A DNA stretch of 64,000 bases, from contig NZ_WVIE01000021.1 in assembly GCF_010091945.1 (NCBI RefSeq), positions 1 to 64,000 of the forward strand. Direction: 5' to 3'. Positions 1 to 64,000 of this stretch are shown in pieces; the stretch's first letter is position 1; the number at the start of each line of letters is the position of its first letter. The notes below the pieces were generated by a model. The model had not been told where the DNA came from. It did no database searches and saw nothing but the letters and a program-made list of their open reading frames with translations. Source of the stretch: Myxacorys almedinensis A. GTDB lineage: Bacteria; Cyanobacteriota; Cyanobacteriia; Leptolyngbyales; Leptolyngbyaceae. A program made the translations under genes and the position numbers.

Positions 1-2
1 AT

Positions 3-62
3 TGCCATCAACCGAAGAAGCCTGCGATTGCCATTGACTATAATTTGCTGCCTTCGCGTTAA
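3..62 (+). CDS. Possible C-terminal end of a gene cut by the left window edge
   Basis: An open frame enters from the left edge in frame 3 and ends at TAA (60-62). The last residues read PKKPAIAIDYNLLPSR, which has a protein-like composition. Only 19 codons are visible, so no family can be named, and it may be chance. Confidence 0.3.
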   Translation, partial: CHQPKKPAIAIDYNLLPSR

Positions 63-130
63 ACCGAACTGACGTTACGCTACTTGTGGAGTATCTAAAT
101 TTTCTGCGACCTATCCCGATCGAGTGACTG

Positions 131-282
131 ATACCAAATTAATCTGTAAATGCGACAGACCTGACGACCTCCCCCAACCCCTCCTGGGTCAGGAGGGGAG
201 CCGGAACGTCCTTCCTGACCCAGGGGGGATGCTGTAGGCAGGGGGTCGAGGATCTGTCCGCAGTTGAAAAATCAATTGGTAT
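131..282. repeat. MITE-like repeat, copy 1 of 3
   Basis: This 152-bp element begins ATACCAAATTAAT and ends ATCAATTGGTAT, so its ends form an imperfect terminal inverted repeat. Inside are GC-rich self-complementary arms: CCCCTCCTG and CAGGAGGGG can pair locally, and CCTGGGTCAGGA can pair with the later TCCTGACCCAGG. It is clearly similar over its whole length to 16370-16520 and 34284-34433. It contains no gene. It lies 20 bp beyond the stop of the YqgF-like gene. No target-site duplication is obvious. Confidence 0.8.
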
Positions 283-302
283 GCATCGAATCACTCCCAG
301 AG

Positions 303-719
303 CTAAGCCGTCAACCGGTGTAGATAGCGCTCGATCAACAAAATCGCCACGATGTCATCGATGCTGCGCGGCGGCGTCCGCATTCCCTCAGGCACAAGGC
401 GTGTCAGACCTGTGGGCGGATACATCTGCCAGTAGCGATCGCGCGCCTCCAACGAACTGTGCCGCTCATCTACCATCACCACCCGCAACGGCTCCCCCAA
501 CTCCTCGTTTAGCCTCCGCTTCCACGCCTTAGATGAGGTCTGATCTCCCATCACCAATAGCGAAATGGGAAGCTGTTGCCGCAGCGATCGAATCGTTGCG
601 ATCGCGCCGTCTGCCGTCACTACCTCGTGATAATATAACCGGCGATCCACCCCCATCACCGCTAACCCGCACTTTTGCCGCCCCGGATCAAATCCCAAGA
701 TCACCGGTTGATCCCCCAT
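303..719 (-). CDS. YqgF/RuvX-fold nuclease-like protein
   Basis: This protein of about 138 residues has an RNase H-like fold start, VILGFDPGRQKCG, with the first acidic residue at D11, and conserved VMVDERHSS and SIDDIVAILL segments later. These match the YqgF/Holliday-resolvase-like superfamily. The characterised RuvX members process pre-16S rRNA; this is a cyanobacterial side branch whose substrate is not known to me. The chosen start is the ATG at 719, preceded by GAGGAG. An upstream ATG at 743 and a GTG at 761 are also in frame. It follows the DUF3084 gene on the same strand and is probably co-transcribed with it. Confidence 0.8.
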   Translation of the reverse strand: MGDQPVILGFDPGRQKCGLAVMGVDRRLYYHEVVTADGAIATIRSLRQQLPISLLVMGDQTSSKAWKRRLNEELGEPLRVVMVDERHSSLEARDRYWQMYPPTGLTRLVPEGMRTPPRSIDDIVAILLIERYLHRLTA

Positions 720-763
720 CGTCTCCTCGTTCGTCTCCCTCATCGGTTCCCAACTACACACGA

Positions 764-2161
764 CTACGACATTCTCAGCACCACTTGCCCGTTTTGCACC
801 ACGACTAACTCTATTCTGAGGGGGCCTACGGTGTACGTCACATCCGATGCCACCGCCCGAAGCTCAACCGGAGTTTGATATTGACGCAGTTGGTCTAAAA
901 AGCTAGCCAACGACTCTAGTTTCTCTAGTTGAATCCCATCATTAATCACACCTGCCCGCTTCGCCCGAAAGTTGGAGAATGCAATCAGTTGTTCAATGCC
1001 TTGTTGAAACTGATCAGGCGTTAGCTTGGCAGGTTCGAGGGTTTTGCTCGCGACAATTTCTCCGGCTAAAAACACAACCCGATTTGGAATCGCCGTAGCA
1101 TAGACCGAAATCGGTCGCCGTTCTCCGCGCACATAGTTTGCGTCTGCCACAATCCGCACGACATAATCTTGACCATCATTGATCGTTGTGATCAAACGTT
1201 CTACCTCGGCGGTTTTGATCTGCACGATCTGTGCGACATCGGGCGAACCGGGCTGAACTAACTGCCACGCCGTGCGATTAGCTTCTTTTAACAAGCGATC
1301 GACCGCCGCTTTTGCCGCATTGGGGTCTACCACGCGCAGCACTCCCGATGATAGAACCTGACTCCGCAAAATTGCCAAATAGCCGCCGCGAATCAGTTGG
1401 GCTTCTTGTTCAGACTGCTGCACGGCTTCGGCTAAGAGGGCTTGCTGAGCTTCGAGTTGTTTGAGTTGCACCTCGCGCTGGGCAATCACCTGATCGCGAT
1501 TGGAAATTTCGCGATCGCGTCGCTGAATAATCTCCGTTCGCTCCGCAATCTGCTGATCCCGTTCGGCAATTTGTGCCTTTACCGCATCACGCTGAGCAAT
1601 CAACGTTTCCTGCTCAGACTGCAACTGGTTGATCTCCGATCGCAGGGTTTCGGCTTGTTGAGAGACTGTATCTAGCTGCCCCCGAATCAGGTCGCGTTGG
1701 GCTTCTGCCGTTTTTAGCTGCTCGTTGGTCTGGTTCTGTTTTACCAGGGCTTGCTTGAGGGATTCATTGATCCGGTTGAGTTGTCCTTCGGCTTGTTTGC
1801 GCTCTGCGCGAGTCCGTTCTAGCTCATCTTCAACCTGGCGCTTCTGCTGGTTGGTGGTTTGAAGCTCCTCCGAGCTTTGCCTCAACTCTCGATTTTGGTC
1901 GCGGAGTTTGTTTTGCAGCGAGTTAAACCCTAGCAGCATCTCCCGAAACTGGCGGCTGCTGGCAAACAAAATGCCAAAGGTAGAGGCAGAAATCAGAGTC
2001 CCAGTCAAAATCGTCACGATCGTGGCGGTGCGTTTGGGACGCAGATTAAATAAGCTCAGACGCGCCTTTCCGACCTTGGTGCCGATGCGATCGCCAACGG
2101 TTGCAATCAGCCCGCCCAAAATCAAGACTGCCAAAATCAGAATTAGCCCAATATCGGACAT
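764..2161 (-). CDS. DUF3084 membrane coiled-coil protein
   Basis: This 465-residue protein has two hydrophobic segments near the N-terminus (about residues 5-22 and 47-68) separated by a basic loop containing RPKRTATIV. A long Gln/Glu/Arg-rich coiled coil follows from about 75 to 265, then a globular C-terminal region. This is the architecture of the cyanobacterial DUF3084 family. It is probably an inner-membrane protein with a large coiled-coil domain; its function is not established. It lies between ntcA and the YqgF-like gene on the same strand, 118 bp downstream of ntcA. Confidence 0.88.
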   Translation of the reverse strand: MSDIGLILILAVLILGGLIATVGDRIGTKVGKARLSLFNLRPKRTATIVTILTGTLISASTFGILFASSRQFREMLLGFNSLQNKLRDQNRELRQSSEELQTTNQQKRQVEDELERTRAERKQAEGQLNRINESLKQALVKQNQTNEQLKTAEAQRDLIRGQLDTVSQQAETLRSEINQLQSEQETLIAQRDAVKAQIAERDQQIAERTEIIQRRDREISNRDQVIAQREVQLKQLEAQQALLAEAVQQSEQEAQLIRGGYLAILRSQVLSSGVLRVVDPNAAKAAVDRLLKEANRTAWQLVQPGSPDVAQIVQIKTAEVERLITTINDGQDYVVRIVADANYVRGERRPISVYATAIPNRVVFLAGEIVASKTLEPAKLTPDQFQQGIEQLIAFSNFRAKRAGVINDGIQLEKLESLASFLDQLRQYQTPVELRAVASDVTYTVGPLRIELVVVQNGQVVLRMS

Positions 2162-2279
2162 TGATGCTCCAGAACGCTCTAGCCTAGATCACTCAGCAGG
2201 ACTCCGCATCTATTATGCCTGTGGAACGGAGATTGCTGCTGCAAAGAAAATGGGGATTTGCAGCGATCGTGGCAACCCA

Positions 2280-2951
2280 TCAGGTGAATTGCTGGCTCAA
2301 CGTGACTGGATTGTGAACCGTAATCTTTTTCTTGTGAATGGAGATCATATTGTCTTGCCGCAAATCCCCCAACAGCCGCGTTACGGTGACGCGGGTTGAG
2401 CCGATTGCTTCTGCGATCGCTTGATGGGAGAGTTTGAGATCGATCGTAATCCCCTCTTGGGTTGGCAGACCAAAGTCGCGGCACAAAATCAGCAGAAAGC
2501 TCACAAGCCGTGATCCCATGTCGCGGTGGGCCAGGGTTTCGATCATCATCTCCGTTTGCAAAATCCGAGACGACAAGCCCTTGAGCATCATCATCGACAG
2601 ATCTGGATTGTCTTTTAGGGCTTTCTCAACCTGCTCGATCGGCACAGACAGCAACTCGGCTGGGGTAAACGCCACCGCATGATAGAAGCGATCGGCACGT
2701 TGACCTGTGATCAGAGACAGCACGCCAAACACGCTGTTTTCTCGCAGCAGCGCTACCGTAATTTCTTCTCCTGCCTCATAGACCCGCGATAGCTTGACGG
2801 CTCCTTTTTGCAGAAAGTACACCCGTTCCGCCGGATCGCCCGGAAAGAAAATTGTTTTACCACGCTCAAATGTCTCCACAACAGGAGGGTAGGCACCTCC
2901 GCCAATCTGACGAAATAATGATGCAAGCGGTCTTTCTTTGGTCACTACCAT
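2280..2951 (-). CDS. ntcA: Global nitrogen regulator NtcA
   Basis: This is a CRP/FNR-family transcription factor of 223 residues, the usual NtcA length. The cyclic-nucleotide-binding-like beta-roll spans about residues 25-120, the dimer helix about 120-150, and the helix-turn-helix about 175-198 ([20 protein letters not shown]). Residues known to bind 2-oxoglutarate in NtcA are present: F75-G76-V77-L78, R88, R129 and E134. NtcA binds GTA-N8-TAC sites and activates nitrogen-assimilation genes when 2-oxoglutarate is high. The ATG is preceded by GGGAAG. No exact GTA-N8-TAC box is visible in its own upstream region, although autoregulation is common for this gene. Three 12-bp tandem repeats lie 50-85 bp upstream. 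Confidence 0.98.
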
Positions 2952-3414
2952 TTCTTCCCTTTCTCGCCACCCAAATGATTTGTGAGTGTATCGGACTCAG
3001 ACTTTGAGCAAAACTTTGAGCAAAACTTTCAACAAAACACCGTCTGCTAAAACCTTGTTGCTAAATTTCGATCTGTGTAGTTTATTCCTTCGGAGTCTGT
3101 TTACTGCCCATGCGTCTTTGTAAACGATTGATGACTTTAGAACACTTAAACTGACTGCAAAGGCACTTTTTGTGCCTCTTTATACATTTCTGCCGATATT
3201 TTCAGAATTTTAGAAAATCTCTGTTATTTCCTCGGCAAAAGATTGTTAGCATTGAACACTTTCCCAGGAGAAGAGTCAATCCTTTGGCTCGATTGGAGGA
3301 TGCTGCGATCGCAGGGAAATCGCTATGAAGATTGTTCACCGCAAATCTGCGAATAGAGGATCTGCGCGTACCCTCTCCCACCTGCGATCGCGACCCTCAC
3401 ACTCCTGGGGCAAC
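2952..3414. other. Intergenic region upstream of ntcA
   Basis: This 463-bp stretch is AT-rich and holds the ntcA promoter region on the minus strand. It contains a threefold 12-bp tandem repeat at 3001-3036. I see no small gene, RNA or exact NtcA box. The part next to 3415 lies downstream of cpcS and shows no clear terminator. Confidence 0.6.
3001..3036. repeat. 12-bp tandem repeat, three units, in the ntcA leader
   Basis: Two exact units ACTTTGAGCAAA (3001-3012 and 3013-3024) are followed by a diverged unit ACTTTCAACAAA (3025-3036). They lie 50-85 bp upstream of the ntcA start codon, within the promoter or 5' leader. Confidence 0.85.
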
Positions 3415-3980
3415 TCATTCGGCGTCGGCTGCTGCCGTATCGCTAGTCTGCTCGTCAGGCTTAGCCACCCCTAACCGAATCTCCGAGCAAAAAGACGCCA
3501 TGCTAAAGCCCCCAAATCGCTTCAAAATGCTGTGGCGCAACCGTACATTCGGGCTTTCAAACCAAAGCCGTTCTTTGGAGTACATGCTTTCATACTCAGT
3601 CACAAGGGTTAATTCATCTGTTTCGTTGATGTGATAGCTCCCCGCAACCGGGGCTTTTTCGGCGTAGCCCATCTCGCGCAACAGCGTTCCTTCTTTGGGG
3701 TTGTCTGGGTTTGCGACAGGCACCAGCACCGTTGTCCCATCGTGTTTTTCTTTATCCCAGTCCATGGTGCCGTCCCAGCTTACTCGTGCCCCACACGCCG
3801 CCGTTGCCGGATCAACATTATATTGCTGGCACAGTTGGATCACAGCAGGATCTGTTTTGTCGAGCAATTCGATCTGAATATTAGATTTTCCAGCCTCTTG
3901 CTGCTTAAACGCCAAGTGATGGCTGGTTCGCATTGAGGACCATTTCCCCGCACTTTGTTGAAAAAACTCGACAATATCCA
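3415..3980 (-). CDS. cpcS: CpcS/CpeS-type phycobiliprotein lyase
   Basis: This 188-residue protein belongs to the lipocalin-like S/U lyase family, which attaches phycocyanobilin (or a related bilin) to cysteine 84-type sites on phycobiliproteins. The family signature is clear: [62 protein letters not shown], and [17 protein letters not shown] near the end. The length is typical. I chose the ATG at 3980, preceded by AGGA, because the only earlier in-frame start is ATT. Whether it is the CpcS, CpcU or CpeS subgroup cannot be settled by eye. No phycobilisome genes are adjacent. Confidence 0.9.
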
Positions 3981-4059
3981 TGAACAATCCTATGGTGGTG
4001 ACTTTGTGTAGTAATCACCATTCTAGAAGAAGAGGGATAAGGGAAGATGGAAAAAGGGA

Positions 4060-4112
4060 GGCATACAGCGCTGTTAGACCCTGCCAAGCCTTGCCGCAGG
4101 CATCTGCCTCCC
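4060..4112 (-). terminator. Rho-independent terminator of the DUF1565 gene
   Basis: Read on the minus strand, GGGAGGCA (4112-4105) pairs with TGCCTCCC (4073-4066), followed immediately by TTTTT. The 31-base loop contains a smaller GCCT/AGGC hairpin. It starts 20 bp after the stop codon of the 4132-5958 gene. Confidence 0.65.
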
Positions 4113-4131
4113 GGTGTTTACAGTCCCAGCG

Positions 4132-5958
4132 TTATAGCTGTTCGATCGTGGCTCGCAGTCCTTGATTGACCAACATTTGGATCAGTTCATCGGCTTTGGT
4201 GCGATCGCTAAAGACCCCCGCTTGCATCACGTTTTGGCTGCCTCGAAACACCGGAAAAGCCCCTGGAGCCACAGATTGAATTTGAGCCTGCTCCCCCTCA
4301 CCGCTCGCCTGCACCACCACTCGGTAGCGCAGTCCGAGCGCCAACATTTGGCTACTCGGAGGGGCAACCCGGTTGGGAGAAACAGGAGCGCCTCGCCACA
4401 CCTTGACCGATGTTCCTGCCGTTCGCCCAAGGGGAATCGAGCCTTTGGGAACGGGTAACGTCCCCGATGCTGAGATCGGGTTGGGGGAAAACTCTGGGCG
4501 GCTAACGCTAGACTGCATCGCTAAGGCTTGGCGGGGAGCCACGCTCGATTCTGGTGGTGGCACAGGAATATCGATCGCACCATTTGAGCCGAAGCGCGGC
4601 ATGACGGGGTTGGGCTGCAAAGCAGAACGGGCGGGAATCGGGCTTAACCGGGCTGGAGATGGCACCGGAATTTCCGCCGAGACGCTTTGAGCTTTTGGTT
4701 GTTTGGGAAGCGGTAAGACTCTCCCACCCCGGGGCAGGGCAGGCGACACAGCGATCGCTGGGACAGGGCTAGAGGCAGATCCCATGGCTGGGCTGGCAGA
4801 TGGGCTGACAGGTGGGCTGATAATAGACGGCGCGACCGAGCGGTTGAATAAAGCGGGAAGCGGTGCCGCCGGAGCGGGCGCAATGGCGGGCAAGGGTTGC
4901 CGATATCCCTTAGCCGATGCCACACTAACCGGAGCCTCTGCTGTAGCGGAGGTGTTGGAAAAATCTAATCGCCCGATCGTTTTGCTGCCCGTGATTTGGT
5001 TGCCAAAGGCGGGAATCTTTTGAATACTTTTTTGGGCGTTGAGGTCAAACTGTCCGTTGCCGGTAAAGGTGTTGTTTCCAGGATCAGACGAGGTGCCGAG
5101 ATTGGGGCGAGATTGTGCGATCGCAACCATGCCGTCGCGCAGGTTGCCATCAATCACATTGTTGCGGAGAATCGGCGCGGCTTTCCCCTGAATCACGATG
5201 CCATCTTTATTTTGGGTAATGCGGTTGCCGATAATGCGAGGCGCTGCATTTTGCGCCACATTGATCCCAAATCCGGTCTTCTCAAAAATGTTGTCGTGAA
5301 GTTCGGGGCGAGATGTGCCGTAAATGGTGATGCCGTTCGCGCCATTTTCGTAGAAATAGTTGTTACGAAGAACAGGCGCACTGCTGCCCACCACCGACGC
5401 CCCATCATGACCGCTTCCGGTAAACGTGTTGTCGCTAATCACCGGGCTGGTAGACTCGATCCACACCCCGTAGCCTTGAGCGTTGGGATTGGAAACCGTA
5501 ACCCCGGTTAAGCCCGCCTGATTTGCACCCAAGATTGTGACACTTTGTCGCGCAAACGTACGACTTAAAAAGATGCCACTGCCTTGAATGACGACATTTT
5601 GTCCGCGATCGCGAGGCTCTCCTTTGATCGTGGTTCCTGGTTTCATTTGCAACGGAAATGCTTCGCCAGTTTGGGCACTATACGTACCCGGAGCTAACAG
5701 AATGATCGTGTTTGGTTGAACAATTTGTAAGGCGCGAGTAATCGTTTTAAGCGGCGATCGCGCTGTTCCATCAGCGGTATCAATTCCACGATTTGAGTTA
5801 ACAAATAAGTAATTATATTGAGTGGGTGCGCTGTAAACTTGCGCTACTTGGAGCGGAGTTGCGATCGCTGGCAGCCCTCCGGTCAACCCCATCATTCCAG
5901 ATAGGCTCAGCAGTGACACAACACCAAAGGGGCGCTTTACAAGGGATAATTCACTCAC
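4132..5958 (-). CDS. Secreted DUF1565 beta-helix protein with C-terminal SPOR-like region
   Basis: This protein of about 608 residues has a signal peptide ending near PAIATPLQVAQ. It then has a DUF1565 right-handed beta-helix of roughly residues 45-330, with short repeats of the type ISDNTFTGSGHDG and LRNNYFYENGANG. A long Pro/Ser/Ala linker follows (about 340-530). The last 70 residues (RVVVQASGEGEQ, FSDRTKADELIQML, LRATIEQL) resemble a SPOR domain, which binds denuded peptidoglycan. It probably acts in the periplasm or cell wall; the exact role is unknown. The start is GTG at 5958, which has AGGAGA seven bases upstream; an earlier in-frame GTG (5976) overlaps that ribosome site. A terminator follows. 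Confidence 0.85.
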   Translation of the reverse strand: MSELSLVKRPFGVVSLLSLSGMMGLTGGLPAIATPLQVAQVYSAPTQYNYLFVNSNRGIDTADGTARSPLKTITRALQIVQPNTIILLAPGTYSAQTGEAFPLQMKPGTTIKGEPRDRGQNVVIQGSGIFLSRTFARQSVTILGANQAGLTGVTVSNPNAQGYGVWIESTSPVISDNTFTGSGHDGASVVGSSAPVLRNNYFYENGANGITIYGTSRPELHDNIFEKTGFGINVAQNAAPRIIGNRITQNKDGIVIQGKAAPILRNNVIDGNLRDGMVAIAQSRPNLGTSSDPGNNTFTGNGQFDLNAQKSIQKIPAFGNQITGSKTIGRLDFSNTSATAEAPVSVASAKGYRQPLPAIAPAPAAPLPALFNRSVAPSIISPPVSPSASPAMGSASSPVPAIAVSPALPRGGRVLPLPKQPKAQSVSAEIPVPSPARLSPIPARSALQPNPVMPRFGSNGAIDIPVPPPESSVAPRQALAMQSSVSRPEFSPNPISASGTLPVPKGSIPLGRTAGTSVKVWRGAPVSPNRVAPPSSQMLALGLRYRVVVQASGEGEQAQIQSVAPGAFPVFRGSQNVMQAGVFSDRTKADELIQMLVNQGLRATIEQL

Positions 5959-6300
5959 AATATTTCTCCTATACACGGCAGTAGGATGACTTGTTACTTA
6001 GAACGAAAAAAGACCGTAAAAGCACTGATTTAACTGATCGATAAATCTCACTTAACGTCAAAGACTTTGTGTTTTCTCAAGAGAGAATACAGCAATTCTC
6101 AGGATTTTGTCCGCTAGGGGTAAGAGCGAAACCGCCTTAACGGAAGTTCATAATAATTGAGTTTCTAAAAAGTGCTTCAGTTTTTGATCAACAAATTCGC
6201 TCAGTTAAGTATTAACCCTGAAGTTGCAAAAGAATGTCACAATTCAAAATACCCCTGTTCCGTCTCGCTGTTAGGATGAAATATTAATTGGTTTGTTCCG
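5959..6300. other. Divergent intergenic region between the DUF1565 gene and thiE
   Basis: This 342-bp AT-rich region must hold promoters for both divergent genes. I looked for a TPP riboswitch before thiE and saw none of its conserved boxes. No small gene or strong hairpin is visible. Confidence 0.55.
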
Positions 6301-7404
6301 ATGGACAAAACAGAACCCTCTCTCCCGTTTATGCAACCTGCCGTATACCGAATTTTGGACGCTAACCTCGATCGCGCCCGCGAAGGTTTACGGGTGATCG
6401 AAGAATGGTGTCGATTTGGTCTAAACCATGCAGAATTTACTGAGCAATGCAAGCACCTGCGGCAGGAACTCGCAACTTGGCATCATAGCGACCTGCGATC
6501 GGCGCGAAATACGCCAGACGATCCGGGCACAGGCTTGACCCATGCGAACGAAGCCACGCGGGGTACGATCGCCCATGTCTTGCAAGCCAATTTTTGTCGA
6601 GTAGAAGAAGCGCTGCGGGTGTTAGAGGAATACGGCAAAGTCTACCGCCAAGACCTGACTGAGGCGGTCAAGCACATGCGCTATCAGGTATACACCCTCG
6701 AAAGCCAACTGATCACCCAGCATCGGCATCAAAAGCTGCACCAAGCAATGCTCTACCTGATCACATCGCCGTCAGAAACGGTGTTTGAAACGGTCGAGGC
6801 TGCCTTAAAAGGAGGACTGACTCTGGTTCAATACCGAGACAAAGATGCTGACGACCTGACCCGGCTAAATCATGCCCGAGCACTGCGGCGAATGTGCCAT
6901 GAATATGGAGCGCTGTTTATTGTCAACGATCGCATCGATCTAGCCTTAGCGGTAGATGCTGATGGTGTTCACCTGGGGCAACACGATTTCCCGGTAGAGT
7001 TGGCTCGCCAGATGCTGGGGTCTCAGCGCATTATTGGGCGCTCGACCCATAATGGGGACGATCTATACCGGGCGATTCAGGAAGGGGCAGACTATGTGGG
7101 CGTCGGTCCGGTTTATGAAACGCCGACCAAAGCCGGTAGACCTGCCGCCGGGTTAGACTGTGTGCGTCATGCCTTAGAGCAATGTCCAATTCCCTGGTTT
7201 GCGATCGGGGGCATTGACGCCAATACTGTTCACGACGTTCTCGCCGCCGGGGCACAACGGGTTTCCGTCGTCCGAGCAATTATGCAGGCTGAGCAACCAA
7301 CCTTGGCAGTGCAATATTTTATGGCGCAGTTAGACCAAAAACGCCGCTCCCAGATGGGGCAAAAGTTTGCTAAGCAAGACTCTATTACCGATCCGTGGAT
7401 GTAG
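6301..7404 (+). CDS. thiE: Thiamine phosphate synthase ThiE (cyanobacterial long form)
   Basis: ThiE joins HMP-pyrophosphate and thiazole phosphate to make thiamine phosphate. At 367 residues this is the cyanobacterial form, with an extra helical N-terminal domain (about 12-140; RILDANLDRAREGLRVIEEW) before the TIM-barrel ThiE domain (about 150-350). Barrel motifs are present: LVQYRDKDA (175-183), FIVNDRIDLALAVDADGVHLGQ region (206-227), IGRSTHN (245-251), VGVGPVYETPTKAG (266-279) and AIGGI (301-305). The ATG at 6331 is an alternative start close to where homologues begin. It is followed after 9 bp by thiS, an obvious thiamine operon. Confidence 0.96.
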   Translation: MDKTEPSLPFMQPAVYRILDANLDRAREGLRVIEEWCRFGLNHAEFTEQCKHLRQELATWHHSDLRSARNTPDDPGTGLTHANEATRGTIAHVLQANFCRVEEALRVLEEYGKVYRQDLTEAVKHMRYQVYTLESQLITQHRHQKLHQAMLYLITSPSETVFETVEAALKGGLTLVQYRDKDADDLTRLNHARALRRMCHEYGALFIVNDRIDLALAVDADGVHLGQHDFPVELARQMLGSQRIIGRSTHNGDDLYRAIQEGADYVGVGPVYETPTKAGRPAAGLDCVRHALEQCPIPWFAIGGIDANTVHDVLAAGAQRVSVVRAIMQAEQPTLAVQYFMAQLDQKRRSQMGQKFAKQDSITDPWM

Positions 7405-7413
7405 GGAAAACCA

Positions 7414-7626
7414 ATGGCAGAACCGATCACGCTTCAGGTCAACGGCGAAGCTAAAACCTGTGAGCCAAATCTCTTATTACCCCATTTTTTAGAGCAACTC
7501 GGTTTAAATCCTCGCCTTGTCGCGGTGGAGTACAACGGGGAAATTTTGCATCGTCAGTATTGGGACACGACCCAAATTAAAGCCTGCGATCGCTTGGAAA
7601 TTGTCACCATTGTTGGCGGCGGTTAA
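7414..7626 (+). CDS. thiS: Sulfur carrier protein ThiS
   Basis: This 70-residue beta-grasp protein starts with ITLQVNGE and ends in the Gly-Gly tail (IVTIVGGG). That tail is adenylated and thiocarboxylated to donate sulfur to the thiazole ring of thiamine. The length is typical. It lies 9 bp downstream of thiE with AGGGA before its ATG, so it is co-transcribed with thiE. Confidence 0.96.
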   Translation: MAEPITLQVNGEAKTCEPNLLLPHFLEQLGLNPRLVAVEYNGEILHRQYWDTTQIKACDRLEIVTIVGGG

Positions 7627-7834
7627 GCCCTCGTCGCCTAGCAACGCCCTGCCAAACGCATCCCCCTCTCAGTACGGTAATCTCGCCCAAAACTCGCCGT
7701 TGGGCGCATTTTCAACCTCTACAGAAAACGATACAGTAGAGGAGTAGAAAAGCTTAAACCCTTGAAAAAACGCATAAAGCTCGACGTTTAGAACCCGATA
7801 TTCTGCGTTTAGGTGAGCTAACTGGTATTACGTT

Positions 7835-8785
7835 ATGAAAACACCAAAGTCCTTTTTCAAATCCCTGATCCGATCCCTGCTCGCTTTGGGGTTGGTACTG
7901 ACGCTGATCCTGGGTCAGGCTGATGGCGCGCTGGCAGCAGGTACGGGTGGGCGCATCGGCGGGGGTTCCTTTAGAGCACCGGGTCGTACGTTTGCGCCGC
8001 CTAGCGGCGGTGGCTACTCCCGTCCGGGAGGGGGCTACTATCCAGGCGGCGGCGGTGGGTTTTTCCCTTTCCTCTACTTCCCGTTCTTCGGTGGTGGCGG
8101 CAGCCTGTTTACTCTGTTTATCTTTATCTCGATCGCGGGCTTTCTGTTGCAAAGCTTCCAACGGGCAACTGCTGGGAGTGAGCTAGATTACGATAGCAAT
8201 CCGTCGGTCTCGGTTGCAAAGGTGCAAGTGGGCTTGCTTGCTCAAGCGCGGAGTTTGCAAACTGATCTCGATCGCATCGCTCAACGCGCAGACACCGATT
8301 CTTCTGAAGGCTTGGCGCAAGTGCTGCAAGAGACAACACTATCCCTGCTTCGTCATCCTGAGTATTGGGTTTATGCTGCATCAGAGTCGCGTCAGGCTCG
8401 GCTGCAAGCGGCGGGTGCAGAGTTTAACCGTCTAGCCTTGTCTGAGCGCAGCAAGTTTACCGCAGAGACGCTCTCGAATGTGAACGATCAGCTAAAGCAG
8501 GGTTCTAAAGATTCGGGCGCGTTGACTGTTGCCGAGAAAGGCGGCGAATTGGCTGAAGCACCGGGAGAATATATTTTGGTTACGCTGCTAGTTGGCACTC
8601 AGAGCAAGCTCCAACTTCCTGCGATCAATAGCTCAGATGATGTGAAGCGTGCCTTGAGCCAGTTGGGTAGCATCTCTAGCGACCAGCTATTGGCGCTCGA
8701 AGTGCTGTGGACTCCTCAAGCTGAGGGGGATGTGCTGACCCGTGACGATGTGTTAGCCGAATACCCAAGCTTGAAGCTAGTCTAG
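7835..8785 (+). CDS. DUF1517 membrane protein
   Basis: This 316-residue protein has a Sec signal peptide (cleavage near GALAAG), then a Gly-rich segment (GGRIGGGSF to GGYYPGGGGG), one hydrophobic segment (about 88-108; LFTLFIFISIAGFLLQSF) and a C-terminal soluble domain of about 190 residues. This is the DUF1517 family, shared by cyanobacteria and plastids; a plant member (FLAP1) is linked to acclimation to fluctuating light. The role here is inferred from family only. It is monocistronic and followed by a strong terminator at 8854-8896. Confidence 0.88.
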   Translation: MKTPKSFFKSLIRSLLALGLVLTLILGQADGALAAGTGGRIGGGSFRAPGRTFAPPSGGGYSRPGGGYYPGGGGGFFPFLYFPFFGGGGSLFTLFIFISIAGFLLQSFQRATAGSELDYDSNPSVSVAKVQVGLLAQARSLQTDLDRIAQRADTDSSEGLAQVLQETTLSLLRHPEYWVYAASESRQARLQAAGAEFNRLALSERSKFTAETLSNVNDQLKQGSKDSGALTVAEKGGELAEAPGEYILVTLLVGTQSKLQLPAINSSDDVKRALSQLGSISSDQLLALEVLWTPQAEGDVLTRDDVLAEYPSLKLV

Positions 8786-8853
8786 GTCTTCGTAGCCTAT
8801 TGAGTTCTGAGTCTAACTTTGTCAAGGTTCAGGTCTCTTGATTAAGATCTTCT

Positions 8854-8896
8854 AAAATCTCCGGCTGCTTCATTTAGAGAGCCGGAGATTTTTTTG
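8854..8896 (+). terminator. Rho-independent terminator of the DUF1517 gene
   Basis: ATCTCCGGCT (8857-8866) and AGCCGGAGAT (8880-8889) form a perfect 10-bp stem with a 13-base loop, followed directly by a run of T. It lies about 70 bp after the stop codon. Confidence 0.9.
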
Positions 8897-8914
8897 AGAA
8901 GATTTTTTGAATTA

Positions 8915-8944
8915 CTTACAGCGATTTTCAGATGAATAAACCAC
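8915..8944. repeat. 30-bp dispersed repeat, copy 1
   Basis: This 30-bp stretch, beginning CTTACAGCGATTTT and ending GAATAAACCAC, recurs at 16186-16215 with two mismatches. Both copies sit just downstream of plus-strand genes. The nature of the element is unknown. Confidence 0.7.
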
Positions 8945-9020
8945 AGTGGATGGGGAGATGGATGGTTTAAGCAAGGGAGAACGGCTGTAGGATTAGGCAA
9001 CTTGTAGGATTAGGCAACTC

Positions 9021-9497
9021 CTACCAATCTTCATGGGAGCCGAAAAAGAACCGTCCGTCAGCAGCAAAACCGGGAGATTTCCATACGGTTGCTTCCTTGT
9101 CGGGGCAGGTTTCCACCCCTTCATCAATGCCATAAGGATGCATTCCGCAGACCAGCAACGTGTCGCCGTAAATTTGCCCGTGAAAATGGCGACAGCCGAC
9201 GCAGCCTAAATGCTGTTTGAGTAATGGATCAACGGTTTGAAACACTGGCTGAGCCGCTTCCTCAACCAGGCTTTCAATGCCAAAGTAAGCCTCTAAAACC
9301 GGGCTGACTAACCCTGTGATATATTGCTCAACTTCATCTACAAAAATGCCATTAAGTTGTGTTGAGACTTGTTCAGAAACCTCAACATAGGTCTGCACAA
9401 CTTCAGATAGATTGTGGGCAAATTCAGTGAGAAAATCTTCGACTTGTCCAACCATTGTTTCTAGCGTTTCAGAAAATTCTTTTTGCCATTCATTCAT
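9021..9497 (-). CDS. Conserved protein with helical N-terminus and four-cysteine C-terminus
   Basis: I do not recognise a named family. The protein has 158 residues from the ATG at 9497; an in-frame ATG at 9599 would add 34 residues of unlikely composition. Residues 1-95 are acidic and predicted mostly helical. The C-terminal third carries four cysteines: C99-x2-C102 (GCVGCRHFHG), C117 (LLVCGMHPYG) and C131 (ETCPDKE). That spacing suggests a bound metal ion or Fe-S cluster. There is no signal peptide or membrane segment. It stands alone between plus-strand genes. Confidence 0.75.
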   Translation of the reverse strand: MNEWQKEFSETLETMVGQVEDFLTEFAHNLSEVVQTYVEVSEQVSTQLNGIFVDEVEQYITGLVSPVLEAYFGIESLVEEAAQPVFQTVDPLLKQHLGCVGCRHFHGQIYGDTLLVCGMHPYGIDEGVETCPDKEATVWKSPGFAADGRFFFGSHEDW

Positions 9498-9746
9498 AGC
9501 GACTTGCCGGGTTTGTAACTTGATTAAAACCAATGTTTCGCCGCTTGGGTAAAGCGTGAACGACTTGCAATCTCTACGTTGAGAGAGTTTACGATGCATT
9601 GATTTCTGCCATCATACCCTGGATCACTGGGAATCACCGTAACGGAATATTTCTTCAGCCGGTCGGTAAAATATTGCTCTCGTTAGAGGTGAATTTGAAG
9701 ACGTTTTTCTAAAGTAGATATACATCTTTATGTGGAGTTGGTTTTT

Positions 9747-9932
9747 ATGAACAATACGATCGCATCTCTTCTTCTAATCGTTCTACTTTGTACCCTGATA
9801 TTTTCTCCCTTTGCAGCGTTATCATTGCTCATGCTTTTCGTGTTTGCTGCTGCCATGATTAGCTTAGTATCTGCTATTACTCGTGCTGTTTTAACTCCCA
9901 CCTCGGACGCCGCTCAACGCGATCGCGAATAG
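9747..9932 (+). CDS. Small membrane protein, 61 residues
   Basis: The ATG at 9747 is preceded by GGAG. The product is almost entirely two hydrophobic stretches (about residues 5-22 and 26-46) with a short charged tail ending RDRE. No family is recognised. Coding status is supported by the ribosome site and composition only. An in-frame GTG at 9732 is a less likely start. Confidence 0.55.
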   Translation: MNNTIASLLLIVLLCTLIFSPFAALSLLMLFVFAAAMISLVSAITRAVLTPTSDAAQRDRE

Positions 9933-10126
9933 GTTTTGTGCTGGGGAGGAGAGTTGATTTGAGATCAACCGAGCTTACCGTAGTAAAGTAACCTAGAGTC
10001 GGGTACTTGGGTTCTCGATTTTGGCTAAAAACCAGAGCTAGTCCGTTGCCTGACCTACGCTTATGCACCTTTAAAAGTCGGTACAATATAGAGCTTTTCT
10101 CTTTCTCCTGAGCATGAGTGAACCTT

Positions 10127-10939
10127 ATGAAGTCTTACCTCGCTGCCGCCATTCAAATGAACAGTCTGCCCGATTTGAAAAAAAATCTTGTGCAGGCAGA
10201 AGACCTGATCGATCTTGCTGTGCGCCAGGGAGCAGAGCTAGTGACTCTGCCAGAAAATTTTTCGTTTTTAGGGGATGAAGCGGCGAAAGTCGCGCAAGCC
10301 GATGCGATCGCGCAAGCTAGCGAAAAATTTCTCAAAACCATGGCGCAACGCTTTCAAGTTACCATCTTGGGCGGCGGCTTCCCGGTTCCGGTGGGCAACG
10401 GCAAAGTCTACAATATTGCCCTGCTGGTTGACCCCGCCGGTCACGAACTCGTCCGGTATGAAAAGGTGCATTTGTTTGATGTGAATGTGCCCGATGGCAA
10501 CACCTATCGCGAATCTGAGACCGTGTTAGCCGGGATGCGAGTTGCGCCGATTTATCCATCGAAAGAACTGGGCAATTTGGGGCTATCTGTCTGTTATGAC
10601 GTGCGGTTTCCGGAACTGTATCGCCAGATGTCGCAGCTAGGGGCGGAGGTGCTGTTTGTGCCGGCGGCGTTTACTGCCTATACCGGGAAAGATCACTGGC
10701 AGGTCTTGCTGCAAGCTAGGGCGATCGAAAATACCTGCTATGTGATTGCCCCGGCTCAGACGGGTCGCCATAATGCCTTGAGACAGTCCCATGGGCACGC
10801 GATGATTGTAGACCCGTGGGGCGTGATTTTGGCAGATGCCGGAGACGACATTGGCGTTGCGATCGCAGAGATCAATCCCACTCGCCTAGAGCAGGTTCGT
10901 CGGCAAATGCCCTCCTTGCAGCATAGAGTTTTTGTCTAG
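10127..10939 (+). CDS. Carbon-nitrogen hydrolase of the Nit1/Nit2 type
   Basis: This 270-residue nitrilase-superfamily amidase has the full Glu-Lys-Cys triad: E43 (VTLPENF), K113 (YEKVHLFDV) and C156 (LSVCYDVRFPELYR). The combination VHLFDVNVPDG and DVRFPELYR is typical of Nit1/Nit2-like enzymes, which remove the amide from deaminated glutathione or omega-amides of keto acids. The exact substrate is inference. It is cytoplasmic with no signal peptide. I chose the ATG at 10127; a GTG lies 9 bp upstream. It precedes the antiporter gene by 88 bp. Confidence 0.9.
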   Translation: MKSYLAAAIQMNSLPDLKKNLVQAEDLIDLAVRQGAELVTLPENFSFLGDEAAKVAQADAIAQASEKFLKTMAQRFQVTILGGGFPVPVGNGKVYNIALLVDPAGHELVRYEKVHLFDVNVPDGNTYRESETVLAGMRVAPIYPSKELGNLGLSVCYDVRFPELYRQMSQLGAEVLFVPAAFTAYTGKDHWQVLLQARAIENTCYVIAPAQTGRHNALRQSHGHAMIVDPWGVILADAGDDIGVAIAEINPTRLEQVRRQMPSLQHRVFV

Positions 10940-10967
10940 TTACGATTACTTTTTCGAGAATAGAGGA

Positions 10968-10988
10968 ATGTTACAAACTCTGTAACAT
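10968..10988. promoter_or_regulatory. Perfect palindrome upstream of the antiporter gene
   Basis: ATGTTACA (10968-10975), a 5-base spacer and TGTAACAT (10981-10988) form an exact 8+8 bp inverted repeat. It lies 39 bp before the ATG of the cation/proton antiporter and 28 bp after the amidase stop. The size and symmetry fit a dimeric repressor or activator operator; no T-run follows, so a terminator is unlikely. The regulator is unknown. Confidence 0.5.
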
Positions 10989-11027
10989 AGGAAAGAACGA
11001 AAGTGCCGTCACTAAAAGTCTTAACCG

Positions 11028-12494
11028 ATGCATAGTTCTTTCCCTTCCATACCCTCTGTTCTGTTAAATCTCCAGGTCTCTTTGCCGCCGCTTTTGGCAG
11101 ATGCTGCCCCTGAGAGCGGCTCGCTGGTCTTAGCAGGCGTGTTGTTGAGCTTGGTCGTTGTTTATTTTGCCAGTAAAATTGGCGGCGAAATTTGCGTTCG
11201 CATTGAGCTACCGGCGGTTTTAGGAGAACTGCTGGCTGGTGTTATCGTGGGTGTCTCGGCACTGCATTTGCTCGTGTTTCCCAGCGTTGATCTAGACGCG
11301 AGCCAGTCAATGGTGATGCAGCTATTGCAGATGGCAATGCAGGTTGACCTGCCGACGCTAACGACGACTTTCGAGGTTCAGAGCGAAGTGCTCTCGACCC
11401 TGGCAGAACTGGGCGTCATCATTTTGCTGTTTGAAATTGGTCTAGAGTCTGACCTCAAGGAACTGATCCGGGTAGGGCCCCAAGCCGCGATCGTAGCGGT
11501 GGTCGGGGTGACAGTTCCGTTTGCCTTAGGCACAGCAGGTCTGATGCTCATTTTTAACGTTCCGTCTATTCCTGCAATCTTTGCGGGGGCGGCACTCACG
11601 GCAACGAGCATCGGCATTACGGCAAGAGTTTTAGCCGAGATCCAGCGTCTCAACTCTAAAGAGGGACAAATCATCATCGGTGCCGCCGTCTTAGATGATG
11701 TGCTAGGCATTATTGTGCTTGCCGTGGTTGCTAGCCTCGCCAAAACCGGACAGGTCGAAATCGGCAACGTTATTTATCTCGTTGTCAGTGCTGGAGTTTT
11801 TTTGGTGGGCAGTCTGTGGCTAGGTCTGCTGCTCAACCCGTTTCTAGTTTCTTTGGTGAACGAACTGAAAACGCGGGGGCAGCTTTTGATCACCGCCTTG
11901 ATTCTGACGTTTGTATTGGCTGATATTGCGGTTGTGATTCAGCTAGAAGCGATTTTGGGCGCATTTGCGGCAGGGTTGATTTTGGCAGAAACCGAGAAGC
12001 GCACCGAGCTTCAAGAGCAGATCGCCCCGATTTCAGATATGTTTGTGCCGGTTTTCTTTGTGGTAGTTGGTGCCCGAACCGATCTGAGTGTGCTCAACCC
12101 GTTTGTGCCCAGCAACCGGGAAGGGCTGATTATGGCGTCCTTCTTGGTTTTAGTGGCGATCGTGGGCAAAGTCGTAACCGGATTTACCGTTTTTGGACAG
12201 CCGCAACTTAACCGCCTCGCGATCGGGGTGGGGATGATTCCCAGGGGCGAGGTGGGGTTGGTGTTTGCCTCGTTTGGCGCTACAACCGGAGTGTTGCCCG
12301 AATCGCTGCAAGCGGCTGTGATTGTGATGGTGATTCTGACGACCTTTTTAGCGCCTCCCCTGCTGAGAATCGTCTTTTCTAAGAGTGATGAGGTATCGCA
12401 ACTGGTTTCTGAACCGGCAGGGATGGCAGCAGCTTCTGATGGGATGGGGGCTGCTGAAATTTTAGACTCAAGTGTGATTCAACACGACGATTAG
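11028..12494 (+). CDS. Cation/proton antiporter (CPA2 family, NhaS3-like)
   Basis: This 488-residue integral membrane protein has about 12 hydrophobic segments. It carries CPA2 antiporter hallmarks: LGELLAGVIVG (65-75), the TATSIG motif (191-196) of the discontinuous helix, and the paired aspartates D223-D224 (AAVLDDVLGI) that bind cation and protons. It most resembles the NhaS3/NapA type, which exchanges Na+ or K+ for H+; in Synechocystis NhaS3 is in the thylakoid and essential, but which paralogue this is cannot be settled by eye. A perfect palindrome lies just upstream, and a terminator follows at 12566-12607. Confidence 0.9.
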   Translation: MHSSFPSIPSVLLNLQVSLPPLLADAAPESGSLVLAGVLLSLVVVYFASKIGGEICVRIELPAVLGELLAGVIVGVSALHLLVFPSVDLDASQSMVMQLLQMAMQVDLPTLTTTFEVQSEVLSTLAELGVIILLFEIGLESDLKELIRVGPQAAIVAVVGVTVPFALGTAGLMLIFNVPSIPAIFAGAALTATSIGITARVLAEIQRLNSKEGQIIIGAAVLDDVLGIIVLAVVASLAKTGQVEIGNVIYLVVSAGVFLVGSLWLGLLLNPFLVSLVNELKTRGQLLITALILTFVLADIAVVIQLEAILGAFAAGLILAETEKRTELQEQIAPISDMFVPVFFVVVGARTDLSVLNPFVPSNREGLIMASFLVLVAIVGKVVTGFTVFGQPQLNRLAIGVGMIPRGEVGLVFASFGATTGVLPESLQAAVIVMVILTTFLAPPLLRIVFSKSDEVSQLVSEPAGMAAASDGMGAAEILDSSVIQHDD

Positions 12495-12565
12495 GGCGCG
12501 ATCGCGCCAAGCTCTCCAGCGCCAAACCCTCCCTTACACGTTATTCAATCAGTGAATCCCATCCT

Positions 12566-12607
12566 CGGTTGTGCGGCGGTAAAGCGATCGCACAACCGAT
12601 TTTTTGT
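12566..12607 (+). terminator. Rho-independent terminator of the antiporter gene
   Basis: CGGTTGTGCG (12566-12575) and CGCACAACCG (12589-12598) form a 10-bp stem, followed by ATTTTTT. The loop contains a HIP1 half. It lies 72 bp beyond the stop codon. Confidence 0.88.
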
Positions 12608-13210
12608 GGACAAATTCTAAAAAAATATTTTGACCCTTAAGCATCTATATTAAAATGCTGTAGCCAAATTCCTCATTGCACGATGCTGCTCTGACTTCTA
12701 TAAAACAGCCCTGGCAAAACCAAACCGCGAAGGGCGTGCCAAGCCAAACCCTGAGGTAATCCCTAATGCTGCCCGCCTGTTTTTATTCTCTCGACAACCT
12801 CAATCTGCACGCCTATGTTTGCTCCAGTCAAGATTTAGAATCTAGCTTCTAAGTTCAGCAATATATCCAGAAAAAGGTGCAATCTTGGCGAATGTTAGGA
12901 CAGTGATTAACTCGGCAGCCCTTGAGTTTGCTGCTACCCTCATCTTTTGATCTCCTACCGTTTATTCCAGCAAAATCGTAAAACAGGAGCTACATAGATA
13001 GGGCTGAGACGATTCATCAACAGGACATAGCTATCTACCAATCGTGTGTGTGAGAAGGCTAAACAGGGGAAATTCACCACTCTAATTGAGTCGAAGATTG
13101 AGTCGAAAACTCGTGATTTCTCCTGTTATTTCTGCATAGAACCCTGCATAAACCAATAGTGATCTAAAAATTCAGCGTTAGTTTTTGCAGCTTCAATCCA
13201 CAGCGACGCG
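12608..13210. other. 600-bp region without a confirmed gene, upstream of amiC
   Basis: No long frame or known RNA is visible. A mini-frame of 28 codons at 12766-12852 (plus) begins MLPACFYSLDNLNLHAYVC and has GAGG nine bases before its ATG. It may be a leader peptide or chance. The rest looks like a long 5' region for amiC. Confidence 0.4.
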
Positions 13211-15115
13211 ATGCACACAAGGAGAACGACATTGAAACGCGATCAGGTTAATGCTAAAGAAAACCAAATAGGAGGAACGCTGAATTCTTACTTACATTCT
13301 TTACTTCTACCTTTTTTTCTGTTTCTCTTAGCCGCTCCCGCTCAGGCAGCAAGGCTGCAATCGTGGCGGTTTGATGCGGCTCAAAATCGTCTCGACTTTA
13401 CGACCGATGATGGCGTGCAGCCCAAAGCGCAATTGATTGAAAATCCGACTCGGCTGGTGATCGATTTGCCCGGAACGACTTTAGGGCGTCCTGCGGTTAG
13501 TCAGTCCTACAATGGTGCAATTCGCTCGGTACGGGTCGGGCAGTTTGAGAAAGGCACAACTCGGATTGTCATGGAACTGGCTCCGGGATACACGCTCGAC
13601 CCGTCGCAAGTCAGGTTTCGGGGGGCAACGGCTCAGCAGTGGTCCGTGCAGGTGCCAACGCCGCAACTCACAGGTAGCAATGCTGGAGCGGTGCTTGCGG
13701 CTCCTCCCCTAGGCAGCCCACCCTCGGTTAGCGCTCTACCGTTGCCGAACACTCTACCAACGGTGAGTAGCAGTGGAACGGCTGGGACGCTGATCCAAAG
13801 CATTCAGGCCACTCAGGATGGCTTCTTTTTGCGAACCAATGCGGGTCAGCCGCAGATCCGATCTGTCAGAAGCGGCGATCGTCGCCAAATGTATATCGAT
13901 GTTTACGGTGCAACGCTGTCTCCTAGCGCCTTTCCTCGCGATCTCCCAGGTCGCCAAAACGGAGTCAGCCGCTTTCAGGTTTCTCAGTTTCAGGCATCGC
14001 CGCCGGTTGTGCGGTTGACGTTAGCGCTATCCCCCGACAGCCCCAATTGGCAAGCATCAGTAAGCGGCACAGGCAGCACGGGCGGTATTGTTGTTTTGCC
14101 TCAGAAGGCGGGTTCAGCTACGGTGCCGACGGTCGAATCGCCGCGTAATTCTGGATCTCAAACGCCATCGGAGGGTGCAAAAATTCAATCTGTTGACTAC
14201 GATGCTGCGAATAATCAGATTCTGATTCGCGCCGATCAGCCGATTATCTACACCTCCGGCTGGGATCGCCCAACGGGAGCCTATCGAATTACGGTGCCAT
14301 CGGCAAAGCTAGACAGCAACATTCGAGGTCCGCAACTTCCGACCAATAGTCCGCTGTTGCAAGTCCGGATTCGCCAAGAAGGGACGAACGTTGCCGTGTT
14401 GATGACGCCTGCCTCTGGGGTGCAAGTTGGAACTGCCAATCAGCCGAGCCGTCAACTGGTTTCCTTGCCGTTTAATCGTGCCTCTGCGTCTTTTCCGCCC
14501 AATCCTACTCCTGGAAACACGATTCCGGTTCCGCCGCCGACCAATCCATCTCCGGTGCAGCCGCGCCCTCGGACGCCCAATGGGCGCTTAGTCGTCGTGA
14601 TCGATCCAGGGCATGGCGGGCCTGATCCGGGTGCCGTTGGTATTGGCAATCTTTACGAAAAAAATGTTGTGTTGGATATTAGTCGGCAAGTGGCAGCGTT
14701 GCTAGAGCAGCAGGGGATTCAGGCGATTTTGACGCGCCCTGACGATCGCGACTTGGATCTTGAACCCCGAGTTGCGATCGCAGAGCGTGCCAACGCGACG
14801 GTGTTTGTTAGCATTCATGCCAATGCCATCAGCATGAGTCGCCCTGATATCAACGGCTTAGAGACCTACTACTTTTCCTCTGGCTTGGGTCTGGCGCAAT
14901 CGATTCACCGCAGCGTTTTGCAAGGCACCGGCACCCGCGATCGCCGCGTTCGTCAAGCTCGGTTTTATGTGATTCGCAGAACCTCAATGCCGTCTGTGTT
15001 GGTTGAAGTTGGCTTTGTCACGGGTGCAGAAGATGCCCCCAAACTAGCGACGGCAAGCTATCGTCAACAGCTTGCTCAATCGATCGCACGGGGCATTGTT
15101 AACTACCTCCGCTAG
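13211..15115 (+). CDS. amiC: N-acetylmuramoyl-L-alanine amidase AmiC with AMIN domains
   Basis: AmiC cleaves the amide bond between MurNAc and L-Ala in peptidoglycan; in filamentous cyanobacteria it also drills septal nanopores for cell-cell exchange. The protein is 634 residues. A hydrophobic signal region (about 26-47, ending PAQAA) is followed by at least two AMIN-type beta domains (about 48-150 and 195-285), a Pro-rich linker (about 425-457) and a zinc Amidase_3 domain. Zinc ligands are H468 (DPGHGG), E483 (YEKN) and H536 (SIHAN), with the catalytic E599 (VEVGF). The ATG at 13211 has no ribosome site, whereas an in-frame TTG at 13232 has AAGGAG seven bases before it and may be the real start. 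murI follows 75 bp later. Confidence 0.94.
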   Translation: MHTRRTTLKRDQVNAKENQIGGTLNSYLHSLLLPFFLFLLAAPAQAARLQSWRFDAAQNRLDFTTDDGVQPKAQLIENPTRLVIDLPGTTLGRPAVSQSYNGAIRSVRVGQFEKGTTRIVMELAPGYTLDPSQVRFRGATAQQWSVQVPTPQLTGSNAGAVLAAPPLGSPPSVSALPLPNTLPTVSSSGTAGTLIQSIQATQDGFFLRTNAGQPQIRSVRSGDRRQMYIDVYGATLSPSAFPRDLPGRQNGVSRFQVSQFQASPPVVRLTLALSPDSPNWQASVSGTGSTGGIVVLPQKAGSATVPTVESPRNSGSQTPSEGAKIQSVDYDAANNQILIRADQPIIYTSGWDRPTGAYRITVPSAKLDSNIRGPQLPTNSPLLQVRIRQEGTNVAVLMTPASGVQVGTANQPSRQLVSLPFNRASASFPPNPTPGNTIPVPPPTNPSPVQPRPRTPNGRLVVVIDPGHGGPDPGAVGIGNLYEKNVVLDISRQVAALLEQQGIQAILTRPDDRDLDLEPRVAIAERANATVFVSIHANAISMSRPDINGLETYYFSSGLGLAQSIHRSVLQGTGTRDRRVRQARFYVIRRTSMPSVLVEVGFVTGAEDAPKLATASYRQQLAQSIARGIVNYLR

Positions 15116-15190
15116 AGAGAAAAGACTTGAGCGGCTAGGCAATTGCGCCTAGACTTAAATCATGTGTGGTGTGGAGTCAAAACTTAACCT

Positions 15191-16066
15191 ATGAAGAATC
15201 AGGCATCCGGTGCGGCTAGACGAGCAGAGTCATTGCTCCAAGCTTCGCCGCAAAGTTCCGATGTGATTGGGGTGTTTGATAGTGGAGTGGGCGGCTTAAC
15301 GGTGTTGCGTGAACTGTATCGCCAACTGCCGAACGAGTCAATTCTCTATTTTGGAGATACAGCACGGTTGCCTTACGGCGCGCGATCGCAGCTAGAAATC
15401 GAACAATTTGTGCGCGAGATTTTGGCGTGGATGGAGAGCCACCACGTCAAAATGGTGATTATGGCGTGCAATACTAGCTCTGCGTTGGCCATTGAAACCA
15501 TTCGTCAAGAGTTTCCCAGATTGCCCATCTTAGGCGTGATCTTACCAGGGGCGCGGGCTGCCGTTCAAACAGGCAAACGCATCGGGGTCATTTCCACGTT
15601 GGCAACGGCTCAAAGCGATGCCTATCGCCAAGCGATTTTAGAGGTTGATGGGGCGGCGCAAGTCTGGCAAGTTGGCTGCCCTGAGTTTGTGCCGCTGATT
15701 GAGCAAGGTCGAATTCATGATCCTTACACTTACCGGGTTGCAGAAAAATATTTGCAGCCTTTATTAAATCAGCACATCGATACGTTAGTGTATGGCTGCA
15801 CACACTACCCGCATTTGGCTCCGGTGATTCGCTCGATCGTGCCTAGGTCTGTCCGACTGATTGATCCGGCGTCGCATGTGGTTTTAGCCGCCGCGCAAGA
15901 GTTGGATGTTTTGGGCTTGCGTCACACTCGCCCACCCAAGCCGACTCGGTTTTATGTAAGTGGCGATCCGCATCCCTTTGTGCAAATTTCTCGCCAGTGG
16001 TTGGGGTGTACGCCGCTCGTGGAACAAGTGCGGTTGCCAGAGGTGGCAGAGCAGGTAGCCAGTTAG
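15191..16066 (+). CDS. murI: Glutamate racemase
   Basis: MurI converts L-glutamate to D-glutamate for the peptidoglycan peptide. The protein is 291 residues. The family motifs are all present: IGVFDSGVGGLTV with D30, FGDTARLPYG, the two catalytic cysteines C93 (MACNTSS) and C203 (VYGCTHYP), and IDPAS. The first 22 residues are an extension beyond the usual start. It follows amiC on the same strand, linking precursor supply and wall remodelling. Confidence 0.96.
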   Translation: MKNQASGAARRAESLLQASPQSSDVIGVFDSGVGGLTVLRELYRQLPNESILYFGDTARLPYGARSQLEIEQFVREILAWMESHHVKMVIMACNTSSALAIETIRQEFPRLPILGVILPGARAAVQTGKRIGVISTLATAQSDAYRQAILEVDGAAQVWQVGCPEFVPLIEQGRIHDPYTYRVAEKYLQPLLNQHIDTLVYGCTHYPHLAPVIRSIVPRSVRLIDPASHVVLAAAQELDVLGLRHTRPPKPTRFYVSGDPHPFVQISRQWLGCTPLVEQVRLPEVAEQVAS

Positions 16067-16185
16067 AGAGCCTTTCTCGCAACCAACATTGATGACGCTG
16101 TTGCTTGATCAGGACAACCCCTGATCAACGGCAGCCCTGCTGAGTTAAATACCAAGGCGATGAAGTTGACGCGCCTGAAACTTAG

Positions 16186-16215
16186 CTTACAGCGATTTTT
16201 AGACGAATAAACCAC
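16186..16215. repeat. 30-bp dispersed repeat, copy 2
   Basis: This matches 8915-8944 at 28 of 30 positions. It lies 120 bp after murI. Confidence 0.7.
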
Positions 16216-16369
16216 GGGAGTGTGTGCATGTCACCGTAGCTATGGGATGAAGTCCCTTTATCGCATAACCCCACAATCTAATGGTAATGTCTGATAAGTA
16301 TTATGTGGCGACGAGAAACTTCATGAAGAGGCTAACTTCTAGTTGACTCCTAAAGTGTCTCGTTGTCTC

Positions 16370-16520
16370 ATACCAAATTAATCTGTAAATGCTACAGACC
16401 TGCGACCCCCCCCAACCTCTTCTTAGTCAGGAGGGGAGCCGGAAAGTTCCTCCTGACCAAGGGAGAATGCCGTAGGTAGGGGGTCGAGGATCTGTCGCAG
16501 TAGAAAAATCAATTTGGTAT
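16370..16520. repeat. MITE-like repeat, copy 2 of 3
   Basis: This 151-bp element starts ATACCAAATTAATCTGT and ends with AATCAATTTGGTAT; the ends are inverted repeats of each other. Its interior matches copies 1 and 3, including AGGAGGGGAGCCGG and GAGGATCTGTCGCAG. It inserts 38 bp before the SH3b gene start, so it forms that gene's promoter-proximal leader. Confidence 0.82.
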
Positions 16521-16558
16521 CAAACCAATGGCTTCATAGCGGCAAATCAGACGTGGAC

Positions 16559-17227
16559 ATGAAAAGTAAAAGCTGGGTGACCGTATTCTTCTCTGCAACT
16601 GCTGCTGTGGTTGTGTCTATCTCTTCAGTCTTTGCAGAAACAGTAGAGGTGACAGTTAACAACCTCAATGTGCGAACAGGTCCGGGTACAAATTACCCTG
16701 TTTTGACCGTGTTTGATAAAGGCGTTCGCGTTAACAGGATTAAGCAAAGTGGCAACTGGGCTTACATTGTGGCTGGGCGGGTCGAAGGTTGGGTTTATTC
16801 ACCCTATGTCGTAGCTGTCGGTTCTGGCGACCAGGGTACAGGCAACGGCACGATTACTCCAGGGCCGGGACCGGCTCCTTCGCGCTATGAATCATTTGGC
16901 AGCATCACCAATGCGCGGTTTCGTGGAACTGGCGCAGGAGATGTGCAACTGGTTGGCTCAAATCGTGTGGTTGTGACTGCAACAGCCCGTGGCGAAAACA
17001 TTCAACCCTTCTCTGTCACTTACTACGCTGCCATTACGAACCGATCTCCAGGGCAGATTGTGGCAAATGTGACGGCGTTTGCCTCTTCTCCGACGGGCAA
17101 TCAGACCCGACCGATTGAGGGAGAGTGCCAAATTGGGGTGAGCAGTGACAGCAGTTTCCTGCGCTCCTTTACCTGTCAGGCGTATGGAGGAGTTGACCAC
17201 GGCAGAACTGTCTTTACTGGGCGCTAG
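16559..17227 (+). CDS. Secreted SH3b-domain protein
   Basis: This 222-residue protein has a signal peptide (1-26, ending SVFAE) followed by a bacterial SH3 domain (about 27-88; NVRTGPGTNYPVL and GWVYSPYV). SH3b domains usually bind cell-wall peptides. A Gly/Pro linker and a C-terminal domain of about 110 residues (FGSITNARFRG, two cysteines near CQIGVSSD and TCQAYGG) follow; I do not recognise the latter. The ATG at 16559 begins the signal peptide. Earlier in-frame starts lie upstream, one of them inside the MITE. The next gene starts 3 bp after the stop. Confidence 0.85.
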   Translation: MKSKSWVTVFFSATAAVVVSISSVFAETVEVTVNNLNVRTGPGTNYPVLTVFDKGVRVNRIKQSGNWAYIVAGRVEGWVYSPYVVAVGSGDQGTGNGTITPGPGPAPSRYESFGSITNARFRGTGAGDVQLVGSNRVVVTATARGENIQPFSVTYYAAITNRSPGQIVANVTAFASSPTGNQTRPIEGECQIGVSSDSSFLRSFTCQAYGGVDHGRTVFTGR

Positions 17228-17230
17228 ACA

Positions 17231-17920
17231 ATGACAATTCACGATCGCTCAATTACAGAAAAAGCGACTGCATTCTCGCGATCGTATGCTGCGATCGTCG
17301 GTACGATCGGTTGGTTGGTCTTGGGATTACAGTTGTATCTGACTACGACCCTCGCGATCAAAAATGGTCTCACATTGTGGGTGGGCATTGCCCGATATTT
17401 TGGCTTTTTCACAGTTCTAACCAATATTTTGGTGGCGCTGGTGCTGACACTTCCGCTGCTCCGACCGAGGAGCCGATGGGCACAGTTTTGTGTTCAGCCC
17501 AGCGTTAGAACGGCAACGGCGGTGTATATTGTCATCGTGGGTGCCGCCTACTTCTTGCTACTGCGGCAATTGTGGAACCCAGAGGGGTGGCAGCTTTTAG
17601 CGGATAGAGGGCTGCATTACTTTATTCCCATTGCCTATGTTGGGTTCTGGGTTGCGTTTGTGCCCAAAGCGGCGTTGCGATCGCGAGACTTGCTGGGTTG
17701 GCTGATCTATCCGCTGGTCTATTCGATCGTTGCCTTAAGTCGGGGGGCAATCTTTAACTGGTATCCCTACCCGTTTCTCGATGCTGCTAAACTCGGCTAT
17801 CCGCAGGTGCTCGTCAACGTGGCTCTACTGTTTGTGGCGTTTTGTGTCGTAGGCTTGCTGTTGATCGCTATCGGACGCCTGCTCAGTCGTGCTGTCCGCA
17901 AGGGCACTCACGCTGGCTAA
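17231..17920 (+). CDS. Pr6Pr-family membrane protein
   Basis: This 229-residue protein has six predicted membrane segments and the conserved features of the Pr6Pr / FAR-17a-AIG1-like family: RYFGFFTVLTNILVAL, a LHYFIPIAYVGFW segment with the conserved histidine, and NWYPYPFLD near the end. Biochemical function is not established for bacterial members. It begins 3 bp after the SH3b gene and so is co-transcribed with it. Confidence 0.85.
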   Translation: MTIHDRSITEKATAFSRSYAAIVGTIGWLVLGLQLYLTTTLAIKNGLTLWVGIARYFGFFTVLTNILVALVLTLPLLRPRSRWAQFCVQPSVRTATAVYIVIVGAAYFLLLRQLWNPEGWQLLADRGLHYFIPIAYVGFWVAFVPKAALRSRDLLGWLIYPLVYSIVALSRGAIFNWYPYPFLDAAKLGYPQVLVNVALLFVAFCVVGLLLIAIGRLLSRAVRKGTHAG

Positions 17921-18026
17921 GCTTGCTGAGTAGACAGACTTGATGAGATGCAAAATGTCTGAGTGACCTGCCTAGATTGCCCCCGTACGACAAGGGTAGT
18001 CTGGGCGGCGTCTAGCTGACGGTTGG

Positions 18027-20348
18027 TTAAAATTTTTCGCCAATGCCAATTTGGAGCCGCCCTTCCCCGCGATCGTTGATGCCATATCCCGCTCGAATGA
18101 TACCAAAGGGCGACTTTAGCCGCACTCCAAGCCCAATTCCAAACCCCGTTCCCGATCGATCTCGTTCGATGCCCGGTTGACCTAAAACCGAACGACTCGA
18201 ACCCAAATCCGAAGCAAAATCGGCAAAAACAGCACCCCCAATAATCCGGTAGATCGGGAACCGATATTCAGCAGAGGCAAGGATAAAACTGCGGCTGATG
18301 GCAACGGTGCCTGCATCATAGCCCCGGACGGAGTTGGGACCGCCCAGGCTAAAGGCATTGTAAGGAGGAAGATCGCCGAGTGTGGTTCCTGCCTGGAGAT
18401 TGAATGCAAACACCTCTGGTTGCCCTTGGGATTGTTCTAAATTGAAAAGGTTGACCGGCATGTATTGCGAATAGTTTGCCTGCAAGCGATTGGACAAAAT
18501 GCTGCCCCGTCCGATCGGAATCGATTGATCGGTGGTCAGCGTGAGCAGGGAACCGTCGGATGGATCGATGAAATTGTTGCGAGTATCGCGGGTTGCCGTA
18601 AAGTTGATGGTGGTTAAGTCATCAATGCCGGTGCCGCTAAACGAAAGGGGATTGCCTCGGGCATCGGTGCGAACCACATCGCCGTCGCTGTCGCGCAGGC
18701 TAATCCGCTCGTAGTTCAATCCCAGGGAGCCGTTCCAGCCTTCCCCGATCGGGCGGTTGACCGCCACCCCAACGCCAAATCTCCCTTCTCGGACGCGATC
18801 GCCATTGTCCAAGCGAATGTCATCATCAAACACCCGCGACGAGCCGCGCCGCCGAAAGCCACTGATGGTGTAGCCCAGTTTATCGGGTTCGGTCTCTCGG
18901 TAGGGGCTGACAAAGCGCCCATCAAACTGCACATCTCGGGTGCCGATCAGCAGGTTGCCACCGATTTGCTGCCCGATGCCGTTGAAGTTGCGATCGCTAT
19001 AGCCCAGATTTCCAAACAGCCCCAAATCGTCGTTATATCCGCCGCTCACATTCACCGCCCGGGAGCGAGTTTCGGTCAAAACATAAACCACTCGGGTTTG
19101 CCGCGCATCGCCTTCTAGGGCAATTTGCCCATTGTTAAACAAGCCTGTTTGAAATAAACGCTGCAAATCTTGCCGTGCCAGGTCTTCTTTAAACACCTGC
19201 CCTGGCATGAGTTGAATTTGTTGTCTCAGAAAGCTTTCTCGCGTTCTGCCGCGAATCGGTTCGCCTGTGTCGCTGACAGGGCTGCCGTTCTCGTCGGTAA
19301 AGCGAATTTGAATATCGCTGACGATGCCTTCTGCAACTTCAAGCGTCAAGATGCCCTCACGGCTTGGGGTGACCGCCACAACCCGCGCCAGATTGTACTG
19401 ATTTGCGGCATACCATTGGTTGATCTGGCGGATGCTTTGATTGATCGCTGTAGGACTGACGATCGCCCCGATTTGAGTCTTGAAATAGCTGTTTGCGATC
19501 GCGGGAGTCAGTGCCCTGGCATTCACTAATCGAACCGACTGCACGACAACAGGCTGCACCTGAAACGTGACGTTCAACCCGTTTGGGGTGGTCTGCGTGC
19601 TGACGCTAGCATTGCTAAACAGCCCGGTGCCTAAAATAGATGCCACATCTGCCTGAAGTTGCGGAGTGCTGACCTGCCCGCCAGGTTGGGTGCGAATGTT
19701 GGAGCGGACAAACTGCTGAAGCTCTGCATCGACTCCTAAAATCTGAACGTCGGTGGCGGTGACGACCAAGTTAGGAGGGAGCGGTGTTGGACGCGGAGAA
19801 CCGGGGATGCTGGGAGCCGGGGGAGGAACAGCCTGGGCACTCGATGGAGGCGTGTTGGCGGGAATGAGCCAAGTGGGTTGCTCTAAGGGGGTGGGCGGTT
19901 CTAACCTGGGTTGCTCTGGGCTTAGCAGATTGGGGGCAGACATTGGAGCAGAATTTCCAGATTCTACACCGGGCTGCAAGGCTGGATCAGTTTGAGCCAA
20001 TCGACGCGGTGGGTCTGCGATCGCTTGCTGAGCCGTGAGGGTTGCAGATTGAGGGCGTTGGGAGACCGGTGCATTATCTTTCTGTACAAGATCTTTCCGT
20101 ACGAGACTTTTTAGTTCACTATCGTTTGGCTGCTCAAAACTTGTACCTTGGCGTGAGAATTCTGGAGATGCGGTAGACTCTGGAGATGCAATCAACCTCA
20201 CGGGGTTGACTGTTGTTTGATCGACCGCAATTACCACGTCTTGAGGAGAGGTTTGGGTTAGCTCTGGTGGAGCCGCTGTTGCATTTTGAGCGGCATTGAA
20301 GGCAGACCAAGCGGCAAGCGTACAGAGGGTGAGAGGAGAAAGACGCAT
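18027..20348 (-). CDS. Omp85/BamA-family outer-membrane protein
   Basis: This 773-residue Omp85 protein has a signal peptide (ending near NATAAPP), a Pro/Ser/Gln-rich periplasmic extension (about 30-195) and three POTRA-type modules (about 198-425; VTATDVQILG, LTLEVAEGIVSDIQIRF, RVVYVLTETRSRAV). A 16-stranded beta-barrel (about 430-773) follows, with FNFTATRDTRNN-like and SLGGPNSVRGYDAG motifs and a terminal phenylalanine (IGIGEKF), the signal for outer-membrane insertion. The VRGY motif is diagnostic. It probably inserts outer-membrane proteins, like cyanobacterial Omp85. It stands alone on the minus strand and ends convergently with the Pr6Pr gene. Confidence 0.93.
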   Translation of the reverse strand: MRLSPLTLCTLAAWSAFNAAQNATAAPPELTQTSPQDVVIAVDQTTVNPVRLIASPESTASPEFSRQGTSFEQPNDSELKSLVRKDLVQKDNAPVSQRPQSATLTAQQAIADPPRRLAQTDPALQPGVESGNSAPMSAPNLLSPEQPRLEPPTPLEQPTWLIPANTPPSSAQAVPPPAPSIPGSPRPTPLPPNLVVTATDVQILGVDAELQQFVRSNIRTQPGGQVSTPQLQADVASILGTGLFSNASVSTQTTPNGLNVTFQVQPVVVQSVRLVNARALTPAIANSYFKTQIGAIVSPTAINQSIRQINQWYAANQYNLARVVAVTPSREGILTLEVAEGIVSDIQIRFTDENGSPVSDTGEPIRGRTRESFLRQQIQLMPGQVFKEDLARQDLQRLFQTGLFNNGQIALEGDARQTRVVYVLTETRSRAVNVSGGYNDDLGLFGNLGYSDRNFNGIGQQIGGNLLIGTRDVQFDGRFVSPYRETEPDKLGYTISGFRRRGSSRVFDDDIRLDNGDRVREGRFGVGVAVNRPIGEGWNGSLGLNYERISLRDSDGDVVRTDARGNPLSFSGTGIDDLTTINFTATRDTRNNFIDPSDGSLLTLTTDQSIPIGRGSILSNRLQANYSQYMPVNLFNLEQSQGQPEVFAFNLQAGTTLGDLPPYNAFSLGGPNSVRGYDAGTVAISRSFILASAEYRFPIYRIIGGAVFADFASDLGSSRSVLGQPGIERDRSGTGFGIGLGVRLKSPFGIIRAGYGINDRGEGRLQIGIGEKF

Positions 20349-20823
20349 AGAGCAACCAAACGATAAACGTAAATGATTTGGCGTGAGTTATTTATAGCCG
20401 AAAATGCCAACATTGCGGTAATTTATAACTCATAATTTATGCTTTGTAGTTGAGCAACAGAAGAGAGAGATAGTTTTGCAAGTTTCTAAGGATCGCGCTA
20501 AGCAACCTTTAATTGTGCGGGGTAGATTTCTGGCTAAAGCCTACCACTAATTGTGAATTTAAGTGATGGTCAAAATAGCATCGATCGCGCAATTTGTAGT
20601 AATAAATGAAGTGCGATCGCGCTAAAGAGTTCCCATCAAGATAATTTGGTAAACCTCTATCTGCTTGCATAGGCTGCCCTCGCCCTAGGCTGCTCTGGCA
20701 AACGAGGGAATATGAGTTAACCTAGCTCCCCTTTTTTAGAAGAGAAGGGTTGAAGATGAGGCGATTTCCCCTCAGTTAATAATAAATTCTTTAGTTCAGC
20801 AAAAAATCTCCTACGCTGTAGCT
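20349..20823. other. Divergent intergenic region, Omp85 to isochorismatase
   Basis: This 475-bp region presumably holds both promoters. It is AT-rich near the Omp85 side. I see no small gene, known RNA, or exact NtcA box. Confidence 0.5.
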
Positions 20824-21594
20824 ATGAGCCAACCCAAAACCGTTTTAGGCGTTCCACCCAATGCTTGGTTTGTTGATGAAACAACAGCAGATTTGTCGCG
20901 CCCACCTCTAGAGCCAACGCTCGTTTCAATTAAAACAGACACGAAATGTGTACGGCTTGACCTTAAAAAGTCTGCCCTGCTAGTGATTGACATGCAAAAT
21001 GATTTTTGCCATCCGGATGGGTGGTTGGCTCATATTGGTGTAGATGTGAGCCTGGCTAGAGATGCGATCGCGCCTTTGCAAAAATTTCTGCCGATTATGC
21101 GTCAAAACGGAGTACCGATCGTTTGGGTTAATTGGGGAAATCGCCCGGATTTGTTCAATATTAGTCCGGCAATTCGCCATGTTTATAACCCGTCAGGAAT
21201 GGGAGTTGGTTTGGGCGACCTGCTCCCCAAAAATCAGGCTCCTGTTTTAATCAAAGATAGTTGGGCGTCTGCTGTTGTCGATGAGTTGGAAAAGCATCCC
21301 GAAGATATTAGTGTGGATAAGTATCGGATGAGCGGTTTTTGGGACACGCCCCTCGATAGTATTTTGCGAAATTTAGGGAAGACGACGCTCTTTTTTGCCG
21401 GTGTTAATGTTGACCAATGTGTGATGGCAACATTACAAGATGCCAATTTTTTGGGCTATGACTGCATTTTGATCCACGACTGCACGGCAACTACCTCCCC
21501 CGATTATTGCGTACAAGCAACGTTGTATAACGTGAGACAATGCTTTGGATTTGTAACTGATTCTACAGAGATTTGTACAGCACTAAAGGTTTGA
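20824..21594 (+). CDS. Isochorismatase-fold cysteine hydrolase
   Basis: This 256-residue amidohydrolase has the isochorismatase-like catalytic triad: D56 (LLVIDMQNDF), K166 (VDKYRMSGF) and C199 (GVNVDQCV), with the usual cis-peptide region before the cysteine. The presence of all three residues indicates an amidase, such as ureidoacrylate, biuret or nicotinamide hydrolases, rather than true isochorismatase. A 45-residue N-terminal extension (NAWFVDET) precedes the core. The substrate is unknown. It heads a plus-strand run with a cupin and a CocE-type hydrolase. Confidence 0.88.
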   Translation: MSQPKTVLGVPPNAWFVDETTADLSRPPLEPTLVSIKTDTKCVRLDLKKSALLVIDMQNDFCHPDGWLAHIGVDVSLARDAIAPLQKFLPIMRQNGVPIVWVNWGNRPDLFNISPAIRHVYNPSGMGVGLGDLLPKNQAPVLIKDSWASAVVDELEKHPEDISVDKYRMSGFWDTPLDSILRNLGKTTLFFAGVNVDQCVMATLQDANFLGYDCILIHDCTATTSPDYCVQATLYNVRQCFGFVTDSTEICTALKV

Positions 21595-21861
21595 ATTAAA
21601 CGTTACATTCCTCTCGAAAACGCTGGCTTTAGCGTGGCTTGCTGAATCGGGTAGTGAGTCTGCCAATATGTCAGTCTTGTAATCCTTTACGGAAGCACTA
21701 TATTGCGTGATTTTAAGTAGAAAAATAAGGAATGCTTTTTTCTTTCTTAACTCTGAATTGTCAACTTTAAATTACGACTTATTCTGTATTGGATGGGGTT
21801 AATGATTTGATCAGAAAACGCTGAAATCGACCGTGTACTAAGAACTTTTAAGGATAAGGCG

Positions 21862-22320
21862 ATGAATGATGAACGCTGCGTGATTCCGGTGATCAAGTCG
21901 CCTCGTGACTATCAGGCTTATCGCATCAGTTCCCACGATACCAACCGGCTCGCGATCGTGTTTGATCCTGCGATCGCGAATTTCTCCCTTACCTTTTGTG
22001 TCGAAATTTTTGATGTTGGCGGCAAGACGCCTCCCAACCGGCATCAGCTTGCGATCGAGATGTTTTTTGTGCTGAAAGGGGAAGGCGTTGCCAACTGCGA
22101 TGGCAAAGAAGTCCCAATTTGCGCCGGAGATAGCTTGCTCGTTCCGGCAACCGGAATTCACGAACTTCGCAACACAGGCTCGGATCGGCTGTATATGCTG
22201 TGCATCATGATTCCCAACGAAGATTTTGCAGAACTAATTCGCAGCGGCATCCCCGCCGAACTCGATGCAGAAGATTTGGCAGTTTTGCGCCGCGCCCCTA
22301 TGCCGCTCTTAGTCTCGTAA
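21862..22320 (+). CDS. Single-domain cupin protein
   Basis: This 152-residue protein has one cupin beta-barrel. The first motif has a histidine and glutamate (PPNRHQLAIEMFFVLKGEG) and the second carries AGDSLLVPATGIHEL, giving a plausible metal site. A ribosome site AAGGAT precedes the ATG. The function is unknown; it could be a dioxygenase, an isomerase or a sensor. It lies 267 bp after the isochorismatase-fold gene and 56 bp before the CocE-type hydrolase, suggesting a shared pathway. Confidence 0.82.
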   Translation: MNDERCVIPVIKSPRDYQAYRISSHDTNRLAIVFDPAIANFSLTFCVEIFDVGGKTPPNRHQLAIEMFFVLKGEGVANCDGKEVPICAGDSLLVPATGIHELRNTGSDRLYMLCIMIPNEDFAELIRSGIPAELDAEDLAVLRRAPMPLLVS

Positions 22321-22376
22321 TTTTCAGTCTCGTGATTTTAGTCCTGTACTGTGGCTCTGAGAACTCGCTTCGATCC

Positions 22377-24002
22377 ATGATGAAAACCGTTTCGATGATG
22401 ACCCGCGATCGCGTCCGGTTGGATGCCGATGTGTACTACCCAGACGAGCCAGGAGAGTTTCCGGTGCTGTTGATGCGACAGCCCTATGGACGCGCGATCG
22501 CATCGACTGTGGTATATGCCCATCCAAGCTGGTACGCGGCTCAGGGTTATATGGTGGTCATTCAAGATGTGCGGGGACGAGGCACATCAGCAGGAGAGTT
22601 CAAGCTGTTTGAGCATGAAATCGAGGACGGTTATGATGCCGTCAATTGGGCAGCAACTCTGCCCGGAAGCTCTGGCGTTGTGGGCATGTACGGGTTTTCC
22701 TATCAAGGCATGACTCAACTTTATGCGGCGATTAACCGCCCTCCTGCTCTCAAAGCGCTGTGTCCGGCAATGTTGGCAGGCGATTTATATAGCGATTGGG
22801 CATATGAAGGGGGCGCATTTTGCCTGTTTGCAAATTTGGCATGGGCGATTCAACTTGGGGCTGAAACCGCTCGTCTGAAAGGGGATGAAGCCGCCTTTCT
22901 CAAATTCTCCGACGCGGCTCGCAACCTGCCGCTTTACGATCGGGTTCCAACTCGCCCCCAAATCATGCAGGAGTTAGCTGAATACGATTCGTTCTATCAA
23001 ACTTGGCTCGACCATCCTGATCCTGAAGATGCTTACTGGAAGCGATTATCGCCGCTCACGTATTTAGAAAACTTTGATTTACCAATGCTGCATATTGGCG
23101 GATGGTTTGATACCTACATGCGCGGCACGTTAAATTTCTACAAAGCGATGAATCAGCAAAGTCGTGCGGTGCAGCAGTTGATCGTGGGTGCGTGGGCGCA
23201 TTTGCCGTGGGGTCGCAGGCTAGGCGCGATCGATTATGGGGCAGCGGCGGTGAGTGGGTGCGATCGCGCTCAAGTGCGATGGTTTGATCAGTTTCTCAAA
23301 GGCATCGACACTGGGCTTGTGAACGAACCGCCGATCAAGCTGTTTGAAATGGGCAGCAATCAATGGCGCACCTTTTCGGAATTTCCGTCAAACGCCGCCC
23401 CATCGTTCTATCTCAGCAGCACCGGGCTTGCCAGCATTGACGAAACCGACGGTTCTCTCGTTTCCACGCCCCAGAGGCTATCTCCTGCCGATGTGATGGT
23501 TCACGATCCGTGGCGACCTGTTCCCGCGTCGGGTGGTCACGCTTGTTATCCCTGTGGTTCCTTCGATCGCGCCTCGCTCGATGGTCGTAGCGATATTCTC
23601 ACCTACACGTCTGAGCCATTTACTGAAGCATTGCCTTTGGCTGGAGAAATTGTTGTTGAGTTGGAGTGCAGCGCCGATCAGCCGAGTTTTGATATCTGCG
23701 CGGTTTTGTCGGAAGTGAAGCTGAATGGCAGTGTTTACAATTTTTCGCAAGGGTATCGTCGGAGCGATCGCGGTGAAGCGGTTCAGTCCTTGCGAGTTAG
23801 TCTTCAACCGACTTGCATTCAGATCCCGATTGGGAGTGCCATTCGACTGAGCCTGAGCGGGGCTTGTTTTCCGGCGTATCCTGTCAATTCGGGAACGGGA
23901 GAGATCAGCACCATGGTGGCTCAGATTATGACGATCGCAGTTCATGGAGGACGGGTGATTAGCCTCAAGTGCAACTCCGAGGAACCGTCGGGTAGGCAAT
24001 AG
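22377..24002 (+). CDS. CocE/NonD-family serine hydrolase
   Basis: This 541-residue protein belongs to the CocE/X-Pro dipeptidyl peptidase (S15-like) family. The alpha/beta hydrolase core carries the nucleophile S108 in GFSYQG and the upstream VIQDVRGRGTSAGEF motif. The later DLPMLHIGGWFDTY supplies the acid, and VGAWAHLPWG the catalytic histidine. A C-terminal jelly-roll domain (about 370-535) completes the usual architecture. Members hydrolyse esters and acyl-peptides; the substrate here is unknown. There is no signal peptide from the chosen ATG (22377, with a second ATG at 22380). The frame is open further upstream but overlaps the cupin gene. Confidence 0.88.
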   Translation: MMKTVSMMTRDRVRLDADVYYPDEPGEFPVLLMRQPYGRAIASTVVYAHPSWYAAQGYMVVIQDVRGRGTSAGEFKLFEHEIEDGYDAVNWAATLPGSSGVVGMYGFSYQGMTQLYAAINRPPALKALCPAMLAGDLYSDWAYEGGAFCLFANLAWAIQLGAETARLKGDEAAFLKFSDAARNLPLYDRVPTRPQIMQELAEYDSFYQTWLDHPDPEDAYWKRLSPLTYLENFDLPMLHIGGWFDTYMRGTLNFYKAMNQQSRAVQQLIVGAWAHLPWGRRLGAIDYGAAAVSGCDRAQVRWFDQFLKGIDTGLVNEPPIKLFEMGSNQWRTFSEFPSNAAPSFYLSSTGLASIDETDGSLVSTPQRLSPADVMVHDPWRPVPASGGHACYPCGSFDRASLDGRSDILTYTSEPFTEALPLAGEIVVELECSADQPSFDICAVLSEVKLNGSVYNFSQGYRRSDRGEAVQSLRVSLQPTCIQIPIGSAIRLSLSGACFPAYPVNSGTGEISTMVAQIMTIAVHGGRVISLKCNSEEPSGRQ

Positions 24003-24531
24003 ATGAATCAGATGGATTGCAAAAAACGCTTGGCTGGAATTGTATTTATTTTCGACAGCTTAAAGTTTTGGCTCCCGAAAGAATTTCTAACGTTCAATAA
24101 ACTACGCTGAAACGGGTTTCCGCCCATTCGAGATTCGCTTGCTCATTAAGATAGACTCCCATCTGAATGCTTCTAGGACAGAGCCTTCAGCAACCAATGA
24201 AAGGCTAGGATGATAGGTTTCAAAGGCAAAGATGATTTGATCGTGATAGCCTTGAGTATTTTCCATGTCCAAACTGTTTGAAGTTTTTTGCCAACCCAAG
24301 CGCGACCCCACTCAGGCGCATGTTCTTTCGGTCAGGATGATTTCGTTGGGTTCAGTCATTCTTTAGCGACAGCAGTTCTGTCCATTTTATAGGATGCACT
24401 CCTTCAGGTGAGCGCATGTAGCAGATAAGCGGAGGGTTAGATTGCGGTTAAAATTTGCATCTGCGATCGCACACTCCCATCCCCAGCAGATCCAGTAGTA
24501 TTTTTGAAAGTTGCTGATCACCCGTAATTTT
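24003..24531. other. 529-bp region with a possible gene remnant
   Basis: Apart from the possible degenerate minus-strand frame (24102-24354), no gene, RNA or strong terminator is visible. Confidence 0.45.
24102..24354 (-). pseudogene. Possible remnant of a Nudix-type hydrolase gene
   Basis: On the minus strand an ATG frame gives MTEPNEIILTERTCA and stops. A second frame, shifted, then continues (MENTQGYHDQIIFAFE, EGSVLEAFRWESI) to a stop at 24102. The pieces resemble the start and end of a Nudix protein, where a GHEIVFVFEA-like strand is followed by an EARWFPLDE-like strand, but the Nudix box itself is missing. If so, the gene has an internal deletion. The resemblance is by eye and weak. Confidence 0.3.
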
Positions 24532-24996
24532 ATGTCTGATGTATCCGTTGAACTCGCGCCGTTTTCCCACGATCCTTCGGAGTTTGGCAGAGCCAATCGC
24601 GACTCAATTTTTCTGATCCGAACCTGTGTTTTTCACCACGAACAAGGCATCGATCCGGCCTTAGAATTTGATGGAAAAGACCACCAGGCAATGCATCTCC
24701 TAGCCTACGTTGAGGCTCAGCCCGTCGGAACCGTGCGGATGCGCGAGATTGCGCCCCAGGTTGCTAAACTAGAGCGCCTTGCCGTTTTGTCAGAGTTTCG
24801 CAATCAAGGAATAGGGAGAAAATTAACAGAATCGGCTTTAGAATGCTTGATAAGCAAAAAGTTCGCTCAAGTTCGACTCCACGCACAGGTCGCGGTGAGA
24901 GAGTTTTATACAAAACTCGGCTTTATCGCAGAAGGGGACATCTTTGACGAGGCGGGAATCCCGCACATCAAGATGGTCAAGCAGATTAGTTCGTAG
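24532..24996 (+). CDS. GNAT-family N-acetyltransferase
   Basis: This 154-residue acetyltransferase resembles the ElaA/YjcF group. An N-terminal strand with IRTCVFHHEQGIDPALEFDG is followed by AQPVGTVRMRE, the acetyl-CoA-binding LERLAVLSEFRNQGIGRKL (R/Q-x-x-G-x-G/A pattern), and the C-terminal VREFYTKLGFIAEGDIFDEAGIPHIKM typical of this subgroup. The substrate is unknown. The ATG at 24532 was chosen; an upstream in-frame start gives a poor N-terminus. Confidence 0.9.
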   Translation: MSDVSVELAPFSHDPSEFGRANRDSIFLIRTCVFHHEQGIDPALEFDGKDHQAMHLLAYVEAQPVGTVRMREIAPQVAKLERLAVLSEFRNQGIGRKLTESALECLISKKFAQVRLHAQVAVREFYTKLGFIAEGDIFDEAGIPHIKMVKQISS

Positions 24997-25050
24997 TTCA
25001 TCGTTTGTCTGGCGTAGTTTGGTCGTGTTCTCAACTACGAATGATGACCG

Positions 25051-27717
25051 ATGGCTCACGAATGGCAACAATGGGGTGAGTGCGTGATTGCGAAAGAACG
25101 AGCCTGGGTTGACGGATTACCCATTTTGGGAAGCATTTGGCTAATCGGCGCGATCGCAGACCGACTCTGGTTTGCGATCGATCAGTCTGTGCCCGCGTGG
25201 GATCAGGCAGATTATTTGACGGGGGCACTGAACTATTGGAAAGCCTTGCAAGCTCCGCAGTGGTTTTCTGGCGAGTGGTGGACGAGCTTTTGGATGCTGT
25301 CGTCTAAAATTCCGCCGTTTGTCTACATTTCTACCACTCCATTTATTGGATTGTTTGGCGCAGGGGCAGATCAGGCAACGCTGGTCAATTTACTGTATGG
25401 CGCAGTTTTGCTTGCCTCGGTCTATGGGTTAGGAATCCGGCTGTTTAGCGTTCAGGTGGGCTTGTGGGCTGCCGGGTTATGCCTGCTGCTGCCTGGGCTT
25501 TATGCGATTCGATTGGATTTTTTGATTGATTTTCCGTTGGTGGCTTTGGTAACGCTCAGCTTTTGGTGTCTGACGATGTGGTGGCTAGCCAGCGATGAAA
25601 CCTGGAAGGTCGCAGACCGGTGGCAACCGCAGGCAACCCCGCAACCGCTCACAGACATTGCTCAAGCGAGTGCCATTTTGCGGTTCCAGAGTTTTGGTGG
25701 GGCGATGCCGATGCGGGTGATGCCGTGGTTGTGGGCGGCGGCGTTTGGGGTAGCGTTGGGCTTGGCATTGCTCACGAAACAAACGACGCTGTTTTTTTTG
25801 CTAACGCCGATCGTCTGGCTGGGCGCTGTTTCGATTGGCAAACGGCGCTGGATCAAGCTGATTCAGCTAGTGTTTGGGCTAGCGATCGCACTTTACCTGT
25901 GTTTTCCGTGGTATCGCACCAATTGGCTGTTGATTTTGACCTCTGGCAAACGGGCGACGATCGATGCTGCGATCGCAGAAGGCGATCCGCCCCTGACTAG
26001 CCTCGCGGCTTGGACGTTTTATCTCACAGAACTGCCCCGATCGGTCTCGTTGCCGATCTTGATCATTGCCCTCGTCGGACTTGTGCTGTACTGGAAGCGT
26101 GCCGTTGTGAGTCGTGAATTTGCCATCGTCAAGGGGCGGTTGGTCACCTCTGTAGATTATGGCGGGTTACGCCATCGCGGCTATCGCCAAGATGTGTACG
26201 CCGCGTGGTGGCAGTCGGTTCGGTGGCTGCTGATATTTTTGGTTGGGGCCTATTTTCTGTGTTCGCTCAATGTCAACAAAGACGATCGCTATATCGCGCC
26301 GTTACTGCCTGTGTTGGCGATTTTGTTGGCGCAGGGGTTAGTGCTATTTCCCGATCGCCTGCGGCTGTTTCGGTGGTGGGCAGTGGGCTTGGCGGCGCTG
26401 CTGATGGGGTTGGGGTTGGTGCCGTCGGGCATGGTGCCCCCGCTTTCAGATACTTATCAGCATCGCGCCGTGCTGGCAGACAATTGGCATCATGCTGATG
26501 TGGTTAACGACATCATTCAAACCGAACCGTATTTGACGAGCACCGTCGGCGTTCTCCCGTCTGTTCCAGAGTTCAATCAACACAATCTCAATTATTTTGG
26601 GGCGCTGAGAAATTTTCAGGTGTATGGGCGGCAGGTCGGAACCAACGTGCGGCAGGTCGAGCAAGATGCGCGATCGCTCTCTTGGTTTGTGACAAAAGAT
26701 GGCGATCAAGGGTCAATTCGCCGTCCCGAAGCGCAATCGATCCTCACCGCCGCCATTGCTGAAAGTCCTGAGTTTCAGTTGCAAAACTCGTGGGCATTGC
26801 CCGATCGCAGCCAGCTACATCTCTATCATCGGACTGTGCCAACGGTGCAGGTGAAACCTGGTACAGGAGAGTCAGCCAAGGTGCGATTAGAGCAAGTTCG
26901 GGTTCCTAACCAAGTTGCCCCAGGTCAGCCGATGCCCATCACCTATCGCTGGTCGGGGTCTTGGCAGGAGTTGCGATCGGGCTTAGTGTTGCTGACTTGG
27001 CACCGGGACAACGAGCGCTGGTTTCATGATCATGCGATCGCGCTGGGCAATCTGCAACCCTCTGCCAATGATGATACTGCTCAATTCCAAGTGGTGGAAC
27101 GGCTAGCCGCCCTGCCTCCCAAAACTGCCCAAGGCACCTACACCCTGAAAGCGACCTATCTCAATCGCGAGACCCAAGAAACTTATGAGATTGCCGTTCC
27201 TGACCTCCGCTTGAACCTTGCTGCCAATGCTCCTGCCCCTGCCCCTCAAGAGCCTGATTTTGTGACGCAACTGCGATCGCTGGCAACCAAAATGCCCACC
27301 GGCATGAAGGAACTGAGTGTCATCTTTGAAGAAATCAACCGATTAAATCAATACGATCCGGTGCAAGATTATGTGGCGCAAGCCCGCCAAATTTTAGACT
27401 ACCGCCTCCAGCAAGAACCGCAAAATCGAGAGTTTGCTTATGGTTTGGCGCTGACCAATGTGCTGGGGCGGCGGGTTGAACCTGCGATCGCGGCGCTAGA
27501 AACGGTGGTGAAGCTTGATCCAACAAATCCGAATGCCTATGCCTATCTTGCGTTTGTCAATCTGTATGATTTTCGTCCAAAAGCGGCTCAAGCGGCGATC
27601 AATGCTGCCTTGGCGCTCAACCCAAATCTGCCAGAGTTGCACACACTCAATGCGGTGTCCGGGCTGATGCAAGGCAATCTCGTTCAGGCTTGGCAAGAAT
27701 TTCGGAGAAATAATTAA
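25051..27717 (+). CDS. GT39-like membrane glycosyltransferase fused to TPR repeats
   Basis: This 888-residue protein has two parts. The first (about 20-470) has some ten membrane segments and a PAWDQADYL motif (D51) in the first external loop, the position of the catalytic acidic residue in GT39/ArnT-type enzymes that use polyprenyl-phosphate sugars. A soluble region (about 480-740) follows, including a beta domain (LEQVRVPNQVAPGQPMPITY). The C-terminus (about 775-888) has TPR-like helices (AIAALETVVKLDPTNPNAYAY). It probably glycosylates a lipid or surface polymer. tsaC begins 7 bp after its stop, so the two are co-transcribed. Confidence 0.85.
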   Translation: MAHEWQQWGECVIAKERAWVDGLPILGSIWLIGAIADRLWFAIDQSVPAWDQADYLTGALNYWKALQAPQWFSGEWWTSFWMLSSKIPPFVYISTTPFIGLFGAGADQATLVNLLYGAVLLASVYGLGIRLFSVQVGLWAAGLCLLLPGLYAIRLDFLIDFPLVALVTLSFWCLTMWWLASDETWKVADRWQPQATPQPLTDIAQASAILRFQSFGGAMPMRVMPWLWAAAFGVALGLALLTKQTTLFFLLTPIVWLGAVSIGKRRWIKLIQLVFGLAIALYLCFPWYRTNWLLILTSGKRATIDAAIAEGDPPLTSLAAWTFYLTELPRSVSLPILIIALVGLVLYWKRAVVSREFAIVKGRLVTSVDYGGLRHRGYRQDVYAAWWQSVRWLLIFLVGAYFLCSLNVNKDDRYIAPLLPVLAILLAQGLVLFPDRLRLFRWWAVGLAALLMGLGLVPSGMVPPLSDTYQHRAVLADNWHHADVVNDIIQTEPYLTSTVGVLPSVPEFNQHNLNYFGALRNFQVYGRQVGTNVRQVEQDARSLSWFVTKDGDQGSIRRPEAQSILTAAIAESPEFQLQNSWALPDRSQLHLYHRTVPTVQVKPGTGESAKVRLEQVRVPNQVAPGQPMPITYRWSGSWQELRSGLVLLTWHRDNERWFHDHAIALGNLQPSANDDTAQFQVVERLAALPPKTAQGTYTLKATYLNRETQETYEIAVPDLRLNLAANAPAPAPQEPDFVTQLRSLATKMPTGMKELSVIFEEINRLNQYDPVQDYVAQARQILDYRLQQEPQNREFAYGLALTNVLGRRVEPAIAALETVVKLDPTNPNAYAYLAFVNLYDFRPKAAQAAINAALALNPNLPELHTLNAVSGLMQGNLVQAWQEFRRNN

Positions 27718-27724
27718 CGCGGCT

Positions 27725-28324
27725 ATGCCTCAAGTTTCGTTTGATGCCCTCGTCTCGGCTCTTTTGGAAGGTACGCACCTTGCTAGTTTCCCGACCGATA
27801 CCGTTCCCGCTTTAGCCGCCAGACCCGATCGCGCCGATCTGATCTTCCAAGCCAAACAGCGCAGCGCTGAGAAACCCCTGATTTTGATGGCAGGCGCGAT
27901 CGCCGATCTCTGGCAATATGTTACTGGCAGCGAAGCGGAACTCAAAATCTGGCAGCAAATGGCAGAAACCTATCTGCCAGGGGCGTTGACGTTGGTGTTA
28001 CCTGCCAGCGATCGCGTCCCCGTGACGATGCATCCAAGCGACCCAACCACCATTGGTGTGCGCGTTCCCAACGGTGCGATCGCTCAAGCAATTTTGGCTC
28101 AAACTGGAGCCTTAGCCACCACCAGCGCCAACCGCTCTGGGCAGCCTGCCCTGCTTACCATGTCTGGCATCCAAGCTCAGTTCCCCAACGTTCTTACCTT
28201 ATCTTCCGACGAGTTTCCAGACTTGGATGCAGCCGTTTCGGGGACTCCTTCTACAGTGGTGAAGTGGAGCAACCCTAACTGGCACATCTTGCGTCAAGGT
28301 GCGGTTCAGATCACTCTGCCCTAG
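27725..28324 (+). CDS. tsaC: L-threonylcarbamoyladenylate synthase (TsaC/Sua5 family)
   Basis: TsaC makes threonylcarbamoyl-AMP from threonine, bicarbonate and ATP for the t6A37 modification of ANN-decoding tRNAs. The protein has 199 residues. The YrdC-domain motifs are visible: SFPTDTVPALAARPD, KQRSAEKPLILM, LPGALTLVLPA, IGVRVPNGAIAQAIL and LATTSANRSGQPA. It is the short, single-domain (TsaC) form. It lies 7 bp after the glycosyltransferase gene. Confidence 0.9.
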   Translation: MPQVSFDALVSALLEGTHLASFPTDTVPALAARPDRADLIFQAKQRSAEKPLILMAGAIADLWQYVTGSEAELKIWQQMAETYLPGALTLVLPASDRVPVTMHPSDPTTIGVRVPNGAIAQAILAQTGALATTSANRSGQPALLTMSGIQAQFPNVLTLSSDEFPDLDAAVSGTPSTVVKWSNPNWHILRQGAVQITLP

Positions 28325-28500
28325 CAGAAGCGGTGTCTCGATCCGTCGGGTTCGGAGACAGTATTATCAAGTGTTATGATTTGGTGTCTGCTTGCCATAA
28401 CTCATCACGTCATTTTGCCGTAAATTATCTGGTGGGCAATGCAAACGATCTGGCAACGGAAGCGAGGGTGCAGGCTCTGGGCAGCACAGATGGAACAGAG

Positions 28501-28560
28501 ACTAACGTGAATGACTAACGTGAATGACCAACGTGAATGACCAACGTGAATGACCAACGA
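28501..28560. repeat. 13-bp tandem repeat, about 4.6 units, at a gene start
   Basis: Units of ACYAACGTGAATG run head to tail at 28501, 28514, 28527 and 28540, with a partial fifth. The first two have ACTAACG and the others ACCAACG. Each unit holds a possible ATG and a GTG. The repeat covers the start of the next gene. Because 13 is not a multiple of 3, a change in unit number shifts the reading frame. Confidence 0.92.
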
Positions 28561-29388
28561 TTGGATAAACAGCTTGTGACGGTAGAATCAACCCTTGACT
28601 CAACGGCTTTAAAGCGACTCGCCCTCGCCCATCACATGGCGACAGAATTGGCTCAGTTTAAAGCGGGATTTCTAGCACGGACATCTCACGAACTGCGATC
28701 GCCCCTCAATGGGCTGATTGGCTCTCACCAACTCATCCTCTCTGATCTGTGCGACAGCCCCGATGAAGAACGAGAATTCGTTGCCCAAGCCCACGAGGCT
28801 GCCCTTAAACTGGTGCGGTTGCTCGATGAAATTATTCATGTCTCAAAAGCGGAGTATGGCAGCAGCGCCCTGGAAATTCAGCCGTTATCCCTAAAGACGG
28901 TGTTGGAAGAGGTCTACGGCTTGACTCATTTGCTGGCAGAAAATCGCAACCTCAAATTTCAGATTGCCTACCCCGATCAGTCGCTTTATGTGCTTGCCGA
29001 TCCAAACTGGTTGCGATATGTGCTGGTGAGCCTGGTGAGCAACGCGGTTTCTCTCATGCAAGCAGGCGCGATCGCGCTTACGGTTATGGAACATCCGCCG
29101 TTTGCGGCGATTGTGATCGAAGACGAACGCCCCGCTCAGAGTGGCAACGATGCTTCTCATGCAGGCTTGGCAGAACCCATCGACCTCCTGCACTCTCCAC
29201 CCGATGCCCCCCCGTTACTCTCAAAAATCCTAGAAGCAAGCTATGCGCCGGGGTTTTCCCTGCTCTTGACTCAAACGGCGATGACCTTGATGAACGGTCG
29301 GCTAGATCTCCTCTCTGTGCCGTCTCATCCGTCAGAAACTGTCACTCGGATGCGGTGTTCGATTCCGTTGGCGGTGCACGATGACTAA
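28537..29388 (+). CDS. Histidine-kinase-like protein with degenerate ATPase domain
   Basis: This 283-residue protein has a clear HisKA dimerisation/phosphoacceptor region with H51 (ARTSHELRSPLNGLIG). The HATPase half is eroded: an N-box-like VSLVSNAVSLM is present, but there is no DxGxG G1 box and no GLGL G2 box, and the segment there reads VIEDERPAQSGND. It may have lost ATP binding or act as a phosphotransfer or docking partner. No input domain is visible. The start lies inside 13-bp tandem repeats and has no ribosome site, so it is uncertain; M34 is an alternative. Confidence 0.7.
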   Translation: MTNVNDQRLDKQLVTVESTLDSTALKRLALAHHMATELAQFKAGFLARTSHELRSPLNGLIGSHQLILSDLCDSPDEEREFVAQAHEAALKLVRLLDEIIHVSKAEYGSSALEIQPLSLKTVLEEVYGLTHLLAENRNLKFQIAYPDQSLYVLADPNWLRYVLVSLVSNAVSLMQAGAIALTVMEHPPFAAIVIEDERPAQSGNDASHAGLAEPIDLLHSPPDAPPLLSKILEASYAPGFSLLLTQTAMTLMNGRLDLLSVPSHPSETVTRMRCSIPLAVHDD

Positions 29389-29488
29389 AATAGAAGCCTG
29401 ATGATGGGCGATCCGTTAAACGATGGTGGCGCGATTTTGAGTTGAGGGGTAAAGGGGTGCATGAGTCGATGGTTCCGATTACTAGACT

Positions 29489-29519
29489 CCCCATCTCCCC
29501 ATCTCCCCATCTCCCCATC
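29489..29519. repeat. 8-bp tandem repeat CCCCATCT, 3.9 units
   Basis: Four consecutive CCCCATC(T) units lie in the 200-bp spacer before the Ser/Thr kinase gene. Related CCCATC/TACCCC strings occur at 34549-34557, 48366-48470 and 55611-55672. This resembles the short tandemly repeated sequences known from cyanobacteria. Confidence 0.85.
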
Positions 29520-29587
29520 GACTCCTAATCCCTCATTTCAAACTTGACAGACCACCAGGGTTACTCTCAGTTCCTCATTCCTTGTAG

Positions 29588-31324
29588 ATGATGAATTCGC
29601 TGATTGGCAAGTCCTTACAAAACGGCAAATATATCTTGACTGAGGAAATCGGTCGAGGCGGGTTTGGCATTACGTTTAAGGCAACCCATGAGTATCTTAA
29701 TCAAGTGGTTGTGATCAAAACCCTACATGAGACCTTGCAAAACGGTGTCTCGGGTGTTCCCCGCAGCGCCAATCGTAACGCTGCCGACTTTCAACGAAAA
29801 TTTCGTGATGAAGCCCGCCGCTTAGCCATGTGCGTTCATCCCAATATTGTGCGGGTGAGCGACTTTTTTATTGAAGATAACGTGTCTTACATGGTGATGG
29901 ACTACATCGCTGGGCAAACCCTCGAAGACCTGGTATTTCCCGATGATCCCCTGCCCGAAGCTACGGCAATTCACTACATCCGCCAAATTGGGGCAGCCCT
30001 GCGAGTAGTGCATCAGAACGGCTTGCTGCATCGCGATGTGAAGCCGCAAAATATCATTCTGCGAGACGGCACTCAAGAGGTTGTGCTGATCGATTTTGGG
30101 ATTGCACGAGAATTTACGCCTGGCTCGACCCAAACCCACACGAATATGATTTCGGCAGGCTATGCGCCCGTTGAGCAGTATCTAACTCAGGGCAAACGCA
30201 GCCCCGCCACCGACGTGTATGGTCTTGCCGCCACCCTTTATGCGCTGGTTACCGCAGAAGTGCCTGTGGCTTCTGTTTTGCAGCAACACCAACCCCTCCC
30301 CGAACCGCGCCAGTTGCAACGGCGCTTAAGTGCTTCCACTAATCAGGCGATTCTACGGGGCATGGCGCTAGATGCTCAACATCGTCCGGCGACCGTAGAT
30401 GAGTGGCTGGCGCTGCTGTTTAGCGATGCCTTGACGAGTGAGGAGATCTCAACGGGTGCCCCAACGGTGCCTGTGGCGGCTGAGCGCTCTGCGTCCTATA
30501 GTTCGCAAACGCAACCTCCTTCGGCATTTCCGGCAACCGTTGCCATGGCGACCCCTGCGATCGCACGCACCCTTGATCCTGGCTCGGTTACCCACAAGCC
30601 TGGACTGCGGGCGGTGTGGATGCTGGTGGCAGTGTCAGGGCTGACGCTGATGGGCGTGACGATCGCGGCATTTTGGTGGCGATCGCAGCCGCCAGACCCA
30701 GTCGTGGCAGACAGCCCATCTCCCACCATTAGCCCCTCTATTCCCCCTGTCACCCCCACTCCAACTCCTGAAGCGTCTCCGGAACCCGTCTCCCCTAGCC
30801 CCAGCCCTTCGCCAGTGCCCTCTCCAGATGTTCAATCCCCACCGCCCGTCGAGGCAGAAAGCGCCGTTGAGCAACTTCTGACACGCCCGCCAGAAAATCG
30901 CGATTCTAAAAAAAAACCATCTCGCATCCCCGGTTTCCCCATCGGAACCTCCGTGCAAGAGGTGCAAAGCGCGCTCGGTCAGCCCGTTCAGACTAAACGC
31001 GGCTATTGGGGCGATACCCAAAGCGCCTTGTATGAACCTGTTCCTGACCAAATTTCGCTGGCGTACCTGTTCGATCGCGGCTCTGGTCAAGTTCGCCAAA
31101 CGGAAGCCTCGTTTGCCAACTCTGTAGATCCGCTGATCATGCAAGTCACCCTCAACGGCATGATGGGGAGCCAAGCGCCGCTGAAGGTGCTTTCTGCCCT
31201 GAAGCAGGTTGCCGCTCGCCAGACCAATCAGTACTCGTTTGAGCAGGGCAACCTAAAGGGCGTAATCGAGCGCAATAGTAGCGATCGCATCTACATCGGC
31301 GTTTGGGATGCCGATTTGCATTAA
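29588..31324 (+). CDS. Membrane Ser/Thr protein kinase with extracytoplasmic C-terminal domain
   Basis: This 578-residue Hanks-type kinase has all catalytic elements: Gly loop GRGGFG (22-27), K44, HRD with D150, DFG (169-171) and the GYAPVEQY activation-segment motif common in cyanobacterial kinases. One membrane segment follows (about 342-363), then a Pro/Ser-rich stalk (about 368-425) and a folded C-terminal domain (about 445-578; [20 protein letters not shown]). That domain recurs on other cyanobacterial kinases but its ligand is unknown to me. Two ATGs (29588 and 29591) are possible. The stop codon overlaps the terminator of the convergent gene. Confidence 0.92.
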
Positions 31325-31357
31325 AAAATCCGTAATTGGGAGAGATCAATTACGGAT
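31321..31357 (-). terminator. Rho-independent terminator of the WGxxGxxG gene
   Basis: On the minus strand ATCCGTAATTG, an 8-base loop and CAATTACGGAT form a perfect 11-bp stem followed by TTTTTT. It lies 26 bp after the stop of the gene at 31383-31673 and overlaps the end of the convergent kinase gene. Confidence 0.9.
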
Positions 31358-31382
31358 GAGGATAGACAAGTTGAGGGAGTTG

Positions 31383-31673
31383 TTAGTAGCGATCGCGCGT
31401 CGTGCCAACCGCATTCGGATCACGGTATGCTGTGCCGCCTACTTCGTCGCGGCTGCTGCTTTTGCGCCCCATCAAACCAAACAAACCCAGCAAACCAAGC
31501 AAACCCCAATAACCGTTGCGCCCTTCTCTGCCATACTCAACCGCTTCTTGCAGTGTGGTGGTGGTGCCAGGGGCGGTAGTCGTCCCCGGAGCAGTTTGGC
31601 TCAAAGCAGGCATCGCAGGAGCGATCGCTAGAGCAGTCATCAAAGCAACATTTGCAGCAAAAAATTTAGACAT
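31383..31673 (-). CDS. Small secreted WGxxGxxG-motif protein
   Basis: This 96-residue protein has a signal peptide (1-25, ending PALSQ), a short Thr/Pro-rich part, and the motif WGLLGLLGLFGLMGRK (about 56-71), a Gly-rich hydrophobic segment followed by basic residues. This is the WGxxGxxG family, which resembles a protein-sorting anchor tail. A charged tail (REDVGGTAYRDP-like) follows. The function is unknown. It has its own terminator and is convergent with the kinase gene. Confidence 0.8.
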   Translation of the reverse strand: MSKFFAANVALMTALAIAPAMPALSQTAPGTTTAPGTTTTLQEAVEYGREGRNGYWGLLGLLGLFGLMGRKSSSRDEVGGTAYRDPNAVGTTRDRY

Positions 31674-31913
31674 GTTTTGAACCCCATTAAAGACAGGATG
31701 TAATTGAGTTCAGAATAGAAATTGGCTCTGGAAAATTAATCATTCTTAGGGGTCAAAGCTTAAAGACGGAAGGAAGAGAAATGACTGAATTTCCGTTCGT
31801 TCATTTATTGCAAAACTGTTACAAACCCCGGTAGAACGGCGAAAGCAGCGACTCACGATGATAGTCTAAGGAGTGGAGAAAACAAAAGATTTTATTCACG
31901 TAGAGAGGCTGAA

Positions 31914-32981
31914 ATGACGGGTTCTTCTCAAATTCCACTTTTGTTACGAGCAGCGCGCGGCGAAGTCCTCGACCGCCCCCCCGTCTGGATGATGCGGCAG
32001 GCAGGGCGCTACATGAAAGCCTATCGAGATCTGCGGGAGAAGTACCCTTCGTTTCGAGAGCGCTCCGAAATTCCGGAGGTGGCGATCAAGATTTCGTTAC
32101 AGCCCTGGAGGGCGTTTCAGCCTGATGGTGTGATTCTGTTTTCCGATATCGTCACCCCGTTGCCCGGCTTGGGGATCGAGATGGACATTGCTGAAGGAAA
32201 AGGTCCGATTATTGCAGACCCGATTCGATCGCAGGCTCAAATCGATGCGTTGCGGGCATTGGAGCCAGAAGAGTCGCTGCCGTTTATCAAACCGATTCTG
32301 AACGCCCTGCGAGCAGAAGTCGGCAATCAATCGACCGTACTAGGATTTGTGGGCGCACCCTGGACGCTCGCTGCCTATGCCGTTGAAGGTAAAGGATCGA
32401 AAACCTATTCTGTGATTAAGAATATGGCGTTCTCGACGCCCGCCATGCTGCACAGCTTGCTCGAAAAGTTGGCAGACGCGATCGCGGTCTATACCCGCTA
32501 CCAAATCGACTGCGGCGCTCAGGTGGTGCAAATGTTCGATTCGTGGGCAGGGCAAGTCAGCCCGCAAGACTACGACACGTTCATTTTGCCGTATCAGCAG
32601 CGCGTCTTCCGTCAAGTCAAGCAAACCCACCCCGATACGCCGCTGATTCTGCTCGTCAGTGGCAGCGGTGGACTTCTAGAGCGGATGGCAAAGTCAGGGG
32701 CAGACATCATCAGCGTTGACTGGACGGTAGACATGGCAGATGCGCGCTCACGCCTGGGCAAAGAGATGAATGTGCAAGGCAATATCGACCCCGGCGTGCT
32801 ATTTGGGTCGAAGGAATTCATCCGCGATCGCATTCTCGATACGATTCGTAAAGCGGGTCATCGGGGTCATATTTTAAACCTGGGTCACGGCATTCTACCT
32901 AAAACCCCTGAGGAAAACGCGGCGTTTTTCTTTGAAACGGCGAAGCAAGTCGATCAGCTACTTGCCACACCAACTCACTAA
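31914..32981 (+). CDS. hemE: Uroporphyrinogen decarboxylase
   Basis: HemE removes four carboxyl groups from uroporphyrinogen III to give coproporphyrinogen III, on the route to haem, chlorophyll and bilins. The protein has 355 residues, the usual length. Signatures are [13 protein letters not shown] near the N-terminus, [10 protein letters not shown] with the catalytic aspartate, [20 protein letters not shown], and [17 protein letters not shown] near the end. It stands alone on the plus strand. Confidence 0.98.
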
Positions 32982-33130
32982 AAATTGGGGTTTTCAAGTC
33001 AGGATTGGAGAGAATCGCGGTGTAAGTTGGGGGTTTTGAGTTTATTCTGTTAATTCATAGCTCCTACGGATGATATATGGCTCATCGCGCTCCTCCACTC
33101 CCTTCCCTCTAACTTCTAACCCCCTTTCTC

Positions 33131-34102
33131 ATGACCTCAAAGCGAATTTTCGTGACGGGTGCAAGTGGATGCATTGGTCACTACATTGTTGAATCGTTAA
33201 TCCAGAACACGACCCATGAACTGTTTTTGCTCGTCAGACAGGCTGACAAGCTGAAAATTGACGTTTATGCTCGCCCTGGTGTGACGGTTTTGCAAGCAGA
33301 CGTGCGAGACGTTGAGCAGTATCGAGACCTCCTGCAAACGATCGACTGTGCGGTGGTGGCGCACACCGATTGGGGTGGAGAACACGTTGACGAGATCAAT
33401 GTGGTGAGCACGAGCACGCTGATCAATCTGCTTGACCCCGATCGCTGTGAGCAAGTGATCTATTTTTCAACGGCAAGTATTTTAAGCCGAGAAAATCAAG
33501 TCCTTCAAGAAGCTGAGGAGATTGGCAGCCCGTACATTCGCTCGAAATATCGGTGTCATGAGAAGCTGTCTAAACTTGCGATCGCGCCCAAACTAACAAC
33601 GCTTTACCCAACGCTGGTTCTCGGTGGCGGAGAGCGCTATCCCTACTCACATCTCTCGTCTGGCATTGCCGACGTAATGCAGTGGATCAAGCTGATTCGG
33701 TTTTTGAGTGCCGATGGCAGCTTCCACTTTATTCACGGGTATGACATTGCTCAGGTGGTAGGCTATCTGATCGAGCATCCGGCAACCGAGCGTCGCGATC
33801 TGGTCTTAGGCAACGAAGCGCTGACCGTCAATCAAACGATTGAAGCAGCCTCAAATTATTTCAACCAACGAATGTATTTTCGGATTCCGCTGTCGCTGCG
33901 GTTAGCCGATTTTCTAATTTTCTTATTTCGCATCCAGATGGGCGAGTGGGAATACTTTTCGCTGCACTACCGCTATTTCACGTATCAAAATGTGGTTTGT
34001 CCGGCTTCATTCGGCATGACGACGTACTGCTCAACGTTATATGACGTGTTCAAACTGAGCGGTCTTCCGAACGGGCGTTTACAAAAGAAGCGTAGTTCGT
34101 AA
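33131..34102 (+). CDS. NAD-dependent epimerase/dehydratase (SDR family)
   Basis: This 323-residue extended short-chain dehydrogenase has the nucleotide-binding GASGCIG (10-16) and a YxxxK active pair (Y135, K139 in PYIRSKYR), with the STASIL strand before it. The C-terminal part contains YPTLVLGGGERYPYSHL and FHFIHGYDIAQ. Such proteins act on nucleotide sugars or related substrates; the substrate cannot be told. There is no signal peptide. Confidence 0.85.
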   Translation: MTSKRIFVTGASGCIGHYIVESLIQNTTHELFLLVRQADKLKIDVYARPGVTVLQADVRDVEQYRDLLQTIDCAVVAHTDWGGEHVDEINVVSTSTLINLLDPDRCEQVIYFSTASILSRENQVLQEAEEIGSPYIRSKYRCHEKLSKLAIAPKLTTLYPTLVLGGGERYPYSHLSSGIADVMQWIKLIRFLSADGSFHFIHGYDIAQVVGYLIEHPATERRDLVLGNEALTVNQTIEAASNYFNQRMYFRIPLSLRLADFLIFLFRIQMGEWEYFSLHYRYFTYQNVVCPASFGMTTYCSTLYDVFKLSGLPNGRLQKKRSS

Positions 34103-34134
34103 CTTAGACCTTGCTACGAACTACGAACCATGAG

Positions 34135-34227
34135 TTAGATCAGCTTGATGGCACGGAAGGCAGTATACAGTCCGAATGCCAGTGCGATCGCGCCACCGAC
34201 CAAAGCCAAATACGTAATAACAGCCAT
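34135..34227 (-). CDS. petL: Cytochrome b6f complex subunit PetL
   Basis: This 30-residue frame encodes a single membrane helix. It begins MAVITYLALVGG and ends FRAIKLI, matching the short N-terminus, one helix and basic IK-L-I tail of cyanobacterial PetL, which stabilises the b6f dimer in the thylakoid. The ATG at 34227 has GGAG eight bases upstream. At 30 residues it is the normal size (31-32). It lies on the minus strand between the epimerase gene and a MITE-like element. Confidence 0.82.
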   Translation of the reverse strand: MAVITYLALVGGAIALAFGLYTAFRAIKLI

Positions 34228-34568
34228 ACGGGTTTCTCCAAACGTCCTATCAGCACTATACAAAAGTTTGGAGGACTATAGTTATACCAAATTAATCTGT
34301 AACTGCTATCGATGTGCGACCTCCCCCAACCCCTCCTGAGCCAGCAGGGAGCCGAAAAGTCCCTCCTCACCAAGGGGGAGAGCCGTAGGCAGGGGGGGCG
34401 AGGATCTGTCGCAGTGAACAATCAATTGGGTATTACAGGAGTTTGGGTTACAGGAGTTGGGCGATCTGGTGTGGTCACTCATCTGGTGTGGTCACTCAAT
34501 AGATGGTCAACATTGAGTTGAGGAGGAGATGGATTCGATTACTAACCAACCCATCCACTTTCACCGCC
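34228..34568. other. Intergenic region between petL and pdhA
   Basis: This 341-bp region contains the petL ribosome site and the third MITE-like copy (34284-34433), then CCCATC-type repeat sequence. No other gene is visible. There is no clear terminator after pdhA. Confidence 0.55.
34284..34433. repeat. MITE-like repeat, copy 3 of 3
   Basis: This 150-bp element starts ATACCAAATTAATCTGT and ends ATCAATTGGGTAT. Its interior matches copies 1 and 2 (CTCCCCCAACCCCTCCTGA, GAGGATCTGTCGCAG). The right inverted repeat has an extra G. It lies 56 bp upstream of petL, so it may contain or displace part of the petL promoter. Confidence 0.82.
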
Positions 34569-35600
34569 CTAATCTTCAGCAAAGATGTATTTGTAAAGCT
34601 CACTGGGGTCGGGTTCAGGGCTATCGATCGCAAACTGCACCGCATCCTCCACCACCGATTGAATGGTCTTCTCAATCGCTTTGAGTTCTGGCTGATCTGC
34701 CAGATTTTGCTCGGTCAGGTAAGCAGAGAATTTTTTGATCGGATCGCGAGCCAACCAGGCTTCTTTTTCAGCCTTCGATCGCAGTTCGTCAGGGTCGGCT
34801 AACGAGTGACCCCGGAAGCGATAGGTCAAACACTCAATCAGGGTTGGGCCCTCTCCTGCGCGGGCACGAGCCACAGCTTCTTGAGCAATGCCCCGCACTG
34901 CCAGCACATCCATGCCGTCTACCTCGTATCCCGGCATGCCAAACACACTCGCCTTTTTATAAATTTCGGGCTGAGACGTTGCGCGATCGTGGGCCATGCC
35001 AATCGCCCACTTATTATTTTCAACCACAAATAAAATGGGCAACTTCCACAGCGCTGCCATGTTCAGGCACTCGAAAAACTGACCGTTATTTGTGGTGCCA
35101 TCGCCAAAAAACGCGGCAGTCACCTGATCTGCATTCTCATCACCCATCACTTCTCGGCGATATTTGCTCTGAAACGCTGCCCCCGTCGCCACCGGAATGC
35201 CCTCTCCAATAAAAGCAAAGCCGCCCAGCAAGCGGTGCGGCTCGGAAAACAAGTGCATTGACCCGCCGCGACCTTTGCTGCATCCCGTTGCTTTGCCAAA
35301 AAGTTCTGCCATCACTTCGCGCGCTGGCACACCACAACTCAAGGCGTGGACGTGATCGCGGTAGGTGCTGCACACGTAGTCTTCTCCTGGGCGCATCGCT
35401 CGAATCACGCCCGTAGAAACGGCTTCTTGCCCGTTGTAGAGGTGGACAAAGCCAAACATTTTGCCCCGGTAGTACATCTCGGCGCACTTATCTTCAAAAA
35501 AGCGCCCCAACACCATGTCTTGGTAAAGCATTAGCCCCTCTGCCCGCGTGACTTGGGCAGGAGCAGTTTGAAATGTGGGAAAAGCTCTTTCCTGAACCAT
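34569..35600 (-). CDS. pdhA: Pyruvate dehydrogenase E1 component, alpha subunit
   Basis: PdhA, with PdhB, decarboxylates pyruvate using thiamine diphosphate. From the ATG at 35600 it has 343 residues, the normal size, and starts [10 protein letters not shown] like other cyanobacterial PdhA. Motifs are [26 protein letters not shown], the thiamine-diphosphate/Mg site [14 protein letters not shown], and the phosphorylation-loop region [15 protein letters not shown]. An upstream in-frame ATG (35666) would add 22 residues with no homologous look. No pdhB is adjacent, as is usual in cyanobacteria. Confidence 0.96.
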
Positions 35601-36030
35601 AAGAGTGACAACCTCGCTGCAATACCCAGAAGACAGACCTGACCCCAAAAAAGCGTCAGCCTTCATAATCTAATCTAAAATAGCTTTCTGATGTGTCAAA
35701 GATCAAACAGTTGAAGGCGAATCGTGGCGCTTCGCAAGGGGAGAACGGCAAAACTTGCCTGTCTATGCAAAATTTCACTTTCAATTAAGGTCTGATCCCT
35801 TTTATCGCTCTCTAGAAAATTCTATTGTTAGAGATCTATCTGTTAAAAATTCATTGATTGGATAGCCTGGCTTCATGCGGGTCTAAGGGTCGATTAAAAG
35901 TCAACAAAAATTAGTCGATCGCTACGCTTTTTTAGGGTAAACTGCCGTTTCTCCCGAGACGGGGTATGATGTCTCTCATTCATTCGTCACGTTCATTGAT
36001 CACTTTTGTCTACTGGTGGGGAAGCTAACC
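35601..36030. other. Divergent intergenic region between pdhA and zipN
   Basis: This 430-bp region presumably contains both promoters. It is AT-rich around 35780-35850. No small gene, RNA or repeat is visible. Confidence 0.5.
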
Positions 36031-38268
36031 GTGCGTATACCGCTCGATTATTATCGGATTCTTGGTCTGCCCAATCAGGCAACGTCTGAGCAGGTGCGGC
36101 AGGCTCATCGCGATCGCACCCTCCAGCTTCCGCGCCGAGAGTATTCTGAAGCCGCGATCGCAACACGCAAAAGCTTGCTGGATGAGGCATACCGGGTGCT
36201 GTCTAACCCTGAGAAACGCCAAGAGTATGATGAGACGTTTCTGGCATCAACCTACGAGGAGCTAAACTCTGGTTTGACGGACGGTTTGACCGGGGCAAAT
36301 GGCGCACGGCATCCCTCAGAAAGTCTTGGCGATGCAGCCGGGGATGCCCATACGCCGACTGTTGAAATCGACGATCGCCACCTCATCGGTGCACTTCTGG
36401 TTTTGCAAGAACTGGGCGAATATGAACTTGTGCTGACTCTGGGGCGTCCTTATCTCAGCAGTGGCACAGCCAGTTTGCGAGACGGGCGCTTCGGCGATCC
36501 AAAGCTGGTATTGCCCGACATTGTGCTTACCCTGGCATTGGCATGTCTAGAACTAGGACGCGAACAGTGGCATCAAGGACAGTACGAAAATGCCGCAGAA
36601 GCCCTTGAAACAGGGCAAGAACTCCTACTGCGAGAAGGACTATTTGCCAGCGTCCGCAGCGAAATTCAGTCGGATCTATTCAAGCTGCGTCCCTACCGAA
36701 TCTTAGAGCTACTCGCTCTACCAATTGAAAACCAAGCCGATCGCCAGCAAGGGATTCGCCTGTTGCAAGATATGCTGCACGAACGAGGCGGTATCGATGG
36801 CACAGGAAACGATCAGTCTGGGTTGAGCATCGATGACTTTCTGCGGTTTATTCAGCAATTGCGGAGCTACCTGACAGCCGAAGAGCAGCAGGCATTGTTT
36901 GAAGAAGAATCCCGTCGCCCGTCGGCAGTGGCAACTTATCTGGCAGTTTATGCCCTGCTCGGTCGCGGTTTTGCCCAGCAGCAGCCAGCCTCAATTCGGC
37001 GAGCCAAGGCAATGTTGGCGCGGTTAGGAAGCCGTCAAGATGTTCATTTAGAACAAGCCGTTTGCGCCTTGCTTTTGGGGCAAACCGAAGAAGCCAGTCG
37101 AGTTTTAGAACTCAGTCAAGAATACGAACAAATTGCGTTTATCCGCGAACACTCTCAAGGTGCTCCTGATCTGTTGCCTGGTCTCTGTTTATATGCCGAA
37201 CAATGGCTGCAAGATGAAGTCTTCCCCCATTTTCGCGATTTAGCCAAGCGGCAAGCCTTGCTGAAAGACTATTTTTCTGATGAGCAAGTGCAGGCGTATC
37301 TCGAAGAACTGCCCACCGAAGCCGAAAACCGTCACGATTGGTCTCTTTCCCAGAGTTGGAGCCGTCGAGTGCCGGATGAAACAGCGTACGACGGCAGAAT
37401 GGCGGCACGCAACGGGCGATCTACAGGGGCAGTTTCGGTTCATCCCTTGGGGGATCGGGGGGCAACGGCAACGCTCGCCTCCACCGAAGCAGCGGGTATT
37501 GCAACCTTGCCTGCGGCAGAGCGCTATGCCAGTCGATCGCCTGAAGGCGGTTTGCAGGAGACAACGGGTTCTTCTGGGCGACCTCAAGCGCCTCGTCGGT
37601 CTTCCCGGAGCGGCGATGCGTCGGGATCGGGGAACCCCCGCAACGGCAATGGGGCGGCAGTAGAGACGACCCGGCGAGGAGATGGAGCCACCGCGACCTC
37701 GCGGAAGCAGGTTCGCTTGCCGCTCTTGTTACTGGGGGTGGCAGCGGCAGGTTTGATCGGGTTTGGTTTGATCAAAGCTGTGCGATCGCTGGTGGGGGGC
37801 GGCGCTAGTCCTGCATCGGAGCCACTGCTTGTCCAACTCGATCAGCCGGTTGTCCCTCTACCCGACGCTTCTGAACCAGTTGCAATTTCGGGAGAGATGG
37901 ATCAAGCCACGGCTCAGGCGATGTTAGACGCTTGGTATAGCGCTAAGCAAGAAGCCATGGGGCAGACCCATTCTACTGAAAACCTCGCTCAGGTGTTAGT
38001 AGAACCCAAACTGTCTGAATGGCAACGCAACGCAGAAGAAGCCAAGCGAGACAGGTTATCCATTGCCTACGAACATGCTGTGAAAATCGACGGAGTAGCG
38101 GTGAGCCAGAGCGATCCCAACCAGGCAACCGTAAACGCAACGGTGACAGAGATTAGAAAATATGCTCAGGGAGGTCAGCCTGCTGATACCCAAAATGATC
38201 GGGATATGCGAGTTCAATATACGATGGTGCGTCAAGATAATCAGTGGCGCATCAAAGACTGGCAGTAG
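36031..38268 (+). CDS. zipN: Cell-division protein ZipN/Ftn2 (ARC6 homologue)
   Basis: ZipN/Ftn2 tethers FtsZ to the inner membrane and organises the cyanobacterial divisome; plant ARC6 is its chloroplast descendant. From the GTG at 36031 (GGGGA upstream) it has 745 residues. A J-like domain (1-66; IPLDYYRILGLP) has HRD where true DnaJ proteins have HPD. A helical ARC6-type region (about 110-430), a Ser/Gly-rich linker (about 440-555), one membrane helix (about 562-582; LLLLGVAAAGLIGFGLI) and a C-terminal IMS/DUF4101 domain (about 630-745; MLDAWYSAKQEAMG) follow. An earlier GTG (36016) is in frame. Confidence 0.95.
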   Translation: MRIPLDYYRILGLPNQATSEQVRQAHRDRTLQLPRREYSEAAIATRKSLLDEAYRVLSNPEKRQEYDETFLASTYEELNSGLTDGLTGANGARHPSESLGDAAGDAHTPTVEIDDRHLIGALLVLQELGEYELVLTLGRPYLSSGTASLRDGRFGDPKLVLPDIVLTLALACLELGREQWHQGQYENAAEALETGQELLLREGLFASVRSEIQSDLFKLRPYRILELLALPIENQADRQQGIRLLQDMLHERGGIDGTGNDQSGLSIDDFLRFIQQLRSYLTAEEQQALFEEESRRPSAVATYLAVYALLGRGFAQQQPASIRRAKAMLARLGSRQDVHLEQAVCALLLGQTEEASRVLELSQEYEQIAFIREHSQGAPDLLPGLCLYAEQWLQDEVFPHFRDLAKRQALLKDYFSDEQVQAYLEELPTEAENRHDWSLSQSWSRRVPDETAYDGRMAARNGRSTGAVSVHPLGDRGATATLASTEAAGIATLPAAERYASRSPEGGLQETTGSSGRPQAPRRSSRSGDASGSGNPRNGNGAAVETTRRGDGATATSRKQVRLPLLLLGVAAAGLIGFGLIKAVRSLVGGGASPASEPLLVQLDQPVVPLPDASEPVAISGEMDQATAQAMLDAWYSAKQEAMGQTHSTENLAQVLVEPKLSEWQRNAEEAKRDRLSIAYEHAVKIDGVAVSQSDPNQATVNATVTEIRKYAQGGQPADTQNDRDMRVQYTMVRQDNQWRIKDWQ

Positions 38269-38372
38269 AGCCGAGCGATCGGGCTGGAAAATGGTGCCAT
38301 CCGCAGAATGCTTAAGATAATGCGTCTCTGATTCGCTAAGATTGTCAGGCAGTGTCCCCCGGTGCAGCGGGC

Positions 38373-39329
38373 ATGATCGAGGTTCTTTTCCATGCGTATA
38401 CTCCTCTAATTTTGTGGACAGGGCTAGGTGCGATCGCGCTTCGGTTTCTCCCCCAAACCTTTCCTCGATTTCTAGGTCGTAGTCTCTACTGGGTGGGCGT
38501 CCCGTGGCAAATTTTTGGTTTGGCACGACAGACCCATTTTGACCCCGCCCTGAGTTTGGCTCCGGTAATCACGATCGCCACCCTCGGTACTGGAATTGTG
38601 TTGTCGTGGCTGGCGCTGCGGGTCTTAGTTGCCCTAAAGGTGTCTGGCGCAGGGTTTTGGCGGTCTCTGATTCCGCCCCTCGATAGCTCTCACCAAGGTA
38701 CGTTTGTCATCGCTTCGATGCTGGGTAACACAGGCTTTGTTGGGTTGGGCATCATTCCAGGGTTGCTTCGAGAGGGGAATATGAGTTGGGCGGTGCTGTT
38801 TAGCGTGACGCAAAATCTCGTTGGCACCTACGGCATTGGCGTTCTGCTCGCAAGTTATTACGGGCGATCCGAGCAACCCAATCATTGGTGGATCTTGCTA
38901 CGAGATATTCTGACCGTGCCAACCCTGTGGGCCTTTGCCGCTAGCTATTTCACCCAATCTGTCGAGTTTGCTGCATGGGGCGATGCGATCGTCAATTCCT
39001 CGCTGCTGTTTGTGATTCCTGCCTCCTTTGTGTTGATGGGAATGCGCTTGGGTCAACTTCAGGGCTTGAGTAGCCTAAAAGTAGCGATCGTTCCGGTCTT
39101 GCTCAAGGTGCTGATTTTGCCGGCTCTCGTAAGCGTGGGGACAACTCTGTTAGGATTGTCGGGAGACGTGAGGCTGTCGCTGATTTTAATGGCAGGCACG
39201 CCCAGCGCCTTTGCAAGCTTGATTTTGGCAGAAGAATATAACCTCGATCGCGACCTTGCCGCGAGTTGCATTGCCCTCAGCACCGTGGGCATTCTGCTCA
39301 TGATTCCGGTGTGGCTGCTGCTATTTTAG
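38373..39329 (+). CDS. AEC-family transporter
   Basis: This 318-residue membrane protein has about ten hydrophobic segments and the auxin-efflux-carrier (AEC) fold features, including GTFVIASMLGNTGFVGLGI and the C-terminal LILMAGTPSAFASLILAEEYNLD, a signature close to the family's MPSA.N motif. AEC proteins export small organic molecules; the substrate is unknown. The start is ATG 38373. It lies 104 bp after zipN and 116 bp before sphR. Confidence 0.86.
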   Translation: MIEVLFHAYTPLILWTGLGAIALRFLPQTFPRFLGRSLYWVGVPWQIFGLARQTHFDPALSLAPVITIATLGTGIVLSWLALRVLVALKVSGAGFWRSLIPPLDSSHQGTFVIASMLGNTGFVGLGIIPGLLREGNMSWAVLFSVTQNLVGTYGIGVLLASYYGRSEQPNHWWILLRDILTVPTLWAFAASYFTQSVEFAAWGDAIVNSSLLFVIPASFVLMGMRLGQLQGLSSLKVAIVPVLLKVLILPALVSVGTTLLGLSGDVRLSLILMAGTPSAFASLILAEEYNLDRDLAASCIALSTVGILLMIPVWLLLF

Positions 39330-39359
39330 GGACATCAGCGAAACCCACCCAAAGAAACG

Positions 39360-39397
39360 GTATCAATCCATACTGCAATTCTGATCAATGGTAGAAT
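39360..39397 (+). promoter_or_regulatory. NtcA-type box upstream of sphR
   Basis: GTA-TCAATCCA-TAC (39360-39373) matches GTA-N8-TAC exactly. A TAGAAT (39392-39397, TAN3T) follows after 18 bases, slightly shorter than the 20-24 usual for NtcA-activated promoters. The box ends 72 bp before the sphR ATG. Such boxes are expected by chance about once per 4 kb, so this is tentative. Confidence 0.35.
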
Positions 39398-39445
39398 TGC
39401 CCAAACACAGCTATTTTAATCGTTTCATTAACGTCCTGGATCGTT

Positions 39446-40219
39446 ATGCCATCCATTCTCCTGACAGAAGCTACGACCGCTCCGTTCAAGTCTACGCTCG
39501 GACGTATTTTGATTGTCGAAGATGAAGATTTGATTCGAGATACGATCGCGTTTACCTTGGCTGAAGAAGGGTACGAAGTCCTTACCGCCTCCGATGGTCG
39601 CCGGGGTTTAGATATGCTGCAAGCCTCCCTGGGAAACCCATCTAGCGCCACCCAAGGAGCCGTAACCCCCATCGATCTCATCATCCTCGATCTGATGTTG
39701 CCCTACGTCAACGGCTTAGATCTCTGTCGCCTCATGCGTCGCGAAGGCAACAGCGTCCCCATTTTAATTTTGAGTGCCAAGGGCAGTGAAACCGATCGGG
39801 TCGTCGGTTTAGAAGTGGGGGCAGATGACTACCTCACAAAGCCATTTGGTATGCGTGAACTGGTGGCTCGGTGTCGGGCATTGCTGCGGCGGCATCAGCA
39901 GTTTCAGGCTGCGCCCAAAGCAGCAATGTTGCACTATCAAGACATTACCCTTTATCCAGAAGAATGTCGCGTGATCGTTCGAGGGGTTCTCGTCAACTTC
40001 TCGCCAAAAGAATTTAAGTTGCTAGAACTATTTATGACGCATCCCAAGCGGGTTTGGTCTCGTGATCAGCTTCTAGAGCGCATTTGGGGTCCAGATTTTA
40101 TTGGCGAAAGCAAGACGGTGGATGTTCATATTCGATGGCTGCGAGAAAAATTAGAGCGCGATCCCAGCACTCCTGAATATCTAGTCACCGTCCGCGGATT
40201 TGGGTACCGATTTGGCTGA
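39446..40219 (+). CDS. sphR: OmpR/PhoB-family response regulator, probably SphR
   Basis: This 257-residue regulator has a receiver domain (about 19-148) with acidic pocket E25-D26-E27-D28, phospho-acceptor D82 (LIILDLMLP), S110 and K132, and a C-terminal winged helix (about 160-257; NFSPKEFKLLELF, KTVDVHIRWLREKLE, VRGFGYRFG). It is followed by a PAS histidine kinase, an arrangement matching SphR-SphS, which controls phosphate-starvation genes. The N-terminal 15-residue extension and the insert after residue 60 fit that branch. An NtcA-type box lies upstream; no Pho box with 11-bp periodicity was found. Confidence 0.82.
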   Translation: MPSILLTEATTAPFKSTLGRILIVEDEDLIRDTIAFTLAEEGYEVLTASDGRRGLDMLQASLGNPSSATQGAVTPIDLIILDLMLPYVNGLDLCRLMRREGNSVPILILSAKGSETDRVVGLEVGADDYLTKPFGMRELVARCRALLRRHQQFQAAPKAAMLHYQDITLYPEECRVIVRGVLVNFSPKEFKLLELFMTHPKRVWSRDQLLERIWGPDFIGESKTVDVHIRWLREKLERDPSTPEYLVTVRGFGYRFG

Positions 40220-40339
40220 TTTTCCGGCAGTAGGTAATCCCGGTAGGAAGGGCTATCTTGTGAGATCTTTTCTCTTCTGGCGATCGCACAATTCATCCCG
40301 TAGGGTTGTAAACGGTGTTTCTAGTGACTACCATTGCTA

Positions 40340-41704
40340 GTGCAAATCAGTTTCCAACTGGCACCGCCCTTTTTACCTCCAAATTCTGCCGTGAGCGTTT
40401 TGTGGTTTCTGCTCGGACTTGCGATCGGTAGTGCTGCATTACTGATCTATCGCCTCAGGTTGAGTTCTCGACTAAAGCAGCTAACCCATGCTCTTAAGGC
40501 AGATCAGGCCGGGGTTGGGTTTTCGCTGACCTCGCAACTGACCCTCGCGATCGCGCACCATCAGGAACTTAACCACGAGTTAGAGCAGCGCCTAGAAACC
40601 TGGAAACAGATCGTCAACGCTGCCCCCATCGGCTTTTTACAGGTCGATGAAGAAAATCAACTTCTCTGGCACAACCCTGAAGCCTATAAGCTGCTAAACT
40701 TTCCCCCCGGCGTGCATCATCCCCCACGCCTGCTGCTAGAACTTGTGCGATCGTACGAACTCGATTCGCTGATCGAAAAAACTCGCAACTCTCAGCAACC
40801 CCGGCAACGCGACTGGATCTTTTATCCGGCGGCGGTTGACACCGAAAATGTGTCTGATCCCCGACCGATGCCCCTCCGAGGCACGGCATTTCCCCTGGCA
40901 GAAGGAAACGTGGGCGTGTTTCTGGAAAATCGACAAGAAGCCCTTACTCTGACTCAGCAGCGCGATCGCTGGGCATCTGATGTTGCCCACGAACTGAGGA
41001 CACCACTAACCTCGATTCGCCTGGTGGCGGAAACCTTGCAGTCTCGGCTAGAGCTACCCCTGCGAGACTGGGTAGACCGACTGCTGCATGAAACTATTCG
41101 GCTGAGTATGCTGGTACAAGAATTGCTGGATCTCGGTCAGCTTGAGATGAATCCGAGCCAGCGACTCCGGCTCAAGGAGGTAGACCTTATTCCGATTATC
41201 TATGCCGCGTGGAACAGCCTTGACCCCCTTGCCACGGAAAAGCAGGTATACTTGAGCCACACGGGGCTAGAATCAGCCATCGTAAAGGTAGACGAGGCAC
41301 GATTTCACCGAGTCTTTCTCAACCTTTTTGATAATAGTATTAAGTACAGCCCCATTGGGCAACCTGTGCAGGTTCAGATTGACCTGCATGAATCTGGGTC
41401 AACCCCTTGCCTGAAAATTGAGGTGATTGATCAGGGAGAAGGGTTTCCTGAACAAGCCCTAACTCATGTATTTGAGCGGTTTTACCGGGCTGATCCCTCG
41501 CGATCGCGCCCAGATCGATCTTGCGAAGGCGGAGTGACGACGGCTCCGGTGCAGTATAGCAGTGGCAGTGGTTTAGGACTGGCGATCGTGCGTCAGATTA
41601 TAGAAGCCCATCAGGGTTCGGTTCGTGCCAAAAATCACCCAAAAACTGGCGGTGCTTGCGTACAAATCGTGATTCCTTTCAGTAACTCCTCGTTATTAAA
41701 ATGA
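40340..41704 (+). CDS. sphS: PAS-domain sensor histidine kinase, probably SphS
   Basis: From the GTG at 40340 the protein has about 454 residues; a TTG at 40334 is an alternative and neither has a good ribosome site. One N-terminal membrane segment (about 18-38) is followed by a linker, a PAS domain (about 85-200; WKQIVNAAPIGFLQVDEEN), a HisKA domain with phospho-acceptor H217 (SDVAHELRTPLTS) and a complete HATPase domain with FLNLFDNSIKYS, DQGEGFP and GSGLGLAIV boxes. A membrane anchor plus PAS is the SphS layout; SphS senses phosphate limitation with the Pst system. It lies 120 bp after its regulator gene. Confidence 0.82.
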   Translation: MQISFQLAPPFLPPNSAVSVLWFLLGLAIGSAALLIYRLRLSSRLKQLTHALKADQAGVGFSLTSQLTLAIAHHQELNHELEQRLETWKQIVNAAPIGFLQVDEENQLLWHNPEAYKLLNFPPGVHHPPRLLLELVRSYELDSLIEKTRNSQQPRQRDWIFYPAAVDTENVSDPRPMPLRGTAFPLAEGNVGVFLENRQEALTLTQQRDRWASDVAHELRTPLTSIRLVAETLQSRLELPLRDWVDRLLHETIRLSMLVQELLDLGQLEMNPSQRLRLKEVDLIPIIYAAWNSLDPLATEKQVYLSHTGLESAIVKVDEARFHRVFLNLFDNSIKYSPIGQPVQVQIDLHESGSTPCLKIEVIDQGEGFPEQALTHVFERFYRADPSRSRPDRSCEGGVTTAPVQYSSGSGLGLAIVRQIIEAHQGSVRAKNHPKTGGACVQIVIPFSNSSLLK

Positions 41705-41740
41705 CATAGAAGATTTGAATTTGAAATCTAAGATTTTTTC
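41705..41740 (+). terminator. Possible weak terminator after sphS
   Basis: AGATTT (41711-41716) can pair with AAATCT (41724-41729), followed by AAGATTTTTT. The stem is short and AT-only, so this is tentative. Confidence 0.3.
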
Positions 41741-41958
41741 GCCGTTGAATCTAGATTTCTCGCTGTAGGCTGAGACAGCCTTCTCTCTGCCTCGTTGCCC
41801 AACTTGCTGGTAGGCGTAGGAGATTTGCGCCATTTGACGGAATCCACTATCGTGTAGTATTTGTACATATTAGTATTTATACAGATGTTGCTTCTGTAAT
41901 TCGTTCTAGGTGTTGTTCTAAGTTCCGCAGTTTTGAGGGTTTCGTCATCGAATTTGTC

Positions 41959-42753
41959 ATGCAAGAACGGGTGCAAAAATTGTTGTCTCGGTGGGGGATC
42001 GCCTCTCGCCGCCAAGCGGAAGAGTTGATCGGGGCTGGGCGCGTGCGGCTCAACGGCGCGATCGCACACAGGGGACAGAAAGCCGATCCTGCTCATGATG
42101 TGGTTGAAGTCGATGGGAAGCGAGTATTGCAGGCTGCGCGCCCCCCCCATCTGTACCTATTGCTACACAAACCTGCTGGTGTAGTTTCTACCTGCGCCGA
42201 TCCCCAGCATCGTGCTACTGTTTTAGACTTACTGCCGCCAAAATTTCGGTATAACCAAGGACTTCACCTGGTGGGGCGTTTGGATATAGAATCGACCGGA
42301 GCGTTGATTTTAACGAATGATGGTGAGCTAACCCATTACCTGACCCATCCTCGCCATTATGTTTCTAAAACCTACGAGGTTTGGGTAGAGGGGTCGCCAT
42401 CGGAGGCAACTCTTCAACACTGGCGAGCAGGAGTCTGGTTAGACGATCGGCTGACCCTGCCTGCCAACGTCAAGGTGATGCGCCGCCTAGAGGCTGAGAC
42501 GCAGTTGCAAATCGTGATTCGAGAAGGCAGAAACCGGCAGATTCGCCGCGTTGCCGAGCAATTGGGGCATCCTGTCCGGCGGCTTCATCGCAGCGCGATC
42601 GGCGCTATTCATCTCCAGCAAGGCAGCACTCTGCTTGCGTTAGGGCACTATCGCCCCTTAACGCCCTCTGAAATTTCGTCGTTGAAGTCCCTTTTAAACT
42701 CTCATAGTGATCCGGTAAGTTGTGATATTGTCAGCGCAGGTGAAGGAGTGTAG
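41959..42753 (+). CDS. rluB: rRNA pseudouridine synthase of the RluB/RsuA family
   Basis: This 264-residue enzyme has an N-terminal S4 RNA-binding domain (about 1-48; RVQKLLSRWGIASRRQAE) and the RsuA-type catalytic domain with D109 in GRLDIESTGALILTNDG and KTYEVWVEG. The later REGRNRQIRRVAEQLGHPV segment is typical. RluB modifies 23S rRNA (U2605 in E. coli numbering); the target here is inferred. rodZ starts 3 bp after its stop, so the two are co-transcribed. Confidence 0.9.
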   Translation: MQERVQKLLSRWGIASRRQAEELIGAGRVRLNGAIAHRGQKADPAHDVVEVDGKRVLQAARPPHLYLLLHKPAGVVSTCADPQHRATVLDLLPPKFRYNQGLHLVGRLDIESTGALILTNDGELTHYLTHPRHYVSKTYEVWVEGSPSEATLQHWRAGVWLDDRLTLPANVKVMRRLEAETQLQIVIREGRNRQIRRVAEQLGHPVRRLHRSAIGAIHLQQGSTLLALGHYRPLTPSEISSLKSLLNSHSDPVSCDIVSAGEGV

Positions 42754-42756
42754 CGT

Positions 42757-43602
42757 ATGAAGAAGCAGGTTCTCCAGCACAATCGAGAGCAGTCAGAATG
42801 CCTGACAGAGCTAGGGATGCGGCTCCGTGACCTACGCCAGCAGCAAGAGATTCCTCTAGAAGAGATCGCCGGGAAGACTCGCATTCAGCCCCGGTTGTTG
42901 CGGGCGATCGAGCAGGGCAACCTTGAGGAATTGCCCGAAGCGGTCTATATTCATAGCTTTTTGCGTCAGTATGCCAATGCGATCGGGCTAAATGGCGTTC
43001 AGTTTGCGAGCGAGTTTCCGACCATTCCAGGGCTGCCCGCCGCCCGTCGGAGGCACTCGTCGTGGCGGAGTTTGCCCGGAGCGCAGTTGCGACCGATGCA
43101 CTTGTATCTGCTCTATATGGTGCTCATTGTGGCGGCTGTCAATGGGCTGTCGTTTTTGATGAATCGCTCTCAGTCTCCGGTGGCAACGATTGAGCCGCAA
43201 AATCTTCAGCCCATTCCGGCAGTAACGTTGGGCCCTGTCAATCCTGCTCAGGCGGGGGCAGGCAACACCGCCGTCAGTAGCCAACCGAGCGCGATCGCGC
43301 AAAAGTCGGTGCGGATCGGGGTAACGACGACGGATCAGTCGTGGGTGCGGATCGTGGCAGATGGCAAAACTGAGTTTGAAGGTGTTTTGCCAGAGGGGAC
43401 GCAAAACACCTGGACGGCAACCAAGCAAGTGGTGATCCGGGCTGGAAATGCAGGCGGAGTTTTGGTTACGTTTAACGAAGGGCAAGCCGATGTGTTGGGT
43501 CAACCAGGGGTGCCCGCAGAAAAAACCTTTCCACCCGCTGATCAGTTTGCCAATTTGCCCAGCTTGGGAGCGGCGGCTGATGCTGCTTCAGTTTCGCCTT
43601 AA
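42757..43602 (+). CDS. rodZ: RodZ-like cell-shape protein
   Basis: This 281-residue bitopic protein has an N-terminal Xre-type helix-turn-helix (about 18-75; LRDLRQQQEIPLEEIAGKT, YIHSFLRQYA), which in RodZ binds MreB. A membrane helix (about 114-136), a Pro/Gln-rich linker and a periplasmic DUF4115 beta domain (about 185-260; SWVRIVADGKTEFEG) follow. RodZ links the MreB cytoskeleton to the elongation machinery. It is tightly coupled to the rluB-like gene upstream. Confidence 0.9.
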   Translation: MKKQVLQHNREQSECLTELGMRLRDLRQQQEIPLEEIAGKTRIQPRLLRAIEQGNLEELPEAVYIHSFLRQYANAIGLNGVQFASEFPTIPGLPAARRRHSSWRSLPGAQLRPMHLYLLYMVLIVAAVNGLSFLMNRSQSPVATIEPQNLQPIPAVTLGPVNPAQAGAGNTAVSSQPSAIAQKSVRIGVTTTDQSWVRIVADGKTEFEGVLPEGTQNTWTATKQVVIRAGNAGGVLVTFNEGQADVLGQPGVPAEKTFPPADQFANLPSLGAAADAASVSP

Positions 43603-43659
43603 TGTAAGTGAGGCTTCCCTACCCTTATTAGCCTGTAAGGAATAAAAGAGGCTAAGGAT

Positions 43660-44322
43660 TCAGGCGACGTGCTGAATGCAGTCTGGGGCATCATAAGTTG
43701 CGCTGTTGACCGCCCGATCGACGGGATAGATTGTCAGATTGTGTGAGTAGGGATCAAGGAGCGATCGCAGGTCATCAATGGCATCGGCATCAAGATTGAG
43801 CCAGCGATCGTACTCATCTGGGTCAAGAATCACAGGCATTCGGTTATGTACTGTTGCGGCGCTGTCATTGGCATCTGTCGTAATGATCGTGCAGGTTTCT
43901 AGCATCTCACCCTGTGCCGCACCTCGGCGTTCCCACAAGCCCGCAAAAGCAAAAGGCGAGCCATCTTTTAGCCGAATGTAAAATGGCTGTTTTTGACCAG
44001 ACTGCGTTTTCCACTCGTAGAAACCGTCTGCCAAAATCAGACAGCGCCGCCGCCGAAACGCATCGCGAAACGAGGGTTTTTCGGCAACCGTCTCGGCTCT
44101 AGCGTTGATGAGTTTTGACCCGATCGACACATCTTTTGCCCACGAAGGCACCAACCCCCAGCGAAATTTTTTGAACTCTCGATGCTGGGCAGACTGTACG
44201 ATCGCTGGAATCGATTGCGTGGGGGCAATGTTGTAGCGCGGCTGCCAATCGGGAATCGTTTGCAGGTGAAATAGTTTTGCAATGCTCTCAGCAGAATGGG
44301 TTTGGGAAAATCGACCGCACAT
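43660..44322 (-). CDS. SOS response-associated peptidase (SRAP/HMCES family)
   Basis: This protein of about 220 residues starts MCGRFSQ, with the catalytic Cys2 exposed after Met removal; it forms a thiazolidine crosslink with abasic sites in single-stranded DNA. Other conserved segments are RYNIAPTQSIPAI, RWGLVPSWAKD, INARAETVAEKPSFRDAF, CLILADGFYEWK and the HNRMPVIL motif with the conserved histidine. The start was set at 44322 because Cys2 must be second; an earlier in-frame start adds four residues. It converges with rodZ. Confidence 0.95.
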   Translation of the reverse strand: MCGRFSQTHSAESIAKLFHLQTIPDWQPRYNIAPTQSIPAIVQSAQHREFKKFRWGLVPSWAKDVSIGSKLINARAETVAEKPSFRDAFRRRRCLILADGFYEWKTQSGQKQPFYIRLKDGSPFAFAGLWERRGAAQGEMLETCTIITTDANDSAATVHNRMPVILDPDEYDRWLNLDADAIDDLRSLLDPYSHNLTIYPVDRAVNSATYDAPDCIQHVA

Positions 44323-44448
44323 AGCAATTTGCAAAGTAAAAGATTACGAAAAACTTGGCAATTCAGTCTAAAGAATCGCCAAGTTTCATTGAATTCTTTC
44401 GGTTCGTCCTGTCCGCCTTTCGTAACAGAATGGCAGGCGCTTTAACGG

Positions 44449-44937
44449 CTATTTTTTGAAGTCAATCTCTTGAGTTTTGGCGTGAAATGCAACATTTTCT
44501 GCCACATTATAGGCGTGAGAAGGCGGCTCGGTGCGAGAGTCGGAAATACCTTCGGTGGGGGCTGCGATCGCTTTCCAAGCGTCTAGTCCACCTTTGATTT
44601 CTGCCACGCTCTGAAAGCCTGCTTGCCGCAGTTTAGTTGCTGCTTCAGCCGTTTCTGCGTCGTTTGCACCATACACATAAATGTCTCGCTGAGTTTCAAA
44701 GTTATTTTTCGATAGCTCTACGAGTTCATCCATTGGAAAGTCCATCGCGCCTAAAATATGGCTATTGTTGAACGCCTCGCGAGGGCGAGTATCAAGAATA
44801 GTGAGGGCAGGTTCGCCCCACTCTAACCGAGATTTTAAATCGTGGACTGAAGATTCTTTTTTAAGATCGGGAGGCGTTGGCGTCACATTGGGCAGCGCAT
44901 CCTTAGCTTTCTTAATTAGATCTTGTGGATTTTCCAT
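44449..44937 (-). CDS. Rhodanese-domain protein lacking the catalytic cysteine
   Basis: This 162-residue protein has a single rhodanese fold (about 30-128; ILDTRPREAFNNSHILGAMDFP, GFQSVAEIKGGLDAWKA). The active-site loop reads IYVYGANDAETA, where active enzymes have a cysteine after VVY, so sulfurtransferase activity is unlikely. Short N- and C-terminal tails flank the domain. There is no signal peptide. Such inactive domains usually serve binding or regulatory roles; the partner is unknown. Confidence 0.85.
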   Translation of the reverse strand: MENPQDLIKKAKDALPNVTPTPPDLKKESSVHDLKSRLEWGEPALTILDTRPREAFNNSHILGAMDFPMDELVELSKNNFETQRDIYVYGANDAETAEAATKLRQAGFQSVAEIKGGLDAWKAIAAPTEGISDSRTEPPSHAYNVAENVAFHAKTQEIDFKK

Positions 44938-45282
44938 AAAAAGTAAGTTCCCAGTAAAGATAATCTACAACTCATACCCTCACTTAAAGCAAAGAATGAG
45001 TAGAAAAGGGTGAATTTCCTAAAACGGTTTTTCACCTACTGAAAACTTTAGTAGGAAGTTACAACGGGACAATCTTTCTGAGGTAGGAAGGCATGGATTG
45101 TCTAAAGATATAGATATTAAATGTAGAGCATTGGTGTGATGTAGAGCATTGGTGTGAGCGAAGATCGCTAAACTGCGGCGGAGTGTGCTCTCTTCTGTTA
45201 ACCCACCCTCCAATTTCGGGCAGGTCTAAAGCCAAGTGAGAAAGCGGGGTTCGAGCGAGCCTTGGTCGATCACCGCTATCGC
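44938..45282. other. Intergenic region with an 18-bp tandem duplication
   Basis: This 345-bp region contains two exact 18-bp units (45121-45156). No gene, RNA or clear terminator for the upstream M23 gene is visible. Confidence 0.5.
45121..45156. repeat. 18-bp tandem duplication
   Basis: ATGTAGAGCATTGGTGTG occurs twice head to tail (45121-45138 and 45139-45156) between the M23 and rhodanese genes. Confidence 0.9.
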
Positions 45283-46179
45283 TTATTCCACCTGTGTTGT
45301 TCGCCAAGGGGTCGGATCAACCGATTGCCCATGAACATATAAACCCCAGTGCAGATGAGGACCTGTTGATGCCCCAGTATTGCCCAATGCTCCGATCGTT
45401 TGCCCCGCCTGAACGAGATCGCCTTCTTTCACACTAATTTTGCTCAGGTGCAAGAAAATGCTTTCTACGCCTTGCCCATGGTCAATGCCGATGCAGTTTC
45501 CGTGAATTTTGAAGCCTTGCGATTCTCGACCGATGAGCATGACTCGCCCTGCCGCCGGCGCAAGAATCGCTGATCCATAACTGCCTGCATAATCAACGCC
45601 TCGGTGATAATAATCGTTGGCAAAGACGCCATTATAGTAACGTCGCAAGCCATATCCCGTGGTTACTTCACCATTGTTAGGACGGATAAACTTGCCCCTC
45701 CACAACTTCTGCGGACTGACGATCGCTTTAAACGCATCGACTTGATCAAACTCTAGATCGGTTCCGTCACCATCTTTTCCTGGGGGAAGCCAAATGCGCT
45801 GAGTCGGAAAGGAGCGATTTCGCAAGGTGACATTCAGCGTTTGCATGTCGCTGTCTGCATTCACTTTGAGGGCAATATTCCCCGGACGATCTAAGGGTGT
45901 GGTAGGCAGCAGAGCGCGATATCGATTGTTGCCCATATCAAACATAGGATAAGTCTTTGCGCCCATTGTGACAGTTGGCGCTGTGCTTTGGGCCGGCAAG
46001 ACGACCGACAGCGTATCGCCTAGCTGAGGACGGGTAGGGCTGACGCTAGCCTGCATTGCTTGAGAGGGCGCTGCGATCGCAGCAAGGGCGATCGCAATAC
46101 AGCCTGCCATCACGATATTCCAACCAACCGATTTTTTGAGTAACGAAAGAATAGATCTGACCCGGTGAGAAACAGGCAT
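45283..46179 (-). CDS. M23-family metallopeptidase (LytM), secreted
   Basis: This 298-residue protein has an N-terminal hydrophobic signal or anchor (about 20-42, ending PSQAMQA), an Ig-like middle domain (about 45-125) and a C-terminal M23 domain (about 160-290). Zinc-site motifs are visible: HRGVDYAGSYGS (H-x3-D), IFLHLSKI and GPHLHWGL (HxH). It is probably a peptidoglycan endopeptidase acting in the periplasm. It stands alone on the minus strand. Confidence 0.92.
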   Translation of the reverse strand: MPVSHRVRSILSLLKKSVGWNIVMAGCIAIALAAIAAPSQAMQASVSPTRPQLGDTLSVVLPAQSTAPTVTMGAKTYPMFDMGNNRYRALLPTTPLDRPGNIALKVNADSDMQTLNVTLRNRSFPTQRIWLPPGKDGDGTDLEFDQVDAFKAIVSPQKLWRGKFIRPNNGEVTTGYGLRRYYNGVFANDYYHRGVDYAGSYGSAILAPAAGRVMLIGRESQGFKIHGNCIGIDHGQGVESIFLHLSKISVKEGDLVQAGQTIGALGNTGASTGPHLHWGLYVHGQSVDPTPWRTTQVE

Positions 46180-46340
46180 GGATTCACAAAACTCCTAGCT
46201 GAATGCGATCGCTAAACAGTTTACAGGGAATTTGAGAACTGAGGCACAACGACGATCGGGTAGAGGGAAAACGTGGTGCCTCAACAGATGAAATGCGGAG
46301 AACTCAGCAGCACCTGCGAACTTTTGTGAAAAAGCGCCGC

Positions 46341-46823
46341 CTAAACAGACGCCTCCCAGGTTTTGACCCAGTGCTGAGCCTCGATCGTGCCTTCCGATGG
46401 AAATTGCTCTAAAAATTCTTTGTCCGCCGTCTGATCGTAAGGTCCTTCTTTGATCTCCAGCATCACCGTATCGGGTTCCAGGGCAATTAACGTGTGATAG
46501 GTTCCTTCGGCTAACTCAACCCCGCGAGTTTCGCCGTGGGCGACGATCCGTTCTATTTGGAGAACCTCGCCTTGTTCGTTTAAAATCAGCAGCGCGATCG
46601 CGCCTTGCAGCACTAAAAAAAACTCAAAACCGTTCACCTCTGAGTCGCGGCGATGGCGATGCGGACGCACATAGGTGCCGGGTTGCAAAACGTTGAGAAA
46701 TCGCTGAACCCGGTCATCAAGGTCATGAAAGTTGTAGTTTTGGCGCTGACGGGGGCTTGCGCGAGCCTGTGCCGCGATCGTCTCTAGCAAGCCTTGGGTC
46801 AAGCGCTTGATGGGTAACTTCAC
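46341..46823 (-). CDS. WbuC-type cupin metalloprotein
   Basis: This protein of about 160 residues is a cupin of the WbuC family, named from O-antigen gene clusters. Seen motifs are NYNFHDLDDRVQRFLNVLQPGTYVRPHRHRR (split over the first metal site), NGFEFFLVLQGAIALLIL and EGTYHTLIALEPDTVMLEIKEGPY. The biochemical role is unknown. The GTG at 46823 was chosen (GGA six bases upstream); an in-frame TTG lies at 46829. It begins 4-10 bp after mtnP on the same strand, so it is co-transcribed with methionine-salvage mtnP here. Confidence 0.85.
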   Translation of the reverse strand: MKLPIKRLTQGLLETIAAQARASPRQRQNYNFHDLDDRVQRFLNVLQPGTYVRPHRHRRDSEVNGFEFFLVLQGAIALLILNEQGEVLQIERIVAHGETRGVELAEGTYHTLIALEPDTVMLEIKEGPYDQTADKEFLEQFPSEGTIEAQHWVKTWEASV

Positions 46824-46833
46824 AGGCAATCCG

Positions 46834-47706
46834 TTAGAGATACTTCTTCAACAGTAAATTCAGCTTCTCTTTAGCAGCATCAGGAATTTTATCCAACGGA
46901 GTTAAGATTGCATATTTCAACGCCGAATGGGCTTCAGAAGGGGGTGGATTTTGCGTCAGTCGCCGCACCGTTTCTTGAATCACTTTTTGAGCATTTACGG
47001 CATTGCGCTGAAGATTGGCAATCACCATGTCAACAGTAACGCTATCGTGATCAGAATGCCAACAGTCGTAGTCTGTCACCAGCGCCAGGGTGGCGTAGGC
47101 AATTTCCGCTTCGCGAGCCAGTTTCGCTTCGGGAACATTCGTCATGCCGATCACCGTTGCGCCCCAACTCCGATGCAGATTCGATTCTGCTTTGGTCGAA
47201 AAGGCAGGTCCTTCCATGCAGACATAAGTTCCACCTCGATGCAAGGTAACATCGGTTAAGTTTAAACTTGCGATCGCATCCCCTATTATCCTCGCCAACG
47301 CCAGACACACCGGATCGCCAAAGCCCACATGCGCCACGACGCCTTCGCCAAAAAACGTCGAAATGCGATGGCAGGTTCGATCGATAAATTGGTCAGGAAT
47401 CACCATATCGAGCGGCTTCGCTTCTGTTTTCAGCGATCCCACCGCCGACGCTGAAATCAGGTATTCAACCCCCAAACTCTTCATCGCATAGATGTTGGCT
47501 CGAAATGGTAGCTCAGTTGGTAGCAAATGATGATGTCGCCCATGGCGCGCTAAAAAGGCAACCCGCGTTCCGTTCAGCGTCCCCAAAATCACCGCATCCG
47601 ATGGGTCACCAAACGGCGTTTCGACACGCACTTCTTCTACCTCAGTCAGCGCCTCCATTTTATAGAGACCGCTCCCGCCAATGATGCCGATTTTCGCGTG
47701 AGACAT
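46834..47706 (-). CDS. mtnP: S-methyl-5'-thioadenosine phosphorylase
   Basis: MtnP cleaves 5'-methylthioadenosine with phosphate to adenine and methylthioribose-1-phosphate in methionine salvage. The protein has 290 residues from the ATG at 47706. Motifs are [29 protein letters not shown] (phosphate-binding RHGxxH), [26 protein letters not shown] and the base-binding VTDYDCWH. It is close to its neighbours: 28 bp after the Tab2-type gene and overlapping distance to the WbuC-type gene. Confidence 0.95.
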
Positions 47707-47734
47707 AAGCACAATCAGGGTTAGAGACTAGGAC

Positions 47735-48244
47735 TCATTCTACTGCGTTTGCAGGGTCTAGACGTTGCAACAACCAAAATCCGGTGTACGTCATTCCAGA
47801 ATCGTCGGGTTGAATGAGTAGAAAATGAAGTCCTTGGCTGGCATGTTTGCGCTGTTCATACTGTTGGGCAGCCCTTCGCACCTCTGGGTCATCAAACGTG
47901 TTGATAATCCAGCGATCGCGCACCCCCGCTTCTAAAATCAATCCGTCTGGTGCGCCTGCACTGTAGTTGAGCGAGATGGGATCAACCTCTTGCAGCCATT
48001 GAGCCAGTTGCCGCGATCGCCGCCCACCATCAATGACAACGCCAGGAATGGGCAACGTAGACGCTAACCCAAACTGGAACGGCTGTAACTCATCTGGCAA
48101 CTTGAAAAAAGGAATCGGGCGATCGCGGAAGGCATCTACCAGATCGCCCGCAGGCAACGAGGCAAACCGCCAGCGCGCCGCTTCGCTAAACCGTGACGTG
48201 ATGCCCATCAACGCATCAGGAATGGGCTGAGGAGGGTTTCTCAT
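47735..48244 (-). CDS. C-terminal half of a Tab2/Atab2-like protein
   Basis: This 169-residue protein resembles only the second half of the Tab2/Atab2 (DUF1092) family, RNA-binding proteins linked to photosystem I translation in algae and plants. It begins PPQPIPDALMG, exactly at a family motif normally in mid-protein, and continues with IPGVVIDGG, LAQWLQEVDP, GLILEAGVRDRWII and GLHFLLIQ to TGFWLLQRL. Full-length members are about 290 residues. The upstream DNA is palindromic repeat sequence with no trace of the missing half, so it is either a truncated paralogue or a lone C-terminal domain. Confidence 0.75.
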   Translation of the reverse strand: MRNPPQPIPDALMGITSRFSEAARWRFASLPAGDLVDAFRDRPIPFFKLPDELQPFQFGLASTLPIPGVVIDGGRRSRQLAQWLQEVDPISLNYSAGAPDGLILEAGVRDRWIINTFDDPEVRRAAQQYEQRKHASQGLHFLLIQPDDSGMTYTGFWLLQRLDPANAVE

Positions 48245-48365
48245 GATTCGGCATTTGCCCCTTGGTTCTCCCCAGTATCGAACGCAGCGCCAGCCCTGAG
48301 CCGATGATGAGGATGGTCAACGTACGAACCCCTAGGAGTTTGTCAAAGTTGAAATGAGGGACTAG

Positions 48366-48435
48366 GAGTGGAGGGGTTAGAGAGTTAATGGGTGGATGGG
48401 TCGCTCAGTAATCCAGCCCATCTACCCCTCCACTC
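48366..48435. repeat. Palindromic CCCATC/ACCCCTC repeat element
   Basis: GAGTGGAGGGGT (48366-48377) and ACCCCTCCACTC (48424-48435) are perfect 12-bp inverted arms. An inner GATGGG/CCCATC pair lies within the loop. The right arm is followed by a second CATCTACCCCTCTACTC copy. It resembles shorter elements at 29489, 34520 and 55611. It lies between glgP and the Tab2-type gene. Confidence 0.75.
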
Positions 48436-48482
48436 ATCTACCCCTCTACTCATTCACCCATCGACTTAACCTTGACCATCTA

Positions 48483-50711
48483 CTAGAGGCTGTTTTGCTG
48501 AGGAACTTTGGCTAACGTTACGGCTAACGAGGTTTGCGTTCCCGGTGCATACACTTGTGCCACATAATCTGCGATCATGCGGTGCGTGTTAAACGCTGGA
48601 CAGTTGGTTTTTAGGGAACCTTTCATCATCCGAATCCAGCCGTGGGGAATGCCATCTGCATCGCGATCGTAGTAAAGGGGCACAATGTCCTCTTCGAGCA
48701 AGCGATATAGCGACTCAGAATCGATCCGATCTTGCAACGCTTGGTCGCTAGTGTTGGCGTCTTCGCCGATTGCCCAACCGTTTAGCGCCTTGCCATTGGC
48801 ATCTTCCTGATAGCCTTCGCACCACCAGCCATCCAACACGCTGCAATTCAGCCCCCCGTTAAAGCAGACCTTCTGACCACTAGTGCCCGACGCTTCGAGG
48901 GGGCGACGGGGATTGTTAAGCCACACATCTACACCCTGCACCAACTTCCGCGCGGTGTGCATATCGTAATCTTCGATAAATGCCACCCGATCGTTGACGC
49001 TGCCATGATTGCGACACCACTCGATCACCCGCTGAATGATGCGCTTGCCCTCCTCGTCTCTAGGGTGCGCTTTACCCGAAAAAATAATCTGCACTGGGCG
49101 CTCTTGGTTGCTAAAAATCTTTAGCGCACGTTCGGCATCCCGAAGCAGTAGATCCCCCCGCTTGTAGGGGCTAAAGCGACGGGCAAACCCAATCGTCAAA
49201 CTGGTGGGGTCAAGCAGACGTTCGGTTGCCTCGATCGTGCTGCCGTCTTCGCCGCGCTGCTGCCGTGCCTGACGAATTTTGTAGCGAGTATGCGCGATCA
49301 GCCGTTGCTTGAGAATTTGGTGGCGCTTCCACAATTCTTCATCGGGGATATGGTCGACGTTTGCCCAGGTTGCCGGATCAACCGCCTGAGTTGCCCAATC
49401 GTCACCCAAATACTGGCTATATAAATCCTGCATTAACGGAGCCGCCCAGGTTGCCGCATGAACGCCGTTGGTAATGTAGCCGATGGGAACCGCATCTTCC
49501 GACTTGTCAGGGTACATGACCGTCCACATCTTGCGCGATACCTTGCCGTGCAACTCGCTCACGCCATTGGCAGAGCGACACAGCCGCAATGCCAAAACAG
49601 TCATACCAAATGGCTCCCACGGATCGCCCAGTCGCCGCGCCCCCAGCGCCAAAAACTGTTCGCGGGATAACCCAAGCTGATCCCAGTAGTTTGCGAAGAA
49701 CGAATCCATCAGATCGGCGGAAAACACATCATGCCCGGCCGGAACGGGTGTATGAGTGGTGAAGACGCAGCGATCGCGCACCGCTTTTTCAACGTCGTAA
49801 AACGATTTGCCCGTTTTCTCAATGTCTAACCGGCACACTTCTAGCAGGCAGAACGCCGCGTGACCTTCATTGAGGTGATAAACCGATGGCTCAAGACCAA
49901 GGGTTTGCAATGCCCGAACGCCGCCAACGCCCAACACAATTTCTTGGGCAATGCGCGTTTCCTGGTTGCCGCCATACAGGTGCCCAGTGAGCCAGCGATC
50001 GATGGGATCGTTGTCCTCGCGATCGGTATCGAGCAGATAGAGGTTGACTCGCCCTACCTGCGCTTTCCAGATCTGGATCGTGACCGACCGGTGGCGGACG
50101 TGCAACTCAAACGTGAGTGGGCGACCGGCTTCGTCGGTTTGAAGCTCAAGCGGCATTCGCTCGAACGGATTGTCGGTGTAATAGTCTTCTTGCCACCCAC
50201 TGCGGTTGAGGCGCTGGTGAAAATACCCTTGCCGATAGAGCAACCCGACCCCAATCAAGGGCACGCCCAAATCAGAAGCAGACTTGAGGTGATCCCCCGC
50301 CAAAATGCCCAACCCGCCGGAGTAGATCGGTAAGGATTCATGAATGCCAAATTCCGCGCAAAAATATGCGATCGGATGCTCAGACGTAATCTGGGGGGCG
50401 ACCCGGCTTGACCAAGTGCTATCGGATGTGGTGTAACGATCAAACTGGTCTGCCAGCACTTCTAACCGCCCAGTATACTGGGGATCGCAGGTCAGTTGCG
50501 TCAGCCGCTCGTAGCTCACCGTTTCGAGCAAAGCGACAGGGTTGTGTCCGCACCGCTCCCACTCGTCGGGGCTGATCGTCTGGAAGAGCGAAATCATGTC
50601 TGGCGTCCAACACCACCAGTAGTTGAGCGCAATATCTGCCAACCGACTCAGTGAAGACGGTAATTTTGCACTCAGTCTGTTGGCAGAAGTAGCAGTCATA
50701 GTATGAGTCAT
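48483..50711 (-). CDS. glgP: Alpha-glucan (glycogen) phosphorylase
   Basis: GlgP releases glucose-1-phosphate from glycogen. The 742-residue protein is the bacterial alpha-glucan phosphorylase form, with an N-terminal domain (RLADIALNYWWCWTPD), AYFCAEFGIHESLPIYSGGLGILAGDHLKSA (split motif), VYHLNEGHAAF, TTHTPVPAGHD, FARRFSPYKRGDLLL and, near the end, the pyridoxal-phosphate region with EASGTSGQKVCFNGG and LNCSVLDGWW. The start codon lies at 50711. It is monocistronic, preceded by a 500-bp region. Confidence 0.96.
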   Translation of the reverse strand: MTHTMTATSANRLSAKLPSSLSRLADIALNYWWCWTPDMISLFQTISPDEWERCGHNPVALLETVSYERLTQLTCDPQYTGRLEVLADQFDRYTTSDSTWSSRVAPQITSEHPIAYFCAEFGIHESLPIYSGGLGILAGDHLKSASDLGVPLIGVGLLYRQGYFHQRLNRSGWQEDYYTDNPFERMPLELQTDEAGRPLTFELHVRHRSVTIQIWKAQVGRVNLYLLDTDREDNDPIDRWLTGHLYGGNQETRIAQEIVLGVGGVRALQTLGLEPSVYHLNEGHAAFCLLEVCRLDIEKTGKSFYDVEKAVRDRCVFTTHTPVPAGHDVFSADLMDSFFANYWDQLGLSREQFLALGARRLGDPWEPFGMTVLALRLCRSANGVSELHGKVSRKMWTVMYPDKSEDAVPIGYITNGVHAATWAAPLMQDLYSQYLGDDWATQAVDPATWANVDHIPDEELWKRHQILKQRLIAHTRYKIRQARQQRGEDGSTIEATERLLDPTSLTIGFARRFSPYKRGDLLLRDAERALKIFSNQERPVQIIFSGKAHPRDEEGKRIIQRVIEWCRNHGSVNDRVAFIEDYDMHTARKLVQGVDVWLNNPRRPLEASGTSGQKVCFNGGLNCSVLDGWWCEGYQEDANGKALNGWAIGEDANTSDQALQDRIDSESLYRLLEEDIVPLYYDRDADGIPHGWIRMMKGSLKTNCPAFNTHRMIADYVAQVYAPGTQTSLAVTLAKVPQQNSL

Positions 50712-51224
50712 AGGGAAAATTAATCTCTGTGCGTTTGCAAGCGGAGTTTGAATCGTCGGAGAAGCTTAACGAGCAAGTAACGAATGGGTCTGGCTAGACG
50801 ATTTTTCCTTTTCGAGGGTCAAACCCGCAAAAATACGGCGCGGACAATTGCCTCGATCGCATCTCGTAATGGGCATTAGCAAGGTTCTAGACCTACTCGT
50901 TAACGTCACTCGTTGCGGTCAAGGGCTTTCTTGATAGGATCGTAACGTGTGAACTAACAGAAAAAATCTGTTGATTCTTCAAACACTTTGAAGATTTTCC
51001 AACTGCTTCACGAAAAATACTTGACGGCAGCCTGTCGGTGGGCAAGCTTAGAGCAACGATTCTCGACCCAAAGATCTGCCCTGTTTCTAGATGGAGCAAC
51101 CGAACCTGCCCTCTCCCGCAGGATGGGCAGCAACAGCGTCAGATCCGCTTTGACCCGCTATGCCAGGGGATAATCTGAGTCTCTTCTAAAAGTAGATGAG
51201 CCAGGCTGCCTCCTTTCTGCCCAT
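50712..51224. other. Region between the XRE gene and glgP
   Basis: This 513-bp region holds the glgP promoter area. It has small inverted repeats (CTTCAAA/TTTGAAG near 50977, CTGCCC/GGGCAG near 51108) but no T-run or gene that I trust. No exact NtcA box is present. Confidence 0.45.
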
Positions 51225-51482
51225 TTACAGTCTTTCTTGATCTCTATCGCCTTCTTGGACATGGCGTTCTAAATAGAGGTCTACAAACTGTTCGGCGGCG
51301 ATACCGTCGAGTTCACGCAAGGCTTTGATAATCTCAGTGACGGCTTCAGCCAGAGGGTCGCTAATCTCGTTCACCCATTGATGAACAGTCGATCGGTTGA
51401 TGCCCATCGTGACCGCCAAGCGATTTTGGCTGATGCCATGACTGGATAGTACTTGTTTAAGCGCTTTTCCTGCTTTTCCCAT
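51225..51482 (-). CDS. Small XRE-family transcriptional regulator
   Basis: This 85-residue protein is an Xre/Cro-type helix-turn-helix (about residues 3-60; LKQVLSSHGISQNRLAVTMGINRSTVHQWVNE) followed by an acidic helix (AAEQFVDLYLERHV). The length suggests a simple DNA-binding regulator without a sensor domain. No partner gene is adjacent, so it is not obviously a toxin-antitoxin unit. Confidence 0.85.
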   Translation of the reverse strand: MGKAGKALKQVLSSHGISQNRLAVTMGINRSTVHQWVNEISDPLAEAVTEIIKALRELDGIAAEQFVDLYLERHVQEGDRDQERL

Positions 51483-52362
51483 GATGTCGATCGTTGCAGA
51501 GCTAACCCTGTTAGTAAATGCTTGTAAGTCTCAACATTCGATTATTACGTAGCACAAAAAGGAACAATGGATACTCTAGAGGATGCTCACTATCGGATGT
51601 CAAAATGGTGCGGATCAGAGATGCAGCCTAAGCAAAATGCTGGCGCGATCGCAGTTGTTCCTAAGTTAGAAAGTTTCTCCAAATTATGTCGGCAATCTTT
51701 ATCTTTGAACTTAAAACTGTGCTTTTTGAGCCAAAACAATGATGTCGAGTGATATTGAGTTGCCCCAGAGCTTCCTTCAAACGTTTTTGTGAATCACCGT
51801 GTGTTCAATTATATATAGTTATATACCGCTCCTTTCTACCTTAATCTGGATAAATTGTTCCAGGCTCTGCTCAATTTTTTATTTTCTTTCGCTTCAATTG
51901 GGTCAGTTCTATTTTCTTGACCTACAGTAGTGCAAATCTTATTGATTTTCATCTGTGCGATCGCAGTGGCAAAAAGTGTTGTTAAAATGGGCAACCGTTA
52001 AACTTCACAACCATAGAAATTTTGAATCGATCAATTGCATCGCATCTATAAAGCTCAATTTGGCAAGTTTAATCCGGAAAGTCTAGTCCAGAAAAAGTCC
52101 AATCTGGAAGTTACTAGATTCACGTTTGCTAGTTTAATCACTCCAAGGATACCTTTCTCAGGGCTTGACTCACGCCCAACCCTTTTAAATCAGGCTAGCG
52201 CAACAGTTTCTTATGCCAATGTCTGAGTTTTACAAACCTGAGTTTGGCAGCCCCAGCCGCTCATCTTTGGGCAGTGCCCAACTGACGTTAAATTAAGATA
52301 CGAGAGCAGAAGACTACAATTTCTGCACGCGTTCCTGTCATTTCTAAAAGGTCAAACGTTGT
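51483..52362. other. 880-bp region without a confident gene
   Basis: Two frames of about 60 codons (51567-51752 and 52035-52226, plus) have no ribosome site and unlikely composition. The region 51790-51930 is strongly AT-rich, with TATATA-type palindromes. A possible sigma70-like promoter (TTGACC near 51919, TATTGA near 51942) points towards the M20 gene 420 bp away. It may be a decayed gene or a long leader. Confidence 0.4.
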
Positions 52363-53571
52363 ATGTCTTCTACCAGTCTAAGTTCGATTTCGGCTGATTT
52401 GTCGCGGATTCGCTTAGAGATCCGATCGCTGCAACCCCAGGTCGTGCTCTGGCGCAGAAGCCTACACCAGCATCCAGAACTCGGTTTTAGAGAAGAAATG
52501 ACCGCTCGTTTTATCGCCCAAAAGCTTCAGGAATGGGGCATCCCTCACCAAACCGAAGTTGCTCAGACGGGAGTGGTGGCAACCCTTGAAGGCAACCGTC
52601 CTGGACGAGTGCTGGCAATTCGAGCCGACATGGACGCTTTGCCCATTCACGAGGAAAACGATGTGCCCTACAAGTCTCAACACGACGGCAAAATGCACGC
52701 TTGTGGGCACGATGGGCATGTTGCGATCGCGCTTGGCACTGCCTTTTATTTAGCGCAACATCGCGACTTTGCTGGAACCGTCAAACTCATTTTTCAGCCT
52801 GCGGAAGAAGGGCCAGGCGGAGCAAAGCCGATGATCGAGGCAGGCGTGTTAAAAAATCCTGACGTTGATGCGATCGTTGGGCTTCATCTCTGGAATAACT
52901 TACCGTTGGGGACGGTGGGCGTTAGAACCGGGGCGCTGATGGCAGCCGTTGAGACCTTCCACTGCACGATTTTTGGCAAAGGCGGACATGGGGCAATTCC
53001 GCAGCAGACCATCGATTCGATCGTCGTTGCAGCGCAGGTGGTCAATGCTTTGCAAACGATCGTCGCCCGAAACCTCGACCCGATCGAGTCAGCCGTGGTC
53101 ACAGTCGGCACGTTCCAGGCTGGAACAGCGTGCAATGTGATTGCAGATACGGCGCACCTGAGTGGCACAGTGCGCTACTTTAACTCAAACTATGCGGGGT
53201 ACTTTGGGCGACGCATCGAGCAGATCATTGCAGGAGTTTGCCAGAGCCACGGCGCACACTATGAGTTGACCTATCAGTCGCTCTATCCGCCGGTGATTAA
53301 TGATGGCGCGATCGCAGATCTGGTGCGCTCTGTTGCCGAAACCGTGATCGAATCGCCGCTCGGTGTGGTGCCCAACTGCCAAACCATGGGCGGCGAAGAT
53401 ATGTCGTTTTTCTTGCAAGAAATTCCTGGGTGCTATTTCTTTTTAGGCTCTGCCAACGCCGAGAAAGGACTCGACTTTCCCCATCACCACCCCCGATTTA
53501 ATTTCGATGAAACCGCTCTGGGAATGGGCGTTGAGATGTTTGTGCGCTGCGTCGAGCAATTTTGTCGATAA
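52363..53571 (+). CDS. M20-family amidohydrolase (N-acyl-amino-acid/hippurate hydrolase type)
   Basis: This 402-residue zinc peptidase-like enzyme has the M20D layout. Metal-site motifs are IRADMDALPIHE, the HACGHDGH motif, IFQPAEEGPGGA with the catalytic glutamate, GLHLWNNLPLG, and a distal HHHPRFNFDE. The lid/dimerisation domain is inserted at about 190-305 (KGGHGAIPQQTIDSI). Members split N-acyl amino acids, such as hippurate and IAA-amino-acid conjugates; the substrate is unknown. It is cytoplasmic, with no signal peptide. Confidence 0.92.
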   Translation: MSSTSLSSISADLSRIRLEIRSLQPQVVLWRRSLHQHPELGFREEMTARFIAQKLQEWGIPHQTEVAQTGVVATLEGNRPGRVLAIRADMDALPIHEENDVPYKSQHDGKMHACGHDGHVAIALGTAFYLAQHRDFAGTVKLIFQPAEEGPGGAKPMIEAGVLKNPDVDAIVGLHLWNNLPLGTVGVRTGALMAAVETFHCTIFGKGGHGAIPQQTIDSIVVAAQVVNALQTIVARNLDPIESAVVTVGTFQAGTACNVIADTAHLSGTVRYFNSNYAGYFGRRIEQIIAGVCQSHGAHYELTYQSLYPPVINDGAIADLVRSVAETVIESPLGVVPNCQTMGGEDMSFFLQEIPGCYFFLGSANAEKGLDFPHHHPRFNFDETALGMGVEMFVRCVEQFCR

Positions 53572-53611
53572 AGATTTTTGGTAAAGAAATCTTGTTCTTT
53601 CATCAAGTTTT

Positions 53612-53711
53612 CATGAAGAAAGGCGTTCCCTATCGGAAGGAAGATTAATTTATCCTGAAATCCACGGAGAGCCGTGTACTAGCTGGATGTCCCTCCCTCG
53701 GTAGGAGTACG
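53612..53711 (+). promoter_or_regulatory. Structured 5' leader of the M23 peptidase gene
   Basis: The 100 bases before the ATG hold several complementary stretches. CACGG-AGAG-CCGTG (5-bp stem, tetraloop) sits between ATCC and GGAT, which can also pair. CTCC near 53695 can pair with the GGAG ribosome site, and GTACT (53676) can pair with AGTAC that overlaps it. This would let the leader hide or expose the ribosome site. It does not match a riboswitch class I can recall. Confidence 0.35.
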
Positions 53712-55580
53712 ATGTTAGAGCTAGTACCCTCAATCTTGGCGATGCAATCTGTTGAAAATGCCCAAATCGCCAACAGCAATCCTGTTGAACCGATCCCCCT
53801 GGCTCAACAAGCAACCCAACTTCCTTCTCCGTCTGTAGATCCAGCGCCAGCTATCTCAATTCCGGAAACGATCGCAGTTCCGTTGGTTTCTGTAAGCCCT
53901 GCGCCGCTTCAAACACCTGCGCCGCTTCAAACAACAGTGGTGATTGCGACTCCCCAACGTGTGCTCCCGGTTGCTACACCCTCAGCTAGTGACCCGTTTA
54001 GCGCTCCGGCTGCCGCGCCAAAATCTAGCGTTCAAAGAACCGAGGCTGCGCCCACCAAAGCTGAACCGGCTAACCCTGCTGTTTCAGTCTCAGTGAAGCA
54101 AGTTGCGTCTGGTCAAACGGTGGCAACGTCTAAGTTAAAGCCCCTTGTCAAAGCGACCAATGCGATCGCAGCCAAGCCTCAAGCTCGGAAAGCAGAGAGT
54201 GCTACGCAAGCGGCAAATTCCAATGCAGCACGGCTGTTAGCTCAGAAAAATGAGGCATCTTCTACCCCCAAAAAGGTTGCCTCTGCAAATCGTTCAGCCC
54301 AGAAAAAAGATCAGAAAAAAGAATTACCTTCTACCCAAGAAGTCGTTGTTTTTACCAAAACTGTTCCTCTCGTGACTGAAGCACCAACGGCTCAAGTTAC
54401 GCCGATCGCCGTGATTCAATCAACCGAAGCTCTACCAGATCTGAAAAAGCTTACCGTGACTGACTCGGAAAAGCCTGCTGCCCAGAAAACAACAGCCGCA
54501 ACGTCTGAGGTCAACCCACCCAATCTTCCGCAAGCGCAGACCGGGCGATCGCAAACCAACCCCGCGATCGCACAGCAACAAAAGCGGTTAGAACACCTCT
54601 TAGCCGAAATTGTGGCGAAAGATAACCAAGCTAAACAGGCAAAGCAACAAGAACCGGTGATTGTGCGTGCTTCCCAACCCGCCGCCCAACAGCGTCAGCC
54701 GGAAAAACGGCTACCCAATCCGGCAATTTCAGATCCAGCGATTCCATCTATCGCTACCGCTCCAGCACTCTTCAAGCCATCGCAACCTAAACCAGCCACC
54801 GCTCAACCTCGCCAGAGGCAACCCCTTCAAGCGTCTGTTGCCCCTGAGATGCCAGTTCCCATTGAGGCAAGCGATCGCGTGGAGATCGTCATTCAGTCTC
54901 GCACTCAGCCTCAGCCCTCAGCCCTGCCTCAACCTACGGTAAAAGCCAAGCAAGGTCTCTTCAGAAACCCGCCTAAACCCTCGCCGCCAGCGCAACAGGC
55001 TACTCCACGGAAAACGGCTCCGCCAAGCTCTGGGCAAGCAAGCGAGGATCGGTTTGGCGGTGTCACCCCGCCCTCAGCCGACTTGGCATATAACCCCAAT
55101 ATTGCCAAACCCGGTCAACTTGGCAACCCCGAAACCGACATTGCCTATCCTCTGCCAGCGCCGGTTCCCGTCACGTCTGGTTACGGTTGGCGAACCCATC
55201 CCATCACGCGAGTCAAGCGCTTTCATGCTGGGATCGATCTCGGTGCAGCGCACGGCACACCGATCTTAGCTGCCCGTGGCGGAAAAATTACCGTTGCCGA
55301 TAGCTTGGGCGGTTACGGACTCTCGATCGTGGTCGAACACCAAAACGGCAAACAAGACACGCTATACGCCCATCTTTCTCAGGTTCTGGTGCGCCCTGGG
55401 GAAAAGGTAGAACCCGGCGCTATTATTGGGCGAGTCGGCAGCACCGGCGCTTCGACTGGGCCTCACCTCCACTATGAAGCCCGACAGCGAAACGGTTCTG
55501 AGTGGGTAACGGTTGATCCTGGGGCGCAGTTAGAGCTAGCAAAGGCGCGATTAATGCAAGCCAATTCCCAAGGGATGTAA
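53712..55580 (+). CDS. M23-family peptidase with long low-complexity N-terminus
   Basis: This 622-residue protein consists of about 470 residues of low-complexity Ala/Pro/Gln/Lys-rich sequence, including a doubled TPAPLQT-type repeat, followed by an M23 LytM domain (about 485-600). Zinc-site motifs are HAGIDLGAAHG, LYAHLSQV and GPHLHYEAR, all intact. It is probably a cell-wall endopeptidase or a division-associated LytM factor. The N-terminus lacks a convincing signal peptide, although export would be expected. The frame is open a little upstream but without a start codon. The leader looks structured. Confidence 0.88.
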   Translation: MLELVPSILAMQSVENAQIANSNPVEPIPLAQQATQLPSPSVDPAPAISIPETIAVPLVSVSPAPLQTPAPLQTTVVIATPQRVLPVATPSASDPFSAPAAAPKSSVQRTEAAPTKAEPANPAVSVSVKQVASGQTVATSKLKPLVKATNAIAAKPQARKAESATQAANSNAARLLAQKNEASSTPKKVASANRSAQKKDQKKELPSTQEVVVFTKTVPLVTEAPTAQVTPIAVIQSTEALPDLKKLTVTDSEKPAAQKTTAATSEVNPPNLPQAQTGRSQTNPAIAQQQKRLEHLLAEIVAKDNQAKQAKQQEPVIVRASQPAAQQRQPEKRLPNPAISDPAIPSIATAPALFKPSQPKPATAQPRQRQPLQASVAPEMPVPIEASDRVEIVIQSRTQPQPSALPQPTVKAKQGLFRNPPKPSPPAQQATPRKTAPPSSGQASEDRFGGVTPPSADLAYNPNIAKPGQLGNPETDIAYPLPAPVPVTSGYGWRTHPITRVKRFHAGIDLGAAHGTPILAARGGKITVADSLGGYGLSIVVEHQNGKQDTLYAHLSQVLVRPGEKVEPGAIIGRVGSTGASTGPHLHYEARQRNGSEWVTVDPGAQLELAKARLMQANSQGM

Positions 55581-56175
55581 ATTCAATCCCATCTGGATAG
55601 AGCGTCAATGGTGAGTGAAGGGGTGGAAGGGTGGCGGGAGATGTTACCCGTCCACCCATCTACCCATCGACAGTCTGGAGCAGGAGACCCGAAGCAATCG
55701 ATCAAGTTAGTCTTTGTAGGAGCCGCCAGCGATCGCGCCGCAAAATTATTGACCGTTGAATCAAAAGTGCCTCACGATTTGATGATTGATTTTGATTATG
55801 AATAAATAGCAAATAGGGAGCATTTTTCTCAAAAATAGAATTATATTTCTGAGTCTAATGCCCAACACAGTTTTCAATGGAACAAAGACTGGTCAAACGG
55901 TACCGTAGTTGACGCTACCGAAGACTTAATATCATCAAAACATAACCTTGTGTAAAAGACAGTCACATATAAGGCTGAACTCTAATTTCGGCGTTATTTT
56001 CCCTGCACCAGGTGAGACTGCCAATGCTACATTTCCTACTCTAGCTAGAGATGGCTTATTCTTTTGGAGGGTTACCATAAATAGCTAAGGCTTAGCGTGT
56101 CTTGTGCTCTTTTAGTGGGTTGTACAGAATAATTGGGTTAACTTCCCGTCCTCACTAGATGTTCTGTTGTTTCCG
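55581..56175. other. Intergenic region before the hybrid histidine kinase
   Basis: This 595-bp region has a CCCATC-type repeat (55611-55672) and an AT-rich part with a complete NtcA-type promoter match (55905-55948). A 65-codon frame at 55608-55805 runs through the repeat and is not credible. Confidence 0.55.
55905..55948 (+). promoter_or_regulatory. NtcA-type activated promoter match
   Basis: GTA-GTTGACGC-TAC (55905-55918) fits GTA-N8-TAC exactly. After 24 bases comes TAACCT (55943-55948), fitting the TAN3T -10 element; 20-24 bases is the spacing known for NtcA-activated promoters. It faces the hybrid histidine kinase gene, whose start is 227 bp downstream. Confidence 0.5.
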
Positions 56176-57897
56176 ATGAAAATGCACATGGAGTTGCAGT
56201 CAAACGTTAAAATCTTGCTCGTTGATGATCAGCCAGAAAACTTGCTTGCCCTAGAGGCTCTCTTGGGAGGTTTAGATGCAAAATTGGTTCGAGCCACTTC
56301 GGGAGAAGAAGCCCTGCGATCGCTCCTCTATCAAGAATTTGCAGTGATCTTGATGGACGTGCAAATGCCGAATATGGATGGGTTTGAAGCCGCCGAATTA
56401 ATTCGCCACCGCCCTAAATCTCGTCAGACGCCAATTATTTTTCTAACCGCCCTCAACAGCGATCAGAAGATGTTTCAGGGCTACGCTTGTGGAGCCGTCG
56501 ATTATCTTCAAAAGCCGGTTGATTCAGCGATTTTGTTGTCTAAAGTAGCCGTTTTTGTTGAGCTTTTCAAGAAGACCGAAGCCCTAAAGCACCAGGCTGC
56601 TCAACTGATCGCCGTCAATGCAGAACTGCGGAAAAGTGAAGAACGATTTCGATCGCTGAGTACCTGTTCTCCGATCGGAATTTTTGTCACCGATTCAGAA
56701 GGGCACTGCACTTACACCAATCCTCGATGTCAGGCGATCTGTCAGCTATCGATCGGCGATCGCATCGACGAGTCGTGGCTTCAGTCGGTTTACCCGATTG
56801 ATCGCGATCGCGCGATCGCCAACTGGCGCAGCCATCTGCATGAAGGGGGCGAGTACTCCGATGAGTTTCGGGTAGAGCTAGCCTACGGCACGATCGGCTG
56901 GGTGCATGTTAGTTCTGCGCCCATGCTATCGGCAGACGAAGATCTGCTGGGCTACGTCGGCACGTTAGAAGATGTGACCGCCCGTAAACAAGCCGAACTT
57001 GATCGGGTGCAGATGGTGCAAGAGCAGCTAGCGCGCCAAGAAGCAGAATCGTCTAACCGCTTGAAAGACGAGTTTTTGGCGATTCTCTCCCATGAACTGC
57101 GGACGCCGCTCAATGCGGTCTTGGGATGGGCACGCCTGCTGCGATCGCGCTCCTTTGATGCCGCTGCCCGCGATCGCGCCCTCGAAACCATCGAACGCAA
57201 TGCCGCCGCCCAAGCCAGCATGGTGGAAGAGATTTTAGATATTTCCAAGATTATTCAGGGCAAGCTCAGCCTCAAGTTTGGCATGGTGAATTTAGAAGCG
57301 ATCGTGAGTAATGCGCTGCAATCGGTTCGCCCGGCAGCAGATGCCAAAGGCATTGAGCTAACGGCAGTGTTAGATGCCCCAGGGGGTAACGTGTGGGGCG
57401 ATCCGGCGCGATTGCAGCAAGTGGTTGGCAATTTGCTCTCAAATGCGGTCAAGTTTACGCCCCAGTCCGGCAACGTTGAGGTGCGCGTCGAACGTCGCTG
57501 CGGCTCCGATTCGTTCAACCTCCAAAAGCTAGCTTATCCACCGTCGCTCCTGCCGCAACTGTCTGAACATGTTCAGATTCAGGTTGTAGATACCGGGATT
57601 GGCATTTCTGCTGACGTGTTGCCGATTGTGTTTGACCAATTTCGTCAGGCAGATAGCAGCATGACTCGCCCCTTTGGGGGGTTGGGATTAGGGCTTGCGA
57701 TCGTGCGTCATCTCGTTGAACTGAATGGTGGTCAGGTTGAGGCAACAAGTGCGGGTGAAGGGCTAGGGGCAACGTTCACTGTCAAACTTCCGCTCTGGCA
57801 AGATGCAAAACTTGTAGCCCCTGACGCTCACCAAGCCAACGCTCAACGATCTAATCAGGGTTCGCACCATGTAAACTATGTCAGTCAAGGCTTTTGA
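56176..57897 (+). CDS. Hybrid receiver-PAS-histidine kinase
   Basis: This 573-residue cytoplasmic signalling protein begins with a receiver domain (about 11-130) with phospho-acceptor D61 (VILMDVQMPNMDGFEA) and K113. A PAS domain (about 155-275; RFRSLSTCSPIGIFVTDSEG), a HisKA domain with H306 (FLAILSHELRTPLNAVLGW) and a complete HATPase domain (NLLSNAVKFTP, DTGIGIS, GLGLGLAIVRHLV) follow. No membrane segment is present. Several ATGs cluster at the start (56176, 56182 and 56188). An NtcA-type promoter match lies upstream. No partner regulator gene is adjacent. Confidence 0.92.
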   Translation: MKMHMELQSNVKILLVDDQPENLLALEALLGGLDAKLVRATSGEEALRSLLYQEFAVILMDVQMPNMDGFEAAELIRHRPKSRQTPIIFLTALNSDQKMFQGYACGAVDYLQKPVDSAILLSKVAVFVELFKKTEALKHQAAQLIAVNAELRKSEERFRSLSTCSPIGIFVTDSEGHCTYTNPRCQAICQLSIGDRIDESWLQSVYPIDRDRAIANWRSHLHEGGEYSDEFRVELAYGTIGWVHVSSAPMLSADEDLLGYVGTLEDVTARKQAELDRVQMVQEQLARQEAESSNRLKDEFLAILSHELRTPLNAVLGWARLLRSRSFDAAARDRALETIERNAAAQASMVEEILDISKIIQGKLSLKFGMVNLEAIVSNALQSVRPAADAKGIELTAVLDAPGGNVWGDPARLQQVVGNLLSNAVKFTPQSGNVEVRVERRCGSDSFNLQKLAYPPSLLPQLSEHVQIQVVDTGIGISADVLPIVFDQFRQADSSMTRPFGGLGLGLAIVRHLVELNGGQVEATSAGEGLGATFTVKLPLWQDAKLVAPDAHQANAQRSNQGSHHVNYVSQGF

Positions 57898-57916
57898 CTT
57901 AATACTTTTGACTTAA
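57889..57916. repeat. 14-bp tandem duplication at the end of the hybrid kinase gene
   Basis: CTTTTGACTTAATA is repeated almost exactly across the stop codon of the kinase gene, so a second in-phase-like TTTTGA follows the true stop. It is followed by the 12-bp palindrome CCTTAATTAAGG (57918-57929). Confidence 0.7.
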
Positions 57917-57937
57917 TCCTTAATTAAGGTAAAGCCG

Positions 57938-59665
57938 TTAGTATTTGCGCTCTTGGGGTTCAAATTGATTGATGACGACGGGCATATAGTCTAGATCAAT
58001 ACCTGCGGCAGAATAATACGCCAACGTGTGTTTGAGGAAAGTTGTATCGTCTCGTTGTTTGTAATCTTCGCGGCAGTGCGAGCCTCGGCTTTCTTTGCGG
58101 TTGAGTGCAGAGGTGAGAATCATTTCTCCGACCACGAAGAGCGATCGCAGTTCCATCGCCTCGATGAGTTCGGTATTCCAGATTTTGCCTTTGTCATCGA
58201 CGCGAATTTGAGCGTATTTTTTCTGAAGATGACGCAGTTGAGTTAACCCGTCTTGCATGACTGCTTCGGTGCGGAACACGCCACAGTGCTCGGTCATGCA
58301 ATCTTGATAGGCTTGGCGGATCTGGTGAATCCGGTAGTCTCCAGGCTGATCGAGCAGAGATTGAAGTTGTTCTTGAGCGTCGTTGACGTAGCGATCGGCG
58401 TTGAGGGTGGGGAGTTTGCGATGGGTGACATAGTGTGCGATCGCGGCTCCAGTCCGCCGACCATAGACCACGCATTCCAAGAGGGAATTGCTGCCCAACC
58501 GATTTGCGCCATGCACCGAGACGCACGCCGTTTCCCCGGCTGCAAAAAAGCCTTCGACCAATTCATCTGTGCCGCTTCTAACTTGTCCATTGGTATTCAC
58601 CGGAATGCCACCCATGGAATAGTGCACCGTCGGGCGAACGGGCATTGGCTGATGCACCGCATCTACCCCGACTAACCGATGAGCTTCTTCCCAGCAAAAG
58701 GGAACGCGACTCATGATCTTTTCTTTGCCCATGTGTCGCAAGTCAAGATAGACAAACACGCCCCCTGCTGAGCCATCGGGTTTGACGCCCCGTCCCGCCC
58801 GGATTTCGTAGGTGATGGCACGGGAGGTAATGTCGCGGGGGGCAAGCTCCATGCGGCTTGGGGCATAGGTTGCCATAAAGCGATCGCCGTTACTGTTGAT
58901 CAAATAGGCCCCTTCACCGCGCACTGCTTCTGAAATTAGGACGCCCACGGGATATAAGCCAGTGGGATGGAACTGCACAAACTCCATATCCTCAAGCGGC
59001 AAGCCTGCCATTGCCGTCATCGCCAGACCGTCTCCCGTGGAGGCATAATCGTTGGAGGTGGTGTTGTAGACGCGCCCATAGCCTCCGGTGGCAAACATCA
59101 CGGCTTTGGCGCGCACCACTTCGATCTGACCATCTAGCAAGCGATAGAGCACGACGCCTTTTGCCTGCCCGTCCTCTAAAATCAGGCGCATGACGTACCA
59201 TTCTTCGTAAACCGTGACGCCGTATTTCATCAAGTTGCAGAGCAATTCGTGCAAAATGGCGTGTCCGGTTTTGTCGGCGGCATAGCAGGTGCGGTTGTGA
59301 GAATGTCCGCCAAAGGCGCGCTGGGCAATGCGTCCATCTGGCAAGCGCGAAAATAAGACACCCATATGTTCAAGGTCGATCACCACATCGGCGGCTTCTT
59401 GGGTCAAGATGGCGACCGCATCTTGATCTGCCAGATAGTCTGAACCCTTGACTGTATCAAACGCATGGGCTTCCCACGAATCGGCTTCATCGACATTTTT
59501 GAGCGTGGCCGCCATCCCCCCCTGAGCCGCGACAGAGTGCGATCGGATGGGGTGAGTTTTCGCGACGATCGCAACGCTTAACCTGGGATTGGTGCGGGCA
59601 ATTTCTAGCGCCGCCCGAGAACCCGCTAAGCCACCGCCAACAATAATTACGTCATGATCAATCAT
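57938..59665 (-). CDS. sdhA: Succinate dehydrogenase/fumarate reductase flavoprotein subunit
   Basis: SdhA oxidises succinate to fumarate and feeds electrons to plastoquinone in the thylakoid or plasma membrane. The 575-residue protein has the N-terminal FAD-binding GGGLAGSRAAL, the covalent-FAD histidine H43 (RSHSVAAQGGM), the substrate and active-site segments HPTGLYPVG, MGGIPVN and HGANRLGSNSLLE, and a C-terminal Fp_C region (SRGSHCREDY). No sdhB is adjacent, as is usual in cyanobacteria where the subunits are scattered. It converges with the hybrid kinase gene, 40 bp apart. Confidence 0.95.
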   Translation of the reverse strand: MIDHDVIIVGGGLAGSRAALEIARTNPRLSVAIVAKTHPIRSHSVAAQGGMAATLKNVDEADSWEAHAFDTVKGSDYLADQDAVAILTQEAADVVIDLEHMGVLFSRLPDGRIAQRAFGGHSHNRTCYAADKTGHAILHELLCNLMKYGVTVYEEWYVMRLILEDGQAKGVVLYRLLDGQIEVVRAKAVMFATGGYGRVYNTTSNDYASTGDGLAMTAMAGLPLEDMEFVQFHPTGLYPVGVLISEAVRGEGAYLINSNGDRFMATYAPSRMELAPRDITSRAITYEIRAGRGVKPDGSAGGVFVYLDLRHMGKEKIMSRVPFCWEEAHRLVGVDAVHQPMPVRPTVHYSMGGIPVNTNGQVRSGTDELVEGFFAAGETACVSVHGANRLGSNSLLECVVYGRRTGAAIAHYVTHRKLPTLNADRYVNDAQEQLQSLLDQPGDYRIHQIRQAYQDCMTEHCGVFRTEAVMQDGLTQLRHLQKKYAQIRVDDKGKIWNTELIEAMELRSLFVVGEMILTSALNRKESRGSHCREDYKQRDDTTFLKHTLAYYSAAGIDLDYMPVVINQFEPQERKY

Positions 59666-59728
59666 GAATACCTTACCGGACTAGATCCGTTCTATCTTGC
59701 CTTGATGTTGGAAATTCGCTGGGTTTTT

Positions 59729-60274
59729 CTACTTTCTTTTTATAAACCAGAACACGCCGACCAAGAGTAGCGCGATCGCGGCTCCAGAAACCCCCCAGGA
59801 TGCTAGCAAATTTGGTTCAGGAGAGCGTGGTGGCTCAGCCGCACCCCCAACCGATGGGCTAGCAAATTGAGCCGCCGTTCCAGCTTGAACGGTGACATCA
59901 TAGGTCAGGGTAAAAGCGTTAAAACGGTCTCTAGCGTTGGGCGTGCCGCTTAGCTCTAAGGTATAAATTCCGGCATGTGGAAACACCAGGTCTGCCCCTG
60001 GGATGCCTTGATACTGTTCTGCGGAGATAGGTTGAAGCGAGGGTTGTAGAACAAGATTGCGCTGGCGATCGTAAACCTTGAGCGTGCAGTTGCAGTGATC
60101 TAACGGCAGAATTTCCCCGCCTTGCTTTGTCAGGGCAAACCAGGCTTGTGAGGGTTTTCCAGCTTTGGGATTGTGGTTTGGCTCAATGTGAAATATAGCA
60201 GCAACGTTACCTGCTGTTTTGACGTTGTGCGCCACGATCGCATCTGAATTGATGTTATTTTCTTGCTGCGACAT
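59729..60274 (-). CDS. Membrane-anchored beta-sandwich protein next to the TauE/SafE fusion
   Basis: This 181-residue protein has an immunoglobulin-like domain (about 18-130; VAAIFHIEPNHNPKAGKPSQAWFALTKQGG, split here as a family motif, and ADLVFPHAGIYTLELSG), similar in style to FixH/YtkA/CopC-like domains, and one C-terminal membrane helix (about 158-178) ending FIKRK. It has two close cysteines (DHCNCTL) that could bind copper. Homologous domains normally follow a signal peptide, but the N-terminus here is short and hydrophilic. Its start overlaps the end of the upstream gene by 20 bp, so translation is coupled. Confidence 0.75.
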   Translation of the reverse strand: MSQQENNINSDAIVAHNVKTAGNVAAIFHIEPNHNPKAGKPSQAWFALTKQGGEILPLDHCNCTLKVYDRQRNLVLQPSLQPISAEQYQGIPGADLVFPHAGIYTLELSGTPNARDRFNAFTLTYDVTVQAGTAAQFASPSVGGAAEPPRSPEPNLLASWGVSGAAIALLLVGVFWFIKRK

Positions 60275-61517
60275 ATAAACGTTCCAATGAAAAGAGCGAC
60301 CATACCCAGCGCGATCGCATTAACAAAACAACTAAGACTGCGAGTCCCAAGCCCAAAGCTTTCCCCCTCTGAGCCACCCCTCCAACGGTATTGAGATAGC
60401 TAGAACCTACTAGCACCGCATGAGCCGCTGCCAAGAGCAACGCTGGAATGCTGAGCAGATGAATTTTTCGCCAAGTTTTGCCGAGCTTGATCGCGATCGC
60501 ATCAAAACTAGTCAAGGCGGCAGGCGTCATTAGCCCCAGTGCCAAAAGCCCTGCCCCCATCCCGATTTGCTGACTAAACGGCAAGAAAGAGAGGGCTTGA
60601 AGGTTCCAATTAAACGTGTGATCGACTCCGTGAGCCACATGGGCCCACGCCAAGACAAACGCCCCAACCCCAATCACCCGGCGGTATTTAAGCGGAGCAC
60701 TCCACACTTGGCTAACCGGACGGGCAATCAGCGCCACCATAAGACCCAAGAGGGCGGCATGTCCGGTGTAATCGACCATATCACCACTTCTTAACAGCAG
60801 CAAAAGACCGATGGTCAAAGTTACCCAGCCCCCAAGGCGAAAGAGTTGGCTTCTGCGATCGCGGCTCAAAAATGCAGTTGAGACACCGACTCCCAACATC
60901 ATCGGCATGGTTCCGATGCCAAATGCCAGCATCGTTGCCGCCCCTAAATAAGGGTTGCCTGTCTCAGCCGCTCTAATTTGTGCAGCATACAGAAAGCCGC
61001 AAGGCATCAGTCCCCAAATTGCGCCAAGCAGGGCAGGAGTCCACCATTGATCGGACTGGGAAAACCGCATCATCCAACGATTGAGCCGCTCGTGCAGTTG
61101 ACCTTGGGTAAACGGATGCAGGAGCGGAATATGGGGCAAAAGCTGCGGACTAATCTGAGCTAGCCCAAACCAAACCAGCAGTAACCCGGTAAAAATGGTG
61201 ATTCCCTGACGCAAGGCGCTGTCGATTCCGGCAAGTTGCCCCCCTGCAATCAGTACCGAACCCAACGCTCCGATCGCGGCTCCAACCAGGGCATAACTCA
61301 GCACTCGCCCTAGATTGAGCAGCAGGTTAAACGCGAGATGAGAGGTGATCGAAGGGGTACTCTGCGCGAACTGCTGCTGGGTTTGAGAGTTCTGCGAGTT
61401 TGGCGGCAGCGATCGTCGCGATAGCGAAAAGGCTGCCGTTAAAGGACCGCACATTCCTAAGCAGTGTCCAAAACTGCCTAGAAACCCCAAAGATGTGATG
61501 AGCAAGAGATCAACCAT
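60255..61517 (-). CDS. TauE/SafE-type transporter fused to a ferric-reductase-like membrane domain
   Basis: This 420-residue membrane protein has two parts. The N-terminal half (about 1-240) is a UreH_2/SafE-type domain with the signature LGSFGHCLGMCGPL (Cys-x3-Cys, possible metal handling) and WGLMPCGFLYAAQ. The C-terminal half (about 240-400) has further helices with regularly spaced histidines (WAHVAHGVDHTFNWN, WRKIHLLSIP, AAHAVL), like haem-binding ferric-reductase/MsrQ-type domains. It may import or export a metal and pass electrons; this is inference. The start is ATG 61517; a GTG at 61535 with AGAAGGGA upstream is an alternative. Confidence 0.82.
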   Translation of the reverse strand: MVDLLLITSLGFLGSFGHCLGMCGPLTAAFSLSRRSLPPNSQNSQTQQQFAQSTPSITSHLAFNLLLNLGRVLSYALVGAAIGALGSVLIAGGQLAGIDSALRQGITIFTGLLLVWFGLAQISPQLLPHIPLLHPFTQGQLHERLNRWMMRFSQSDQWWTPALLGAIWGLMPCGFLYAAQIRAAETGNPYLGAATMLAFGIGTMPMMLGVGVSTAFLSRDRRSQLFRLGGWVTLTIGLLLLLRSGDMVDYTGHAALLGLMVALIARPVSQVWSAPLKYRRVIGVGAFVLAWAHVAHGVDHTFNWNLQALSFLPFSQQIGMGAGLLALGLMTPAALTSFDAIAIKLGKTWRKIHLLSIPALLLAAAHAVLVGSSYLNTVGGVAQRGKALGLGLAVLVVLLMRSRWVWSLFSLERLYVAARK

Positions 61518-61802
61518 TCTCCCATCATCGATCACGATTTCCCTTCTTTTCAACCCAGTTCTCAGTTCACCTGTCTAAACCAGTGGGCGTTGCTAAATGC
61601 AAGTATGATTTCCCTCCTCGCGAAGCGGGTCGAAGACCTCCCCAGCCCTTCTCCCCAAGGAAAAGAGAATCTGGTTCCCTCTCCCACGGGGAGAGGGTTA
61701 GGGTGAGGGCGGTTTGGAATTTATATCTCCGTTCACCTGTCTAAGCCCGTGCAGCCCCCATCCAATCAGGCTCACCCGTTAGCTATGGCACTCTGCTCAA
61801 GG

Positions 61803-62132
61803 CTATCGCGTTTCATAGGTGGGTGGGCGATTTGTTCTCCCTTGCTCTGATAGGTCACGGCGACGCGGTTGAGAATCGGTTCGACGTTGAGGACGAGTCC
61901 GATACGACCCGCGACTCGATGTATCCGAATCATCCGATGAATCACTGATTGGATCGGGGCGCGATGCAGTCAGCATAAACACTCGTCGCCCATCGTTAAT
62001 GCGGTAAAGATCTTCGGCAGTACACACTAATCCGGTGGCTTGCAGTTCTTCGATCCGTTCATCTCGCTTCGCGCGCGCCACATCCGGATTGTCCCAATCA
62101 AGCTCTGTGAACACTTCTTCAATCGGTGTCAT
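61803..62132 (-). CDS. Small conserved cyanobacterial protein, 109 residues
   Basis: The N-terminal half is compact (MTPIEEVFTELDWDNPDVARAKRDERIEEL, split as a family feature, then GLVCTAEDLYRINDGRRVFML). The C-terminal half is Ser/Arg/Asp-rich and probably disordered. I do not know a function. There is no signal peptide or membrane segment. It is divergent from modA, with 110 bp between. Confidence 0.7.
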   Translation of the reverse strand: MTPIEEVFTELDWDNPDVARAKRDERIEELQATGLVCTAEDLYRINDGRRVFMLTASRPDPISDSSDDSDTSSRGSYRTRPQRRTDSQPRRRDLSEQGRTNRPPTYETR

Positions 62133-62242
62133 TGCGTTTACTTGTCTTACATGGCTGATCTCTAGGGTAGCGTGCTTTCGTAGAGGATTTTGGTTAGAGA
62201 TTAGACTTCAAGTACAGGTTTAAACCGGAGCGGCATTGGGAG

Positions 62243-63064
62243 ATGAACGTAAAAATTGATACAAGCTTAGTTGCTACCTTGCTCACGGCACTGTTGGCAA
62301 TCTTTCTCTCAGGTTGCACAAAACAAGAGGCTTCCCCTTGGGTGACAAACAGCCAGCCAGCAACACTAACGGTTTCAGCCGCGATCAGTTTACGAGAACC
62401 TCTGCAAGAAATTGGGCAGCTTTATGAGCGCGATCGCGCTGTAAACGTGACGTATAACTTTGGTTCATCAGGGTCGTTACAGCAGCAGATCGAACAGGGC
62501 GCACCTGTGGATGTCTATCTTTCTGCTGGCTCAAAGCAAATGGATGCGTTGCAAAACCAACATCTCCTTCAACCCAATACTCGAAAAGCGTTGCTGACCA
62601 ATCGGCTGGTTGTGATTATTCCAAAGCCTGATCGGACGAGTTCCATTTCTGCGATCGCGGATCTCACTCGCCCAGAGATTACACGAATTGCCTTAGGCGA
62701 ACCTGGAAGCGTTCCTGCCGGACAGTATGCAGCAGAGGTGCTTCAGCATTACAACATTGCCCGCCAACTCCTGCCGAAACTGATTTACGCTAAAGATGTT
62801 CGTCAAGTGTTGACCTATGTTGAAACGGGAAATGTCGATGCAGGTCTTGTTTATTTAACCGATGCCACTTCATCTCAGCAGGTCACCATTGTGGCGATCG
62901 CTCCCACTGAGTCTCACTCTAAAATTGTTTACCCGATCGCCTTATTGAAGCAAAGCAAAAACGCCGCCGCACCCAATTTTCAAGCCTTTGTGTTTAGTGA
63001 GCCTGCGAAACGTATCTTTAGCAAATATGGCTTCACGACCCTTGGTTTCTCAACGAGTAAATAA
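62243..63064 (+). CDS. modA: Molybdate ABC transporter substrate-binding lipoprotein
   Basis: ModA captures molybdate (or tungstate) outside the inner membrane. The 273-residue protein has a lipoprotein signal with lipobox FLSGC (C25). Family motifs include TVSAAISLREPLQEIGQ, VTYNFGSSGSLQQQIEQGAPVDV and ALGEPGSVPAGQYA, with the ligand-binding Ser and backbone sites in the usual positions, and the C-terminal QAFVFSEPAKRIFSKYGF. It is followed after 30 bp by the modB-modC fusion, making a mod operon. Confidence 0.95.
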   Translation: MNVKIDTSLVATLLTALLAIFLSGCTKQEASPWVTNSQPATLTVSAAISLREPLQEIGQLYERDRAVNVTYNFGSSGSLQQQIEQGAPVDVYLSAGSKQMDALQNQHLLQPNTRKALLTNRLVVIIPKPDRTSSISAIADLTRPEITRIALGEPGSVPAGQYAAEVLQHYNIARQLLPKLIYAKDVRQVLTYVETGNVDAGLVYLTDATSSQQVTIVAIAPTESHSKIVYPIALLKQSKNAAAPNFQAFVFSEPAKRIFSKYGFTTLGFSTSK

Positions 63065-63094
63065 TACGGGTGAGTAATAACGGGTGAATGATGG

Positions 63095-64000
63095 ATGTAC
63101 GTTGATTTTTCTCCCTTGTGGATTTCTCTAAAAACCTCTGCGATCGCAACAGCTATCACCTTTTTTTTGGGAATTGCTGCCGCCCGCTGGATGCTCAATT
63201 CTCGTTATTGGTTTAAAGGTCTGATCGATGGTGTATTCATTTCTCCGTTAGTATTGCCCCCAACGGTTGTTGGTTTTCTATTGCTGCTGGTATTTGGTCG
63301 AAATAGTCCTGTTGGTAAACTTCTTGATCGATTTAGCATTACTATTTTGTTCACCTGGTATGCAGCAATTTTGACAGCCATAGTGGTTGCATTTCCAATC
63401 ATGTATCGCACATCGCTGGCAGCTTTTGAACAAATCGATCCTAATTTGCTTCGAGCAGGGCGCACCTTGGGAGCCTCGGAATGGCGCGTATTTTGGCAGA
63501 TTATGTTGCCGCTTTCCTACCGAGGGATTGTGGCTGCTACGATTTTGTCGTTTGCTCGCGCCTTGGGAGAATTTGGGGCAACGCTAATGCTAGCGGGTAA
63601 TATTCCTGGTCAAACGCAGACGCTGCCAATTGCAATCTTTTTTGCCGCAGAAGCAGGAGAGTTTGAGCAGGCATTAATGTGGGTGATGATCATGCTAGCC
63701 ATTTCCCTAACGGTGATTTGGCTTGCCAACGCCTGGGCAGATCAGACACGGCATCCTTCATCGCAGGCAGTCACGGCATTTGGTCGCCCAAGACAATGGA
63801 GTCGCCCAAGACAATGGAGTCGCCCAAGACCACGGGATTTAACGTCTTTGCCTGCTGATGCACCAGAGACAGAACTCTGTATAAATATTTACAAGCAACT
63901 CGCAAACTTTCCCTTAGATCTCTCGTTTTCGTTGCAGCAAGATGCTTTAGGTGTTCTTGGGGCATCTGGATCGGGAAAAACCATGCTTTTGCGCTGTATC
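63095..64000 (+). CDS. modB: Molybdate transporter ModB-ModC fusion, cut by the right window edge
   Basis: The frame is open from ATG 63095 to the edge (302 codons seen). Residues 1-220 are the ModB permease with five to six membrane segments and the EAA loop (LLRAGRTLGASEWRVFWQIMLPL, split over the coupling helix). A basic linker with three 6-residue RPRQWS-type repeats (about 229-248) leads to the start of a ModC ATPase, and a Walker A motif GASGSGKT lies at 289-296. ModB-ModC fusions are known in cyanobacteria. The rest of ModC lies beyond the window. Confidence 0.93.
   Translation, partial: MYVDFSPLWISLKTSAIATAITFFLGIAAARWMLNSRYWFKGLIDGVFISPLVLPPTVVGFLLLLVFGRNSPVGKLLDRFSITILFTWYAAILTAIVVAFPIMYRTSLAAFEQIDPNLLRAGRTLGASEWRVFWQIMLPLSYRGIVAATILSFARALGEFGATLMLAGNIPGQTQTLPIAIFFAAEAGEFEQALMWVMIMLAISLTVIWLANAWADQTRHPSSQAVTAFGRPRQWSRPRQWSRPRPRDLTSLPADAPETELCINIYKQLANFPLDLSFSLQQDALGVLGASGSGKTMLLRCI
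63783..63836 (+). repeat. 18-bp tandem repeat in the ModB-ModC linker
   Basis: GTCGCCCAAGACAATGGA occurs at 63783 and 63801, with a diverged third unit at 63819-63836. The unit keeps the frame and encodes repeated S/G-R-P-R-Q-W in the linker between permease and ATPase. Confidence 0.92.

Follow-up and report, generated by a model that had tools for sequence, protein, structure and literature searches.

Our analysis indicated that a repeat of ca. 150 bp, found three times in the window (the whole stretch of 64,000 nucleotides analysed), very probably represents a family of non-autonomous DNA transposons (MITEs). Its members are units of ca. 151 bp that carry a 3-bp target duplication, mostly of the form TNA, lie mostly between genes and are missing at the matching positions in related genomes. 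The copies in the window and the parts of copy 1 are as follows.

131–282, plus strand: MITE copy 1, 152 bp, with the mobile unit TACC..GGTA at 132–281
131–153, plus strand: left terminal repeat of copy 1, ATACCAAATTAATCTGTAAATGC type; the same kind begins at 16370 and 34284
154–259, no strand: interior of copy 1, non-coding, self-complementary and G+C-rich
260–282, minus strand: right terminal repeat of copy 1, an imperfect version of the family form ATACCMAATTGATTKTTCACTGC; the same kind at 16498–16520 and 34411–34433
16370–16520, plus strand: MITE copy 2, 151 bp, with the mobile unit at 16371–16519
34284–34433, plus strand: MITE copy 3, 150 bp, with the mobile unit at 34285–34432

A preceding sequence-only reading had placed copies at 131–282, 16370–16520 and 34284–34433, and all three were located there. 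The copies are real within these bounds, but the outer A or T is part of the 3-bp duplicated target, and the mobile unit itself extends from TACC to GGTA. The target duplications of copy 2 (TCA at 16368–16370 and 16520–16522) and copy 3 (TTA at 34282–34284 and 34433–34435) are exact, and that of copy 1 is decayed (TGA at 129–131, TGC at 282–284). Window base 1 is also the first base of the contig, leaving copy 1 with 130 bp of left context. Regarding the neighbouring genes, the stop codon of a RuvX-domain gene (303–761, minus strand) is located 21 bp from copy 1, the ATG (16559) of an SH3-domain gene lies 39 bp downstream of copy 2, and copy 3 sits 57 bp upstream of a petL-like gene (34135–34227, minus strand). 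In agreement with the shared length and lack of coding capacity proposed earlier, the copies measure 150–152 bp and contain no ORF of 100 aa or more, while one TTG-start ORF covers the final 7 bp of copy 2. A direct-repeat search of the window (seed 14, minimum length 35) reported these three copies only, and the bare 13-mer end, when allowed 3 mismatches, occurred at 12 window sites versus 13.1 in shuffles, which is not above chance; the non-chance signal is the full-length repeat rather than the 13-base end alone. Short tandem repeats are also present in the window at 29487–29519 (CTCCCCAT, 8 bp) and 48417–48462 (CATCTACCCCTCCACT, 16 bp), and a perfect 17-bp tandem repeat (ATCTGGTGTGGTCACTC) occupies 34464–34498, ca. 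30 bp beyond copy 3.

Further copies were sought in the own genome (G000; 4.96 Mb in 85 contigs). BLAST found at least 40 places of 139–153 bp with 86–100% identity, a lower bound obtained by scoring 40 of 83 first-look candidates, with copy 3 itself absent among the matches listed; two further BLAST rows were the hairpin matching itself. Terminal-repeat sites with up to 2 mismatches numbered 156 (100 of which were listed), versus 7 for the reversed pattern, and halving these end sites gives a family of about 80 copies. The three copies in the window are, thus, not the only ones in the genome, and the expectation of dozens to hundreds per genome was borne out. Sixty-three distinct copies with both ends were collected, excluding reverse-strand duplicates, three spurious pairings of 188–399 bp and another three, within the window, attributed to chance; five loci of the own genome in which a single end was recognisable (L036, L037, L040, L042 and L043) are left out as well, and the end of copy 1 was placed by hand in this set. 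Their lengths ranged from 83 to 366 bp, with 46/63 at 149–153 bp, 52/63 at 140–156 bp and short family forms of 83–139 bp. The 52 copies of 140–156 bp were 88.7–96.7% identical to the consensus and on average 88.9% identical pairwise, a divergence that would be as expected for an old burst. The 366-bp copy (L031) has another inverted-repeat element inside. This element of ca. 255 bp with ends CTATCCATTAG... splits the family copy at L031:570-824 (G000:C5:70400-72400), suggesting that a second mobile family has moved in the own genome.

The ends and their surroundings were compared among the 63 copies. Terminal inverted repeats, also part of the sequence-only reading, were confirmed as imperfect inverted ends beginning with TACC, the family ends being ATACCAAATTAATCTGTAAATGC on the left and ATACCMAATTGATTKTTCACTGC on the right. 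The base immediately outside the ends varied among copies, and the left base equalled the right one in 50/63 copies versus 16.5 expected. An exact 3-bp repeat around TACC...GGTA was found in 45/63 copies, 42 of them TNA (TGA 15, TAA 12, TTA 11, TCA 4; GAA, CAA and CGA 1 each); TNA stood on both sides, equal or not, in 47/63 copies, and 11 more copies showed a one-base difference. Control 3-mers taken further out were equal in only 7/504 comparisons. We read the 18/63 copies lacking an exact duplication and the three exact ones that are not TNA as decay. Both the terminal inverted repeats and the target duplication of fixed length (3 bp) are as required of a MITE. Since palindromic units of the REP or tandem-repeat type, which spread without a DDE enzyme, are likewise small, palindromic and intergenic, they were considered as an explanation, but defined inverted ends, a 3-bp duplication whose matching middle base varies, and empty sites make it vanishingly improbable; in our view, the target duplication rules it out.

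The empty sites were sought, as the sequence-only reading had advised, by comparing 90+90 bases of joined flank from 16 of the 63 copies, picked mainly for nearness to ORFs, with 39 genomes of the bacterial family. The flanks of the copy in L282 (G000:C2:12966-13116) aligned to G021 and G017 with exactly 3 bases used twice, an overlap that gives the target duplication, and they also aligned to element-free sequence in G001 and G060. The sample included a single congener, G001, in which 7 loci had matches, 5 were alignable on both sides, and the element was absent in 5/5; the alignments at L282 and L278 were good, the left match at L290 comprised 14 bases only, the right match at L293 began ca. 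110 bp beyond the element, and some 45 bp were extra between the matches in G001 at L292. Copy 3 and L010 aligned well to G001 on one side only. G001 gave 0 BLAST matches to the family and 0 exact ends. Similar repeats within the own genome served as further empty sites: the joined flanks of L027, whose target repeat reads GAA without the TNA form, matched window 61584–61663 without a break at the joint (66/81); for the L286 flanks, the match was to window 55619–55671 (43/53). These observations place the insertion boundaries at the ends of the element, as judged from both related genomes and similar own-genome repeats; the family is dispersed and multicopy with empty orthologous sites, as a MITE should be. 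They also suggest that the burst occurred later than the split from the one sampled congener. It would since have stopped or slowed, because the copies are 3–11% off the consensus and no autonomous partner was found.

L016 and L286 each show the element within a copy of another repeat, flanked on both sides by an identical set of eight bases but turned the other way round. That repeat, with ends CTAGTGGTCTGTCAAG / CTACTAG, occurs at window 29506–29558, in the right flank of L016, at L286:930-983 and at L015:560-682; the MITE has inserted into two copies of this repeat at the same place and in opposite orientation.

The GC-rich, self-pairing interior described in the sequence-only reading is real, as copy 1 folds with −79.1 kcal/mol as RNA (131–281; z −6.6) and −40.9 as DNA (z −7.1), but it carries no sign of selection for pairing. 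Such a stable fold might mean that the element is retained as a functional RNA or a transcription terminator or attenuator, its spread being secondary to function. Its placement fits this in part: a mechanical ORF test scored 55/63 copies as intergenic, and 11 of 45 classifiable sites lay between convergent genes. Tandem sites were, however, the commonest (27/45), 7/45 sites were divergent, and the surroundings of copy 3 yielded no predicted terminator-like site (0.5 in shuffles). The aligned copies also argue against it. In the consensus fold of 50 copies, 91.6% of cells were paired versus 91.5% in shuffles, doubly changed pairs numbered 6 versus 7.9 in shuffles with the covariation score at the shuffled mean, and the RNAalifold covariation term contributed just −0.48 of −22.08 kcal/mol. 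The excess of compensatory base changes looked for in a functional structured RNA was, thus, absent. Rfam gave no match at the gathering score, and matches to microRNA models were rejected as far below their own gathering scores. A structured RNA was rejected for want of covariation, and we consider retention for an RNA or terminator function highly unlikely. Since compensatory changes are no commoner than in shuffles, the palindrome appears to be inherited and to decay freely, and a selected RNA finds no support here. On the minus strand at window 34275–34303, a promoter-like match (GTTACA, 17 nt, TATAGT) faces petL, with its first hexamer inside copy 3 and the second in the flank; with 1 such match versus 0.6 in shuffles, it may be due to chance.

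We then turn to the enzyme that moved these MITEs. The claim that the parent transposase is absent from the window holds as far as examined, and none was found elsewhere in the loci examined; likewise, no autonomous partner with the same ends appeared in these loci, the genomes being partly drafts or MAGs. Profile matches in the own genome amounted to seven for PF01609, one for PF13340 and none for PF13359. No TACC ends bracketing a transposase (PF01609, PF13359, PF13340) were seen among the loci fetched from the own genome and up to 12 others, which covered 30 of 114 PF01609 matches, 30 of 38 PF13340 matches, 14 of 14 in another search and 17 further transposase regions chosen by hand. Among 16 own-genome ends without a listed exact partner (L031–L046), 15 lead into the family's own interior, and the last one (L040) is unpaired and adjoins an ORF with an AAA/R3H domain rather than a transposase.

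Individual candidates for the parent were rejected. The seven own-genome PF01609 loci (L058–L064) have no such pair of ends, and a PF13340 remnant in G021 (L336) and further regions of G298 were dismissed too. End pairs 0.3–3.5 kb apart occur in Bacteroidota loci, five of which were read for ORFs without a family search and, on our reading, contain no transposase. Isolated matches to 8–10 bases of the motif in L218, L251, L275, L276, L313, L314, L321/L336, L323, L324, L331, L334 and L341 form no pair bracketing a gene, L336 and L324 being the ones read among the transposase loci with such matches. L051 (G033) was discarded as its insertion sequence lies inside a G033 MITE. There, at L051:341-1418, a MITE of the same end type is interrupted by an insertion sequence with two overlapping transposase ORFs, which we take to be ISAs1-like. 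At L104:1258-1521 (G275), a small palindrome and an ORF of 62 aa (MASIEVMIRDDDGN...) come after a solo end; this ORF matched no plasmid, nor any Pfam family over a cut-off. The absence of a parent is possibly explained by its loss from the genomes, loss in assembly or a transposase of another type.

Exact ends were present in 6/39 genomes of the bacterial family and 12/291 of the class, the own genome included in both. The five genomes outside the bacterial family with exact ends look like chance, their five matches, in the one distant genus g41, having one conserved context in common; so does a single match in G030 (L074) inside the bacterial family. Members in G033, G023, G021, G006 and G290 have the same ends and mostly other C-rich interiors, and MITEs with similar ends are present in two further genera of the bacterial family. 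Two single cases were noted: a minimal element of 41 bp in G006 (L085:1503-1543), roughly two terminal repeats back to back with TAA on both sides, and a thymidylate kinase gene (PF02223) in G290 (L110:344-1048), the last residues of which read into a MITE of the TACC end type. A plasmid search with a copy gave no match, and one with two 41-nt end sequences gave short matches at E 2–6 in 29 and 16 records, one being a Nostoc plasmid. Viral contigs yielded 8 single exact end matches and no second exact end.

A wider contig scan, using the end without the C-rich interior and with two non-C positions at bases 40–41, returned 101 loci, 80 of them listed. Because its pattern contains the end, likeness of the ends follows by construction, and the frequency of the C-rich kind is outside its scope. 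Single matches in many AT-rich genomes look like chance. A Saprospiraceae MAG (G298) contained a multicopy family, a looser pattern matching at 96 sites (control 0), and other Bacteroidota MAGs had 4–15 such sites (control 1 in G301, otherwise 0). Their ends are ATACCAAATTGATTTAT with TTA/TAA duplications, and elements with both ends recognised are 104–163 bp long (ATACC...GGTAT). Exact TTA/TAA repeats flank 17/19 elements in the Saprospiraceae MAG and 3/3, 5/5 and 1/1 in the other Bacteroidota MAGs. The multicopy elements, the matching opposite end and the 3-bp TWA repeat are independent of the scan design; since these coincide, we infer that chance is an unlikely cause of the Bacteroidota match and that a single kind of transposase is indicated. 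Ends of a second set, ATACCGAATTGACTTTT, also bordered by TTA/TAA, occur in the Saprospiraceae MAG as well (L362–L373).

As to mechanism, a DDE transposase acting in trans would bind the ends, make cuts staggered by 3 bp and then paste the unit. An IS1031-like transposase of the IS5 family seems most likely because the IS1031 group makes TNA duplications, the target duplication being the sole basis of this assignment; a TNA target duplication of 3 bp has been reported for IS5-family elements of the IS1031 subgroup (PMC12016507). The family shares this duplication, but its ends, TACCAAATT, are not of the IS1031 kind (GA..). A 915-bp element of G006 with PF13340 and PF01609 domains likewise has TNA duplications in 6/6 copies examined, with ends GAGGGTGTTT, compared with TACCAAATT in the MITE family.

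The MITEs may alternatively owe their movement to a transposase other than an IS1031-like IS5 enzyme, for example one outside PF01609, PF13359 and PF13340, common to Cyanobacteria and Bacteroidota. The ATACCAAATTGATTTAT ends with TTA/TAA in the Bacteroidota MAGs and TNA in the own genome fit this reading, and no IS5-type locus examined was bracketed by TACC ends. Moreover, the left end faces TTA in 19/19 Saprospiraceae elements with both ends, and we know of no IS1031 description with such an orientation preference; yet at least two left ends in the looser-pattern list of that MAG face TAA, as do 4/5 in HGW-Bacteroidetes-3. As a 3-bp TNA duplication is already described for IS1031, multicopy insertion sequences are often lost in draft genomes and MAGs, and the transposase loci fetched were a part of those matched, we regard a different enzyme as a serious possibility but the less probable one. 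A more specific and slightly more doubtful proposal is that an undescribed transposase family, with TACCRAAT-type ends and a TNA duplication, seeded MITEs in both Cyanobacteria and Bacteroidota, its autonomous form being rare, lost or unrecognised. If true, a single end-recognition family would span both phyla, with its passengers being all that has been known of it so far.

The element is ordinary in kind and well delimited, and its real interest is the matching ends in two phyla and the enzyme awaiting identification. With defined ends and target, insertions that would postdate the split from the congener, and matching ends in another phylum, the transposase becomes searchable by its ends. 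In addition, some 80 mostly intergenic insertions, one 57 bp upstream of petL, provide natural material for studying effects on expression.

Among known systems, Nezha, which Zhou et al. reportedly described in 2008 as a MITE of Anabaena/Nostoc, is alike as a cyanobacterial MITE, by kind only. No description of TACC ends was found in the open-access literature as far as its text was available, and the matches listed for the 10-mer ATACCAAATT in that literature were unrelated by title. Many bacterial MITEs have no identified parent, an example being those of Anabaena sp. 90, where 147 MITEs of 77–541 bp, 132 of them intergenic, lack similarity to the ends of that genome's insertion sequences and are termed type II (PMC3542288); they are likened to the present family by description only. 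The MITEs of Porphyromonas gingivalis were assigned IS5-family parents by their ends, and the ends printed there (GAGACCTT.., ACGTCA..) are not TACC ends (PMC4596501). Microcystis PCC 7806 has a 187-bp MITE, also a cyanobacterial stem-loop, whose 9-nt ends were matched to ISL3-family transposases, and the comparison is by description (PMC11448079). The IS1031 subgroup is alike in target, with the same 3-bp TNA duplication and an insertion sequence of such type in the related genome G006, but the element here has no gene, and the IS1031-type ends seen in ISLrh and in G006 (ISLrh GAACCTGTCTAG, GAACCTGTC; G006 GAGGGTGTTT) differ from TACCAAATT of the MITE family. Eukaryotic Tourist/PIF-Harbinger MITEs are alike in their TWA target duplication, while ends and hosts differ, and the likeness is one of analogy only.
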